Origin: Collimonas silvisoli
Lineage (GTDB): Bacteria > Pseudomonadota > Gammaproteobacteria > Burkholderiales > Burkholderiaceae_D
DNA length: 38,198 nt
Direction: 5' to 3'
Assembly (NCBI RefSeq): GCF_018305005.1
Contig: NZ_JAGQEG010000057.1
Span: 1-38,198, forward strand
Shown: positions 1 to 38,198 of the stretch, piece by piece
Layout: each line of letters opens with the position of its first letter
Position numbering within the stretch: the first letter of the stretch is position 1
Translations under genes and position numbers: made by a program
Notes under the pieces: model-generated
Seen by the model: the letters and a program-made list of their open reading frames with translations, nothing else
Told to the model about the DNA's origin: nothing
The model's database searches: none

Positions 1-200
1 CAAAAAGCTTCAAAACGCTTTACTTCATACGCTGGATCGTGAATGCATCGATAACCGCGTGACGTTAAGGTTTCAGCCATATCGCGACAGGATTCCATTT
101 CGTCAAGCAAAACGGCAATGGTCGCTGCGCTGTCTGGATCACTTTCCCAGAGAGCATCAAGTTCAGCTTCGGCGACAGGATGAACCTGAACATAAATCAT
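1..200 (-). CDS. RelE/ParE-like toxin, N-terminal part (cut by window edge)
   Basis: A minus-strand reading frame starts at ATG 198-200 and runs off the left edge without a stop. The visible protein begins MIYVQVHPVAEAELDALW and has about 66 residues. The pattern of a short beta strand, then HPxAExELxxLW and a helix with repeated acidic/Leu residues resembles RelE/ParE-superfamily toxins. The half that would carry catalytic residues lies outside the window. No antitoxin is visible upstream, so any partner would be downstream, beyond the edge. Toxin-first order is usual for HigBA-like pairs. The family call is from general resemblance only. Confidence 0.4.
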   Translation of the reverse strand, partial: MIYVQVHPVAEAELDALWESDPDSAATIAVLLDEMESCRDMAETLTSRGYRCIHDPAYEVKRFEAF

Positions 201-205
201 TATAT

Positions 206-221
206 ATAACTTTTAAGTTAT
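206..221. promoter_or_regulatory. AT-rich inverted repeat upstream of the toxin-like gene
   Basis: Two 7-bp arms, ATAACTT (206-212) and AAGTTAT (215-221), are separated by 2 bp, 5 bp upstream of the toxin-like start codon. Toxin-antitoxin operons are commonly autorepressed at such palindromes. The operator role is inferred. Confidence 0.35.
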
Positions 222-570
222 TGATAGGTGTTGGTCAAACAAAATGCACAGCCTGAAATGGGATGAGGGAAAGTTGTATGCCGGCACATTATCAGAAATG
301 TTACTAAATATGCTCATTATCTTTATGCACTATTCTGCCGATGGCGTGAATGCCGCTTCAACGCATTTTACGTGGTAACGGCTTTGATCGGGACTGTCTG
401 ATAATAGTCGCTACTTTCCATGGTCATGGATTAAGAATTTCATTCTGGCAATCATTCTATCACCTCAAATATACTGTATGAATAAGCAAGATGCGTGGTT
501 TACGAATTGCTGCAATAGTGTCTTTCGAGCAATGGGACAACGGCGGCGGTCGAGATGACAAATCGTCCGG
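222..570. other. Intergenic stretch with no gene recognised
   Basis: About 350 bp of mixed composition between the toxin-like gene and the tRNA-His terminator. I see no open frame with protein-like sequence, no RNA gene and no clear repeat. Confidence 0.5.
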
Positions 571-603
571 ACAAACAAAAAAGCCCATCGCAATGATGGG
601 CTT
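571..603 (-). terminator. Rho-independent terminator after tRNA-His
   Basis: A 9-bp perfect stem (581-589 with 595-603, AAGCCCATC/GATGGGCTT) has a 5-nt loop. On the minus strand it is followed by a T-rich tract (A-rich 571-582 on plus). It lies about 85 bp downstream of the tRNA-His 3' end, so it most likely ends that transcript. Confidence 0.8.
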
Positions 604-687
604 CGTTGGAAAAATCTTAAAACCGTTGGAAAATTCACTGCATGAAATCCAGTGAAACTCCTAAGTTTTTGATTTTATTGAATTATC

Positions 688-764
688 TGGGGTGGCTGAC
701 GGGACTCGAACCCGCGACAACAGGAATCACAATCCTGGACTCTACCAACTGAGCTACAGCCACC
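688..764 (-). tRNA. tRNA-His (anticodon GTG)
   Basis: The reverse complement folds as a full cloverleaf. The acceptor stem GTGGCTG/CAGCCAC carries the extra G-1 typical of tRNA-His facing discriminator C73. The anticodon loop reads ATTGTGATT, giving GTG, and the T-loop has GGTTCGAGTCC. The CCA tail is encoded (TGG at 688-690 on plus). Length is 77 nt including G-1 and CCA. Confidence 0.97.
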
Positions 765-819
765 ATTGCCTGACTACTGCAAATACTGTCGTGCTTGTTT
801 AGCACTAGGACAGCTCGCT

Positions 820-848
820 ATTATACAAAGTAACCCGCTGCCTGGCAA
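820..848 (-). promoter_or_regulatory. Sigma-70 promoter of tRNA-His
   Basis: On the minus strand a -35 box TTGCCA (843-848) and a perfect -10 TATAAT (820-825) are separated by 17 bp. The predicted transcription start is near 813, about 50 nt before the mature tRNA. The leader opens with a hairpin (786-813, stem CTGTC-GTGCT with a 3-nt bulge). Confidence 0.8.
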
Positions 849-864
849 ATCAAATAATAGCTAA

Positions 865-1731
865 TTACGAAATTCCCGTCGGCTGGGCGATTGTGGCCAC
901 TACCGACACCGGCGGATGCAGTTGCAGCAAGTTGGCAAACGTGGTCCTGAGGGCCGACTGGCTGCCGCTGGTGAAAGCATTTACCTGGCCCGTGCGCGCA
1001 GGGCCATGCAGCAGATTGTTTTCGCTCAAGACCTTGCTCAGCTGCCGGCTGACCGCAGCGCCGGTATCGATAATGGCAACCGGCTGCGCCGTCATCTCAC
1101 CGACGATTTTTTCGATCTGCGGACGGACAAAAGGGTAGTGGGTGCAGCCCAGCACCAGGGTATCCGCGCCTTGCGTTATCAGGGGCGCGATATAACGCCG
1201 CAGCAGCAGCGCGGTTTGCGCGGAACGCAATTCGCCTTTTTCAATCTGGTCCACCAGGCCGACGCAAGCCTGCAGTTCGAATTGCACGCCGCTGGCCGCG
1301 CTGATTTGCTGTTGCAGCGTAAGCAGTCGGGCGCTCAGCAGTGTGGCCCTGGTGGCCAGTACGCCGACGATTTTGCTGCGGCTTTGTGCGGCAGCCGGCT
1401 TGAGTCCGGGTTCGATGCCGATCACCGGCAACTCCGGATAAGCCGTGCGTATCGCTTTGATGGCGGCGGTGGTGGCGGTATTGCAGGCCACCACCAGCGC
1501 CTTGACGCCGCGTTGCAGCAGAAATTCGGTAACCGCCAGCGAGCGTGCGGAAATTTCCGCTTCCGATTTGTCGCCATATGGCGCGTAAGCGGAGTCGGCA
1601 AAATACAAAAGATCTTCGTGCGGCAGATCCTGATGGATATGCTGCAGCACCGACAAGCCGCCGATGCCAGAATCAAAAATGCCGATGGGCGCAACTGGCG
1701 CCATCGGCATTCCTTGGGTGTTAGCGCTCAT
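865..1731 (-). CDS. murI: Glutamate racemase
   Basis: Interconverts L- and D-glutamate, supplying D-Glu for peptidoglycan in the cytoplasm. The N-terminal GIFDSGIGGLS loop is the family signature. Both catalytic cysteines are present: Cys83 in VACNTATT and Cys196 in LGCTHYP. The 288-residue length is normal. The start is uncertain: ATG at 1731 has a weak ribosome site, while ATG at 1704 (residue 10) follows AAGGA at good spacing, so the first nine residues may not be translated. It lies 22 bp downstream of the fumarase gene on the same strand and is probably co-transcribed with it. Confidence 0.96.
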   Translation of the reverse strand: MSANTQGMPMAPVAPIGIFDSGIGGLSVLQHIHQDLPHEDLLYFADSAYAPYGDKSEAEISARSLAVTEFLLQRGVKALVVACNTATTAAIKAIRTAYPELPVIGIEPGLKPAAAQSRSKIVGVLATRATLLSARLLTLQQQISAASGVQFELQACVGLVDQIEKGELRSAQTALLLRRYIAPLITQGADTLVLGCTHYPFVRPQIEKIVGEMTAQPVAIIDTGAAVSRQLSKVLSENNLLHGPARTGQVNAFTSGSQSALRTTFANLLQLHPPVSVVATIAQPTGIS

Positions 1732-1753
1732 CTGCTAAATGAATCAAGTCGGA

Positions 1754-3301
1754 TCAGATAGTGGTCACAGGAATTTTCGACAGCGCTGCGTGCGCGATCT
1801 TTTCCTGCCATTCCTTCGGCCCGGTGTTGTGCACCGAGACGCCGTTGGAATCGACCGCCACCGTCACCGGCATGTCCTTGACGTCGAACTCATAGATCGC
1901 TTCCATGCCGAGGTCGGCAAAACCCAGCACCTGGGCCGATTTGATCGCTTTCGACACCAGGTAAGCTGCGCCGCCCACGGCCATCAGATAAGCCGATTTG
2001 TGCTTCTTGATCGACTCGATGGCGACCGGGCCGCGTTCCGATTTGCCGATCATCGAAATCAAGCCGGTTTGCTCCAGCATCATGTCGGTGAATTTATCCA
2101 TGCGGGTAGCGGTGGTAGGGCCGGCCGGGCCGACCACTTCATCGCGCACCGGATCGACCGGGCCGACGTAATAAATCACGCGATTGGTGAAATCCACCGG
2201 CAGCTTCTCGCCCTTGGCCAGCATCTCCTGGATACGCTTGTGCGCAGCATCGCGCCCGGTCAGCATCTTGCCGTTCAACAGCAGAGTCTGGCCTGGTTTC
2301 CAGGATGCGACTTCTTCCTTGGTCAGGGTGTTGAGATCAACTCGCTTGGATTTCTCGGTATCCGGCACCCAATGCACTTCCGGCCATTCCGACAGCGACG
2401 GCGGTTCCATGAATGCCGGGCCGGAGCCGTCCAGCACGAAGTGGCCGTGGCGGGTCGCCGCGCAGTTCGGGATCATCGCCACAGGCTTCGACGCCGCGTG
2501 CGTTGGATGCATCATGATCTTGACGTCGAGCACGGTAGTCAGGCCGCCCAGTCCTTGCGCGCCTATGCCCAGCGCATTAACCTTCTGGAACAGCTCGATG
2601 CGCAATTCTTCGGTTTTGTTTTGCGGGCCACGCTTGAGCAGATCGTACATGTTGATATCTTCCATCAACACTTCCTTCGCCATCAGCATGGCTTTTTCCG
2701 CGGTGCCGCCGATACCGATGCCGAGCATGCCCGGCGGACACCAGCCGGCGCCCATGGTCGGCACGGTTTTCATCACCCAGTCGACCAGCGAATCGGATGG
2801 ATTCAGCATCACGAACTTGGTCTTGTTTTCCGAGCCGCCGCCTTTGGCCGCGATCTGCACGTCGACCGTATTGCCCGGCACCACTTCCATGTGCACCACG
2901 GCTGGCGTGTTGTCCTTGGTGTTCTTGCGATCGAATTGCGGATCGGCCACGATCGATGCGCGCAGCATATTGTCCGGATTCAGATAACCGCGGCGCACGC
3001 CTTCATTGACGGCGTCGGTGATCGAACCCTTGAAGCCTTCAAAGCGCACGTCCATGCCGATTTTCAGGAAGACGTTGACGATGCCGGTGTCCTGGCAGAT
3101 CGGCCGCTTGCCTTCGGCGCACATGCGGGAGTTGGTCAGGATTTGCGCAATCGCGTCTTTCGCCGCAGGATTCTGCTCTTGCTCGTAGGCGCGCGCCAGA
3201 TGCTGGATGTAGTCGACCGGATGGTAATAGCTGATGTACTGGAGCGCAGCGGCTACCGACTCGATGAGATCTTCTTGCTTGACGGTGGTGATGGAGGTCA
3301 T
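1754..3301 (-). CDS. fumA: Class I fumarate hydratase (iron-sulfur)
   Basis: Hydrates fumarate to L-malate in the TCA cycle. The 515-residue protein matches the oxygen-sensitive [4Fe-4S] class I fumarases, not the class II FumC type. The N-terminal alpha domain has Cys61 and Cys69 (RMCAEGKRPICQDTGI), and AGWCPPGMLGIGIGG and NCAATRHG follow further on, giving the cysteines expected for the cluster. The C-terminal beta domain carries VGPAGPTTATRMD and KSERGP. It is followed by murI after 22 bp. The 197 bp upstream, to the EamA gene, should hold its promoter, but I could not fix the boxes. Confidence 0.95.
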   Translation of the reverse strand: MTSITTVKQEDLIESVAAALQYISYYHPVDYIQHLARAYEQEQNPAAKDAIAQILTNSRMCAEGKRPICQDTGIVNVFLKIGMDVRFEGFKGSITDAVNEGVRRGYLNPDNMLRASIVADPQFDRKNTKDNTPAVVHMEVVPGNTVDVQIAAKGGGSENKTKFVMLNPSDSLVDWVMKTVPTMGAGWCPPGMLGIGIGGTAEKAMLMAKEVLMEDINMYDLLKRGPQNKTEELRIELFQKVNALGIGAQGLGGLTTVLDVKIMMHPTHAASKPVAMIPNCAATRHGHFVLDGSGPAFMEPPSLSEWPEVHWVPDTEKSKRVDLNTLTKEEVASWKPGQTLLLNGKMLTGRDAAHKRIQEMLAKGEKLPVDFTNRVIYYVGPVDPVRDEVVGPAGPTTATRMDKFTDMMLEQTGLISMIGKSERGPVAIESIKKHKSAYLMAVGGAAYLVSKAIKSAQVLGFADLGMEAIYEFDVKDMPVTVAVDSNGVSVHNTGPKEWQEKIAHAALSKIPVTTI

Positions 3302-3498
3302 GGCGTTTCTTTGTAAAGATAATCGGTAAAGACTTTCGGGGAAAACACAACAATTACAGGAAAATAGTTGCGGCGGCCAATGCGCGCCGTCGGCCTGATT
3401 CAGGGGCGCAATGCGGCAAGGCGCCTACGGTTTTGTCAGGCGCGGCAGTCTGCATATTGCTCATTGGTATTGTTGGAAAGGAATAAGGCGTCGCTATT

Positions 3499-4386
3499 TT
3501 ACACTTCTTGTACGGTTTTCATGGGCTGCGGCCAGCTGGCCACCGCAATTCCGGTCAGCACCAGCGCCAGTGCCGCAAAGTGGCCCCAGCTCAGATTCTC
3601 ATGCAAAAACACCACGCCGATAAAGGCCGCCGCCAGCGGCATCAAGGCGGTGAAGATGCCGGCCACATTGGCTTGCACATGCTTGGTGCCGGTCAACCAC
3701 AGCCAGAACACGATCACGCTGGCCGCCAGCGCATACCAGACGATCAGCAGCCACATGCCGGCCGTGACCTGGCTGAAATCGTAAGACAGGGCGGCAGTCA
3801 GGCCGAACGGCAGCATCAGCAGCAAGCCGAACAAATGGCTGTAGGCGGTAATCCGCATCGGCGACAGGGTTTGCGTCAAGCGCTTGGACAACACCACATA
3901 AGTGGCTTCGCAGAGCACCGCGGCCAGAACAAACAGATTGCCCACCAGCGAGCTGTCGCCGCCATCGGTTTTGCTGAGGTTGAGTACGGCAATGCCGGTG
4001 ATCGCCAGCAGGATAGAAGCCAGCGTGCGCGGCTGCAGTTTTTCCTTGAGGATCAGGCGCGACAGAATCGCCACCGCCGCCGGCAAGGTGCTGGTGATTA
4101 CCCCGGCGGCGGTGGCGGTGGTGTGCTGGACGCCGTACAACATGCACAGCGTAAATAAAAAAGTACCGAAGAACGCCTGGCCAAACAGTGTCAGCCACTC
4201 GTGGCGCGCCAGGCGCGGCGCCGCCTTGAAAAACTGCGGCGCCATCACGATCACGGCGATCACAAAACGCAGCAGGCCGAACACCAGCACCGGCATCACG
4301 GCAATGATTGCCTTGCCGAAACCGATATTGGCACCCACCAGCATCATGGCCAGTGCCAGGTAAACATAAGATTTGGTAGGATGCAT
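3499..4386 (-). CDS. EamA-family (DMT superfamily) exporter
   Basis: Inner-membrane transporter of the drug/metabolite superfamily, probably exporting a small metabolite; the substrate cannot be told. From ATG at 4384-4386 (MHPTKSYVYLALAMMLVGAN) it has 295 residues and about ten hydrophobic segments arranged as two EamA repeats. The open frame extends upstream to 4884, but that extension is antisense to acs and is not membrane-like, so I use the inner start. The gene is divergent from acs with 138 bp between the start codons. Confidence 0.88.
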   Translation of the reverse strand: MHPTKSYVYLALAMMLVGANIGFGKAIIAVMPVLVFGLLRFVIAVIVMAPQFFKAAPRLARHEWLTLFGQAFFGTFLFTLCMLYGVQHTTATAAGVITSTLPAAVAILSRLILKEKLQPRTLASILLAITGIAVLNLSKTDGGDSSLVGNLFVLAAVLCEATYVVLSKRLTQTLSPMRITAYSHLFGLLLMLPFGLTAALSYDFSQVTAGMWLLIVWYALAASVIVFWLWLTGTKHVQANVAGIFTALMPLAAAFIGVVFLHENLSWGHFAALALVLTGIAVASWPQPMKTVQEV

Positions 4387-4524
4387 GAGCTGTCGTATTG
4401 GGCTGAATGTGCGATGATAACCGACTGAGGGCGCTCTGGTAGCGTTAGCAAAAGAATCTGTGTAAGACTTGAGTAAGTGTAAAAGTTTATGTTTAGCACT
4501 AACTATTAAAAAGCAGGAGACAGC

Positions 4525-6462
4525 ATGGCGAACATCGAAACCTTTGGTCAGGAAACCCGCATTTTTCCGGCCCCGGCAGAATTTTCCAAGACTGCAGCCA
4601 TTTCCGGCATGGACGCCTATCGCGCCCTGGTGGCCGAGGCCGAGCAGGATTATGAGGGATTCTGGGGCCGCCTGGCCCGCGAAAACCTGCAATGGCAAAC
4701 GCCTTTCACCAAGGTGCTGGACGAAGCCGACGCACCGTTCTACAAATGGTTTGACGACGGCAAGCTGAATGTCTCCTACAACTGTCTCGATATCCATTTG
4801 CACAATGGCAACGCCGATAAAGTCGCGATCATCTTTGAGACCGACAGCGGCGATGTCAGCAAGGTCACTTATCGCGAATTGCACAAAAAAGTCTGCCAGT
4901 TCGCCAATGGCCTGAAATCACTGGGCATCAAAAAGGGCGACCGGGTCGTCATCTACATGCCGATGTCGGTCGAAGGCGTGGTCGCGATGCAGGCTTGCGC
5001 CCGTATCGGCGCCACCCACTCAGTGGTGTTCGGCGGCTTCTCCGCCAAGTCGCTGCAAGAACGCATCATCGACGCCGGCGCGGTCGCCGTGCTGACCGCC
5101 GACGAACAAGCGCGCGGCGGCAAACGCCTGCCGCTCAAGGCCATCGTCGACGAAGCGCTGGCGCTGGGCGGTTGCGACAGCATCAAGAACGTGGTGGTGT
5201 ACCAGCGCACCGGCGGCGCTATCAATTTTGTTGCGGGCCGCGATTTGTGGCTGCATGAACTGGTAGTGAACCAGGCCGAGACTTGCGAACCGGAATGGGT
5301 AGACGCCGAACATCCGCTGTTCATCTTGTACACCTCCGGTTCCACCGGCACGCCAAAGGGCGTGCAGCACTCGTCCGGCGGCTATCTGCTGTGGGCGGCG
5401 CTGACCATGAAATGGGTGTTCGACATCAAGCCGGACGATGTCTACTGGTGCACCGCCGACATCGGCTGGATTACCGGCCACACCTATATCGCCTACGGCC
5501 CGACTGCCGTCGGCGCCACCCAGATCATTTTTGAAGGCGTGCCGACCTATCCCAACGCCGGCCGTTTCTGGGAGATGGTGCAAAAGCACAAAACCACTAT
5601 TTTCTACACCGCGCCGACCGCGATCCGTTCCCTGATCAAGGCTGCCGACGCCGATAAAAATGTCCATCCATCGCAATACGATTTGTCGTCGCTGCGCTTG
5701 CTGGGAACGGTCGGCGAGCCGATCAATCCGGAAGCATGGATGTGGTATCACAAGAATATCGGCGCTGAACGCTGTCCTATCGTCGATACCTTCTGGCAAA
5801 CCGAAACCGGCGGCCACATGATCTCGCCGCTGCCAGGCGCCACGCCGCTGGTGCCGGGTTCCTGCACCTTGCCCTTGCCGGGAATCCAGGCGGTGATTGT
5901 CGACGAAGCAGGGCATGAACTGCCGGACGGCCACGGCGGCATCCTGGTCGTCAAACGGCCGTGGCCATCGATGATCCGCGGCATCTGGAACAATCCGGAA
6001 CGTTTCAAGAGCGCCTATTTCCCGCCCGAATTCGGCGGCCAGCTGTACCTTGCCGGCGACGGCGCGATACGCAATAAAGACACCGGTTATTTCACCATCA
6101 CCGGCCGCATCGACGATGTGCTGAATGTCTCCGGCCATCGCATGGGCACCATGGAAATCGAGTCGGCGCTGGTCGCCAACCCGATCGTGGCCGAAGCCGC
6201 CGTGGTCGGCAAGCCGGACGAGACCACCGGCGAAGCCATCTGCGCCTTCGTGGTTCTCAAGCGCAGCCGGCCGACCGGCGATGAAGCCAAACAGATCGCC
6301 AAACCGCGTGAAATCCGCTTCGGCGACAACCTGCCGAAAACCCGTTCCGGCAAGATCATGCGCCGCCTGCTGCGGGTGCTGGCCAAGGGAGAGGAAATCA
6401 CCCAGGATGTTTCCACTTTGGAAAATCCTGCCATCCTGGAGCAGCTCAAGGAAGCTCAGTAA
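4525..6462 (+). CDS. acs: Acetate-CoA ligase with an apparent C-terminal in-frame deletion
   Basis: Activates acetate to acetyl-CoA through acetyl-AMP. The start ATG follows AGGAGA at good spacing. The adenylate-forming core is intact: [11 protein letters not shown] (P-loop-like A3), the acetate/CoA tunnel segment [25 protein letters not shown], and YLAGDGA...[13 protein letters not shown]. The catalytic Lys (about residue 610) sits in [11 protein letters not shown]. In family members I remember, a helix of the form ELRxWVxKEIGPIA lies between residues 592 and 593 of this protein. Here QIA joins KPREIRFGD directly (junction 6300/6301). The 645-residue length is about 15 short of the usual betaproteobacterial 660. 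Frame and surroundings are intact, so this looks like a clean internal deletion that could impair the mobile C-terminal domain. Confidence 0.93.
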
Positions 6463-6493
6463 TCTCTTGAATAACGGCTTAAATAGGGGACGT

Positions 6494-6511
6494 AAATAGA
6501 AATTTCTATTT
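6494..6511. repeat. Perfect 18-bp palindrome between acs and tRNA-Ser
   Basis: AAATAGAAATTTCTATTT is its own reverse complement and lies 17 bp upstream of the tRNA-Ser -10 box, overlapping the expected -35 area. It could be a protein-binding site or chance AT-rich symmetry. It is not a terminator, because it has no GC stem or loop. Confidence 0.4.
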
Positions 6512-6527
6512 CTGCCGGATTTGTTGC

Positions 6528-6533
6528 TATAAT
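6528..6533 (+). promoter_or_regulatory. -10 box of tRNA-Ser promoter
   Basis: A perfect TATAAT is followed by a GC-rich discriminator (ACGCGGC), as in stable-RNA promoters under stringent control. No good -35 hexamer is visible at 16-18 bp. The predicted start is near 6540. A 9-bp hairpin (6541-6549 with 6556-6564) then begins the leader. Confidence 0.65.
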
Positions 6534-6581
6534 ACGCGGCTTCGTGAAAATCAAATTTCACGAAACGCTGTTGTAGTTGCA

Positions 6582-6672
6582 GGAGAGATGGATGAGTGGT
6601 TGAAGTCGCACGCCTGGAAAGCGTGTATAGGTTCATAGCCTATCCGGGGTTCGAATCCCCGTCTCTCCGCCA
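6582..6672 (+). tRNA. tRNA-Ser (anticodon GGA)
   Basis: A type II tRNA with a long variable arm. The acceptor stem GGAGAGA pairs with TCTCTCC. The anticodon stem CACGC/GCGTG encloses CTGGAAA (anticodon GGA). The T-loop is GGTTCGAATCC, and GCCA at the end gives discriminator G and an encoded CCA. Length is 91 nt. Confidence 0.97.
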
Positions 6673-6684
6673 GGTATTTTTGCT

Positions 6685-6710
6685 AACCCCTTGATGTTTA
6701 AGGGGTTTTT
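6685..6710 (+). terminator. Rho-independent terminator of tRNA-Ser
   Basis: An 8-bp stem AACCCCTT (6685-6692) with AAGGGGTT (6700-6707), 7-nt loop, and a T tract from 6706 on. It begins 12 bp after the tRNA. Confidence 0.9.
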
Positions 6711-6811
6711 GCTTTTCTGGCGATGCTGGTATGCCATTCGGTGTGCCATCCCTAATACGACGTGCAGCGCACGCCGCCAACTGATCGTACTTTCAGAAAA
6801 CAGGGGCAATA

Positions 6812-7275
6812 ATGAAAATATGCATAGTAGGGGCGGGCGCCATTGGCGGCTTTATCGGTGCCAAGCGGGCTGTTGCCGGTCGTGCGGAGGTAAGTGCGGT
6901 GGCAAGTGGTGCGACCTTACTCGCCTTGCAAAAAAATGGATGGCGTCTGCAGTAAGCGGATGGCTGATTCGGGCGCCGGTCCGGGCATCGGAAGATACCC
7001 AGGATCTAGGTGAGCAAGACGTGGTGATCATTGCCGTCAAAGGACCGGCCCTGTCTTCGGTAGCACAAGGAATTGCCCCTTGCTGGGACCGGACACTGTC
7101 GTTCTGCCTGCCATGAACGGCGTGCCGTGGTGGTTGGGCCAGGCGTCACCGCTTTGGGCGACGCGCCGCTTGAGAGTGTCGATCCGGACGGCTGCATCGC
7201 CGCCGCGATTCCGCAAAGTAAAGTGCTAGGCTGTGTGGTGCATGCCAGTACCTCGGTTTCTGAAGTCTTCCTCCA
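6812..7275 (+). pseudogene. 2-dehydropantoate 2-reductase-like gene, frameshifted and truncated
   Basis: Opens with ATG and a clear Rossmann motif, MKICIVGAGAIGGFIGAK, as in the ApbA/PanE family. The frame stops after GWRLQ near 6954. Protein-like sequence then continues in the frame that runs to 7116 (EDTQDLGEQDVVIIAVKGPAL), moves to a third frame (PDTVVLPAMNGVPWW), and shifts again for LESVDPDGCIAAAIPQSK and VVHASTSVSE. After that the homology-like sequence stops near 7275, where the foreign catabolic block begins. At least three shifts and loss of the C-terminal dimerisation domain mean no working enzyme. The block's insertion probably cut the gene. Confidence 0.85.
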
Positions 7276-7299
7276 TTGATATTGTTCTTGGTGCGGTGA

Positions 7300-8664
7300 T
7301 CACACGAGCAGCAGCAGCGCGACGCCGTAGACCACCGTGCCAAGCAGGAACGTCATCACGGTGAAGCCGAGCACGCGCTGCACGCCGATGCCCGCCATCG
7401 CGACGACGGGCGCGGCCCAGAACGGCTGCATCATGTTCGAAACCTGCTCGCCCATCGCGACCGCCATCGTCGTCGCCGGAACGGATGCGTGCAACGCCAC
7501 TGCGGCCGGTACGACGAACGGTCCCTGCACGGCCCAGTGACCGCCGCCGCTCGGAATGAAGAACGTCACGATCAGCGAGCAGACATAGCTCCAGAAAGGC
7601 AAGGTGTGCGCGTTCGAGATCGCGATAAAGAAATGCGAGATCACATCGGGCAGGCCGGTCGCGTCCATCATGCCCATGATGCCGCCATAGAGCGGATATT
7701 GAAGCATCATCGAGCCGGTCTGCTTGGCCGCATTCTTCACCGCGTCCGCATACGCCAGCGGATAGCCATGCAGGATCACACCCGCGATAAACATGATGAA
7801 GATCACCGCGTTCACGCCCGAAAACGCGATGTTCTGAACCTGCGCGAACACCAGAAACGCGATCCCAGCTGCGCCGATGAACGCACTGCCCAGCCACGAA
7901 TATTCGATCCAGCGCGCAAAACTCAGCTTTCCCTTGGGCTTCTCGCGTAATGGGGCGTCCGGATTCTTCTCGATATCGAGTACGACGGCATCCTCATCGC
8001 GCGGCTTGAGCAGTGCGAGAACGAAAGGCGTCGCGATCAGCATCACGATCGTCGGAACGAGGTCGAAAGTCGTGAACACGGTCGCGCTGAACGGCAGGAC
8101 CTGTCCGGTCAATTTCTGCACAACGTTCATCGCACTGCCGGGCGTCGACTGCGCAAGCGCGATCGAACTTGAGATACCGCTCGCCCACACGACCCAGCCC
8201 GAGAAGCCGGCAGCGACGATCCATGCGAAGTCGACGTGCATGCGCTTGGCTACTTCGCGCGCCAGCAAAGCGCTGATCACGAGCCCAAGGCCCCAGTTGA
8301 AAAAGGACGCAATGGCAACGAGTACGAACGTGAACGTCGCGGCTTGCACTGGCGTGCGCGCGACCGACACGAGCGCCTTGAACACGCGCTGCACGGGCGG
8401 TGCATGCGCGAACGCGTGGCCGGTCACGAGGACGAGCGTGATCTGGAACGCGAACGTGAGAATGTCGAAGAAGCCCTTATACCAGCCGCCGACCAGACGT
8501 CCGAACGACGCATGCGGAGCGAAGAGCGTGGACAGGACGGCGACGATCGCCGTGATCAGGATCGCGAGGACGAAGGGATCGGGAATGGTGCGTTCGAAAA
8601 GGCTGATCGTCGCTTCGGTGAAGCGCGTCTTGCGCACGGGGGCGGATGCAGCAGTGGCTTTCAT
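7300..8664 (-). CDS. Short-chain fatty acid transporter, AtoE family
   Basis: A 454-residue, very hydrophobic inner-membrane protein with 10 or more segments, matching the AtoE/SCFA transporter family by its opening (RFTEATISLFERTIPDPFVL) and by NWGLGLVISALLAREVAKR and PSGGGHWAVQGPF. Members carry short-chain fatty or keto acids across the membrane. It is last in the four-gene minus-strand operon, 66 bp after the lactonase-like gene, and likely imports the operon's substrate. Codon use is strongly GC3-rich, like the rest of the 7.3-12.7 kb block and unlike murI-acs. Confidence 0.9.
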   Translation of the reverse strand: MKATAASAPVRKTRFTEATISLFERTIPDPFVLAILITAIVAVLSTLFAPHASFGRLVGGWYKGFFDILTFAFQITLVLVTGHAFAHAPPVQRVFKALVSVARTPVQAATFTFVLVAIASFFNWGLGLVISALLAREVAKRMHVDFAWIVAAGFSGWVVWASGISSSIALAQSTPGSAMNVVQKLTGQVLPFSATVFTTFDLVPTIVMLIATPFVLALLKPRDEDAVVLDIEKNPDAPLREKPKGKLSFARWIEYSWLGSAFIGAAGIAFLVFAQVQNIAFSGVNAVIFIMFIAGVILHGYPLAYADAVKNAAKQTGSMMLQYPLYGGIMGMMDATGLPDVISHFFIAISNAHTLPFWSYVCSLIVTFFIPSGGGHWAVQGPFVVPAAVALHASVPATTMAVAMGEQVSNMMQPFWAAPVVAMAGIGVQRVLGFTVMTFLLGTVVYGVALLLLV

Positions 8665-8730
8665 GGTGTGTCTCCGGGTATTAGGTATGTCCCACGCATT
8701 CTTTGGGCGTTCGGGTCGGCGATGTCGCGT

Positions 8731-9576
8731 TCAGGTCGGGAAGCCGTAGAGCTTTGCCGGGTTATCGACGAGGATGCGCTTGCACGTCGCCTCGTCGTCG
8801 GCCCACGCGCCCAGCAGGTCGAAGAGCGCAGCGGCGTCGGGCTTGTGCGATTCTGTTGAGTGCGGCCAGTCGCTGCCCCATACCGTACGCTCGGGCAGCG
8901 CAGCGACCCAGGTGCGGGCGGTCGCAGCCATGTCGGCATAGCCGCCTTCGAGACCCGCCACCGAATCCAGATATGGGCCGGACAGCTTCACCCACACGCG
9001 GCCCGAATCGGCAAGGCCTCGAACGATCGAGTACGCAGGGTGCGACGTACCAGCGGGCAGCGGCAGGCGGGCGAAGTGATCCAAGACGATGGCTGAGGGA
9101 AGGCGCGCGAGCATCGCTGCATGCTCGACGATCTGCTGCGCCGTCCAGTGCAACTGCACATGCCAGCCGAGTTCGGCGACTCTTTGCGCAAGCGGCTCGA
9201 CCATGTCGAAGCTCACGACCGCATGCGCCGGCGTATAGAGCGTGAAGCGAATGCCGCGAATGCCGCCGTCATGCAGCGCGGCCAGTTCAGTGTCGGTCAC
9301 GTCGGGGCGCAGCACCGCGACGCCGCGCGCATTGTCGATGCCGAGTTGGGCGATCGCATCGAGGGTCACGCTGTTGTCGGTCTTGTAGGCGCGGGCGGTG
9401 ACAACGACCGTGCGCTGCGTGCCGGTGCGCGCCTGGACCTTGCGGTAGTCGGCGACACTCGCGCCTTCGACGAAACCGTGAGCGGGACCATCGTCCAGGA
9501 AGCGGCGGTCGTAGATGTGCATGTGTGAATCGCATGCGTCTGCCGGTGCTTTGCGCTCGGGGTGCCTCGTATTCAT
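8731..9576 (-). CDS. Amidohydrolase-family lactonase-like enzyme
   Basis: A 281-residue TIM-barrel hydrolase of the amidohydrolase_2 group, near 2-pyrone-4,6-dicarboxylate lactonase and galactarolactone isomerase-type proteins. The HxH metal motif is CDSHMHIYD (about residues 15-23). A central KLSGPY and the C-terminal WGSDWPH aspartate are typical of the group. I start at ATG 9576 because GAGGAGG sits 6 bp upstream; the frame can also open at GTG 9591, inside that site. It begins 11 bp after the CoA-transferase stop. In context it may open a lactone to a hydroxy-dicarboxylic acid for CoA activation. The substrate is unknown. Confidence 0.85.
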   Translation of the reverse strand: MNTRHPERKAPADACDSHMHIYDRRFLDDGPAHGFVEGASVADYRKVQARTGTQRTVVVTARAYKTDNSVTLDAIAQLGIDNARGVAVLRPDVTDTELAALHDGGIRGIRFTLYTPAHAVVSFDMVEPLAQRVAELGWHVQLHWTAQQIVEHAAMLARLPSAIVLDHFARLPLPAGTSHPAYSIVRGLADSGRVWVKLSGPYLDSVAGLEGGYADMAATARTWVAALPERTVWGSDWPHSTESHKPDAAALFDLLGAWADDEATCKRILVDNPAKLYGFPT

Positions 9577-9587
9577 CGCGTGCCTCC

Positions 9588-10793
9588 TCACAGCACCGCG
9601 CGCTTTGCGCGCAATGATTCGATCTCGGCATCTGTCCAGCCGAAGTCGCGCAGCACGGCGTCGGAATGCTGGCCGAATGCGGGCGCCGCTGCAGGATCGC
9701 GCCCTGGCGCCGTGCCGAAGCGGATCGGATGCTTGAAGCCGCGGTACCGGCCGACACCCGGATACTCAAAATTCGTCACCATGTCTTCCGCGACGACTTG
9801 CGGATCGTCGAACATGTCTTCGACGCTACGGGCCGCCGCGCACGGCACTGCGTCGCCGAAGAGCGCTTCCCATTCGAGCGCTGTGCGCGCCTGCAGCGCG
9901 GCGTGCAGGCGCGGGACGATCTCGTCGTAATGCTGCGCGCGCTTGCGCACCGAATCGTAGCGTTCGTCCTGTGCGAGCGCTTCGAGGCCTGTCTTTTCGC
10001 ACAGCGACTGCCAGAAGTGCGGCATGTTGGCGGAAATATACAAGTAACCTTCGCGCGTCGGATGGATGCCCGTGATGCCGCCAGAGCGCATGTCACGGCC
10101 GACGTCCTTCGGCTCGCTCTCGGCCCAGACCATCCTAGCCGATTGCATCGTGAGCGCGCTGCGCAGCAGCGACACGCCGACATATTGCCCCATCCCGCTG
10201 CGCTCACGCTCGAAGAGCGCCGACGACACCCCCGCTGCGACGAGCGCGGCCGCGTAGTAATCAACCACCGATCCGTAAAGAATCTCCGGCGGGCCGCCCC
10301 GCTTGCCTTGCAGCGTGCACATGCCGGTCATCGTCTGGAGCACCTGGTCGTAGCCGGCCTTGTCCTTGTTCGGTCCTGTGTCGCCATAGCCCGTCACAGC
10401 GCAATAGACGAGGCGCTGATTGACCTCGCGCAACTGCTCATACGCGATGCCGAGCCGCTCCGGCACGCTCGGGCGAAAGTTGTGGACGAGCACGTCGGCG
10501 GATTCGACGAGACGCAATAGCACCGCGAGTGCCTCCGGCTGCTTGAGGTCGAGCACGAGGCCACGCTTGCCGCGATTTACGCCGAGAAAGGCGCGGCTCT
10601 CGGCTTCGAGCGTCGAGGGATATTTGCGGAGGTTGTCGCCCGAGGGCGGCTCGATCTTGATCACTTCAGCGCCCTGGTCCGCAAGCAGCGTGCATCCGTA
10701 CGGGCCGGCAATGTAGGCGCTCAGGTCGAGCACGCGCAAGCCTGCCAGCGGCCCCCCGCCATCGGTACGCGATTGATTGGATGGTCCTTGCAT
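9588..10793 (-). CDS. CaiB/BaiF (class III) CoA-transferase
   Basis: A 401-residue family III CoA-transferase that moves CoA between carboxylic acids via an enzyme-bound anhydride. Seen: LRVLDLSAYIAGPYGCTLLADQ at the N terminus, GAEVIKIEPP, NRGKRGLVLDLK, and the predicted catalytic Asp149 in AGYDQVLQ. It lies 44 bp after the citrate-lyase-like gene. The natural reading is that it activates a di- or hydroxy-acid whose CoA ester is then split by that lyase. Confidence 0.92.
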   Translation of the reverse strand: MQGPSNQSRTDGGGPLAGLRVLDLSAYIAGPYGCTLLADQGAEVIKIEPPSGDNLRKYPSTLEAESRAFLGVNRGKRGLVLDLKQPEALAVLLRLVESADVLVHNFRPSVPERLGIAYEQLREVNQRLVYCAVTGYGDTGPNKDKAGYDQVLQTMTGMCTLQGKRGGPPEILYGSVVDYYAAALVAAGVSSALFERERSGMGQYVGVSLLRSALTMQSARMVWAESEPKDVGRDMRSGGITGIHPTREGYLYISANMPHFWQSLCEKTGLEALAQDERYDSVRKRAQHYDEIVPRLHAALQARTALEWEALFGDAVPCAAARSVEDMFDDPQVVAEDMVTNFEYPGVGRYRGFKHPIRFGTAPGRDPAAAPAFGQHSDAVLRDFGWTDAEIESLRAKRAVL

Positions 10794-10837
10794 GAAATTC
10801 TCCGGTTGTATCGGGTGATTCGGCGTCGGCGTGCGCC

Positions 10838-11734
10838 TTAGATTGCAGCGAGCGCGCTGCGCTGTTCGCTCGTCAGCAGCCCAAGCCGCCGCGCATTGCT
10901 GACGAGGACCCGCGCGCGCTCGACGAACGGCGGATCGATCATCCTGCCGTCGACCACATACGCGCCGACGCCCTTGCTGTCGGCATCGCGTGCCGCTTCG
11001 ACGACACGCACCGCATGCGCGATCTCTTCGTCCGACGGGCGAAAGACGTCGTTTGCCAGCGCGATCTGGCTGGGGTGTATGCAGCTCTTGCCGAGAAAAC
11101 CCATCAATCGCGCGAGCTGCGCCTCAGCGCGAAAGCCGGCTTCGTCCTTGATATTGGCGAATGCCGAGTCGTAGGCGAACACGCCGGCTTCACCCGCCGC
11201 GATGCGCAGACCAAACATTGCCTGCTGGATGGCGGCCTTCTCATGGCGAGCCACGCCGAGTGGCTCAAACAGATCGCCGAGGCCCAGTTGCAGCCCCGCG
11301 ACGCGCGGATGCGCGCCCGCAAGCTCCGCTGCGTGGCGGAACGCCTTGGGTGACTCGATGTTGAGCAGCAGCTTCACGGGACGGGTAACACCGTTGGCGC
11401 GCTCGGCCCCGTCGATCGCGGACGCGGCGGCCCGGACGTCGTCGCCGCTTTCGGGCTTCGGGAGGTTGATGAAATCCAATCCGGGTTGAACGACTGCGTC
11501 GATGTCGGCGTTGAAATGCGGCGTGTCGAGCGCGTTCACGCGAACGATCAGGACTTTCGCATGGCCAGCGACGTCGTTCGAGCGCAGCAGTTCGCGAAGC
11601 GCGTCGCGCGCCTCTCGCTTGCGTTCGGCGGCGACCGAATCCTCCAGGTCGAAGGACAGCGCGTCGGCAGCGCTCGCGAGCGCCTTGGCGAAGAGTTCCG
11701 GACGCGATGCCGGCACGAAGAGTTTACTTCTCAT
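10838..11734 (-). CDS. HpcH/HpaI aldolase / citrate-lyase beta-like CoA-ester lyase
   Basis: A 298-residue protein of the CitE-like group, which cleaves malyl-CoA, citramalyl-CoA or similar esters to an acyl-CoA and a 2-oxo acid with Mg2+. Seen: RSKLFVPASRPELFAKAL at the start, ADALSFDLEDSVA, the metal-binding Glu in LLLNIESPKA, and GLQLGLGDLFEP. It is the first gene of the minus-strand operon and divergent from the LysR gene. A lone CitE-like protein next to a CoA-transferase fits a free-standing lyase, not a citrate lyase subunit. Its exact ester cannot be told. Confidence 0.9.
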   Translation of the reverse strand: MRSKLFVPASRPELFAKALASAADALSFDLEDSVAAERKREARDALRELLRSNDVAGHAKVLIVRVNALDTPHFNADIDAVVQPGLDFINLPKPESGDDVRAAASAIDGAERANGVTRPVKLLLNIESPKAFRHAAELAGAHPRVAGLQLGLGDLFEPLGVARHEKAAIQQAMFGLRIAAGEAGVFAYDSAFANIKDEAGFRAEAQLARLMGFLGKSCIHPSQIALANDVFRPSDEEIAHAVRVVEAARDADSKGVGAYVVDGRMIDPPFVERARVLVSNARRLGLLTSEQRSALAAI

Positions 11735-11836
11735 GTTTCCAGTTCTTCATTTTATTTTCTGGAAACGAGTATAAAACGACTGTGGATTTAGATAAACTAT
11801 CTGTATCTATCTTTAAAACATAGGTAATCTATCTTC
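11735..11836. promoter_or_regulatory. Divergent control region of the catabolic block
   Basis: This 101-bp region separates the lyase and LysR start codons. It contains an 8-bp inverted repeat GTTTCCAG (11735-11742) / CTGGAAAC (11759-11766) lying over the lyase ribosome site. Nearer the LysR gene, ATAGATA-type repeats with TAGATA-aac-TATCT symmetry suit a LysR-type site controlling both directions. Composition is far more AT-rich than the genes on either side. Confidence 0.55.
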
Positions 11837-12730
11837 ATGGACATCGATTTCCTCGCCAACCTCCTGCTCGTAGTCGACAGCGGTTCAATGGCTGAAGCCG
11901 CCCGCCGCGTCGGCATGACGCCTGGGGCCGTCGCGCAACAGATTCAGGCGCTCGAGCGCGAACTGGGTGTATCGCTCTTCGTCCGCGCCGGGCGCACGGT
12001 TATCCCGACGGAAGCCGGGCATCGCGTGATCGAAAGGGCGCGCGGCGTCGTACGGGGATTCTCGGAATTGAAGGCGTTTGCGCTCGAAGGCGAGGCCGCC
12101 GGCGAGTTGCGGATCGGCACGATTACCACGGCGCTCCTGAGCCTGTTGCCCGATGTGCTTGCCAACTTTGCTACTGCCTTTCCGCAGGTAAAGGTGCTGA
12201 TTCGAGCGGGAACATCGATGGAGCTTTACGACACGCTGCAGCGCGGTGATCTCGATGTGGCCATCTGCCTTCATCCGGCGTTCGCGCTGCCCAAGCCTTA
12301 CGACTGGCATCTGCTACGAGAGGAACCGATCGTCGTGCTCGCCCATTCACGGCTGGCCGATCAGGAGCCTCATGAATTGCTGCGCCGCGAGCCCTTCATT
12401 CGATATGACCGCTCGCTTGGCGGCGGCAAGCAGGCGGATCAGTACCTTCGGGCGGCGAAGATTGTTCCGCACGAATTGTTCGAGCTGAATTCGCTGATGG
12501 CAATCGCGATGATGGTTGACCGCAGACTCGGTGTATCGCTTGTACCGGACATCGTCTCGCCTTTGACGGCGGGACTCAACGTCGCGAGAATGGAGCTGCC
12601 GATGAAAACGGAACCGCGGCGTTTCGGTTTGCTTTGGTACCGTGCATCGCCGCGCGGACGTCTGATCAAGGGGCTTCTACAGTGTGCGGAGCAGGTGCTA
12701 AAGCAAGAGTGTGACGGCGTTCGAACTTGA
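11837..12730 (+). CDS. LysR-family regulator of the catabolic block
   Basis: A 297-residue LysR-type regulator. The N-terminal winged helix-turn-helix spans about residues 1-60 (SMAEAARRVGMTPGAVAQQI, then LERELGVSLFVR). A periplasmic-binding-like effector domain covers the rest. It is divergent from the four catabolic genes across 101 bp, the usual layout for a regulator that senses the pathway substrate. Its codon use matches the block, so it probably arrived with it. Confidence 0.93.
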   Translation: MDIDFLANLLLVVDSGSMAEAARRVGMTPGAVAQQIQALERELGVSLFVRAGRTVIPTEAGHRVIERARGVVRGFSELKAFALEGEAAGELRIGTITTALLSLLPDVLANFATAFPQVKVLIRAGTSMELYDTLQRGDLDVAICLHPAFALPKPYDWHLLREEPIVVLAHSRLADQEPHELLRREPFIRYDRSLGGGKQADQYLRAAKIVPHELFELNSLMAIAMMVDRRLGVSLVPDIVSPLTAGLNVARMELPMKTEPRRFGLLWYRASPRGRLIKGLLQCAEQVLKQECDGVRT

Positions 12731-12958
12731 TAACGAACGGGCAATCGGTTCTGACTGCGCCGCGGGCTATGAAATGCTGCAATGACCGCTTAACCCCTGA
12801 GTGCTGGCGTTGAAGTGATGTGACCTCGAAAGTCAGAAACGGGGCGAACTGCGACAGTCACATATCGGCAAAAAAACAGCCGTCAACGAGCGCACCATTT
12901 TCCAAAATGGACAGCTCGACATGGTCAAGAGAATGCGTGACGTATAACGTCGGAACCA
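12731..12958. other. Right edge of the catabolic block, non-coding
   Basis: 228 bp between two convergent genes. Two short palindromes are present: CCATTTT-cc-AAAATGG (12895-12910) and GACGT-ata-ACGTC (12939-12951). No target-site duplication, integrase or transposase remnant was found to mark the block's end, and no 3' piece of the panE-like gene is recognisable here. Confidence 0.5.
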
Positions 12959-14182
12959 TCACTCAGCAGGCACATCTCGCACATCCAACGTTTCAACCGA
13001 CCGCTCATCCACGGGCGCAATCGCAGAGTTGGCCGGTGAAATCGGGGAAGCAGTTTTCAACGACCCGGCACGCGTAACGGCCGAGTCTGCATGAACAGTG
13101 CCGACCGGGGATGCCTGAATAACGCGAGGCTCTTGCGGTAGTTGTGCAATCAGAGCCTTCATCTTGGCCAATCTTGCCTCATCCAGCGCGAATGCGTTAC
13201 CGACGGTGCCCGCCTGTACCATCTTTTCATGCAGCGTCAATCCAGCCCGGGGATTCATGCCCAGTTTCTTGATGTGTTCAAAAGCCCACTTGTCCGCTTT
13301 ATCGAATACGCCGCCAGCAACGCCGTTGATGCCGGAAAGCGAGCCTTTGTTCACCGCAGCACCTGTTACCACATCAGCGGCTTTGCCCGCCATCAACCCA
13401 CCAGCGAATTGACCGGCGGATGCCGCCGCAGTAGCACCGCCGGCCGCCAACGCTGCGCCACCGGTCGCAACGCTAGCAACGATGCCTACCCATTTTACGG
13501 TTCCGACAAAATAGGAATATGTCTTCATCCTGGCGCCGCCTTCCTCAGATAATCCTTGCGTCCAAAGCACCACCCAGGCGGCTTCGTCCGGAGTCAGCGG
13601 CTGCCGAAACACCTCCTGAGGATGCACTACGGCCGTCCAATGGTAGGTTTGCGTAGCCGCCGCAAAAGGTGGCGCGACAAGAACATGCCCTCGACATACC
13701 GTGACCGGCGTAATGGTCAACTCTTTGCCCGAAGCGAGCGTCAGCTTGAACGGCCGGCCACTATCGCGAAGCTCCATCAACTTATCGAGCATCTTGGGGG
13801 TATCGCTGTTCTTGTAGCTATCGACTTCCGTGACGACGTCGCCCACAGATAGATTCACTGAACCGTCGGTGGCGATAACCGATAAATTCTCGTGCACTCC
13901 CAACGTGCGTACCCAGGCGACTTTTACATCGTCTTTTAAGCCATAACTCGTCAGCACTTCGAACGGCAACTCGAATTGAATGCTGCAATTTTTGTCGTGC
14001 AAAGCAGCCGTCTTGACGATGGCTGGTCGAATCGCTGTTGCGCCTGAGCCATAGATTTTCATTTCCACCAATAGCTTTTCATCGAGTTTTCGCCCGTCGT
14101 CAACTGTCAGCTTTGGGGAGGCGCAGCCTGTTAATACTGCAAGGAAAATAGCGGCACAGGCTGCTTTTGTGATGGATTTCAT
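12959..14182 (-). CDS. Predicted lipoprotein with PDZ-like segment, unknown function
   Basis: Not recognised as a named family. The 407-residue protein has a lipoprotein signal with lipobox LTGC, so mature Cys20 would be lipidated. Residues about 105-165 (LSVGDVVTEVDSYKN, then GRPFKLTLASGKELTI) look like a PDZ-type fold. Residues about 230-285 are a Gly/Ala-rich hydrophobic stretch that may insert in a membrane, as in some secreted effectors and scaffold proteins. It is the last gene of the minus-strand GH19 group, 21 bp after a decayed gene. Its ribosome site is poor, so translation may have depended on coupling to the now broken gene. Confidence 0.75.
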   Translation of the reverse strand: MKSITKAACAAIFLAVLTGCASPKLTVDDGRKLDEKLLVEMKIYGSGATAIRPAIVKTAALHDKNCSIQFELPFEVLTSYGLKDDVKVAWVRTLGVHENLSVIATDGSVNLSVGDVVTEVDSYKNSDTPKMLDKLMELRDSGRPFKLTLASGKELTITPVTVCRGHVLVAPPFAAATQTYHWTAVVHPQEVFRQPLTPDEAAWVVLWTQGLSEEGGARMKTYSYFVGTVKWVGIVASVATGGAALAAGGATAAASAGQFAGGLMAGKAADVVTGAAVNKGSLSGINGVAGGVFDKADKWAFEHIKKLGMNPRAGLTLHEKMVQAGTVGNAFALDEARLAKMKALIAQLPQEPRVIQASPVGTVHADSAVTRAGSLKTASPISPANSAIAPVDERSVETLDVRDVPAE

Positions 14183-14203
14183 TTGTTTCGCAGAATTTCT
14201 GCT

Positions 14204-14862
14204 CTACTCACTACTCAGCTTATCAATCCCCAGCAAATTATCAAGTTCCGGCTGTTCCTCCAGATACACAACTTGGTCGATATTGGACTGGCACTCCCAA
14301 AAGGAAGCACGTTTGAATGACTGTTCCCCGGAAACCAGAATGACAGCTTCGGGTCGACTTGAACCTATCGCGACTAGTTGCTCTGTGCCACATCGTCAAA
14401 GCCATTCTCCACTCGTGCTTCGCATGTTTCATATTCAAGCACCTCCTTTTTCTCTCACTCAAGAAGCTGGTTCGTCGATCCGCTCTTGGTACGCATTCGG
14501 AGTATTCAGCTTTAATCTCGCAAGATCGGTTTTTACACGCTCGAAGCGGGATCGTGCGGCTTTATCTACGACGCTACTGCATCCCGTTGAGCTCTGCCAG
14601 AAACGATAGCCAATTTCAGGACGAACACCCCCAATGTTCAATGTCCCTCGAACTCTCAGCGTTCAAAGCAGTGTTATTCCAGAGCTCATGAGCCCGCCGG
14701 CCTTAATCCCGGTGCGCCTCACAGGCATCGAGGCAATCAATGGTTTGTTCGAATACCCAGCTGCGCACTGAGCACCGTCGACATTCGCACTGCATCAAGG
14801 CGACAGCGATATGTTTTTTCGTCGCTGCCGCCAAGCGTATTGCCACTCCATAAATCCACCGG
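14204..14862 (-). pseudogene. Decayed gene(s) between GH19 enzyme and lipoprotein
   Basis: Reading the minus strand downstream of the GH19 stop gives protein-like sequence in several frames. VDLWSGNTLGGSDEKTYRCR comes first, starting 6 bp after the stop. A shift then gives NKPLIASMPVRRTG and a TGA near 14669. The same frame continues as LNIGGVRPEIGYRFWQSSTG to a TGA near 14459, then EKKEVLEYETCEARVENG. A last shift near 14385 gives SRPEAVILVSGEQSFKRA to a TAG at 14204-14206. Each piece looks real, but no single frame joins them, so one or two genes have been broken by at least three shifts and two stops. Family not recognised. A position right after a muralytic enzyme would suit an immunity protein, which is only a guess. 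Confidence 0.65.
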
Positions 14863-15513
14863 CTATCCGAGCGCAAGGACTTGCGTCGCCTTGTTCCAAT
14901 AGTCCAAGCGCGATTGCAAACCTACATCGCCGCCGTTGACGCGTTGGCAGATCTTGATGAAATCATCCCTGGCATTGCCGTTCGGCTTGAGATCGGCAAG
15001 CTCATTCAGTCCTGCCGTAGCCCAATACCAGGCTGCTGAACGCGCTGCGCCGGCCGGTTCTTGCAATAATTCCGGTTGCGCCAGCAGATCCAGTTTTAAC
15101 GCCTTGCCACAGCGTTCATAGTTGTCGCGCCCGGTCAGTTGAATCAAGCCGCGACCGCGATATTTCCAGCCGTCGCCGCTGGCTTCGTCGCCATTTCCAA
15201 GCCGATTGGCGTAAACGTTGCTAGCCAGTTTTTCCGGATTGTTGGCATATTGGAGTGCGACGCTGTCGGTCGGAAAACGGCGCGGCCATACCTGGCGCAG
15301 CCGTACAGACGAGTAGTTGAGATTCTCCGACAGGACTTTGAGCTGTGCCGACTCGTGCAGGACTTGCGCAAGGAATGCCGCCTGGCGCGGTGTGTTGCTG
15401 ATTGACCATTCTGTGAGTGCGGCGTTGATGGGATCGAGCCAAAGAGTGACTCGGGAATTGTCAGCTGCGGTGTCCAGCAAGCTGGCAAGCTGTTCTTGGG
15501 AGATGGCAGGCAT
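14863..15513 (-). CDS. GH19 chitinase-like / endolysin-type glycoside hydrolase
   Basis: A 216-residue lysozyme-fold enzyme of the glycoside hydrolase 19 type, cutting chitin or peptidoglycan glycan strands. Seen: AAFLAQVLHESAQL with likely catalytic Glu54, Glu63 in SENLNYS, and GDGWKYRGRGLIQLTGRDNY, the strongest family signature. No signal peptide is seen, so release would need a secretion system, holin or lysis. I start at ATG 15513 (MPAISQEQL) because AGAGGA lies just upstream; the frame extends to 15558. It is 67 bp downstream of a DUF2589 gene on the same strand and is followed by a decayed gene and a lipoprotein. Confidence 0.9.
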   Translation of the reverse strand: MPAISQEQLASLLDTAADNSRVTLWLDPINAALTEWSISNTPRQAAFLAQVLHESAQLKVLSENLNYSSVRLRQVWPRRFPTDSVALQYANNPEKLASNVYANRLGNGDEASGDGWKYRGRGLIQLTGRDNYERCGKALKLDLLAQPELLQEPAGAARSAAWYWATAGLNELADLKPNGNARDDFIKICQRVNGGDVGLQSRLDYWNKATQVLALG

Positions 15514-15580
15514 AGTGTCCTCTGAAAGAAAAACAAGCAAATCCGTGCACAGACTCACTTGTTTAAAGTCGCATTAAATT

Positions 15581-16207
15581 TTATGGGCCGACAGCGACAG
15601 CTGGCTTGGTACCATTGGATTTAGGCTGGATCGACGATTGCAGAATATCCAGTACCCGTGCCAGACCTTCCGGCATGCCGTTATCTTCAGCCAAGACTTC
15701 GACGTGGTATTTGGCGGAATTGTCGGATGAGCGGGTATTTTCCTTGTGGGTTGCAACCGAACCTTCGACGTGCACCGTAGCGCTGAACATACCCCAGCCG
15801 AACTTCATGTCGGCCGACATTTTGGCCGACGCATCGGTGGATTCCTTGGAGGCGAAAGAAGACTTCACTTCCATGTCAAAGGTGATATCCACCTTGGTGA
15901 TCGACAGCGCCGGCACCTTGACGATCGCCAGCAAAGGCACATCCAGAGAAACGTTTTCTTCAATCGTTTTGGTGGCGTCATTGGGGTCGGCGACCGGACG
16001 GGTGAAGGCAAAATGCGCCGTGCGTGTCGCGCCTACGCCATTTGGATCATTCGCAGCAGGCGGCAGAAAGCCGATGTATTTAATGAAGTTGGCAGTAGCG
16101 TTCGCCAACTTGATTTGGGCATCGCAAGCGGCAGTCAATGGGCTGCCAATCAGGTCGCCCATCGGCAAGCCCTTGAACTGAGACGCCATATCGATAAGAT
16201 CAGACAT
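15581..16207 (-). CDS. DUF2589 family protein (copy A)
   Basis: A 208-residue protein of the uncharacterised DUF2589 family, recognised by its opening (MGDLIGSPLTAACDAQIKLA, then ATANFIKYIGFLP), the RTAHFAFTRPV strand, SLDVPLLAIVKVPALSITKV and ITFDMEVKSSF. There is no signal peptide and no catalytic motif. The pattern is beta-rich with an N-terminal amphipathic helix. It has its own transcription unit, because a strong terminator at 16426-16453 separates it from the upstream group. It leads into the GH19 gene. Role unknown. Confidence 0.88.
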   Translation of the reverse strand: MSDLIDMASQFKGLPMGDLIGSPLTAACDAQIKLANATANFIKYIGFLPPAANDPNGVGATRTAHFAFTRPVADPNDATKTIEENVSLDVPLLAIVKVPALSITKVDITFDMEVKSSFASKESTDASAKMSADMKFGWGMFSATVHVEGSVATHKENTRSSDNSAKYHVEVLAEDNGMPEGLARVLDILQSSIQPKSNGTKPAVAVGP

Positions 16208-16425
16208 TGTTTACTCCTTTAGAAATGACCCAGACGGGTCTGGAAAAGCCATGCTGCAAAGCCGCAGCCTGGCGCCGAGTCGCGCATGACGCGCTCAGGA
16301 TAATCTTAATTTTGGCAAACAATGAATTCGTGACATTTCCTGTCGTATCGGCTGGGCGCGTGAAGTGAGAAGGAAAATGGAGAATGGAATTGGTGTTGCA
16401 GAAAAGTTGAGCCGGATTTTTAAGC
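16208..16425 (-). promoter_or_regulatory. Upstream region of DUF2589 copy A
   Basis: Non-coding interval between the terminator of the upstream group and the copy A start. AAGGAG lies 7 bp before the ATG. It should hold the copy A promoter, but I could not assign -35/-10 boxes with confidence. Confidence 0.4.
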
Positions 16426-16453
16426 AAAAAAAATGACGGAATCTACCGTCATT
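16426..16453 (-). terminator. Rho-independent terminator of the DUF2589 copy B group
   Basis: A perfect 8-bp stem (16432-16439 with 16446-16453, AATGACGG/CCGTCATT) with a 6-nt loop. On the minus strand it is followed at once by seven or eight T residues (16426-16433). It lies 57 bp after the stop of the 179-residue protein. Confidence 0.92.
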
Positions 16454-16509
16454 AAATGGGCATGCTATCGACCACACGAGCGTTGTCATGCGGCAGCCTG
16501 CAGTTGCAT

Positions 16510-17049
16510 TTACTCAGCCTTGCGCGCCCAGAATTTGCGCCACATTTTCTGCGATGAACGCCACCAGGAAGTGTCTGGAATCAGGCTGGAAAATTTGGAC
16601 TGCTGGTCCTCCGTTAGCAGAAAGATCCAATTTCGACGGCTGCGTTTCGGCCACATCGCTTTACTCGGACCTAGCACCAGATTGGTCCCATCTTTGGCGA
16701 CCTGAATTTCCAGATGCTTCAGTACGTGGGGATGACGTATTTTCTGCCACCAGTTCGGCGTCTGGAGCATGAGCACCACCTGAGATTCCTTGTCGAATTT
16801 CCTGGTCGTCAGGTAACAGGGCAGGCTAAAAATAAAATCCTGCAAGCTATAGCCGTGATTCCTGTGGAATTTATCGTAGGGGATGGTTAGCAGCTCGTAT
16901 GTCGCCTGATGCGGCAGGCGATACGAAAATACCTGCGTTGCATCTGCGCCTTTCTGTTCAGAGATAGCGGGCAAGTCGCGGTTGACTTGTTCAAATACGC
17001 GGGACAGTTCAGCACAAAAATCATCCAGCGTTACGGTGATGGCCGTCAT
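16510..17049 (-). CDS. Hypothetical protein, DUF2589 group
   Basis: Not recognised. The 179-residue soluble-looking protein opens MTAITVTLDDFCAELSRVFE and ends in a basic, Trp-rich tail (WWRSSQKMWRKFWARKAE), which could touch membranes or nucleic acid. A middle segment (QVFSYRLPHQATYELLTIPY) recalls the ligand-layer strand seen in the DUF2589 copy B protein. The start ATG 17047-17049 lies 2 bp after the stop of the upstream small gene, so translation is likely coupled. The third and last gene of this unit, before the terminator. Confidence 0.7.
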   Translation of the reverse strand: MTAITVTLDDFCAELSRVFEQVNRDLPAISEQKGADATQVFSYRLPHQATYELLTIPYDKFHRNHGYSLQDFIFSLPCYLTTRKFDKESQVVLMLQTPNWWQKIRHPHVLKHLEIQVAKDGTNLVLGPSKAMWPKRSRRNWIFLLTEDQQSKFSSLIPDTSWWRSSQKMWRKFWARKAE

Positions 17050-17051
17050 GC

Positions 17052-17318
17052 TCAGTCCAGATGCAGCGGTTTGCGCGCAAAGCAAAGGTGGTACACGGCA
17101 TATTGCAGCACTACCTGATGCTCGCCGATGTTATACAAGCCGAAGCATTTTTCTACATTGAGGATAAAGCCGCGCGGCGTCCCGCTTAAACAGCGGTTAA
17201 CCAGATCCATGGCTTCCTGGACTTCGGCCTCGGTGCGGATGTTTTGCGGGTTGTCGTTGCCAACCACGATGCGTTTGATAAAACGCATTTCAGTTAAACG
17301 AAAGCGATCCATACTCAC
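17052..17318 (-). CDS. Hypothetical small protein, DUF2589 group
   Basis: Not recognised. 88 residues, with a charged N-terminal half (DRFRLTEMRFIKRIVVGNDN) and a C-terminal part of mixed strands (CFGLYNIGEHQVVLQYAVYH). I choose GTG at 17316-17318 because AAGGAG lies 6 bp before it; the ATG two codons later would be too far from that site. It is 18 bp after the DUF2589 copy B stop and nearly abuts the next gene, so the three form one unit. Confidence 0.7.
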   Translation of the reverse strand: MSMDRFRLTEMRFIKRIVVGNDNPQNIRTEAEVQEAMDLVNRCLSGTPRGFILNVEKCFGLYNIGEHQVVLQYAVYHLCFARKPLHLD

Positions 17319-17336
17319 GTTGCACTCCTTTTTTGA

Positions 17337-17858
17337 TTACTCCTGCACCAATCCGGTTGGACCCTGTTCTTTCACCACATCGTTGAGCAGGCGCGCCAGC
17401 CCATCCGATTTTTCCGTGGCCTGCAGTTTCAATTTGACGTGCGCTATATTCCTGTCCCGGGAGCCGTTATTTGCGCTGGCAGGGCTGACCATGAGCCCCG
17501 CCTTTCTGCTCGCCGGCGCCGCCATGCCGGTCTGGCTCATGATCGATTCGTTGTGGCCGCTGCGGTCCTGCTCTTCAAACGCACCCAGTTCCATGTCCAG
17601 ATCAATCTCTGCCTCGCCGATGATGAGCGAACTGTGCGGCACCAGCGATAGCAAAGGCAGGCGGTAATGCAACATATCGCCGGGCTTGGCGGTGCTGTGT
17701 ATCGCCGGCAACTTGAGCTCGATGGTGGTGGGTTGCTTATCATCGGTAAAGAAAGACGCAATGTTTGCTACCTGTGCTTTTTCCACCATGTGCTGTGCAT
17801 TCATGATGGATCCGGCAATCGCAAGCACCATATCTTCCAGGCTGGTTAAATTGGCCAT
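17337..17858 (-). CDS. DUF2589-like protein (copy B)
   Basis: A 173-residue protein resembling DUF2589 in layout: an N-terminal helix (SLEDMVLAIAGSIMNAQHMV), a two-strand segment ending HYRLPLLSLVPHSSL, then EAEIDLDMELGAF, which lines up with the ITFDMEV strand of copy A. The C-terminal part ends in NDVVKEQGPTGLVQE, similar in position to the LARVLDILQ helix of copy A. It is first in a three-gene unit ended by the terminator at 16426. It is divergent from the secreted HHxxP protein across 251 bp. No enzymatic motif is visible. Confidence 0.78.
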   Translation of the reverse strand: MANLTSLEDMVLAIAGSIMNAQHMVEKAQVANIASFFTDDKQPTTIELKLPAIHSTAKPGDMLHYRLPLLSLVPHSSLIIGEAEIDLDMELGAFEEQDRSGHNESIMSQTGMAAPASRKAGLMVSPASANNGSRDRNIAHVKLKLQATEKSDGLARLLNDVVKEQGPTGLVQE

Positions 17859-18109
17859 GACTACTCCAGTTTGTTTGAGGGTTTGTGAATCGGCGACGAC
17901 TCTGTTCTGCCGGGTTCAGACGCAAGCATACGAATCTGCGCGATCCCTCTTCTAACCATTTCTGACCATTTTCCTGACGCCGCAGAAGCAGCAGATTTGG
18001 TCAGGAATGGCGCTGTTTCCCCCCTTTAATCTGTGATTCATGACGTTCTCTCTGCTGTGCAAACGAGCGGCGTCATTGGTTTCTCCATCAACTTAAAAGG
18101 GGTATCTCC
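17859..18109. promoter_or_regulatory. Divergent region with an 8-bp inverted repeat
   Basis: This 251-bp spacer must drive both the DUF2589 B unit and the plus-strand run. It contains TTCCTGAC (17971-17978) and GTCAGGAA (18000-18007), a perfect 8-bp inverted repeat with a 21-bp gap, plus a tandem ACCATTT about 17955-17972. No confident -35/-10 pair was found. AAAAGGGG lies before the plus-strand ATG. Confidence 0.45.
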
Positions 18110-18970
18110 ATGAAGTCAGCGTCAGGAAATCGCACCGTCAGGGTGCTGCAGCAATGCATGTTTGCGGTGTTTTTTTTGCTTGCGAGCCAATCTTCATTTG
18201 CGGCAGGAAAAACTTCCGGCCTCATCCACCTTCCGATTGAGGGGCGTCCTCAGATTCCAACGGCAATCAACTGGTCGACAGAGCTGCTCAATGCTGCCAA
18301 TGCCGCACTGGCTGCAAAAAATCCGTCGGCTGCAGCAGTGCCCAACGGGACGGTCTGGGTTGGAACTAACTTTTCCAGGCATCACGTCATTCCGCAACAG
18401 TATTTGCAGGCGCTGGTTGGCCTCAGCCAGGCAGCGGATAGCGACATAGCGGATACAGACGCAAACAAGCTGGCCCTGCAAGGCGCACTTAGAAAAATCC
18501 GCTACCCGAGTGCAGCCCCTTTACTGACGGGCATGGTATGGGCGCCGGTCAATCTGTTTGAAGGTCCTGTCGGATTTCTGCGTAGCGATGAACCGGGCAA
18601 TGATTTTGAACTCAACAAGCCGCGCAGTTTCGACGAAAAGCGCTGGAACGCATTGCGGAACGTGGTGGATGTCATGACAGTCCTGGAATTCAGCAATCAA
18701 GGCACCGAATTCACTGTGTCAGCGCAGACTCTGAATGCAAAGGGAGGACTGGCTAAACTGACAGCTGCGGTGGTGGAGCTGGCTAAATATACGCAGGAGA
18801 ACCCGGTCCCTATTCATCGCTTTGCCAATACCGACTGGGTCGATGGCCGCAGCCTGTCTGCCATCAACCTGCAAGATCTGGTGGGATTTTCCAGCAGTCT
18901 GATAGTCACCGATTCGCTGGTGGCCAGCAAGAAGAACGCCTATCGCCTGAAGCTCAAGACCGAGCGTTGA
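18110..18970 (+). CDS. Secreted protein with HHxxP nuclease-like motif
   Basis: Not assigned to a named family. 286 residues with a clear Sec signal peptide (hydrophobic 14-31, cleavage near SQSSFAA). The mature protein carries SRHHVIPQQYLQAL (His91-His92), a form common in HNH/AHH-type toxin nucleases, where a His-His pair precedes the metal site. It also has WAPVNLFEGPVGFLRSDEPG (Asn148, Arg158, Asp160), in the spacing where such folds place an Asn and later ligands. No usual second His/Asn pair can be fixed by eye. It heads a plus-strand run with a transport-like cluster, 93 bp before the next start. A periplasmic or exported nuclease is possible. Confidence 0.65.
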   Translation: MKSASGNRTVRVLQQCMFAVFFLLASQSSFAAGKTSGLIHLPIEGRPQIPTAINWSTELLNAANAALAAKNPSAAAVPNGTVWVGTNFSRHHVIPQQYLQALVGLSQAADSDIADTDANKLALQGALRKIRYPSAAPLLTGMVWAPVNLFEGPVGFLRSDEPGNDFELNKPRSFDEKRWNALRNVVDVMTVLEFSNQGTEFTVSAQTLNAKGGLAKLTAAVVELAKYTQENPVPIHRFANTDWVDGRSLSAINLQDLVGFSSSLIVTDSLVASKKNAYRLKLKTER

Positions 18971-19063
18971 TTTCTGCGAACGGTGGCACACAAAAGCGGC
19001 GCTCCGGTTTTGTGTGCATTCCCATCTTCTTTTACTTTCTGTATTCCTGCGTGGATTCTATTT

Positions 19064-20305
19064 ATGCAAAAAGATATGTTGCGGCTTGCGCGACTGCTGC
19101 TTTGCCTCGGCCTGATTTTCATTGTGCTCTACGCCACGTTCAGCGCCGTTCCTTCGCGTCAGATCAGGATCGCCGCTGGTCCGGAGGACGGCAGTTTTTA
19201 TGCGATGGCGCTTCAGTATAAAAAGATACTGGAGAAAAAATCCTATCGGGTTGACATTGTCTCTTTTCAAAACACGGATGAAATTTCCGCCGAGGTGGCG
19301 GACAGCACGAAACATATTGATATCGGTTTCGTAGCAAACGATCTGCAGGGTAAAAGCCAGGCCAACCTGATATCTCTTGGAGAGATTCAACTGCAACCCA
19401 TTTTCATTTTCATAAACCGGAAAGTGGAAACAGAAAGGAGCATTCTGTCGCTCGCCGACCTGCGCGGTTTAAGCCTGGTTCTTCCTCCCGAAAAGAGCGT
19501 CACCAGCCAAACCTTGCTGAGCATATTCGCGGCATACGGCATTGACCAGCGCAATACGCTTATCAGCTTTCTTCCTTTGAATATCGGGGTCACCCGGCTC
19601 GCCCGCGAAGAATTTGATGGCGGCCTGTTTATCCTGGGCGCCGAGAGCGAGTTGATGGCAGAACTGGGAAAGAACAAGAAATTTGTTCTGGTGGAGCTGG
19701 CGCAGCAATCGGCCATCGTAAAGAAATTTCCCTTTTTGCAGAAAGTAACTCTGCCGAACGGCATCTTTGATCTGAAAGGGAAAATTCCAGGTGGCGATGT
19801 CAAGCTGTTGGCGGCGAATATCTCAGTAGTTGCTCAAAAAAAATTGCCGCCGGCCACAACTTATGCATTGCTGGAGGCGATGCGAGAAGTGCATCGCAAC
19901 AGTAACTACGTCAGCAATGCAGACGAATTCCCCAAATATCGAGGCATCGCGATCCAGACCAATGATCTGGTCAGCGACTTCTACCGCAACGGCACACCCT
20001 GGATTTTTTCCACCTTCCCGATAGCAATCGCCAGCATCCTCGATGCCTACCTGGCGCCGCTTCTGGGGCTCTGGTTCTTGCTCAGCATATACAGGGTTTT
20101 TATTCAGTTTGAAAAAATCCGCAGTCTCACCTTGTTTTTTCTGGCCCATCTGCTGATTTTCTGGACGCGATGGCATATCAGGAATGGCCGGCCTTTATCC
20201 ACACGCGTTCGATTTCTTCTGGAAAAAATCGAATTTGCAATAAAAAGGGAGGAGCGGGGCCTGCCGATGTTGTTGGCGGAAATAAGACATATCAAACAGC
20301 TTTAA
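19064..20305 (+). CDS. TAXI-type (TRAP-related) solute-binding protein, membrane-anchored
   Basis: A 413-residue protein. An N-terminal membrane segment (LLLCLGLIFIVLYATF) is followed by a binding domain of the TAXI/NMT1 type: IRIAAGPEDGSFYAMA at the ligand loop, then HIDIGFVANDLQG, LRGLSLVLPP and RNTLISFLPL. Unusually it ends in a C-terminal membrane segment (AYLAPLLGLWFLLSIYRVF) and a charged tail. Such membrane-tethered TAXI proteins are known without TRAP permeases, and none is here. I start at ATG 19064 because upstream frame sequence (from GTG 18983) is not protein-like. It is followed by a methyltransferase after 51 bp. Confidence 0.8.
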   Translation: MQKDMLRLARLLLCLGLIFIVLYATFSAVPSRQIRIAAGPEDGSFYAMALQYKKILEKKSYRVDIVSFQNTDEISAEVADSTKHIDIGFVANDLQGKSQANLISLGEIQLQPIFIFINRKVETERSILSLADLRGLSLVLPPEKSVTSQTLLSIFAAYGIDQRNTLISFLPLNIGVTRLAREEFDGGLFILGAESELMAELGKNKKFVLVELAQQSAIVKKFPFLQKVTLPNGIFDLKGKIPGGDVKLLAANISVVAQKKLPPATTYALLEAMREVHRNSNYVSNADEFPKYRGIAIQTNDLVSDFYRNGTPWIFSTFPIAIASILDAYLAPLLGLWFLLSIYRVFIQFEKIRSLTLFFLAHLLIFWTRWHIRNGRPLSTRVRFLLEKIEFAIKREERGLPMLLAEIRHIKQL

Positions 20306-20356
20306 CACGCAGCGAACCCTTGTCGCTTTCCATGTCAATCCACAGGAGACCATGCC

Positions 20357-21163
20357 ATGTCCATAGATGCGGACGATATCAGCAGAACGATGCAAGAAAC
20401 TTACGATCATTATTTCCTAAGCGATGGATATCGTCGACGCTATCCCGAACCTAATGTCGCAACCATGACGTATTTGCTGGAAAAAGGACTGGCCGAGGTC
20501 GACCAAATCCTTGATTTCGGTTGTGGAAATGGTCGATATTCGTTGGCCTTGCTGGAAAAGTCGCAGGCCCATCTAACCGCCTACGATATTTCTGCAGCTT
20601 CTTTGGCTGAGTTCGAATCCCGGCTGCGAACCACGTCTCACCGCGAGCGCGTTACTTTTGTGTATGACGATCTGGATGGCCTGAACAAATACGCCTGCTA
20701 CGATGCAATTCTCATGTTGTTTGGCGTCTTGTCGCACGTGGTCGAACGCAATTTGCGGCTTCAGACTTTGCATAAAATGCGCAGCCTGATTCGAGCCGAT
20801 GGAAAGCTTATTTTATCTGTTCCTTCAATCTTCCGGCGCAGACCCTGGGAATTGTTCAAATACGGGCTGGCTCGAACTCTGGGTCATGCCCGGCCGCCGC
20901 AAGATGAAGCGGGCAATATCTGCTTTACGAGGCACATCCAGGGGCGCAACCTGACGTTCTTCTATCATCTCTACTCGTTGCGTACCTTACGCGAAGAGTT
21001 GGCTGAGGCGGGATTTGCGATCAGCGAGTGGCAGCCGGAAAGTGTGTTTCCTGAGTGGCTGGTAACGCAATCCCGTTTGATGCGTTGTATCGACCAGCGC
21101 TTGTGCTCCTGGATTCCGGCTGAACTCGGCTATGGCATGCGAGTGCTGGCGAATCCGGTATGA
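20357..21163 (+). CDS. Class I SAM-dependent methyltransferase
   Basis: A 268-residue Rossmann-fold methyltransferase. Motif I is ILDFGCGNGRYSLALLE, with AYDIS as the acidic strand-2 loop and YDDLDGLNKYACYDAILMLF as motif III-IV. AGGAG lies 8 bp before the ATG. The stop overlaps the next start by 4 bp (ATGA), so it is coupled to the binding-protein/permease fusion. The acceptor is unknown. A methyltransferase inside a transport cluster may modify the solute or signal being handled. Confidence 0.9.
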   Translation: MSIDADDISRTMQETYDHYFLSDGYRRRYPEPNVATMTYLLEKGLAEVDQILDFGCGNGRYSLALLEKSQAHLTAYDISAASLAEFESRLRTTSHRERVTFVYDDLDGLNKYACYDAILMLFGVLSHVVERNLRLQTLHKMRSLIRADGKLILSVPSIFRRRPWELFKYGLARTLGHARPPQDEAGNICFTRHIQGRNLTFFYHLYSLRTLREELAEAGFAISEWQPESVFPEWLVTQSRLMRCIDQRLCSWIPAELGYGMRVLANPV

Positions 21164-22782
21164 AATCGAGCAGGAGAATCCGGCGATCGGGATGGCAAAT
21201 AGGCCGCGCTTGCTTACTTGTATTTGTTCTCATGTTCGTTGCCGCCGCGCATGCCGAAAATCGCATGGATTTAATCAAAAAGCGCGGTGTGCTGATCGTG
21301 GGAGTCAAGACGGATTACCCGCCTTTTGGCATGTTATCGCCGGATGCAACGCTCCAGGGTTTTGAGCATGACTTGGCAGAAGATCTGGCGCGGGGTCTAG
21401 GCGTCGCCCTGCGCAAGGTGGCGGTGACTGGGGCTAACCGCTTGCAGATATTGGATGAAGGCGGAATAGATGTGATGATCGCAACATTAGGTGATACCTA
21501 CGCACGGCGGCAGATTGCTGATTTGATAGAGCCTAACTACTACTCTTCCGGCGTAACGTTAATGACGCGGCCGGACAGCAAGCTGGACACCTGGGCCGAC
21601 GTGCGGGGGCAAAAGGTATGCGCCACCCAAGGCAGTTACTTCAATCGTGAAATGGCTACCCGCTATCTGCTGGACTTGCAGATATTTGCAAATGGCCGCG
21701 ACGCCAAACTGGCGGTGCGCGACGGCCGTTGCGCCGGCTGGCTGTTTGATAACACAGCGATCGCGGGCGATTTATTGTCAGATGAATGGAAATACTACAA
21801 AACCAACCTGCGCCCGCAGCTTCTGACGCCGTGGGCCATAGCTATTGCGCGCTCTGAAAAAGGCGGTGCATTGGAGCGCTTCATCGGCGATACCGTGGCG
21901 CAATGGCATCGGCGCGGCGTTTTGCTTGAGCTGGAAAAGAAATGGCGCCTGCCGCCTTCCATTTTTTTGACCGAGATGCATACCTTATGGAATGAGAAAG
22001 ATGAAAAGGGTGCATTCGTTTGCCGGCGTTTGCCGGATGGCCAATGGCCGGTAGTTTGCCGTAACCCCATCTTCATCACATCAACTGAAACCACAGGTTT
22101 GCGTCAATTCGGATTGCTGGTCAAAGAAAAAACCGGCGTCAATCTCACCTTCATTTACGACGACTACGAGCGTGATCAATTTATCCGCGCTTTATTCACC
22201 ACGCTGGCACTCACGGCTTCTTGCGTATTCGGCAGCCTGGTTAGCGGCATGATCTTCGCGTTGACCATAGAGCGGAGGATTCCGCTGCTCAGTCAATTTT
22301 TAAAAGGTTTTACTTTAATTGGCAGAATGACCCCGCCTCTGTTGCAGATTTACGTGCTGGCATTTGGAATCGGCAGCTTACTGGCAGCCAACTGGGGGAT
22401 ACAGCTGAACTCCTTCCTGATTGTCGTGCTGTGTCTGTGCTGGTACACCGGATCAGGTATTTTGCACATTCTGGAAAATGCCAGCGACAAAGAACGTTTG
22501 CGAGCTCCCGGCTTTCGGTTGAACTTGAGTACTTTACGAGCAATCGCGAATCGTTGTTCGACATCGATATTGGCGTCCCTGGTGAATGTGAGCAAAGCCA
22601 CCATGATGGCCAGTGCTGTTGCAGTACCTGAACTGTTGTCGGTGTCAACTTCAATTATCGCTGAGCACGGAACGGTGGCAACGATGATGAATACATTGAT
22701 GCTGTTATTCCTGGTTCTGGTGTTCGTCGTGCTGCGTCTGTTGCAACGGGTAGAGCGGAGGTGGTGCCATGGGATGGATTGA
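21160..22782 (+). CDS. Fusion of amino-acid-type binding protein and ABC permease
   Basis: 540 residues: signal peptide/anchor 1-33, family 3 solute-binding domain about 38-265 (KKRGVLIVGVKTDYPPFGML, then FEHDLAEDLARGLG, DVRGQKVCATQGSY), an insert with two Cys (FVCRRLPDGQWPVVCRNP), then a HisM-type permease domain of about five membrane segments from 345 on. Fused binding-permease proteins are known for polar amino-acid importers. Here the ATPase-contact (EAA) loop is poor: NASDKERLRAPGFRLNLSTL lacks the usual EAAxxxG. No ATPase gene lies in the run. The 4-bp overlap with the methyltransferase and a 14-bp overlap with the next permease show one operon. Confidence 0.87.
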   Translation: MKSSRRIRRSGWQIGRACLLVFVLMFVAAAHAENRMDLIKKRGVLIVGVKTDYPPFGMLSPDATLQGFEHDLAEDLARGLGVALRKVAVTGANRLQILDEGGIDVMIATLGDTYARRQIADLIEPNYYSSGVTLMTRPDSKLDTWADVRGQKVCATQGSYFNREMATRYLLDLQIFANGRDAKLAVRDGRCAGWLFDNTAIAGDLLSDEWKYYKTNLRPQLLTPWAIAIARSEKGGALERFIGDTVAQWHRRGVLLELEKKWRLPPSIFLTEMHTLWNEKDEKGAFVCRRLPDGQWPVVCRNPIFITSTETTGLRQFGLLVKEKTGVNLTFIYDDYERDQFIRALFTTLALTASCVFGSLVSGMIFALTIERRIPLLSQFLKGFTLIGRMTPPLLQIYVLAFGIGSLLAANWGIQLNSFLIVVLCLCWYTGSGILHILENASDKERLRAPGFRLNLSTLRAIANRCSTSILASLVNVSKATMMASAVAVPELLSVSTSIIAEHGTVATMMNTLMLLFLVLVFVVLRLLQRVERRWCHGMD

Positions 22783-23410
22783 AATCACAAGAAATCTGCT
22801 TGAGTGGACTCCCTTTTTGGCAATTGGTTTTATGTGGAATATCCTGATTTCCGTGCTCGCATTGGGTATTGGCGCGGCCTGCGGCGGCCTGCTGGTTCTG
22901 TTACGGCTGTCCCGCCATCGGAAGCGGGCTCTTGCAGGAGCAAGCTTGACCGAATTCATGCGCAATGTGCCGACATTTGTATTCCAGTTTTATCTGGTGT
23001 TCATGCTGCCGGAATCATTGATATTGCCATTTTCTACTATCAGCCTGTCTTTTCCTTCCTGGCTGAAAGCGGCGTTGGCGCTGGCATTGGCCGTGGCGGG
23101 TTTTGTTTCAGATAATTTGCTCAGTGCGATACAGGCATGGCGCAACGAAAGATTTCAGGACGCACTGCTTTTTATCCCGAATTTGTGTAATTTCTTTGTG
23201 ATTATTATCATGGCGTCCTCCACCGCCTCGGTGATAGGCGTGTCGGAATTAGTCAGCCGCTGCAACACGGTCATCAACGCCAGCGGAACGACACAGATCA
23301 TGTTATGGGTTTACCTGTATGCGATGATCTGGTTCTTTTTGTTTTGTTATATGGTGACGGCGGCCATAAATAAATTCAGTTCCGGCATGTTGCGCCGCAT
23401 AAGTATTTAA
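22769..23410 (+). CDS. Amino-acid ABC transporter permease (divergent)
   Basis: A 213-residue HisM/GlnP-type inner-membrane protein with about five segments. FMWNILISVLALGIGAACGG and LTEFMRNVPTFVFQFYLVF are typical of polar amino-acid permeases. The cytoplasmic coupling loop (AWRNERFQDALLFIPNLCNF) departs from the usual EAA-G pattern, as does its fused partner. It starts inside the end of the fusion gene (14-bp overlap). No ATPase gene follows; the cluster ends at a hairpin. It may borrow an ATPase from another transporter, such as the one at 26494-27222, or act as a sensor. Confidence 0.87.
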   Translation: MGWIEITRNLLEWTPFLAIGFMWNILISVLALGIGAACGGLLVLLRLSRHRKRALAGASLTEFMRNVPTFVFQFYLVFMLPESLILPFSTISLSFPSWLKAALALALAVAGFVSDNLLSAIQAWRNERFQDALLFIPNLCNFFVIIIMASSTASVIGVSELVSRCNTVINASGTTQIMLWVYLYAMIWFFLFCYMVTAAINKFSSGMLRRISI

Positions 23411-23434
23411 CCGGAATTTTCGCTAAAAGAAGAA

Positions 23435-23473
23435 CAGGCGGGCATCGGATCGGACGATCCGTTTGCCCGCCTG
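23435..23473. terminator. Large hairpin after the permease, probable terminator
   Basis: A 10-bp stem CAGGCGGGCA (23435-23444) with TGCCCGCCTG (23464-23473) encloses a second stem CGGATC-ggac-GATCCG. It lies 25 bp after the stop. There is no T tract, so it may end transcription Rho-dependently or protect the 3' end. Confidence 0.6.
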
Positions 23474-23546
23474 CGATGGATCTCATGCGATGCGTCAGGA
23501 GGATGAGGTAGCGGGATTCAGGGCGCCCCGGAAAGGCGCCGGCATT

Positions 23547-24140
23547 TTAACTGAGTCCTGGCAGATAGTGCGTTAGCTTATCGTAGCCATTGTCTTTCAG
23601 TGCCCTGACGGCATCAGCCCCTTTCTTTCCCCATGTCAGGACGTCTCCGTTGGCGTCAACATATACCCAGTGCAACAGGCCGTATCGATAGTTGCTTTGG
23701 TTGTCTCTTTTCCCCAGGCCATAAATCGCGTTTTTATACGGTAGCGGCTTATCGAGATTCAAGGCGTTGGTGGTTGCTGTCGTCGCATGAAAATCATAGT
23801 TCAAGAAGCCCAGGTCTTTGCACAGCAGGCTGACGGCCGCTGCGGTCATCGCAATTCCCACCTGTTCATCCATTGCATGGTTGCTACGCATCTTATCCGT
23901 GACTTCTTTGAGGCTTTTATAGGCAAACACCGGCCCGAAAACCTTTGAAAAGTCCAGTAGTTCTGCTGACCGATCTGCATGATTTCTACAGAAATTATCG
24001 ATCAGAGGAAACAAAGTGCCATAGGTGTCAGCCGCGAGATTGCCTCCCGGTTTGTGATTCAGGTTGGCAGCCTGAACGGCAGCGACAAAGCCGCACACTC
24101 CCCAGTTATTTTGATTCAGTTCTTCGCTTTTCATAATCAT
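23547..24140 (-). CDS. Predicted Cys/His hydrolase-like protein, unknown
   Basis: Not assigned to a family. 197 residues, no signal peptide. Near the N terminus NQNNWGVCGFVAAVQ places Cys16 at the start of a helix after a Trp-Gly, as in papain-like and C39-type cysteine hydrolases. Near the C terminus YGLLHWVYVDANGDVLTWG gives His157 followed by a strand with Asp162/Asn164, the usual Cys-His-Asp/Asn order. AAGGA precedes ATG 24140; ATG 24134 is also possible. It is convergent with the permease operon and divergent from the winged-helix gene. It could be a secreted effector or a peptidase/transglutaminase-like enzyme. Confidence 0.65.
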   Translation of the reverse strand: MIMKSEELNQNNWGVCGFVAAVQAANLNHKPGGNLAADTYGTLFPLIDNFCRNHADRSAELLDFSKVFGPVFAYKSLKEVTDKMRSNHAMDEQVGIAMTAAAVSLLCKDLGFLNYDFHATTATTNALNLDKPLPYKNAIYGLGKRDNQSNYRYGLLHWVYVDANGDVLTWGKKGADAVRALKDNGYDKLTHYLPGLS

Positions 24141-24658
24141 TCATTCCTTTTCATGTGGGCGCATATGGCGTTGAGCCATATACTTAAACGGACCACCGCT
24201 TAATCAATAGAAGGCGGCCGCACTGAATCTTTTTCGCTTTCGTGCCCAACGTCGGCATGAAAACCTCAAAGATCATGAAAAGAGTAATCTCGGCATTTGC
24301 CTGGAAAATGATGATTCCTGACATGGGCAAAGCGCTGATTGGAATACGCAAAGGAGAGAGTGACAGTAGTGGGACAGCTTGCTGGCAGGGCGAATGATTC
24401 AGACCAACGATTCACAGAATTGGATGCAAATATGCCCGTTGATCGGACAAACGAGATGCGGGATTTTCAGGCCATCATGGCGATGAATTTACATTCAGGG
24501 CGGACCTGCCTGGTGTTACGGATGCAGCCGCAACAGTGTTTCCCATTTGTGGATAATCATGTTCCTAAAAAAAATATAGAAAATGTCATGAATTGTCATG
24601 ATAACAGTATTTCCATGGACCAACATATGGCTATGAATCTACTTTGTTGGGGCAAAAA
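24141..24658. other. Intergenic region upstream of the winged-helix gene
   Basis: 518 bp between two divergent genes. It holds a tandem TGTCATGA at 24584-24591 and 24594-24601 (10-bp period). An open frame at 24339-24662 overlaps the next start by 4 bp, but its sequence is Met-rich and not convincing. The last ~100 bp are AT-rich, which suits a promoter. Confidence 0.5.
24584..24601 (+). promoter_or_regulatory. Tandem TGTCATGA direct repeats
   Basis: Two identical 8-bp copies at a 10-bp period lie 58 bp before the start codon of a PhoB/OmpR-type winged-helix protein. This family binds head-to-tail direct repeats spaced one helical turn apart, so autoregulation is plausible. Confidence 0.45.
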
Positions 24659-25186
24659 ATGATGACGTTGCTTCTCCTGAACGATGACACTCGGGATAAA
24701 AATGAGATCTGCGATTTTTTCAGCAGCGCCGGTTATCAGATCAATTGGAGCGAAACATCGGCTACCTTTCTGGCCGGACAAAGCCTGAGGGAACAAAATA
24801 AATCCATCACCATTCTGCAAATAGATCACACGCATCCATTCCCCCCCGACATAGCCAACCTGACCCAGGGCCTCATGGTGCCTTGGCGCCTGTCCTTGCA
24901 TCAGCGGACCTTGACTGCACCAAACAACAACAAGATCAAACTTACCAGCCTTGAATTTACATTGATCAAAACCTTCGCCCTGCTGGAAATAGGCGAGGTG
25001 GCGTCCAGAAAGAAGATTATTGACGAATTTGGCGAGCACTATTTGAGCTACGATCAAAACCGGCTAGACACCATGATCATGCGCTTACGCAAAAAAATCA
25101 GACACGGGCTGGGACTGACACTGCCCTTAAACACAGTGAGGGTGCGCGGATTCAGCTTTGACGATCTACTCATTCTCGATCACTAA
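24659..25186 (+). CDS. PhoB/OmpR-type winged-helix regulator with degenerate receiver
   Basis: A 175-residue predicted DNA-binding protein. The C-terminal half is a Trans_reg_C winged helix: WRLSLHQRTLTAP opening strands, KLTSLEFTLIKTFAL, then RLDTMIMRLRKKI as recognition helix and NTVRVRGFSFDD as the wing. The N-terminal half begins like a receiver (TLLLLNDDTRDKNEICDFFS) but is too short, lacking the late strands and the conserved Thr/Ser and Lys switch residues, so control by phosphorylation is doubtful. No kinase gene is near. I start at ATG 24659. It may govern the flanking accessory genes. Confidence 0.82.
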   Translation: MMTLLLLNDDTRDKNEICDFFSSAGYQINWSETSATFLAGQSLREQNKSITILQIDHTHPFPPDIANLTQGLMVPWRLSLHQRTLTAPNNNKIKLTSLEFTLIKTFALLEIGEVASRKKIIDEFGEHYLSYDQNRLDTMIMRLRKKIRHGLGLTLPLNTVRVRGFSFDDLLILDH

Positions 25187-25520
25187 GCCTTGTCTGAGAT
25201 TTAAAAAAATGGCATTTTTTTGGGGTTCTAGTGATTGTTCCACGATATGTTTCAGCGTAGACTTTTTTTGAAATATTTTCTTTTGGAAATACTGTTTTTT
25301 TGAAAATCACATTGATGCTTGCAGATGCGCAGCTGGCAAACAGGATGCGTAATCGGAGCTGCGAGGGATGAAACCGCGATTCAGTCGGTCGCCTGCGCCG
25401 ATCCGGAAGTGACACAGGACTACGAACTGGCGGCAGGCGCCACGAATGGTCCTGCCGTTACCCGCCATTTGGCAGCTCTTTACTGTCCGATCAAATCGAA
25501 ACTACTACTAATAGGCACAA
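25187..25520. other. Intergenic region, AT-rich with T-tract repeats
   Basis: 334 bp between convergent genes. The first 130 bp contain long A/T runs, including AAAAAAATG-g-CATTTTTTT (25201-25219) and two similar TTTTTTTGAAAT segments near 25264 and 25298; these may end transcription of the winged-helix gene. From 25319 the composition becomes coding-like, but I recognise no protein in any frame. Confidence 0.45.
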
Positions 25521-26369
25521 TCAAGGCATCGGCTGGAATTTCAGCTCACTGATCGGGGTAATCTTTTCAGTGCGAGCAAGGCCATATGTGGTTTGTGGTC
25601 CCAGCCATTTATCCCAGATCTTTTTGAATTCGCCGCTGTTTTCCAGGCTCATCAGACCCTTGTTCACTGCGCTGGAAAATGCGGATTCCTCTTTGCGCAT
25701 GCCAGCACCGATGGGCTCAAGCGCCATTGGCTCCTTCAGAATGGCCAGCTCATCCTCCGTTCCCTTGGTCTTTTTCACAAAGTCGATAGCGGTCATCATA
25801 TTGGTAACAAAACCATTTACCTTATTCTGTTGCAACGCAAGGTATGCTGAGCCAGTGTCCTGGAAGGTGACAGGAACACCGTTCTTGACTGACATGTGAA
25901 TCGACTGTTCGGAGGTCGATCCTTTGGTCGCACTGATTCTCTTGCCTTCAAAATCGGCGAGCGTCTTGTTCGCGTCGGCCTTTTTCACCAACAACACCTC
26001 TTTCGTGACGTAATAGGCGTTGCTGAATTCAATCTGTTCTGCGCGTGTTTTTGTGTAAGCAAGGTTTGCGATAACCAGATCGACCCGGCCCATTTTGACT
26101 TCCGGGATCCGTGCCTCAACCGACATCGGCTTCAGCGTTGCCTTGAGTCCCATTTCTTTAGCCAGTGCCGTGCACAGGTCAACATCCATTCCTACCAACG
26201 CCCGTGTTTTTGGATCTGGATAGGAGAAAGGCACAACATCGGCATAGACGCCGCAGAGCAATTCCTTTCTTGCGTTGACATCCTGAAGCTGATCAGCCAA
26301 CGCCATGCTTGCCAGGCCGACGGTACAACCAAGCAGGCAGAAACCGAAAACGATTTTCTTCAATATCAT
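25521..26369 (-). CDS. Amino-acid ABC transporter substrate-binding protein
   Basis: A 282-residue periplasmic family 3 binding protein. The signal peptide MILKKIVFGFCLLGCTVGLA ends near ALAD. The mature protein has LCGVYADVVPFSYPDPKTRALVGMDVDLC at the ligand cleft, MGRVDLVIANLAYTKTRAEQ, and GKRISATKGSTSEQ. I start at ATG 26369 because GAGGAG lies 7 bp upstream. It is the last gene of the four-gene importer operon, behind a hairpin that may let it be expressed differently from the membrane parts. A polar amino acid is the likely ligand. Confidence 0.93.
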   Translation of the reverse strand: MILKKIVFGFCLLGCTVGLASMALADQLQDVNARKELLCGVYADVVPFSYPDPKTRALVGMDVDLCTALAKEMGLKATLKPMSVEARIPEVKMGRVDLVIANLAYTKTRAEQIEFSNAYYVTKEVLLVKKADANKTLADFEGKRISATKGSTSEQSIHMSVKNGVPVTFQDTGSAYLALQQNKVNGFVTNMMTAIDFVKKTKGTEDELAILKEPMALEPIGAGMRKEESAFSSAVNKGLMSLENSGEFKKIWDKWLGPQTTYGLARTEKITPISELKFQPMP

Positions 26370-26462
26370 GTTAAAACTCCTCAAATGATCAAACAGGACC
26401 CAGCTAAAAGACCTTCATCAAACAGATAGAGACCACAGAAAACACCAACAAGACGGGGGCTG

Positions 26463-26481
26463 GTGGACTGTTACAGTCCAC
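26463..26481. promoter_or_regulatory. Hairpin between ATPase and binding-protein genes
   Basis: A perfect 8-bp stem GTGGACTG/CAGTCCAC with a 3-nt loop lies 12 bp after the ATPase stop codon. There is no T tract. Such intercistronic hairpins in importer operons stabilise or partially terminate the message to raise binding-protein levels. Confidence 0.6.
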
Positions 26482-26493
26482 TAGGTACGATGG

Positions 26494-27222
26494 TTAATGT
26501 GAACGCAAATCAGAAAGAAAACGCTGCGCGCGCGGATGTTGCGGCCGAGCAAAAAACTCCTCTGGCGTGGCTTTCTCCAGAATTGTGCCGGCATCCATAA
26601 ACCACACCAGATCAGCAACCTCTCTGGCAAATCCCATTTCATGCGTGACACACATCATGGTCATGCCGTCCCGCGCCAGGCTCTTCATGACAGACAGCAC
26701 TTCACCGACCATTTCAGGGTCGAGCGCACTGGTCGGTTCGTCAAACAACATGACCGGTGGATCCATTGCCAGCGCACGCGCAATGGCAACGCGCTGCTGC
26801 TGGCCGCCCGACAATTGCCCCGGATACGCATCGGCCTTATTCGACAAACCAACCCGTTCAAGCAAGCCAAGCGCCTTGGCCTTGGCGTCGCTGCGCTTGA
26901 GTCCCGAAACCCGCATCGGCGACAAAATGATATTTTCCAGCACCGACAGATGCGGAAACAAATTGAATTGCTGAAATACAAAACCGATCCGGCTGCGAAA
27001 GCGATTCAGATCGATACCGGGCGCATTGACATCCTGACGATCGAATGCGATCTGTCCCTTCTGAATATCTTCGAGCCGGTTGACAGTGCGGATCAAGGTC
27101 GACTTGCCCGAACCGGAAGGGCCGCATACCACGACTACCTGACCTTTCTTGACCTCTGCATTGACATCCACCAGCGCGTGATAGCTGCCGTACCATTTAT
27201 TCACATCGGAAAAAATAATCAT
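26494..27222 (-). CDS. Amino-acid ABC transporter ATP-binding protein
   Basis: A 242-residue GlnQ/HisP-type ATPase powering import from the cytoplasmic face. All motifs are intact: Walker [11 protein letters not shown]-loop [17 protein letters not shown], signature [15 protein letters not shown], Walker [15 protein letters not shown] and the switch His in CVTHEMGFA. It overlaps the upstream permease by 4 bp. It is the only ABC ATPase in the window, so it is also the nearest candidate to serve the orphan permeases at 21160-23410. Confidence 0.96.
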
Positions 27223-27986
27223 GCTTGTTCCTCGGAAGAGCCCGCCATGGAAATCTGCGGCAATTTGTCGATATTGGGGACCGCATTCGCTACGCGTTTT
27301 CCACCACGGCGTTTATGTGTGATGCGCCGCTCCAGATAATCGGCAAATTGCGTGAATGAAAAGCAGACGATAAAGTAAGTCAGGGCCAGGATCATGAAAA
27401 CCGGCAACGGCTTGGTCAGCAGCTGGTTATTCACCTGATTGGCGGCAAACGTCATTTCCGGTACATTGATCACATAGCCAAGCGAGGTCTCTTTGATGGT
27501 CGAGACGAATTGGCTGACCATGCTCGGCGTCATGTTATACAAGGCTTGCGGCAGAATGACGTGGCGGATGGTCTTGAAATAACTTAAGCCGAGCGCCCGC
27601 GAAGCTTCGATCTGCCCGCGCGGCAACGCCTCGATACCGGCCCGTATCACTTCCGATAGATAAGCGCTCTGATAGATCACCAGTGTGCACAGCATGGTTG
27701 TGAAACCGGTAATCGTCCGCCCGATCAGCAAGGGCAGAAAAAAATAAGTCCAGAAAATCACCATGAGCAGCGGAATGCCGCGCACCACGTATACCAGCAC
27801 GGTGGCGGGCATGCGAAACACCGCCATTGGACTGATCCTCGCCAATGCCAGCAGGATACTCACGGGAAATGCCAAACCCAGTCCTAATAGCGAAAGAATC
27901 AGGGTGACCGACAGCCCGCCTAGCGGACCATGCGGATATTGCCCGATCAGGAACAGTTGCCAGTTATCGGCTAAGATCTGAAACAT
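27219..27986 (-). CDS. Amino-acid ABC transporter permease
   Basis: A 255-residue HisM-type permease with about five membrane segments. The coupling loop is canonical ([20 protein letters not shown], then [14 protein letters not shown]), in contrast to the permeases at 21-23 kb. It lies 3 bp after the first permease and overlaps the ATPase gene by 4 bp. The C-terminal tail is unusually long and charged ([14 protein letters not shown]). Confidence 0.94.
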
Positions 27987-27989
27987 GAT

Positions 27990-28691
27990 TTATCTGCTCC
28001 CCGGAATACGATAGTGTCGAGTCAGCAATGCACCTGCTGCCATGATGACGAGCGAGAGCAGCAAATAAAACACGCTGGCTACCATATAAGATTCAAAAGT
28101 CCGGAAAGTGTAATTTTCCACTTGGCGCGTGGCATACGTCAGCTCGGCAACGCCGATTGCCATCGCCAGACTGGAGTTTTTGAATAGCAACACGGTGTGA
28201 TTGACCAGCGGCGGAATCGCGATCCGCATTGCCTGCGGCAGAATGACGTACCACATGCTGCGGATATAACTTAATCCCAGCGCTCGCGATGCTTCGAACT
28301 GTCCATGAGGAATCCCCCGCAAGCCGCTTCTGATGTCTTCCGAAATATAGGCCGCCATGCACAAGCCGATCGCGATCACGGAAAACAGAAACTCGCCGTT
28401 GTACTGATTGATCCACATTTGCGTTGCTTGCGGCAATAAGGACGGCAGCGCGAAGTACCACATCATGATCTGAACCAGCATGGGTACGTTGCGGTGATAA
28501 GCGACAAATGCCGAGACCAAGCCTTTGGCAATGCGATTGTTCGTCATGCGGATGGTCGCAAGCACCACTCCCAGCACGAATGCGAGTATCCAGGAAAACA
28601 GCGCCAGCTCGAACGTCAACTCGATGCCCTTGATAAGAATCCCGGCATACTGGCCTTGCAAGATCACCGAGAAATTAATGTGCTGGTTAAT
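27990..28691 (-). CDS. Amino-acid ABC transporter permease, possible ATT start
   Basis: A 233-residue HisM/GltJ-type permease with a canonical coupling loop ([20 protein letters not shown]). The first standard start is GTG at 28665-28667, which has no ribosome site before it. Eight codons upstream, an in-frame ATT (28689-28691) is preceded by GAGGGAGAAGG at ideal spacing, and the residues it adds (INQHINFS) look like the usual polar N terminus of this family. I therefore extend the gene to ATT. From GTG the length would be 225. First gene of the importer operon. Confidence 0.88.
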   Translation of the reverse strand: MNQHINFSVILQGQYAGILIKGIELTFELALFSWILAFVLGVVLATIRMTNNRIAKGLVSAFVAYHRNVPMLVQIMMWYFALPSLLPQATQMWINQYNGEFLFSVIAIGLCMAAYISEDIRSGLRGIPHGQFEASRALGLSYIRSMWYVILPQAMRIAIPPLVNHTVLLFKNSSLAMAIGVAELTYATRQVENYTFRTFESYMVASVFYLLLSLVIMAAGALLTRHYRIPGSR

Positions 28692-28705
28692 GATCCTTCT
28701 CCCTC

Positions 28706-29029
28706 AATTCAACAACGGCTGAAAATGCGATTCCTTTGAATACATCAGTTCACGCAGGAAAGAATACGCGGGATAAAAAATATAAGAAAAGACGCTTTTC
28801 ATCTGGGACGATAAGTTTCTGAAATGGTGGTGCAAATACACCTTCAGTCTGGAAACAAATCCCCATACAGGTGATCTTTTCCATGGTTCAGGACACAATT
28901 CGCACCAATGTAGTGCTCGGATTGCCTGATGAAAAATGGCGTCTTCAGTTAATCAGGCCGAGTGCGTCCGGCGCTCGGCAAGCTTCCGTCAGCGTGCCAC
29001 CCCGTCAAGCGCGACAGAGGGATGCCGTC
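28706..29029. other. Upstream region of the amino-acid importer operon
   Basis: 324 bp without a gene. The part nearest the operon is AT-rich and should hold its promoter. I looked for ATA-N9-TAT and sigma-54 elements here and found none with correct spacing, so this operon does not obviously share the control seen further right. Confidence 0.45.
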
Positions 29030-30046
29030 TTATGATTTGGATTTCCAGGAAGGCAATGTCAGCACTTCAGGATTGACTGGGGTAAGCGGCTTTCCGGCCT
29101 GCTCGCCGCAATCAAGTGCGGCAATCAGATTATTCGCCGCCAACATCCCCATTGCATGGCGGGTATTGATCGAGGCACTGCCGATATGCGGCGTCAGAAC
29201 CACATTTGATACCGCCAGCAGTTCGGGACTGACCTGCGGTTCGCCCTCGAATACGTCCAGGCCAGCCGCGGCTATCTGCTTATTTTGCAATGCCCGCGCC
29301 AAGGCAACGTCGTCCACCACGCCGCCGCGTGCGATGTTGGTCAGAGTTGCGGTGGGCTTCATCTGGGCCAGTTCGGCAGCGCCAACCGCATGATGCGAAC
29401 TGGGCGAGTAGGGCACGACAATGATCAGGTGATCCGCCTCGCGCAATAGTGTGGCCTTGTCCACATATTGCGCATGGCATTCCGCTTCGACCGCCGGCGC
29501 CAGTTGCGAACGGTTGTGATAAATCACGCGCATTCCGAAGCCGAAAGCGCCGCGGCAGGCAATCGCCCGGCCGATCCGGCCCATGCCGAGAATACCCAAT
29601 GTCGTGCCATGTACGTCGGGGCCGACAAACATGTCGAAACGGCCGGTTATCTTCCAGCCGCCGCATCGTAAAAAATGTTCTGATTCGGTGATGCGTCGGG
29701 CTGTTGCCATCATCAGCGCAAAGCCGAAATCGGCAGTCGTCTCGGTCAGTACGTCCGGGGTATTGGTGAGCAGCACGCTGCGCGCAGTGCAAGCCGCGAC
29801 ATCGACATTGTTGTATCCGACACCGATATTGCATATCGCTTTCAGTTGCGGGCAGGCATCGAGCAAGGTGGCGTCGATACGGTCGTTGCCGCAAGTGACG
29901 GCGCCGGTCTTGCCTTGCAAGCGTTCGATCAGTTCCGGCTGGGTCCAGATGGTGTCGTCGCCGTTATAGCTGACGTCGAAATATCCGCGCAGACGCTCGA
30001 CAATATCGGGAAAAGTGGCGCGAGTAACCAATATGGATTGATGCAT
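29030..30046 (-). CDS. D-2-hydroxyacid dehydrogenase (glyoxylate/hydroxypyruvate reductase-like)
   Basis: A 338-residue NAD(P)-dependent dehydrogenase interconverting 2-oxo acids and D-2-hydroxy acids. Seen: TTLGILGMGRIGRAIA (nucleotide loop), YHNRSQ after strand 2 (Asn-Arg hints at NADPH), TNIARGGVVDD with the substrate Arg, the Glu in DVFEGEPQ, and the catalytic His in LTPHIGSAS. AGGAG precedes the ATG. It lies 89 bp after the SDR gene on the same strand and probably shares its Nac-type promoter at about 30940-31010. Confidence 0.93.
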   Translation of the reverse strand: MHQSILVTRATFPDIVERLRGYFDVSYNGDDTIWTQPELIERLQGKTGAVTCGNDRIDATLLDACPQLKAICNIGVGYNNVDVAACTARSVLLTNTPDVLTETTADFGFALMMATARRITESEHFLRCGGWKITGRFDMFVGPDVHGTTLGILGMGRIGRAIACRGAFGFGMRVIYHNRSQLAPAVEAECHAQYVDKATLLREADHLIIVVPYSPSSHHAVGAAELAQMKPTATLTNIARGGVVDDVALARALQNKQIAAAGLDVFEGEPQVSPELLAVSNVVLTPHIGSASINTRHAMGMLAANNLIAALDCGEQAGKPLTPVNPEVLTLPSWKSKS

Positions 30047-30135
30047 GGTAAGTCTCCTGCTTATACTTATTTTTAACTGTTAACAATACTGTCGCCGTCG
30101 TACTTCACCGGTCTATTTACGCGCATTAGGGCAGA

Positions 30136-30882
30136 TCAGGCCGGTTCCGGCTTAATCGTCGTCAAGCCGCCGCAGACCTGCAAAGTCGGCATGATTTCGA
30201 TATTGCCGATATTCACCGCAATCGGCGCGGAAATAGCAAAAGCAATGGCGTCGGCAATGTCGGAGGCTTGCGGCAGTTCGAAGCCGTCAATGAATTTGCG
30301 CCGGCCCTCCTCGATGTTGCCGCTGACATGGCCAAAGATATCCGTTGCTACGCGGCCCGGGCAGATTTCCGTGACGCGCACGCGTTTGCCGGTGGCATCA
30401 ACGCGTAACTGACGAGACAAAGCATGTACCCCTGCCTTGGTCGCGTGATAGATGGAGTTGCCATTGAAGTTATAGATTGCAGCAATCGAAGTGATATTGA
30501 CGATATGCCCGCGGTCACGCTCGACCATGCCAGGCATGGTCAGACGCACCAGATGCAGCACGGCTTGCAGATTCACTTCCACTTGCGAATCGACGTCGTT
30601 GACGCTTGCGTTGAGAATCGAACCCGGAGTAGAAATGCCCGCGTTATTGACCAGGATATCGAACTGAACTTCCTGCGTGAGTTTGGTGATGGCATCGAGA
30701 TCACGCACATCAAGCACATGCGGAATGCAACCGGTACGCTCGGCCAGTTCCTTGAGCGGACCGGCGCTGCGGGCCAGTGCGTGCACTTCCAGTCCTTCAC
30801 GGCAAAAGCGCTCCACGATCGCCGCACCCATGCCTGTCGAAGCACCGGTTACCAACGCGGTTTTATAGTCTGAAAATGGCAT
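30136..30882 (-). CDS. Short-chain dehydrogenase/reductase
   Basis: A 248-residue classical SDR of the YdfG/3-hydroxy acid dehydrogenase kind. Seen: ALVTGASTGMGAAIVE (cofactor loop), DILVNNAGIS, INITSIAAIYN with the catalytic Ser region, and YHATKAGVHALSR with the Tyr-Lys pair, then EICPGRVATD. AGAGGA precedes the ATG. A 68-bp promoter copy with a Nac-type box lies just upstream. Substrate unknown; pairing with a D-2-hydroxyacid dehydrogenase suggests serial oxidation or reduction of a hydroxy acid. Confidence 0.93.
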   Translation of the reverse strand: MPFSDYKTALVTGASTGMGAAIVERFCREGLEVHALARSAGPLKELAERTGCIPHVLDVRDLDAITKLTQEVQFDILVNNAGISTPGSILNASVNDVDSQVEVNLQAVLHLVRLTMPGMVERDRGHIVNITSIAAIYNFNGNSIYHATKAGVHALSRQLRVDATGKRVRVTEICPGRVATDIFGHVSGNIEEGRRKFIDGFELPQASDIADAIAFAISAPIAVNIGNIEIMPTLQVCGGLTTIKPEPA

Positions 30883-30940
30883 AAATTTCCTCTTACGTGA
30901 ATGTCGGTTACTGGCTCGTGGGGCTAGCAGCTATATGGAC

Positions 30941-31008
30941 CAATATATATGGCGCCAGAAAATGCCGCCAAGACGGATTGGGTTTGGAGGGATAAGGTGT
31001 GCTTATGG
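30941..31008 (-). promoter_or_regulatory. Nac-type promoter/operator, copy A (upstream of SDR)
   Basis: On the minus strand: ATA-N9-TAT box with arms ATAAG/CTTAT (30992-31006), a CCAA-N6-TTGG inverted repeat (30968-30981), -35 TTGGCG (30966-30971) and -10 TATATA (30944-30949, 16-bp spacer). The box centre is about 64 bp before the expected start near 30935. I count 54 of 68 positions identical to copy B at 36032-36099. Confidence 0.75.
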
Positions 31009-31019
31009 CTAAGCCATTT

Positions 31020-31784
31020 TCAGACCAGCCGCGACAGCGGCACGATGCGGCCATTCACCGCCTGAATCGCGCCGCGGATAGTCCGCGCCAGTTCAACCGC
31101 GCCGGGCGTATCGCCGTGCAGCAGTATCGAATGCACCTTGATGTTGAGTTTTTTTCCCGTGATGGTCGTGACATTGCCGTCTTCGAGAAGTTGTTTCACG
31201 CGTTGCAATACGGCGTCGCGGTCCTTGATGACCGAACCGGCGATCTTGCGTGAAACCAACGCACCCTCGTCGTCGTACGCACGGTCGGCAAGGAAGGTAT
31301 TGGCGAATCTGACGCCGATCTTTTCGGCGGCACGTTCGATTTGCGTATTCGTGGAGACGCCGATGATGAGCGTGGGGTCGAACTCGGCGACGGCGCGCAC
31401 CAGCGGCTCCGCGAGCTGGTAATCGGCGGCCGCCATATTCCCGAGTGCGCCATGAAAGCTCATATGCGTAACGCGGTGGCCTGCGGCCTTGGCAATGCCG
31501 GCCAGCGCGCCGAGCTGGTACAGCACATATTTGCTGACTTCGGAGGGATCTATCTGCATTTGACGGCGGCCAAATCCCATCAGATCGGGAAATCCCACGT
31601 GCGCGCCGACTTCGATCCCGCGCGCCAGGGCAAGACGGACAGTCCGGTCCATGATGACCGGATCACCGGCATGGTAACCGCAGGCGACATTAGCGGAGGA
31701 AATGATTTCCAAGAGCGCTTCATCTTCACCCATCCGGTAAGGGCCGAAGCCTTCGCCCAGGTCTGCATTCAAATCGATATCCAT
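31020..31784 (-). CDS. pxpA: 5-oxoprolinase subunit PxpA (LamB/YcsF family)
   Basis: A 254-residue protein opening MDIDLNADLGEGFGPY, the clear LamB/YcsF signature, then ANVACGYHAGDP and VGAHVGFPD with likely metal/substrate His and Asp. With PxpB and PxpC this family forms an ATP-dependent 5-oxoprolinase that opens L-pyroglutamate to glutamate. I start at ATG 31784 because GAGGAG lies 7 bp upstream. It is the last gene of the six-gene operon, 16 bp after the carrier gene. Related enzymes act on other lactams, so the substrate may differ. Confidence 0.93.
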   Translation of the reverse strand: MDIDLNADLGEGFGPYRMGEDEALLEIISSANVACGYHAGDPVIMDRTVRLALARGIEVGAHVGFPDLMGFGRRQMQIDPSEVSKYVLYQLGALAGIAKAAGHRVTHMSFHGALGNMAAADYQLAEPLVRAVAEFDPTLIIGVSTNTQIERAAEKIGVRFANTFLADRAYDDEGALVSRKIAGSVIKDRDAVLQRVKQLLEDGNVTTITGKKLNIKVHSILLHGDTPGAVELARTIRGAIQAVNGRIVPLSRLV

Positions 31785-31800
31785 AGCATCACTCCTCAAT

Positions 31801-32232
31801 TTAGTCTTGCCCGGCCGCCAGGATTTCGATCAAGCGTGTTCCATAATCGACTGCCGTTTCGTGTTCCATCAGGATCCCGGTTACAACGCCGTCGAGCGGC
31901 GCGCTGACCGGCGCGTATATCTGGCCAATCTTGAGCAGGCCGAGAACATTGCCTTTTTTTACCTCGTCTCCGACCTTTGTAAACGGTAAGGAGCGCAGCG
32001 GATGCGTGGTAAGGAAGATACCGACGGATGCGGCAACGGCCGCCGTGCGGCCACTGCCGGCGTGCGACGGGCTGACCGGGCTTTCCTCGACCGGCGCAAC
32101 AGCCTGTTCCAGGGTACGGCCATTGCTCGCCAGCGTCAGGCGCACCGTCTGGCCTGCGTTGGTGAACTCGAAATAGTTGATGTCCGATGCCTCAAGCCAC
32201 GCTGTGATCTGCCGCAATTTCTCAATTTTCAT
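31801..32232 (-). CDS. Biotin-carrier-like protein lacking the biotinyl lysine
   Basis: A 143-residue AccB-like protein. The N-terminal helix-strand part (MKIEKLRQITAWLEASDINY), an Ala/Pro/Ser linker about 45-70, and a C-terminal biotinyl/lipoyl-fold domain (VGDEVKKGNVLGLL, then APVSAPLDGVVTGI) are seen. The EAMKM motif that carries biotin is replaced by LKIGQIY, with Gly where the Lys should be, so it should not be biotinylated. It sits between pxpC and pxpA, while a true carrier opens the same operon at 35464-35925. It may have a structural role in the complex. Confidence 0.82.
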   Translation of the reverse strand: MKIEKLRQITAWLEASDINYFEFTNAGQTVRLTLASNGRTLEQAVAPVEESPVSPSHAGSGRTAAVAASVGIFLTTHPLRSLPFTKVGDEVKKGNVLGLLKIGQIYAPVSAPLDGVVTGILMEHETAVDYGTRLIEILAAGQD

Positions 32233-32292
32233 CTGCTCGTTTCTCCGCGCATTTCCTGACGCTTTTTTTGGCGCATTTTCTGGTTTAGCTGC

Positions 32293-33294
32293 TCACCGGC
32301 TCAAGTTGCGATACAAACCGGCCAGATTGCGGACCCGGCCCAGATAATGGTCTATCGAGCCAAGCGCCGCCACCGCATCCTCGTACGTCGTTTTGACGAA
32401 CCTGAGCTTCTCGCCGATTCTGGCCTGGCCCAGACGCCACAAATCCGCCTCGATCACGGTGCCGATCTTGGGGTAGCCGCCGGACGGCTGGGCATCGCGC
32501 AACTGGATGATCGGCTGTCCGCTATGCGGAACCTGGATAACGCCCGGCACAATGCCATGCGAACGCTTCTCGATAGCTCCTGTCGGCGAAATCGTCGGCC
32601 CTTCCAGCCGGTAACCATAGCGATTGCTTTGGGGCGTAATTTTCCAGTCGGCGCTCCAAAACGCGCGCACGGAATCGTCCGTGTAACGATCGTATTCTCC
32701 GGCCGGCAGTACGCGTACCGCTATCACTTTCTCCTCCAATGCATGGTCGGTTAGCGGCAGCGCAAAGTCCGGAGGTTCTGCGCCGAACCCACACGGCGGT
32801 ATTGCGGTGGCGGCAGCGTCCGATGCTGCCGCTCCGATGGCGCGAATGACATCTCCTTTTTCCAGCGGCCGTCCCTGAAATCCGCCGAATTGTCCGCGCA
32901 ACTGCGTGCTGCGAGATCCGAGTACAACCGGAACATCCACGCCGCCGGTCAGCGTCAGATAAGCTCTCGCGCCGCTGGCGGGAACGCGCAAGGATAGTAC
33001 CTGTCGCTTGCGCGCCTGCATGGCCCACCACGGTGGGATGGGCATATCGTCAAGCTGCGCCGAGCAATCCGCACCGGTCAGGGCGAAGGCAATATCTTCC
33101 AGAAAGCGCACTTTGAACGGCAGAATGGGAATTTCAATTCCTGCGGCATTTTCGTCATTGCCAAGGAGAATATTGCCCACTGCCAGCGCAATGCGATCCA
33201 TCGCGCCGGATGTGCCGACGCCGAAGCGCAAATAGCCGTCGCGTCCCATATCCTGAACCGTGCTCAGGGCCGAAGAAGAAAGAAGCTCGATCAT
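32293..33294 (-). CDS. pxpC: 5-oxoprolinase subunit PxpC / KipA-type carboxyltransferase
   Basis: A 333-residue protein of the biotin-dependent carboxyltransferase/KipA family, homologous to half of the carboxyltransferase domain of urea carboxylase. Seen: LSTVQDMGRDGYLRFGVGTSGAMD, GVDVPVVLGSRSTQ, SNRYGYRLEGP, and HGIVPGVIQVPHSGQPIIQL. It overlaps pxpB by 4 bp. With PxpB it forms the ring-opening unit; here it also sits with a biotin carboxylase and carrier. Confidence 0.93.
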   Translation of the reverse strand: MIELLSSSALSTVQDMGRDGYLRFGVGTSGAMDRIALAVGNILLGNDENAAGIEIPILPFKVRFLEDIAFALTGADCSAQLDDMPIPPWWAMQARKRQVLSLRVPASGARAYLTLTGGVDVPVVLGSRSTQLRGQFGGFQGRPLEKGDVIRAIGAAASDAAATAIPPCGFGAEPPDFALPLTDHALEEKVIAVRVLPAGEYDRYTDDSVRAFWSADWKITPQSNRYGYRLEGPTISPTGAIEKRSHGIVPGVIQVPHSGQPIIQLRDAQPSGGYPKIGTVIEADLWRLGQARIGEKLRFVKTTYEDAVAALGSIDHYLGRVRNLAGLYRNLSR

Positions 33295-33962
33295 TTGACT
33301 ACCCTCTCAACGCGGAAGCGGATCATATCCCCGGGCGCCAATACAGCAGGCTTTTCGCGAAAGGGGTCGAAGAACGACATGGAAGTGCCGCCGATGGTAT
33401 TCCATCCGCTCGGGCCGCAGGAGGCGGAAACGCCGGTTTGCACGCCGCCGATCGACACCGAGCCGCCCGGCAAACTCAAGACCGGCACCTTTCTGCGCGG
33501 AACCGCAATGCGCGGGTCCATGCCGCCCAGATAGCAATAGCCGGGGTGGCTGCCGAGTGCGTAGACCGTATATAACGGCGCGCTATGTATCTGCACGACG
33601 TCGTCTGCTGAAAGGCCGGTGTGGGCAACCACGTCACCCAGGTGCGGGCCCAGAGCACCGCCATAGACGACCGGCAACTCGATCAGATTGCCTTCGATTG
33701 TCAATTCCTGCGCCGCATCCCAGGCTTCTCGCACTGCCGCTTCGAGCGATGCGATGTCCGCCGGCGGCGTAGCGAAAATGAGCATCAGATTGCTCATGCC
33801 GGGTACGGCCTCTTTAATGCCGGGCCAGGTTTCAACCTGACGTGCCAGCGACCAGATACGGCGCTGATTAGGCAGATCAAGAACGCCCGGCGCCTCGAAC
33901 AGCATCGCGGTCGTGCCGAGCAGGCTGATCTTAAGCGGCTCGTTCAAACTGTCGGTTGTCAT
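33291..33962 (-). CDS. pxpB: 5-oxoprolinase subunit PxpB / KipI-type
   Basis: A 223-residue KipI/allophanate hydrolase subunit 1-like protein. Seen: the N-terminal [16 protein letters not shown] strand pair, the family signature [18 protein letters not shown], and [22 protein letters not shown], then [13 protein letters not shown]. It overlaps accC by 4 bp on one side and pxpC by 4 bp on the other, showing tight coupling of biotin carboxylase and the two oxoprolinase subunits. Confidence 0.94.
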
Positions 33963-35347
33963 CCTGGTAAGTTCCCATCAGAATCGGGTTGTTTCTGCGT
34001 CGCTTTGCGCTGGGTCAGCCATCTTTCAAGATGGTGAATATCGACACCGCCGCGACAGAACGGCTGGTCCAGCAGTATTTCGCGATGCAGAGCAATATTG
34101 GTGCTGATGCCGTCGACTCGCATTTCCGACAGGGCGACCCGCATGCGCGCCAGCGCCTCGTCGCGCGTGGCCCCATGTGCGATGACTTTGGCGATCAGCG
34201 AATCGTAATAGGGCGGCACCGCGTATCCGGCCGTGACATGTGTATCCACGCGCACGCCATTGCCTCCCGGCAGGTCCCATCTTGCAATCTTGCCTGGCGA
34301 GGGCAGGAAGGTATAAGGATCCTCGGCATTGATGCGGCATTCGATTGCATGCCCGGCTGCCGCGATATCGGCCTGTGCGATGCGCAAAGGCTCGCCGCGC
34401 GCGATGCGAATCTGCTCCTGCACGATGTCGACGCCGGATGTCAGTTCCGTGATCGGATGCTCGACCTGCAAGCGGGTGTTCATCTCGATGAAGTAGAAAC
34501 TGCCATCCTCATACAGGAACTCAAAGGTTCCCGCACCGCGATAGTTGATTTGTTTGCAGGCCGCGACGCAGCGCTCGCCGACTTCTCGAATCAGCGCCTC
34601 CGGAATGCCGGGCGCAGGCGCTTCTTCCAGCACTTTCTGGTGGCGGCGTTGCATCGAGCAGTCGCGCGCTCCCAGCCACAGCGCGTTGCCGTGGGTATCG
34701 CATAGAACCTGGATCTCGACATGACGCGGGTGCTCAAGGAATTTCTCGATGTACAGCTCGGGTTTGCCGAAGGCGCGGCGCGCTTCTTCACGCGTGACAG
34801 AGATCGCGTCCAGCAGTTCCGGCTCGGTTTTGACAACGCGCATGCCGCGACCGCCGCCGCCGCCGGCGGCCTTGACGATGACCGGATAGCCGACGCTGCG
34901 GCCGATTTCCAGAATCTCCGCGGCATCTTCGGGCAGGCCGCCGTCGGGACCGGGCACACACGGCACGCCGGCTTCACGCATCGCACGCTTGGCGGCAACC
35001 TTGTCACCCATCGTACGGATGGATGCGGATGTCGGGCCGATGAAAGTCAGCCCGGCCGCTTCGACAGATTCGGCAAACTCGGCGTTTTCAGATAAGAAAC
35101 CGTAGCCCGGATGAATGGCTTGCGCGCCGCTCATTTCTGCCGCAAGAAGTATCGCCGAGCGATTCAGATAGCTGAGCCCCGGTTGCGCAGGGCCTACGCA
35201 CAGAGCCTGATCCGCCAATTCGACGTATCTGGCTTGCCGGTCCGCTTCTGAATGAATGGCGACCGTTTTGATTCCCAACTGGCGGCAAGCGCGCTGGATT
35301 CTCAGCGCGATCTCGCCGCGATTGGCGATGAGTACCTTGTCAAACAT
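33959..35347 (-). CDS. accC: Biotin carboxylase (AccC-like)
   Basis: A 462-residue ATP-grasp enzyme that carboxylates biotin on its carrier with ATP and bicarbonate. Seen: [34 protein letters not shown], the ATP-binding Gly-rich loop [27 protein letters not shown], and the catalytic Glu/Arg in [16 protein letters not shown] start at ATG 35347; the upstream extension overlaps accB and is low-complexity. The C-terminal tail ([12 protein letters not shown]) is longer than usual. It is probably a paralogue dedicated to this operon; the cell would need a separate housekeeping accBC. Confidence 0.92.
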
Positions 35348-35463
35348 GACATTTTCCGAAAAAGGTAAAAGCCGCACGCGCTGCGACGGTGACAATGGCT
35401 GCGGCGGCGGCATCGGGATTAAGGTGTTGGCGCAGGTGTTGGCACATGAGACAGTCGATGCCG

Positions 35464-35925
35464 TCATTCGATTCGGAACAATGCTTGTCCAACTTCCACT
35501 TCCTTTCCTGCCTCCGCAAGGATGGCGGAAATTTTTCCTGCACACTCGGCTTCAATCGTATTAAACATTTTCATGGCTTCGATCACGCACAGCACTTGCC
35601 CCTCCCGCACGTCGTCGCCAACCTTGACGAAGGTCGGCTCACCGGGCGACGGCGTCAGATGCAGCACGCCATGCATGGGTGCTTTCTGAAGATGGAGCGA
35701 AGGTGCGGGCGCCGGTGTTTGCGGCAATAGCGGTTCCGGCGTAGATACTGGTGCTATCGGAGCGTCGAGATAGCGCGCTTCAGACGCCGCGATGAAGCCT
35801 GGCTCGCGCCGTCCTGCCCCCCTTTTTTCCAGCCGTATCCGTTCCTCATTTTCGATAAGCTCCAGTTCGGATAGGCGGGTATTCGATACCAGATCGATGA
35901 GAGACTTGATTTTTTTTAGATCCAT
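35464..35925 (-). CDS. accB: Biotin carboxyl carrier protein (AccB-like)
   Basis: A 153-residue carrier. The N terminus [20 protein letters not shown] is typical of AccB, followed by an Ala/Pro-rich linker about 65-85 and a biotinyl domain with [14 protein letters not shown], whose Lys is the biotin site. It is first in the operon accB-accC-pxpB-pxpC-carrier-pxpA, 116 bp before accC and about 100 bp after the predicted start at promoter copy B. Confidence 0.93.
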
Positions 35926-36031
35926 CTAATGGCCTAAGCCTTATCAACGTTATTCACGGCCGACCAATCATGTTGTTGCCGGCAGAGTAAGCATCCGTCT
36001 GACTTTTGGGGGATATTCTTGAACATATCGC

Positions 36032-36099
36032 CAATATATATGCGACCGAAAATTCCCGCCAAGAGGGATTGGCTTTGGTGGGATAAGGCAGCCTTATGG
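36032..36099 (-). promoter_or_regulatory. Nac-type promoter/operator, copy B (upstream of accB operon)
   Basis: On the minus strand: ATAAGG-N3-CCTTAT (36083-36097), a perfect 6-bp palindrome that fits ATA-N9-TAT and T-N11-A, then a CCAA-N6-TTGG repeat (36059-36072), -35 TTGGCG (36057-36062) and -10 TATATA region (36033-36040). Same spacing as copy A. Best-formed of the three copies. Confidence 0.8.
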
Positions 36100-36118
36100 T
36101 TCTATCGTGGTTGGATGC

Positions 36119-36793
36119 TCAGTTGGCGCAGCGCGCTTCCAGCGCATCGATGAAAGCGCGGTTCCAGCGTCCTTCCTTCATCGCGCGGATGGTTTCCGCT
36201 TCCGTGGCCAGGACGGCGCGAGCCTTTTCGATCAATTCCCCGACGCCGTCCTGCGGGATGGCCAGTAGGCCGTCCTGATCACCGACGATGATGTCGCCGG
36301 GGTTGACCACCATGCCGCCGACGCACACCGGCACGTTGATTTCACCGGGACCGTCCTTGTACGGGCCGCGGTGGGTGACGCCGCGGGCGTACACCGGAAA
36401 ATCTCTCGCGCGAATCTCTGCCACGTCGCGGATCGCACCATCGATCACCACGCCGGCGAGCCCTATGCTGGCGGTATAGAACGACAGAATACCGCCGACC
36501 ACCGCATTATTGAGGTCACCGCCGGCATCGATCACCAGCACGTCGCCCGGACGGCAGAACTCAAGGGCGCGCAGAAACGTCAGGTTGTCGCCGCCGCGCG
36601 AGCGCGCCGTGACAGCCGTGCCGGCCATCGTCTGCGTGCCAGCGCGTTGGTAGGGCTGCAGCCCCACGCTGCCAATGTTGCGATGCATGTTGTCGCTGAG
36701 TGCGGACACAGGGATGTCGCGCAGTGCGGCAAGGATCTGCGGGTCGGCCTGAGCAGCCGAGGGGTTCTTGCGGAGGGCTTTGTACGCGGTCAT
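36119..36793 (-). CDS. RraA-family protein (HMG aldolase / oxaloacetate decarboxylase-like)
   Basis: A 224-residue member of the RraA/4-hydroxy-4-methyl-2-oxoglutarate aldolase superfamily. Seen: VSALSDNMHRNIGSVGLQPY near the N terminus, GGDNLTFLRALEFCRPGDVLVIDAGGD, then GVVIDGAIRDVAEIRARDFPVYARG, with the Arg-Asp (IRD) pair typical of the metal-binding aldolase/decarboxylase branch, not the RNase E inhibitor. VNPGDIIVGDQDGLLAIP closes the domain. It lies between promoter copies B and C, transcribed from copy C. Likely splits or decarboxylates a 2-oxo acid in the same pathway. Confidence 0.87.
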   Translation of the reverse strand: MTAYKALRKNPSAAQADPQILAALRDIPVSALSDNMHRNIGSVGLQPYQRAGTQTMAGTAVTARSRGGDNLTFLRALEFCRPGDVLVIDAGGDLNNAVVGGILSFYTASIGLAGVVIDGAIRDVAEIRARDFPVYARGVTHRGPYKDGPGEINVPVCVGGMVVNPGDIIVGDQDGLLAIPQDGVGELIEKARAVLATEAETIRAMKEGRWNRAFIDALEARCAN

Positions 36794-36982
36794 GGTTATC
36801 CTTGGGTGGGTGTTGTCGCGGGGGCGCTTCAGCGCAGCGCCGTGGCCGCACGGTTGATGCGGGCGCAGCCTTCTATTGGCGCTGCCGGCAGCCGAACTGC
36901 CGGGTGCCGGCGTAGTGCGCCGGATGCGGGCGGCAATGCAATGGGTTCACGGCGTTCCTTGCTGCGGCGTTGGGAGAGGCTT
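36794..36982. other. Leader region of the RraA gene
   Basis: About 190 bp between predicted promoter copy C and the RraA start codon. It is GC-rich and I see no small gene or clear terminator. The long leader is notable but unexplained. Confidence 0.4.
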
Positions 36983-37050
36983 AATAGTATGACCGCGAGG
37001 CAGCTAAGGCCAAGACGAGTTCGCTCTGCCACAATAGGCAACCCTTATGG
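36983..37050 (-). promoter_or_regulatory. Nac-type promoter/operator, copy C (upstream of RraA gene)
   Basis: Aligns without gaps to copies A and B, with CCAAGACG and CTTATGG cores kept and the centre diverged. It has ATA-N9-TAT at 37034-37048, -35 TTGGCC (37008-37013) and -10 TACTAT (36984-36989). It is the weakest copy; its half-sites are less symmetric and the CCAA-N6-TTGG repeat is degenerate. Confidence 0.6.
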
Positions 37051-37126
37051 ATAGGGGGCGCCGGCCTAGGGCTGGCCGGCGCATGCTTCCCGGCCTTGTC
37101 GACCGTGCAGGTGCGCAAACAGGTTC

Positions 37127-38053
37127 TTACAACTCGGCGGCAGTGGGCAAGCCGATGTTGCGCGCCAGATCGCCAACCAGTTCAAGCAGGATATCCCTGA
37201 CCGCCCTGGCTGGATCGGACATTGGCAAATGGTCTGAAACACACAGTGAAAGCGGCATTTCGATGACCGGATCGACAATCCGGTATAGCCGGGCGCCGCT
37301 CGGCCCGGCGATCACGCGCGCCGCCGAATCCGGCAAAATGGTCGCGCCGAGACTGGCGGCCAGCGCAGCCGTAAGCGTAGCGGCAGATTCGATCTCGGCC
37401 ACCACCCGTGGTTTCATTTGCGCGTGCGTGAACGCTTCATTGACATATTTGCGCACGTAGTTGTACGGACGCGGCAATAACAACTCCACATCGTGCAATT
37501 CCGCCAAGGCGATTTCCCCTTCCGGCAGATACATGTTGGATGGAGCAACCAAAAACAGTTCTTCTTTAATCAGCAACTGATAAGAGAGGCCATGAAACGA
37601 TTTCTCGCCGTACAACACCGCCATATCCATGCGACCGTTCATGATCAGTTCGCTCAGCATGGAGCCAAAGTTTTCATTGATGTACAACAGGATATCGGGA
37701 TGCCGCGCTCTTACCGTCTGCAGCAAGGGCAAGGATAGCGTCGACGCTGCCGTACCCGGCGCCAGTCCGACCGAGACTTCTCCGCAAAGCGTCTGGCTGG
37801 AATGTTTGACATCGTTTTGCGCCTGCTCTATCTGGCGCAAAATAATCTGCGCATGGCGGTAGAGCGTGATCCCCGCCTCGGTTGGCGTTACCCCGCGCTT
37901 GGTCCGCACCAGAAGTTGTTGCCGAAACTCGCCCTCCAGCACCGCCAATTGCTGACTGAGAGCCGGTTGAGCGATATGGAGTATCTCGGCGGCCTGCGTC
38001 AGGCTACCGATATCCACAATTTTCACAAAATACTTAAGTCGCCGCAAATTCAT
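37127..38053 (-). CDS. nac: LysR-family regulator, Nac-like
   Basis: A 308-residue LysR-type regulator. The N terminus (MNLRRLKYFVKIVDIGSLTQ, then AEILHIAQPALSQQL and LLVRTKRGVTPTEAG) is nearly that of enterobacterial Nac, the nitrogen assimilation control protein, as I remember it. The effector domain shares GLAPGTAAS and AEIESAATLTAALAASLGA with Nac. I start at ATG 38053; the frame opens further up but without support. A sigma-54 element lies just upstream, as in Klebsiella nac. Three ATA-N9-TAT sites, the Nac pattern, lie in the neighbouring promoters. It is co-directional with the RraA gene. Orthology to Nac is likely but not proven. Confidence 0.88.
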   Translation of the reverse strand: MNLRRLKYFVKIVDIGSLTQAAEILHIAQPALSQQLAVLEGEFRQQLLVRTKRGVTPTEAGITLYRHAQIILRQIEQAQNDVKHSSQTLCGEVSVGLAPGTAASTLSLPLLQTVRARHPDILLYINENFGSMLSELIMNGRMDMAVLYGEKSFHGLSYQLLIKEELFLVAPSNMYLPEGEIALAELHDVELLLPRPYNYVRKYVNEAFTHAQMKPRVVAEIESAATLTAALAASLGATILPDSAARVIAGPSGARLYRIVDPVIEMPLSLCVSDHLPMSDPARAVRDILLELVGDLARNIGLPTAAEL

Positions 38054-38081
38054 GACTGCCTGTCTCCTCCGTATACGTTCA

Positions 38082-38097
38082 CGCAAGAATCGCGCCA
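38082..38097 (-). promoter_or_regulatory. Sigma-54 (-24/-12) promoter of the nac-like gene
   Basis: The minus strand reads TGGCGC-N5-TTGCG, with GG and GC exactly 10 bp apart as the sigma-54 consensus TGGCAC-N5-TTGCW requires. Transcription would begin near 38071, just before GGAGGAG and the ATG at 38053. A TGCACC half-site near 38130 could be part of an NtrC enhancer, but no full site is seen before the window ends. Confidence 0.72.
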
Positions 38098-38198
38098 TTG
38101 CCGTAATACGATTTATATTTATATTTTATTTGCACCGCTATTTTAGGGCCTGTTAACAATTAATTTGGGAGATGCGTTCAAACCAAAACGTGTGGTGG

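What the first reader, a model, noticed from the sequence alone, without database searches (positions are those of the whole stretch)
30941..37050. Three homologous 68-bp Nac-type promoters define a local regulon
Seen: segments 30941-31008, 36032-36099 and 36983-37050 align without gaps. Copies A and B share 54 of 68 positions by my count; copy C keeps the cores. Each has ATA-N9-TAT, a -35 TTGGCG/TTGGCC and an AT-rich -10 at like spacing, with the box centred near -62 to -64. Known: Nac of Klebsiella binds ATA-N9-TAT and activates from about -64. Inferred: the Nac-like regulator at 37127-38053 controls RraA, the accB-pxp operon and the SDR/dehydrogenase pair as one regulon.
Basis: partly seen in the sequence, partly recalled or inferred. 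Interest (0 to 1): 0.82.

Follow-up and report, generated by a model that had tools for sequence, protein, structure and literature searches.

The report
Local Nac-type regulon with five promoters
A gene switch of the Nac type, known from gut bacteria as a global nitrogen regulator, here appears to run only its own neighbourhood, a cluster that seems to take up and break down an unknown nitrogen compound, through copies of one promoter element that recur before the same genes in many related bacteria.

Summary
A and B share 54 of 68 positions. C is only marginal over 68 bp (33 and 37) but keeps the core exactly. All three read on the minus strand: a 15-bp LysR box near -64, a second conserved block, an 18-bp spacer and a -10. 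The regulator is NCBIfam NAC (462 bits, cut-off 309). Two further copies were missed: D (28760-28827, ABC transporter) and E (contig C42, aminotransferase). In 25 whole genomes the composite element has 61 matches, all inside the nac loci: a local regulon, unlike the enteric one. Nitrogen control of the regulator gene is strongly suggested in Pseudomonas (sigma54 motif 17 of 17, exact NtrC site 12 of 17), partial here (sigma54 motif, no NtrC site) and mostly absent in Burkholderia- and Variovorax-type loci. Binding, activation, nitrogen response and substrate are untested.

The parts
30941..31008 (-). Copy A: promoter/operator of the SDR-dehydrogenase unit (box 30992-31006, -35 30966-30971, -10 30942-30947, predicted start about 30935)
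   Evidence: 54/68 identical to copy B; core pattern 0 mismatches; ATA-N9-TAT before SDR in 68 of 74 relatives' clusters; coordinates
36032..36099 (-). Copy B: promoter/operator of the accB-accC-pxpB-pxpC-accB2-pxpA operon (box 36083-36097, -35 36057-36062, -10 36033-36038, predicted start about 36026)
   Evidence: ATA-N9-TAT before accB in 74 of 74 relatives' clusters; exact palindrome before accB in 76 of 80 loci
36983..37050 (-). Copy C: variant box (ATAAG-N5-CCTAT) before rraA (box 37034-37048, -35 37008-37013, -10 36984-36989)
   Evidence: 33 and 37 of 68 to A and B; ATAAG-N7-TAT in 13 of 13 same-strand rraA loci, ATA-N9-TAT in 0 of 31 opposite-strand loci
28760..28827 (-).
   Evidence: 34/68 to each of A, B and C, itself near chance; the 15 sites of this form in 1.55 Mb of relatives' loci all lie before the same ABC gene; present in 15 of 18 clusters where the dehydrogenase intervenes, 0 of 51 where ABC follows SDR directly; right-half pattern occurs 3 times in the own genome: A, B, D
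37127..38053 (-). Nac-type LysR regulator gene
   Evidence: NCBIfam NF008410 462 bits, cut-off 309; HTH nearly identical to E. coli Nac, 51% overall
38083..38097 (-). Candidate sigma54 (-24/-12) promoter of the regulator gene, TGGC-N7-TTGC, beginning 44 bases before the start codon
   Evidence: same motif toward nac in Herbaspirillum sp. CF444 and in 17 of 17 Pseudomonas intergenics; also found before E. coli nac
38145..38198 (.). Left end of a multi-copy element of about 340 bp with inverted ends (MITE-like); the contig ends inside it, and the aminotransferase contig C42 begins with the other end of such an element
   Evidence: 27 matches to the terminal 27-mer in the genome with up to 2 mismatches; complete copies on C7 and C144; contig length
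36119..36793 (-). RraA-like protein, predicted target of copy C
   Evidence: PF03737, NF004850 302 bits, cut-off 231
35464..35925 (-). accB1, biotin carrier protein with EAMKM biotinylation motif, first gene behind copy B
   Evidence: TIGR00531 126 bits, cut-off 115; sequence
33959..35347 (-). accC, biotin carboxylase
   Evidence: TIGR00514 677 bits, cut-off 627
32293..33962 (-). pxpB (33291-33962) and pxpC (32293-33294), the carboxyltransferase-type halves of 5-oxoprolinase / urea carboxylase
   Evidence: TIGR00370 and TIGR00724 over their cut-offs
31801..32232 (-). accB2, BCCP-like protein without a biotinylation lysine motif
   Evidence: TIGR00531 45 bits, below its cut-off 115; sequence
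31020..31799 (-). pxpA (LamB/YcsF)
   Evidence: NF003814 343 bits, cut-off 226
30136..30882 (-). SDR oxidoreductase, first gene behind copy A
   Evidence: PF00106
29030..30046 (-). D-2-hydroxyacid dehydrogenase, nearest model glyoxylate reductase
   Evidence: NF009714 312.5 bits, below its cut-off 455
25521..28667 (-). polar amino-acid ABC transporter (permeases 27990-28667 and 27219-27986, ATPase 26494-27222, binding protein 25521-26384), behind copy D

Best explanation
A Nac-type LysR regulator encoded in the cluster binds a composite operator-promoter (15-bp palindromic box ATAAG-N5-CTTAT at about -64 plus a conserved block reaching the -35) and activates sigma70-type promoters at five local units: accB-accC-pxpBC-accB2-pxpA, SDR-dehydrogenase, rraA, the amino-acid ABC transporter and an aminotransferase. 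It is a local regulon of an uptake-and-degradation cluster for a nitrogenous substrate. In Pseudomonas, and possibly here, the regulator gene is itself read from a sigma54 promoter; in most of the Pseudomonas loci that promoter has an NtrC-type site above it, so nitrogen shortage would switch on the regulator and the regulator would switch on the pathway. Shown: conservation, position, specificity and linkage of the element. Inferred: binding by this protein, activation rather than repression, nitrogen response, substrate.
For: The regulator is NAC by NCBIfam, with an HTH nearly identical to E. coli Nac. The 142 exact palindromes in 1.55 Mb of 80 loci lie before accB (76), SDR (65) or nac (1); reversed-pattern control 0. 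Box before rraA in 13/13 same-strand loci, before the aminotransferase in 67/69 pxp loci where it was found, D form before the ABC genes in 15/18 where the dehydrogenase intervenes and 0/51 where it does not. Conservation is low around the element in 28 distinct accB and 33 distinct SDR promoters, the latter including copy A. Specificity: 61 matches in 24 of 25 genomes, reversed control 0, each inside a fetched nac locus when coordinates are compared; own genome 4 at 0 mismatches and no further one up to 3, reversed control 1. Cascade: sigma54 motif toward nac in 17/17 Pseudomonas intergenics; exact NtrC-type palindrome in 12/17, which are 12 of the 14 in 342 kb; the same searches find the sigma54 motif and a one-mismatch NtrC-type site before E. 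coli nac.
Against: No binding or expression data. C is marginal over its full 68 bp; D lacks the left half-box and is near chance over 68 bp; E has a poor -10. The 31 opposite-strand rraA genes have no box. SDR has none in 6 of 74, four of these with gaps of 46-55 bp. The full 37-base form is absent from Marinomonas, though its boxes are present, and its strict form is before the aminotransferase in only 40 of 75. No NtrC-type site in this genome or in Herbaspirillum CF444. The sigma54 motif is absent in Paraburkholderia-type (0/22) and rare in Variovorax-type intergenics (2/33); in Pseudomonas it also occurs in the opposite orientation in 5 of 17 intergenics and before SDR in 3 of 18 loci. 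One genome of 274 drawn across the class has an exact composite match that was not explained (G093; reversed control also 1). The 80 loci are the best of 466 found and are related to each other.
Confidence: 0.87

Rival explanations
1. The elements are operators of a different LysR protein, or of a global regulator, and the neighbouring nac-type gene is not their reader.
For: The box alone is generic: CynR sites are also given as ATAA-N7-TTAT, one at -66 (PMC5002191, passage). The own genome has 86 further matches to the NAC model below its cut-off.
Against: 61 of 61 elements found in 25 genomes lie in nac loci; a global regulator would be expected to have sites elsewhere. The genome's only NAC over the cut-off is this one, and CynR scores 134 bits on it against 462 for NAC.
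Confidence: 0.07
2. The linked regulator represses rather than activates these promoters.
For: Nac both activates and represses sigma70 genes in E. coli (PMC6299236, passage); the second block reaches the -35.
Against: Box centre at about -64 and weak -35 hexamers (TTGGCG/TTGGCC) at A, B and C are the usual anatomy of LysR-activated promoters (recalled).
Confidence: 0.15
3. Copies A and B are only a recent duplication or a mobile repeat without a regulatory role.
For: 54/68 identity between A and B.
Against: No scattered copies in the genome. Both positions are kept in Burkholderiaceae, Comamonadaceae and Pseudomonas loci, with little conservation around them.
Confidence: 0.01

Closest known systems
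Nac (nitrogen assimilation control) of E. coli / Klebsiella
   Same: NCBIfam NF008410 over cut-off; HTH nearly identical, 51% overall; sigma54 motif before the gene here, in Herbaspirillum CF444 and in Pseudomonas, as before E. coli nac; E. coli nac is NtrC-activated and Nac acts on sigma70 genes (PMC6299236, passages).
   Different: Composite sites were found only in the gene's own cluster region (own genome: three in the window and one on contig C42; relatives), whereas E. coli Nac-regulated genes span diverse processes (PMC6299236). The box is ATAAG-N5-CTTAT; the Klebsiella consensus ATA-N6-TNGTAT is recalled and was not found in a held paper. A second conserved block lies at the -35.
CynR-cynTSX (LysR family)
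   Same: Box of the form ATAA-N7-TTAT centred at -66 (PMC5002191, passage).
   Different: CynR model gives 134 bits against its cut-off of 277 on this protein; none of the 14 window proteins scanned is named as a cyn enzyme.
PxpABC 5-oxoprolinase
   Same: PxpA, PxpB and PxpC subunit families.
   Different: Here joined by a biotin carboxylase, a carrier with a biotinylation motif and a second carrier-like protein without it, i.e. laid out like a split urea carboxylase. Substrate unknown.

Membership tests
NAC (NF008410) | Protein passes the curated family cut-off | tested here: met
   462 bits against 309
NAC (NF008410) | Orthologous to the enteric nac gene rather than a paralogue | tested here: inconclusive
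   E. coli Nac falls inside the cluster-linked clade (96/91) on a long branch; the tree with the 28 others held together without it is not rejected, p-AU 0.106. Only one enteric sequence was used.
NAC (NF008410) | nac transcribed by sigma54 under NtrC | tested here: inconclusive
   sigma54 motif at 38083-38097, but no NtrC-type site at 0-1 mismatch on either side of the MITE-like element; in Pseudomonas relatives sigma54 17/17 and exact NtrC-type site 12/17
NAC (NF008410) | ATA-N9-TAT site centred about -64 of a sigma70 promoter | tested here: met
NAC (NF008410) | Global regulon | tested here: not met
   composite sites: own genome 4, relatives 61 of 61 in nac loci; sites of another form would be missed
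NAC (NF008410) | Activates without a small-molecule inducer | not testable with these tools
   biochemical; property recalled
LysR-type operator (T-N11-A) | Palindrome containing T-N11-A near -65 | tested here: met
   ATAAG-N5-CTTAT, centre -64 from a predicted start; motif definition in a passage of PMC5002191; the position is recalled
CynR | Protein passes the CynR model cut-off | tested here: not met
   134 bits against 277
PxpABC 5-oxoprolinase | PxpA, PxpB and PxpC all present | tested here: met
   PxpC passes the domain model TIGR00724 but not the equivalog NF045499 (303 against 500 bits)
PxpABC 5-oxoprolinase | ATP-dependent cleavage of 5-oxoproline | not testable with these tools
   enzyme assay needed; the added biotin carboxylase and carrier may mean a different chemistry

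The most novel reading that the evidence does not exclude
The enteric global regulator Nac descends from a pathway-specific regulator of this cluster: the NtrC-sigma54-nac relay and the operator were first built for one biotin-dependent oxoprolinase/carboxylase pathway, and enteric bacteria kept the regulator, lost the pathway and spread its sites over the genome.
Probability: 0.3. Interest if true: 0.72.

Novelty: new variant of a known kind. Interest (0 to 1): 0.55.

Why it matters
Proteins that pass the NAC model are named 'nitrogen assimilation transcriptional regulator', yet in these Beta- and Gammaproteobacteria the evidence points to a dedicated regulator of one conserved cluster. That warns against transferring the global role by name, gives a searchable operator, and in Pseudomonas ties probable NtrC control to an uncharacterised uptake-and-degradation pathway (ABC transporter, aminotransferase, biotin-dependent oxoprolinase-like carboxylase, RraA-like protein, dehydrogenases). 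It also makes the origin of enteric Nac a testable question.

Tried and rejected
Element as scattered repeat: rejected. The palindrome with one mismatch as a genome-wide regulon: 40 places against 102 for the reversed control, so the relaxed 15-mer carries no signal by itself and the composite pattern was used. Composite pattern with up to 1 mismatch in 274 genomes drawn across the class: one genome besides the own has a match (G093, 0 mismatches), and the reversed control also has one (G239); G093 was only listed for open reading frames. Composite pattern in 195 family genomes: only the own one. NAC model in 143 genomes drawn across the class of Herbaspirillum CF444: only that genome itself at E 1e-95 or better, so this gave no further sequences for a tree. 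Tree with E. coli Cbl and the C1 paralogue: long branches joined; rebuilt without them. Lysine-motif count in accB2 of relatives (73 without, 1 with): the frame was often wrong, so the count is not used. Printed Nac consensus: not found in the held library (passages of PMC5217608). Earlier description of this cluster or operator: none recognised in the listings, which cover only the held open-access papers. rraA rows of L003 and L018 (54 and 59% identity) were left out of the count of 44.
Full report
Check of the observation. The three segments align without gaps. Apart from the copies, the best 68-mer in the window scores 34 against A or B, at 28760 (later copy D), and then 33. Shuffled upstream regions reached at most 36, 33 and 34 for the three pairs (12 shuffles each), against real values of 54, 35 and 37, so C is marginal on full length. 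The genes identified lie on the minus strand, and on that strand each copy reads box, block, -35, 18-bp spacer, -10: ATAAG-N5-CTTAT (C: ATAAG-N5-CCTAT), CANA-N3-A-N5-TC, TTGGCG (C: TTGGCC), then TATATT (C: TACTAT). The box centre is at -64 of the predicted start. The core pattern has 3 matches in the window against 0.01 in shuffles, although it was partly drawn from these copies.

Genes. The regulator (37127-38053) passes the NCBIfam NAC model with 462 bits (cut-off 309); the next model, CynR, gives 134. Copy C stands before an RraA-like gene, copy B before accB-accC-pxpB-pxpC-accB2-pxpA, copy A before an SDR gene followed by a 2-hydroxyacid dehydrogenase. Further along is a polar amino-acid ABC transporter.

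Relatives. One scan with the regulator found 466 relatives, of which the best 80 were kept; all counts below are on these 80 and are not independent draws. In 74 of them nac, accB, pxpA and SDR are all found; four (L025, L026, L036, L049) have a nac-type gene without pxp, and two (L057, L058) are short or end near the cluster. Four of the six SDR misses (L019-L022) have gaps of only 46-55 bp. Over the 80 loci (1,548,338 bases) there are 142 exact ATAAG-N5-CTTAT sites: 76 before accB, 65 before SDR and 1 before nac (Marinomonas, L073); the reversed pattern has none. With promoters clustered at 80% identity, 28 distinct accB and 33 distinct SDR promoters (copy A among the SDR set) show high information over the box, over the block CA(A/C)AGCCAA-N-CCGTCTTGGC and at the -10, and little elsewhere.

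Copy C. Of 44 loci with an rraA relative (at least 70% identity, at least 200 bp upstream), the 13 with rraA on the cluster's strand all carry ATAAG-N7-TAT (11 with one mismatch to the palindrome, 2 with two). The 31 with rraA on the opposite strand carry no ATA-N9-TAT. Shuffled upstream regions reach one mismatch in 0.2% of 880 trials.

Positions 28760-28827 agree with each of A, B and C at 34 of 68, which alone is near chance. The left half-box is lost, while CTTAT and the second block are kept. In the 80 loci the D form (AAACTTAT-N5-CAGA-N-GAAA, drawn from the window and a few relatives) occurs 15 times, each time before the same ABC gene. It is present in 15 of 18 clusters where the dehydrogenase lies between SDR and ABC, and in 0 of 51 where ABC follows SDR directly. 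The promoter thus tracks operon structure, which speaks for function. In the own genome CTTAT-N5-CANA-N3-A-N5-TCTT occurs three times: A, B and D; reversed control 0.

Copy E, outside the window. The composite pattern has one more match in the own genome, on contig C42 at 380-418, and no further one up to 3 mismatches, where the reversed control has 1. It lies before an aminotransferase (NF004769, 699 bits, cut-off 617). This aminotransferase was found in 75 of the 80 loci, divergent from and within 900 bp of nac in 74. ATA-N9-TAT lies within 150 bp upstream of it in 67 of 69 pxp loci, in both truncated loci, and in none of the four pxp-less loci; the stricter composite form is there in 40 of 75. 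The window's contig ends inside a multi-copy element of about 340 bp with inverted ends, and C42 begins with the other end of such an element. The two contigs are therefore probably neighbours with this element between nac and the aminotransferase. This adjacency is inferred; the right flank lacks the TA seen beside the two complete copies, and 11 of the 27 terminal matches lie within 170 bases of a contig start.

Specificity. In 25 whole genomes chosen from the 80 loci for diversity, the 37-base form of the element has 61 matches in 24 genomes; the reversed control has none. Comparing coordinates, the 61 lie inside the fetched nac loci (two of them, in Caballeronia mineralivorans, in the pxp-less nac locus L026). 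The Marinomonas genome has none of the full form. This is a local regulon as far as this element goes; sites of another form would be missed.

Upstream control. A sigma54-type motif TGGC-N7-TTGC points at nac in the window (38083-38097), in Herbaspirillum CF444 and in 17 of 17 Pseudomonas aminotransferase-nac intergenics, but in 2 of 33 Variovorax-type and 0 of 22 Paraburkholderia-type ones, and not in Marinomonas. Controls within the Pseudomonas loci: opposite orientation 5 of 17 intergenics, before accB 0 of 18, before SDR 3 of 18, and 60 in 353 kb on both strands. In 9 of the 17 it begins 51-63 bases before nac, in 8 it is 169-361 bases away. An exact NtrC-type palindrome GCACY-N5-RGTGC is in 12 of 17 Pseudomonas intergenics, 12 of the 14 in 342 kb, 89-126 bp above the sigma54 motif. 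The same search recovers the sigma54 motif before E. coli nac and a one-mismatch NtrC-type site 133 bp above it. The 17 Pseudomonas intergenics also each hold a second ATA-N9-TAT box above the sigma54 motif, perhaps for self-control. In the window and in CF444 no NtrC-type site with 0-1 mismatch was found. Nitrogen control is therefore likely in Pseudomonas, possible here, and perhaps replaced in Burkholderia- and Variovorax-type loci. The NtrC and sigma54 consensus sequences are recalled.

Descent. The regulator's HTH is nearly identical to that of E. coli Nac, with 51% identity overall. In the tree E. coli Nac falls inside the cluster-linked clade (96/91) but on a long branch; the alternative with E. 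coli outside is not rejected (p-AU 0.106). One of 15 genomes sampled in the own genus (the own one) has a relative of the regulator at E 1e-90 or better, and only the own genome of 195 in the family has the composite element. The cluster is rare there, by gain or by loss; Herbaspirillum CF444 is the nearest carrier seen.

What it does. Inferred: the regulator activates uptake (ABC transporter) and breakdown of a nitrogenous compound. BC (accC), carrier (accB1) and the two carboxyltransferase halves (PxpB, PxpC) together resemble a split urea carboxylase with PxpA in place of the hydrolase. One speculative route, from enzyme families only, is a hydroxylated 5-oxoproline: ring opening, transamination, aldol cleavage by the RraA-like protein, and reduction of glyoxylate by the dehydrogenase. 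No call tests it.

Literature. What was seen: abstract, section list and passages of PMC5002191; passages of PMC6299236, PMC5217608 and PMC13390462; search listings only for the rest. PMC13390462 lists pxpABC among genes whose mutants attach less to roots in P. protegens; whether that is this cluster was not checked.

Noticed in passing
window 38145-38198; contig C42 1-158; complete copies on C7 (6522-6864) and C144 (54297-54638): A MITE-like element of about 340 bp with inverted ends, 27 terminal matches in the genome, probably sits between nac and the aminotransferase, 91 bp above the nac start codon; it may part the sigma54 motif from any upstream enhancer.
   Followed up: partly
window 31801-32232: The second BCCP-like protein has GQI where accB1 has the biotinylated MKM. 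Relatives that were read in frame look alike (e.g. L008, L035, L064, L079).
   Followed up: partly
L026 655-677 (Caballeronia mineralivorans): A nac-type gene without pxp genes has a back-to-back pair of composite elements shortly before a 2-hydroxyacid dehydrogenase: possibly a second kind of cluster with the same operator.
   Followed up: no
Pseudomonas loci L062-L065, L067, L068, L070, L072, L074-L082, upstream of nac: These 17 loci have a second ATA-N9-TAT box above the sigma54 motif of nac, possibly self-control.
   Followed up: no
L116 (genome G093, C153:2372-2410): One distant class member has an exact composite match of unknown meaning.
   Followed up: no
own genome, genus and family samples: The regulator is found in 1 of 15 genomes of its genus and the composite element in 1 of 195 of its family, the own genome in both cases, which suggests acquisition of the cluster or repeated loss.
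   Followed up: partly
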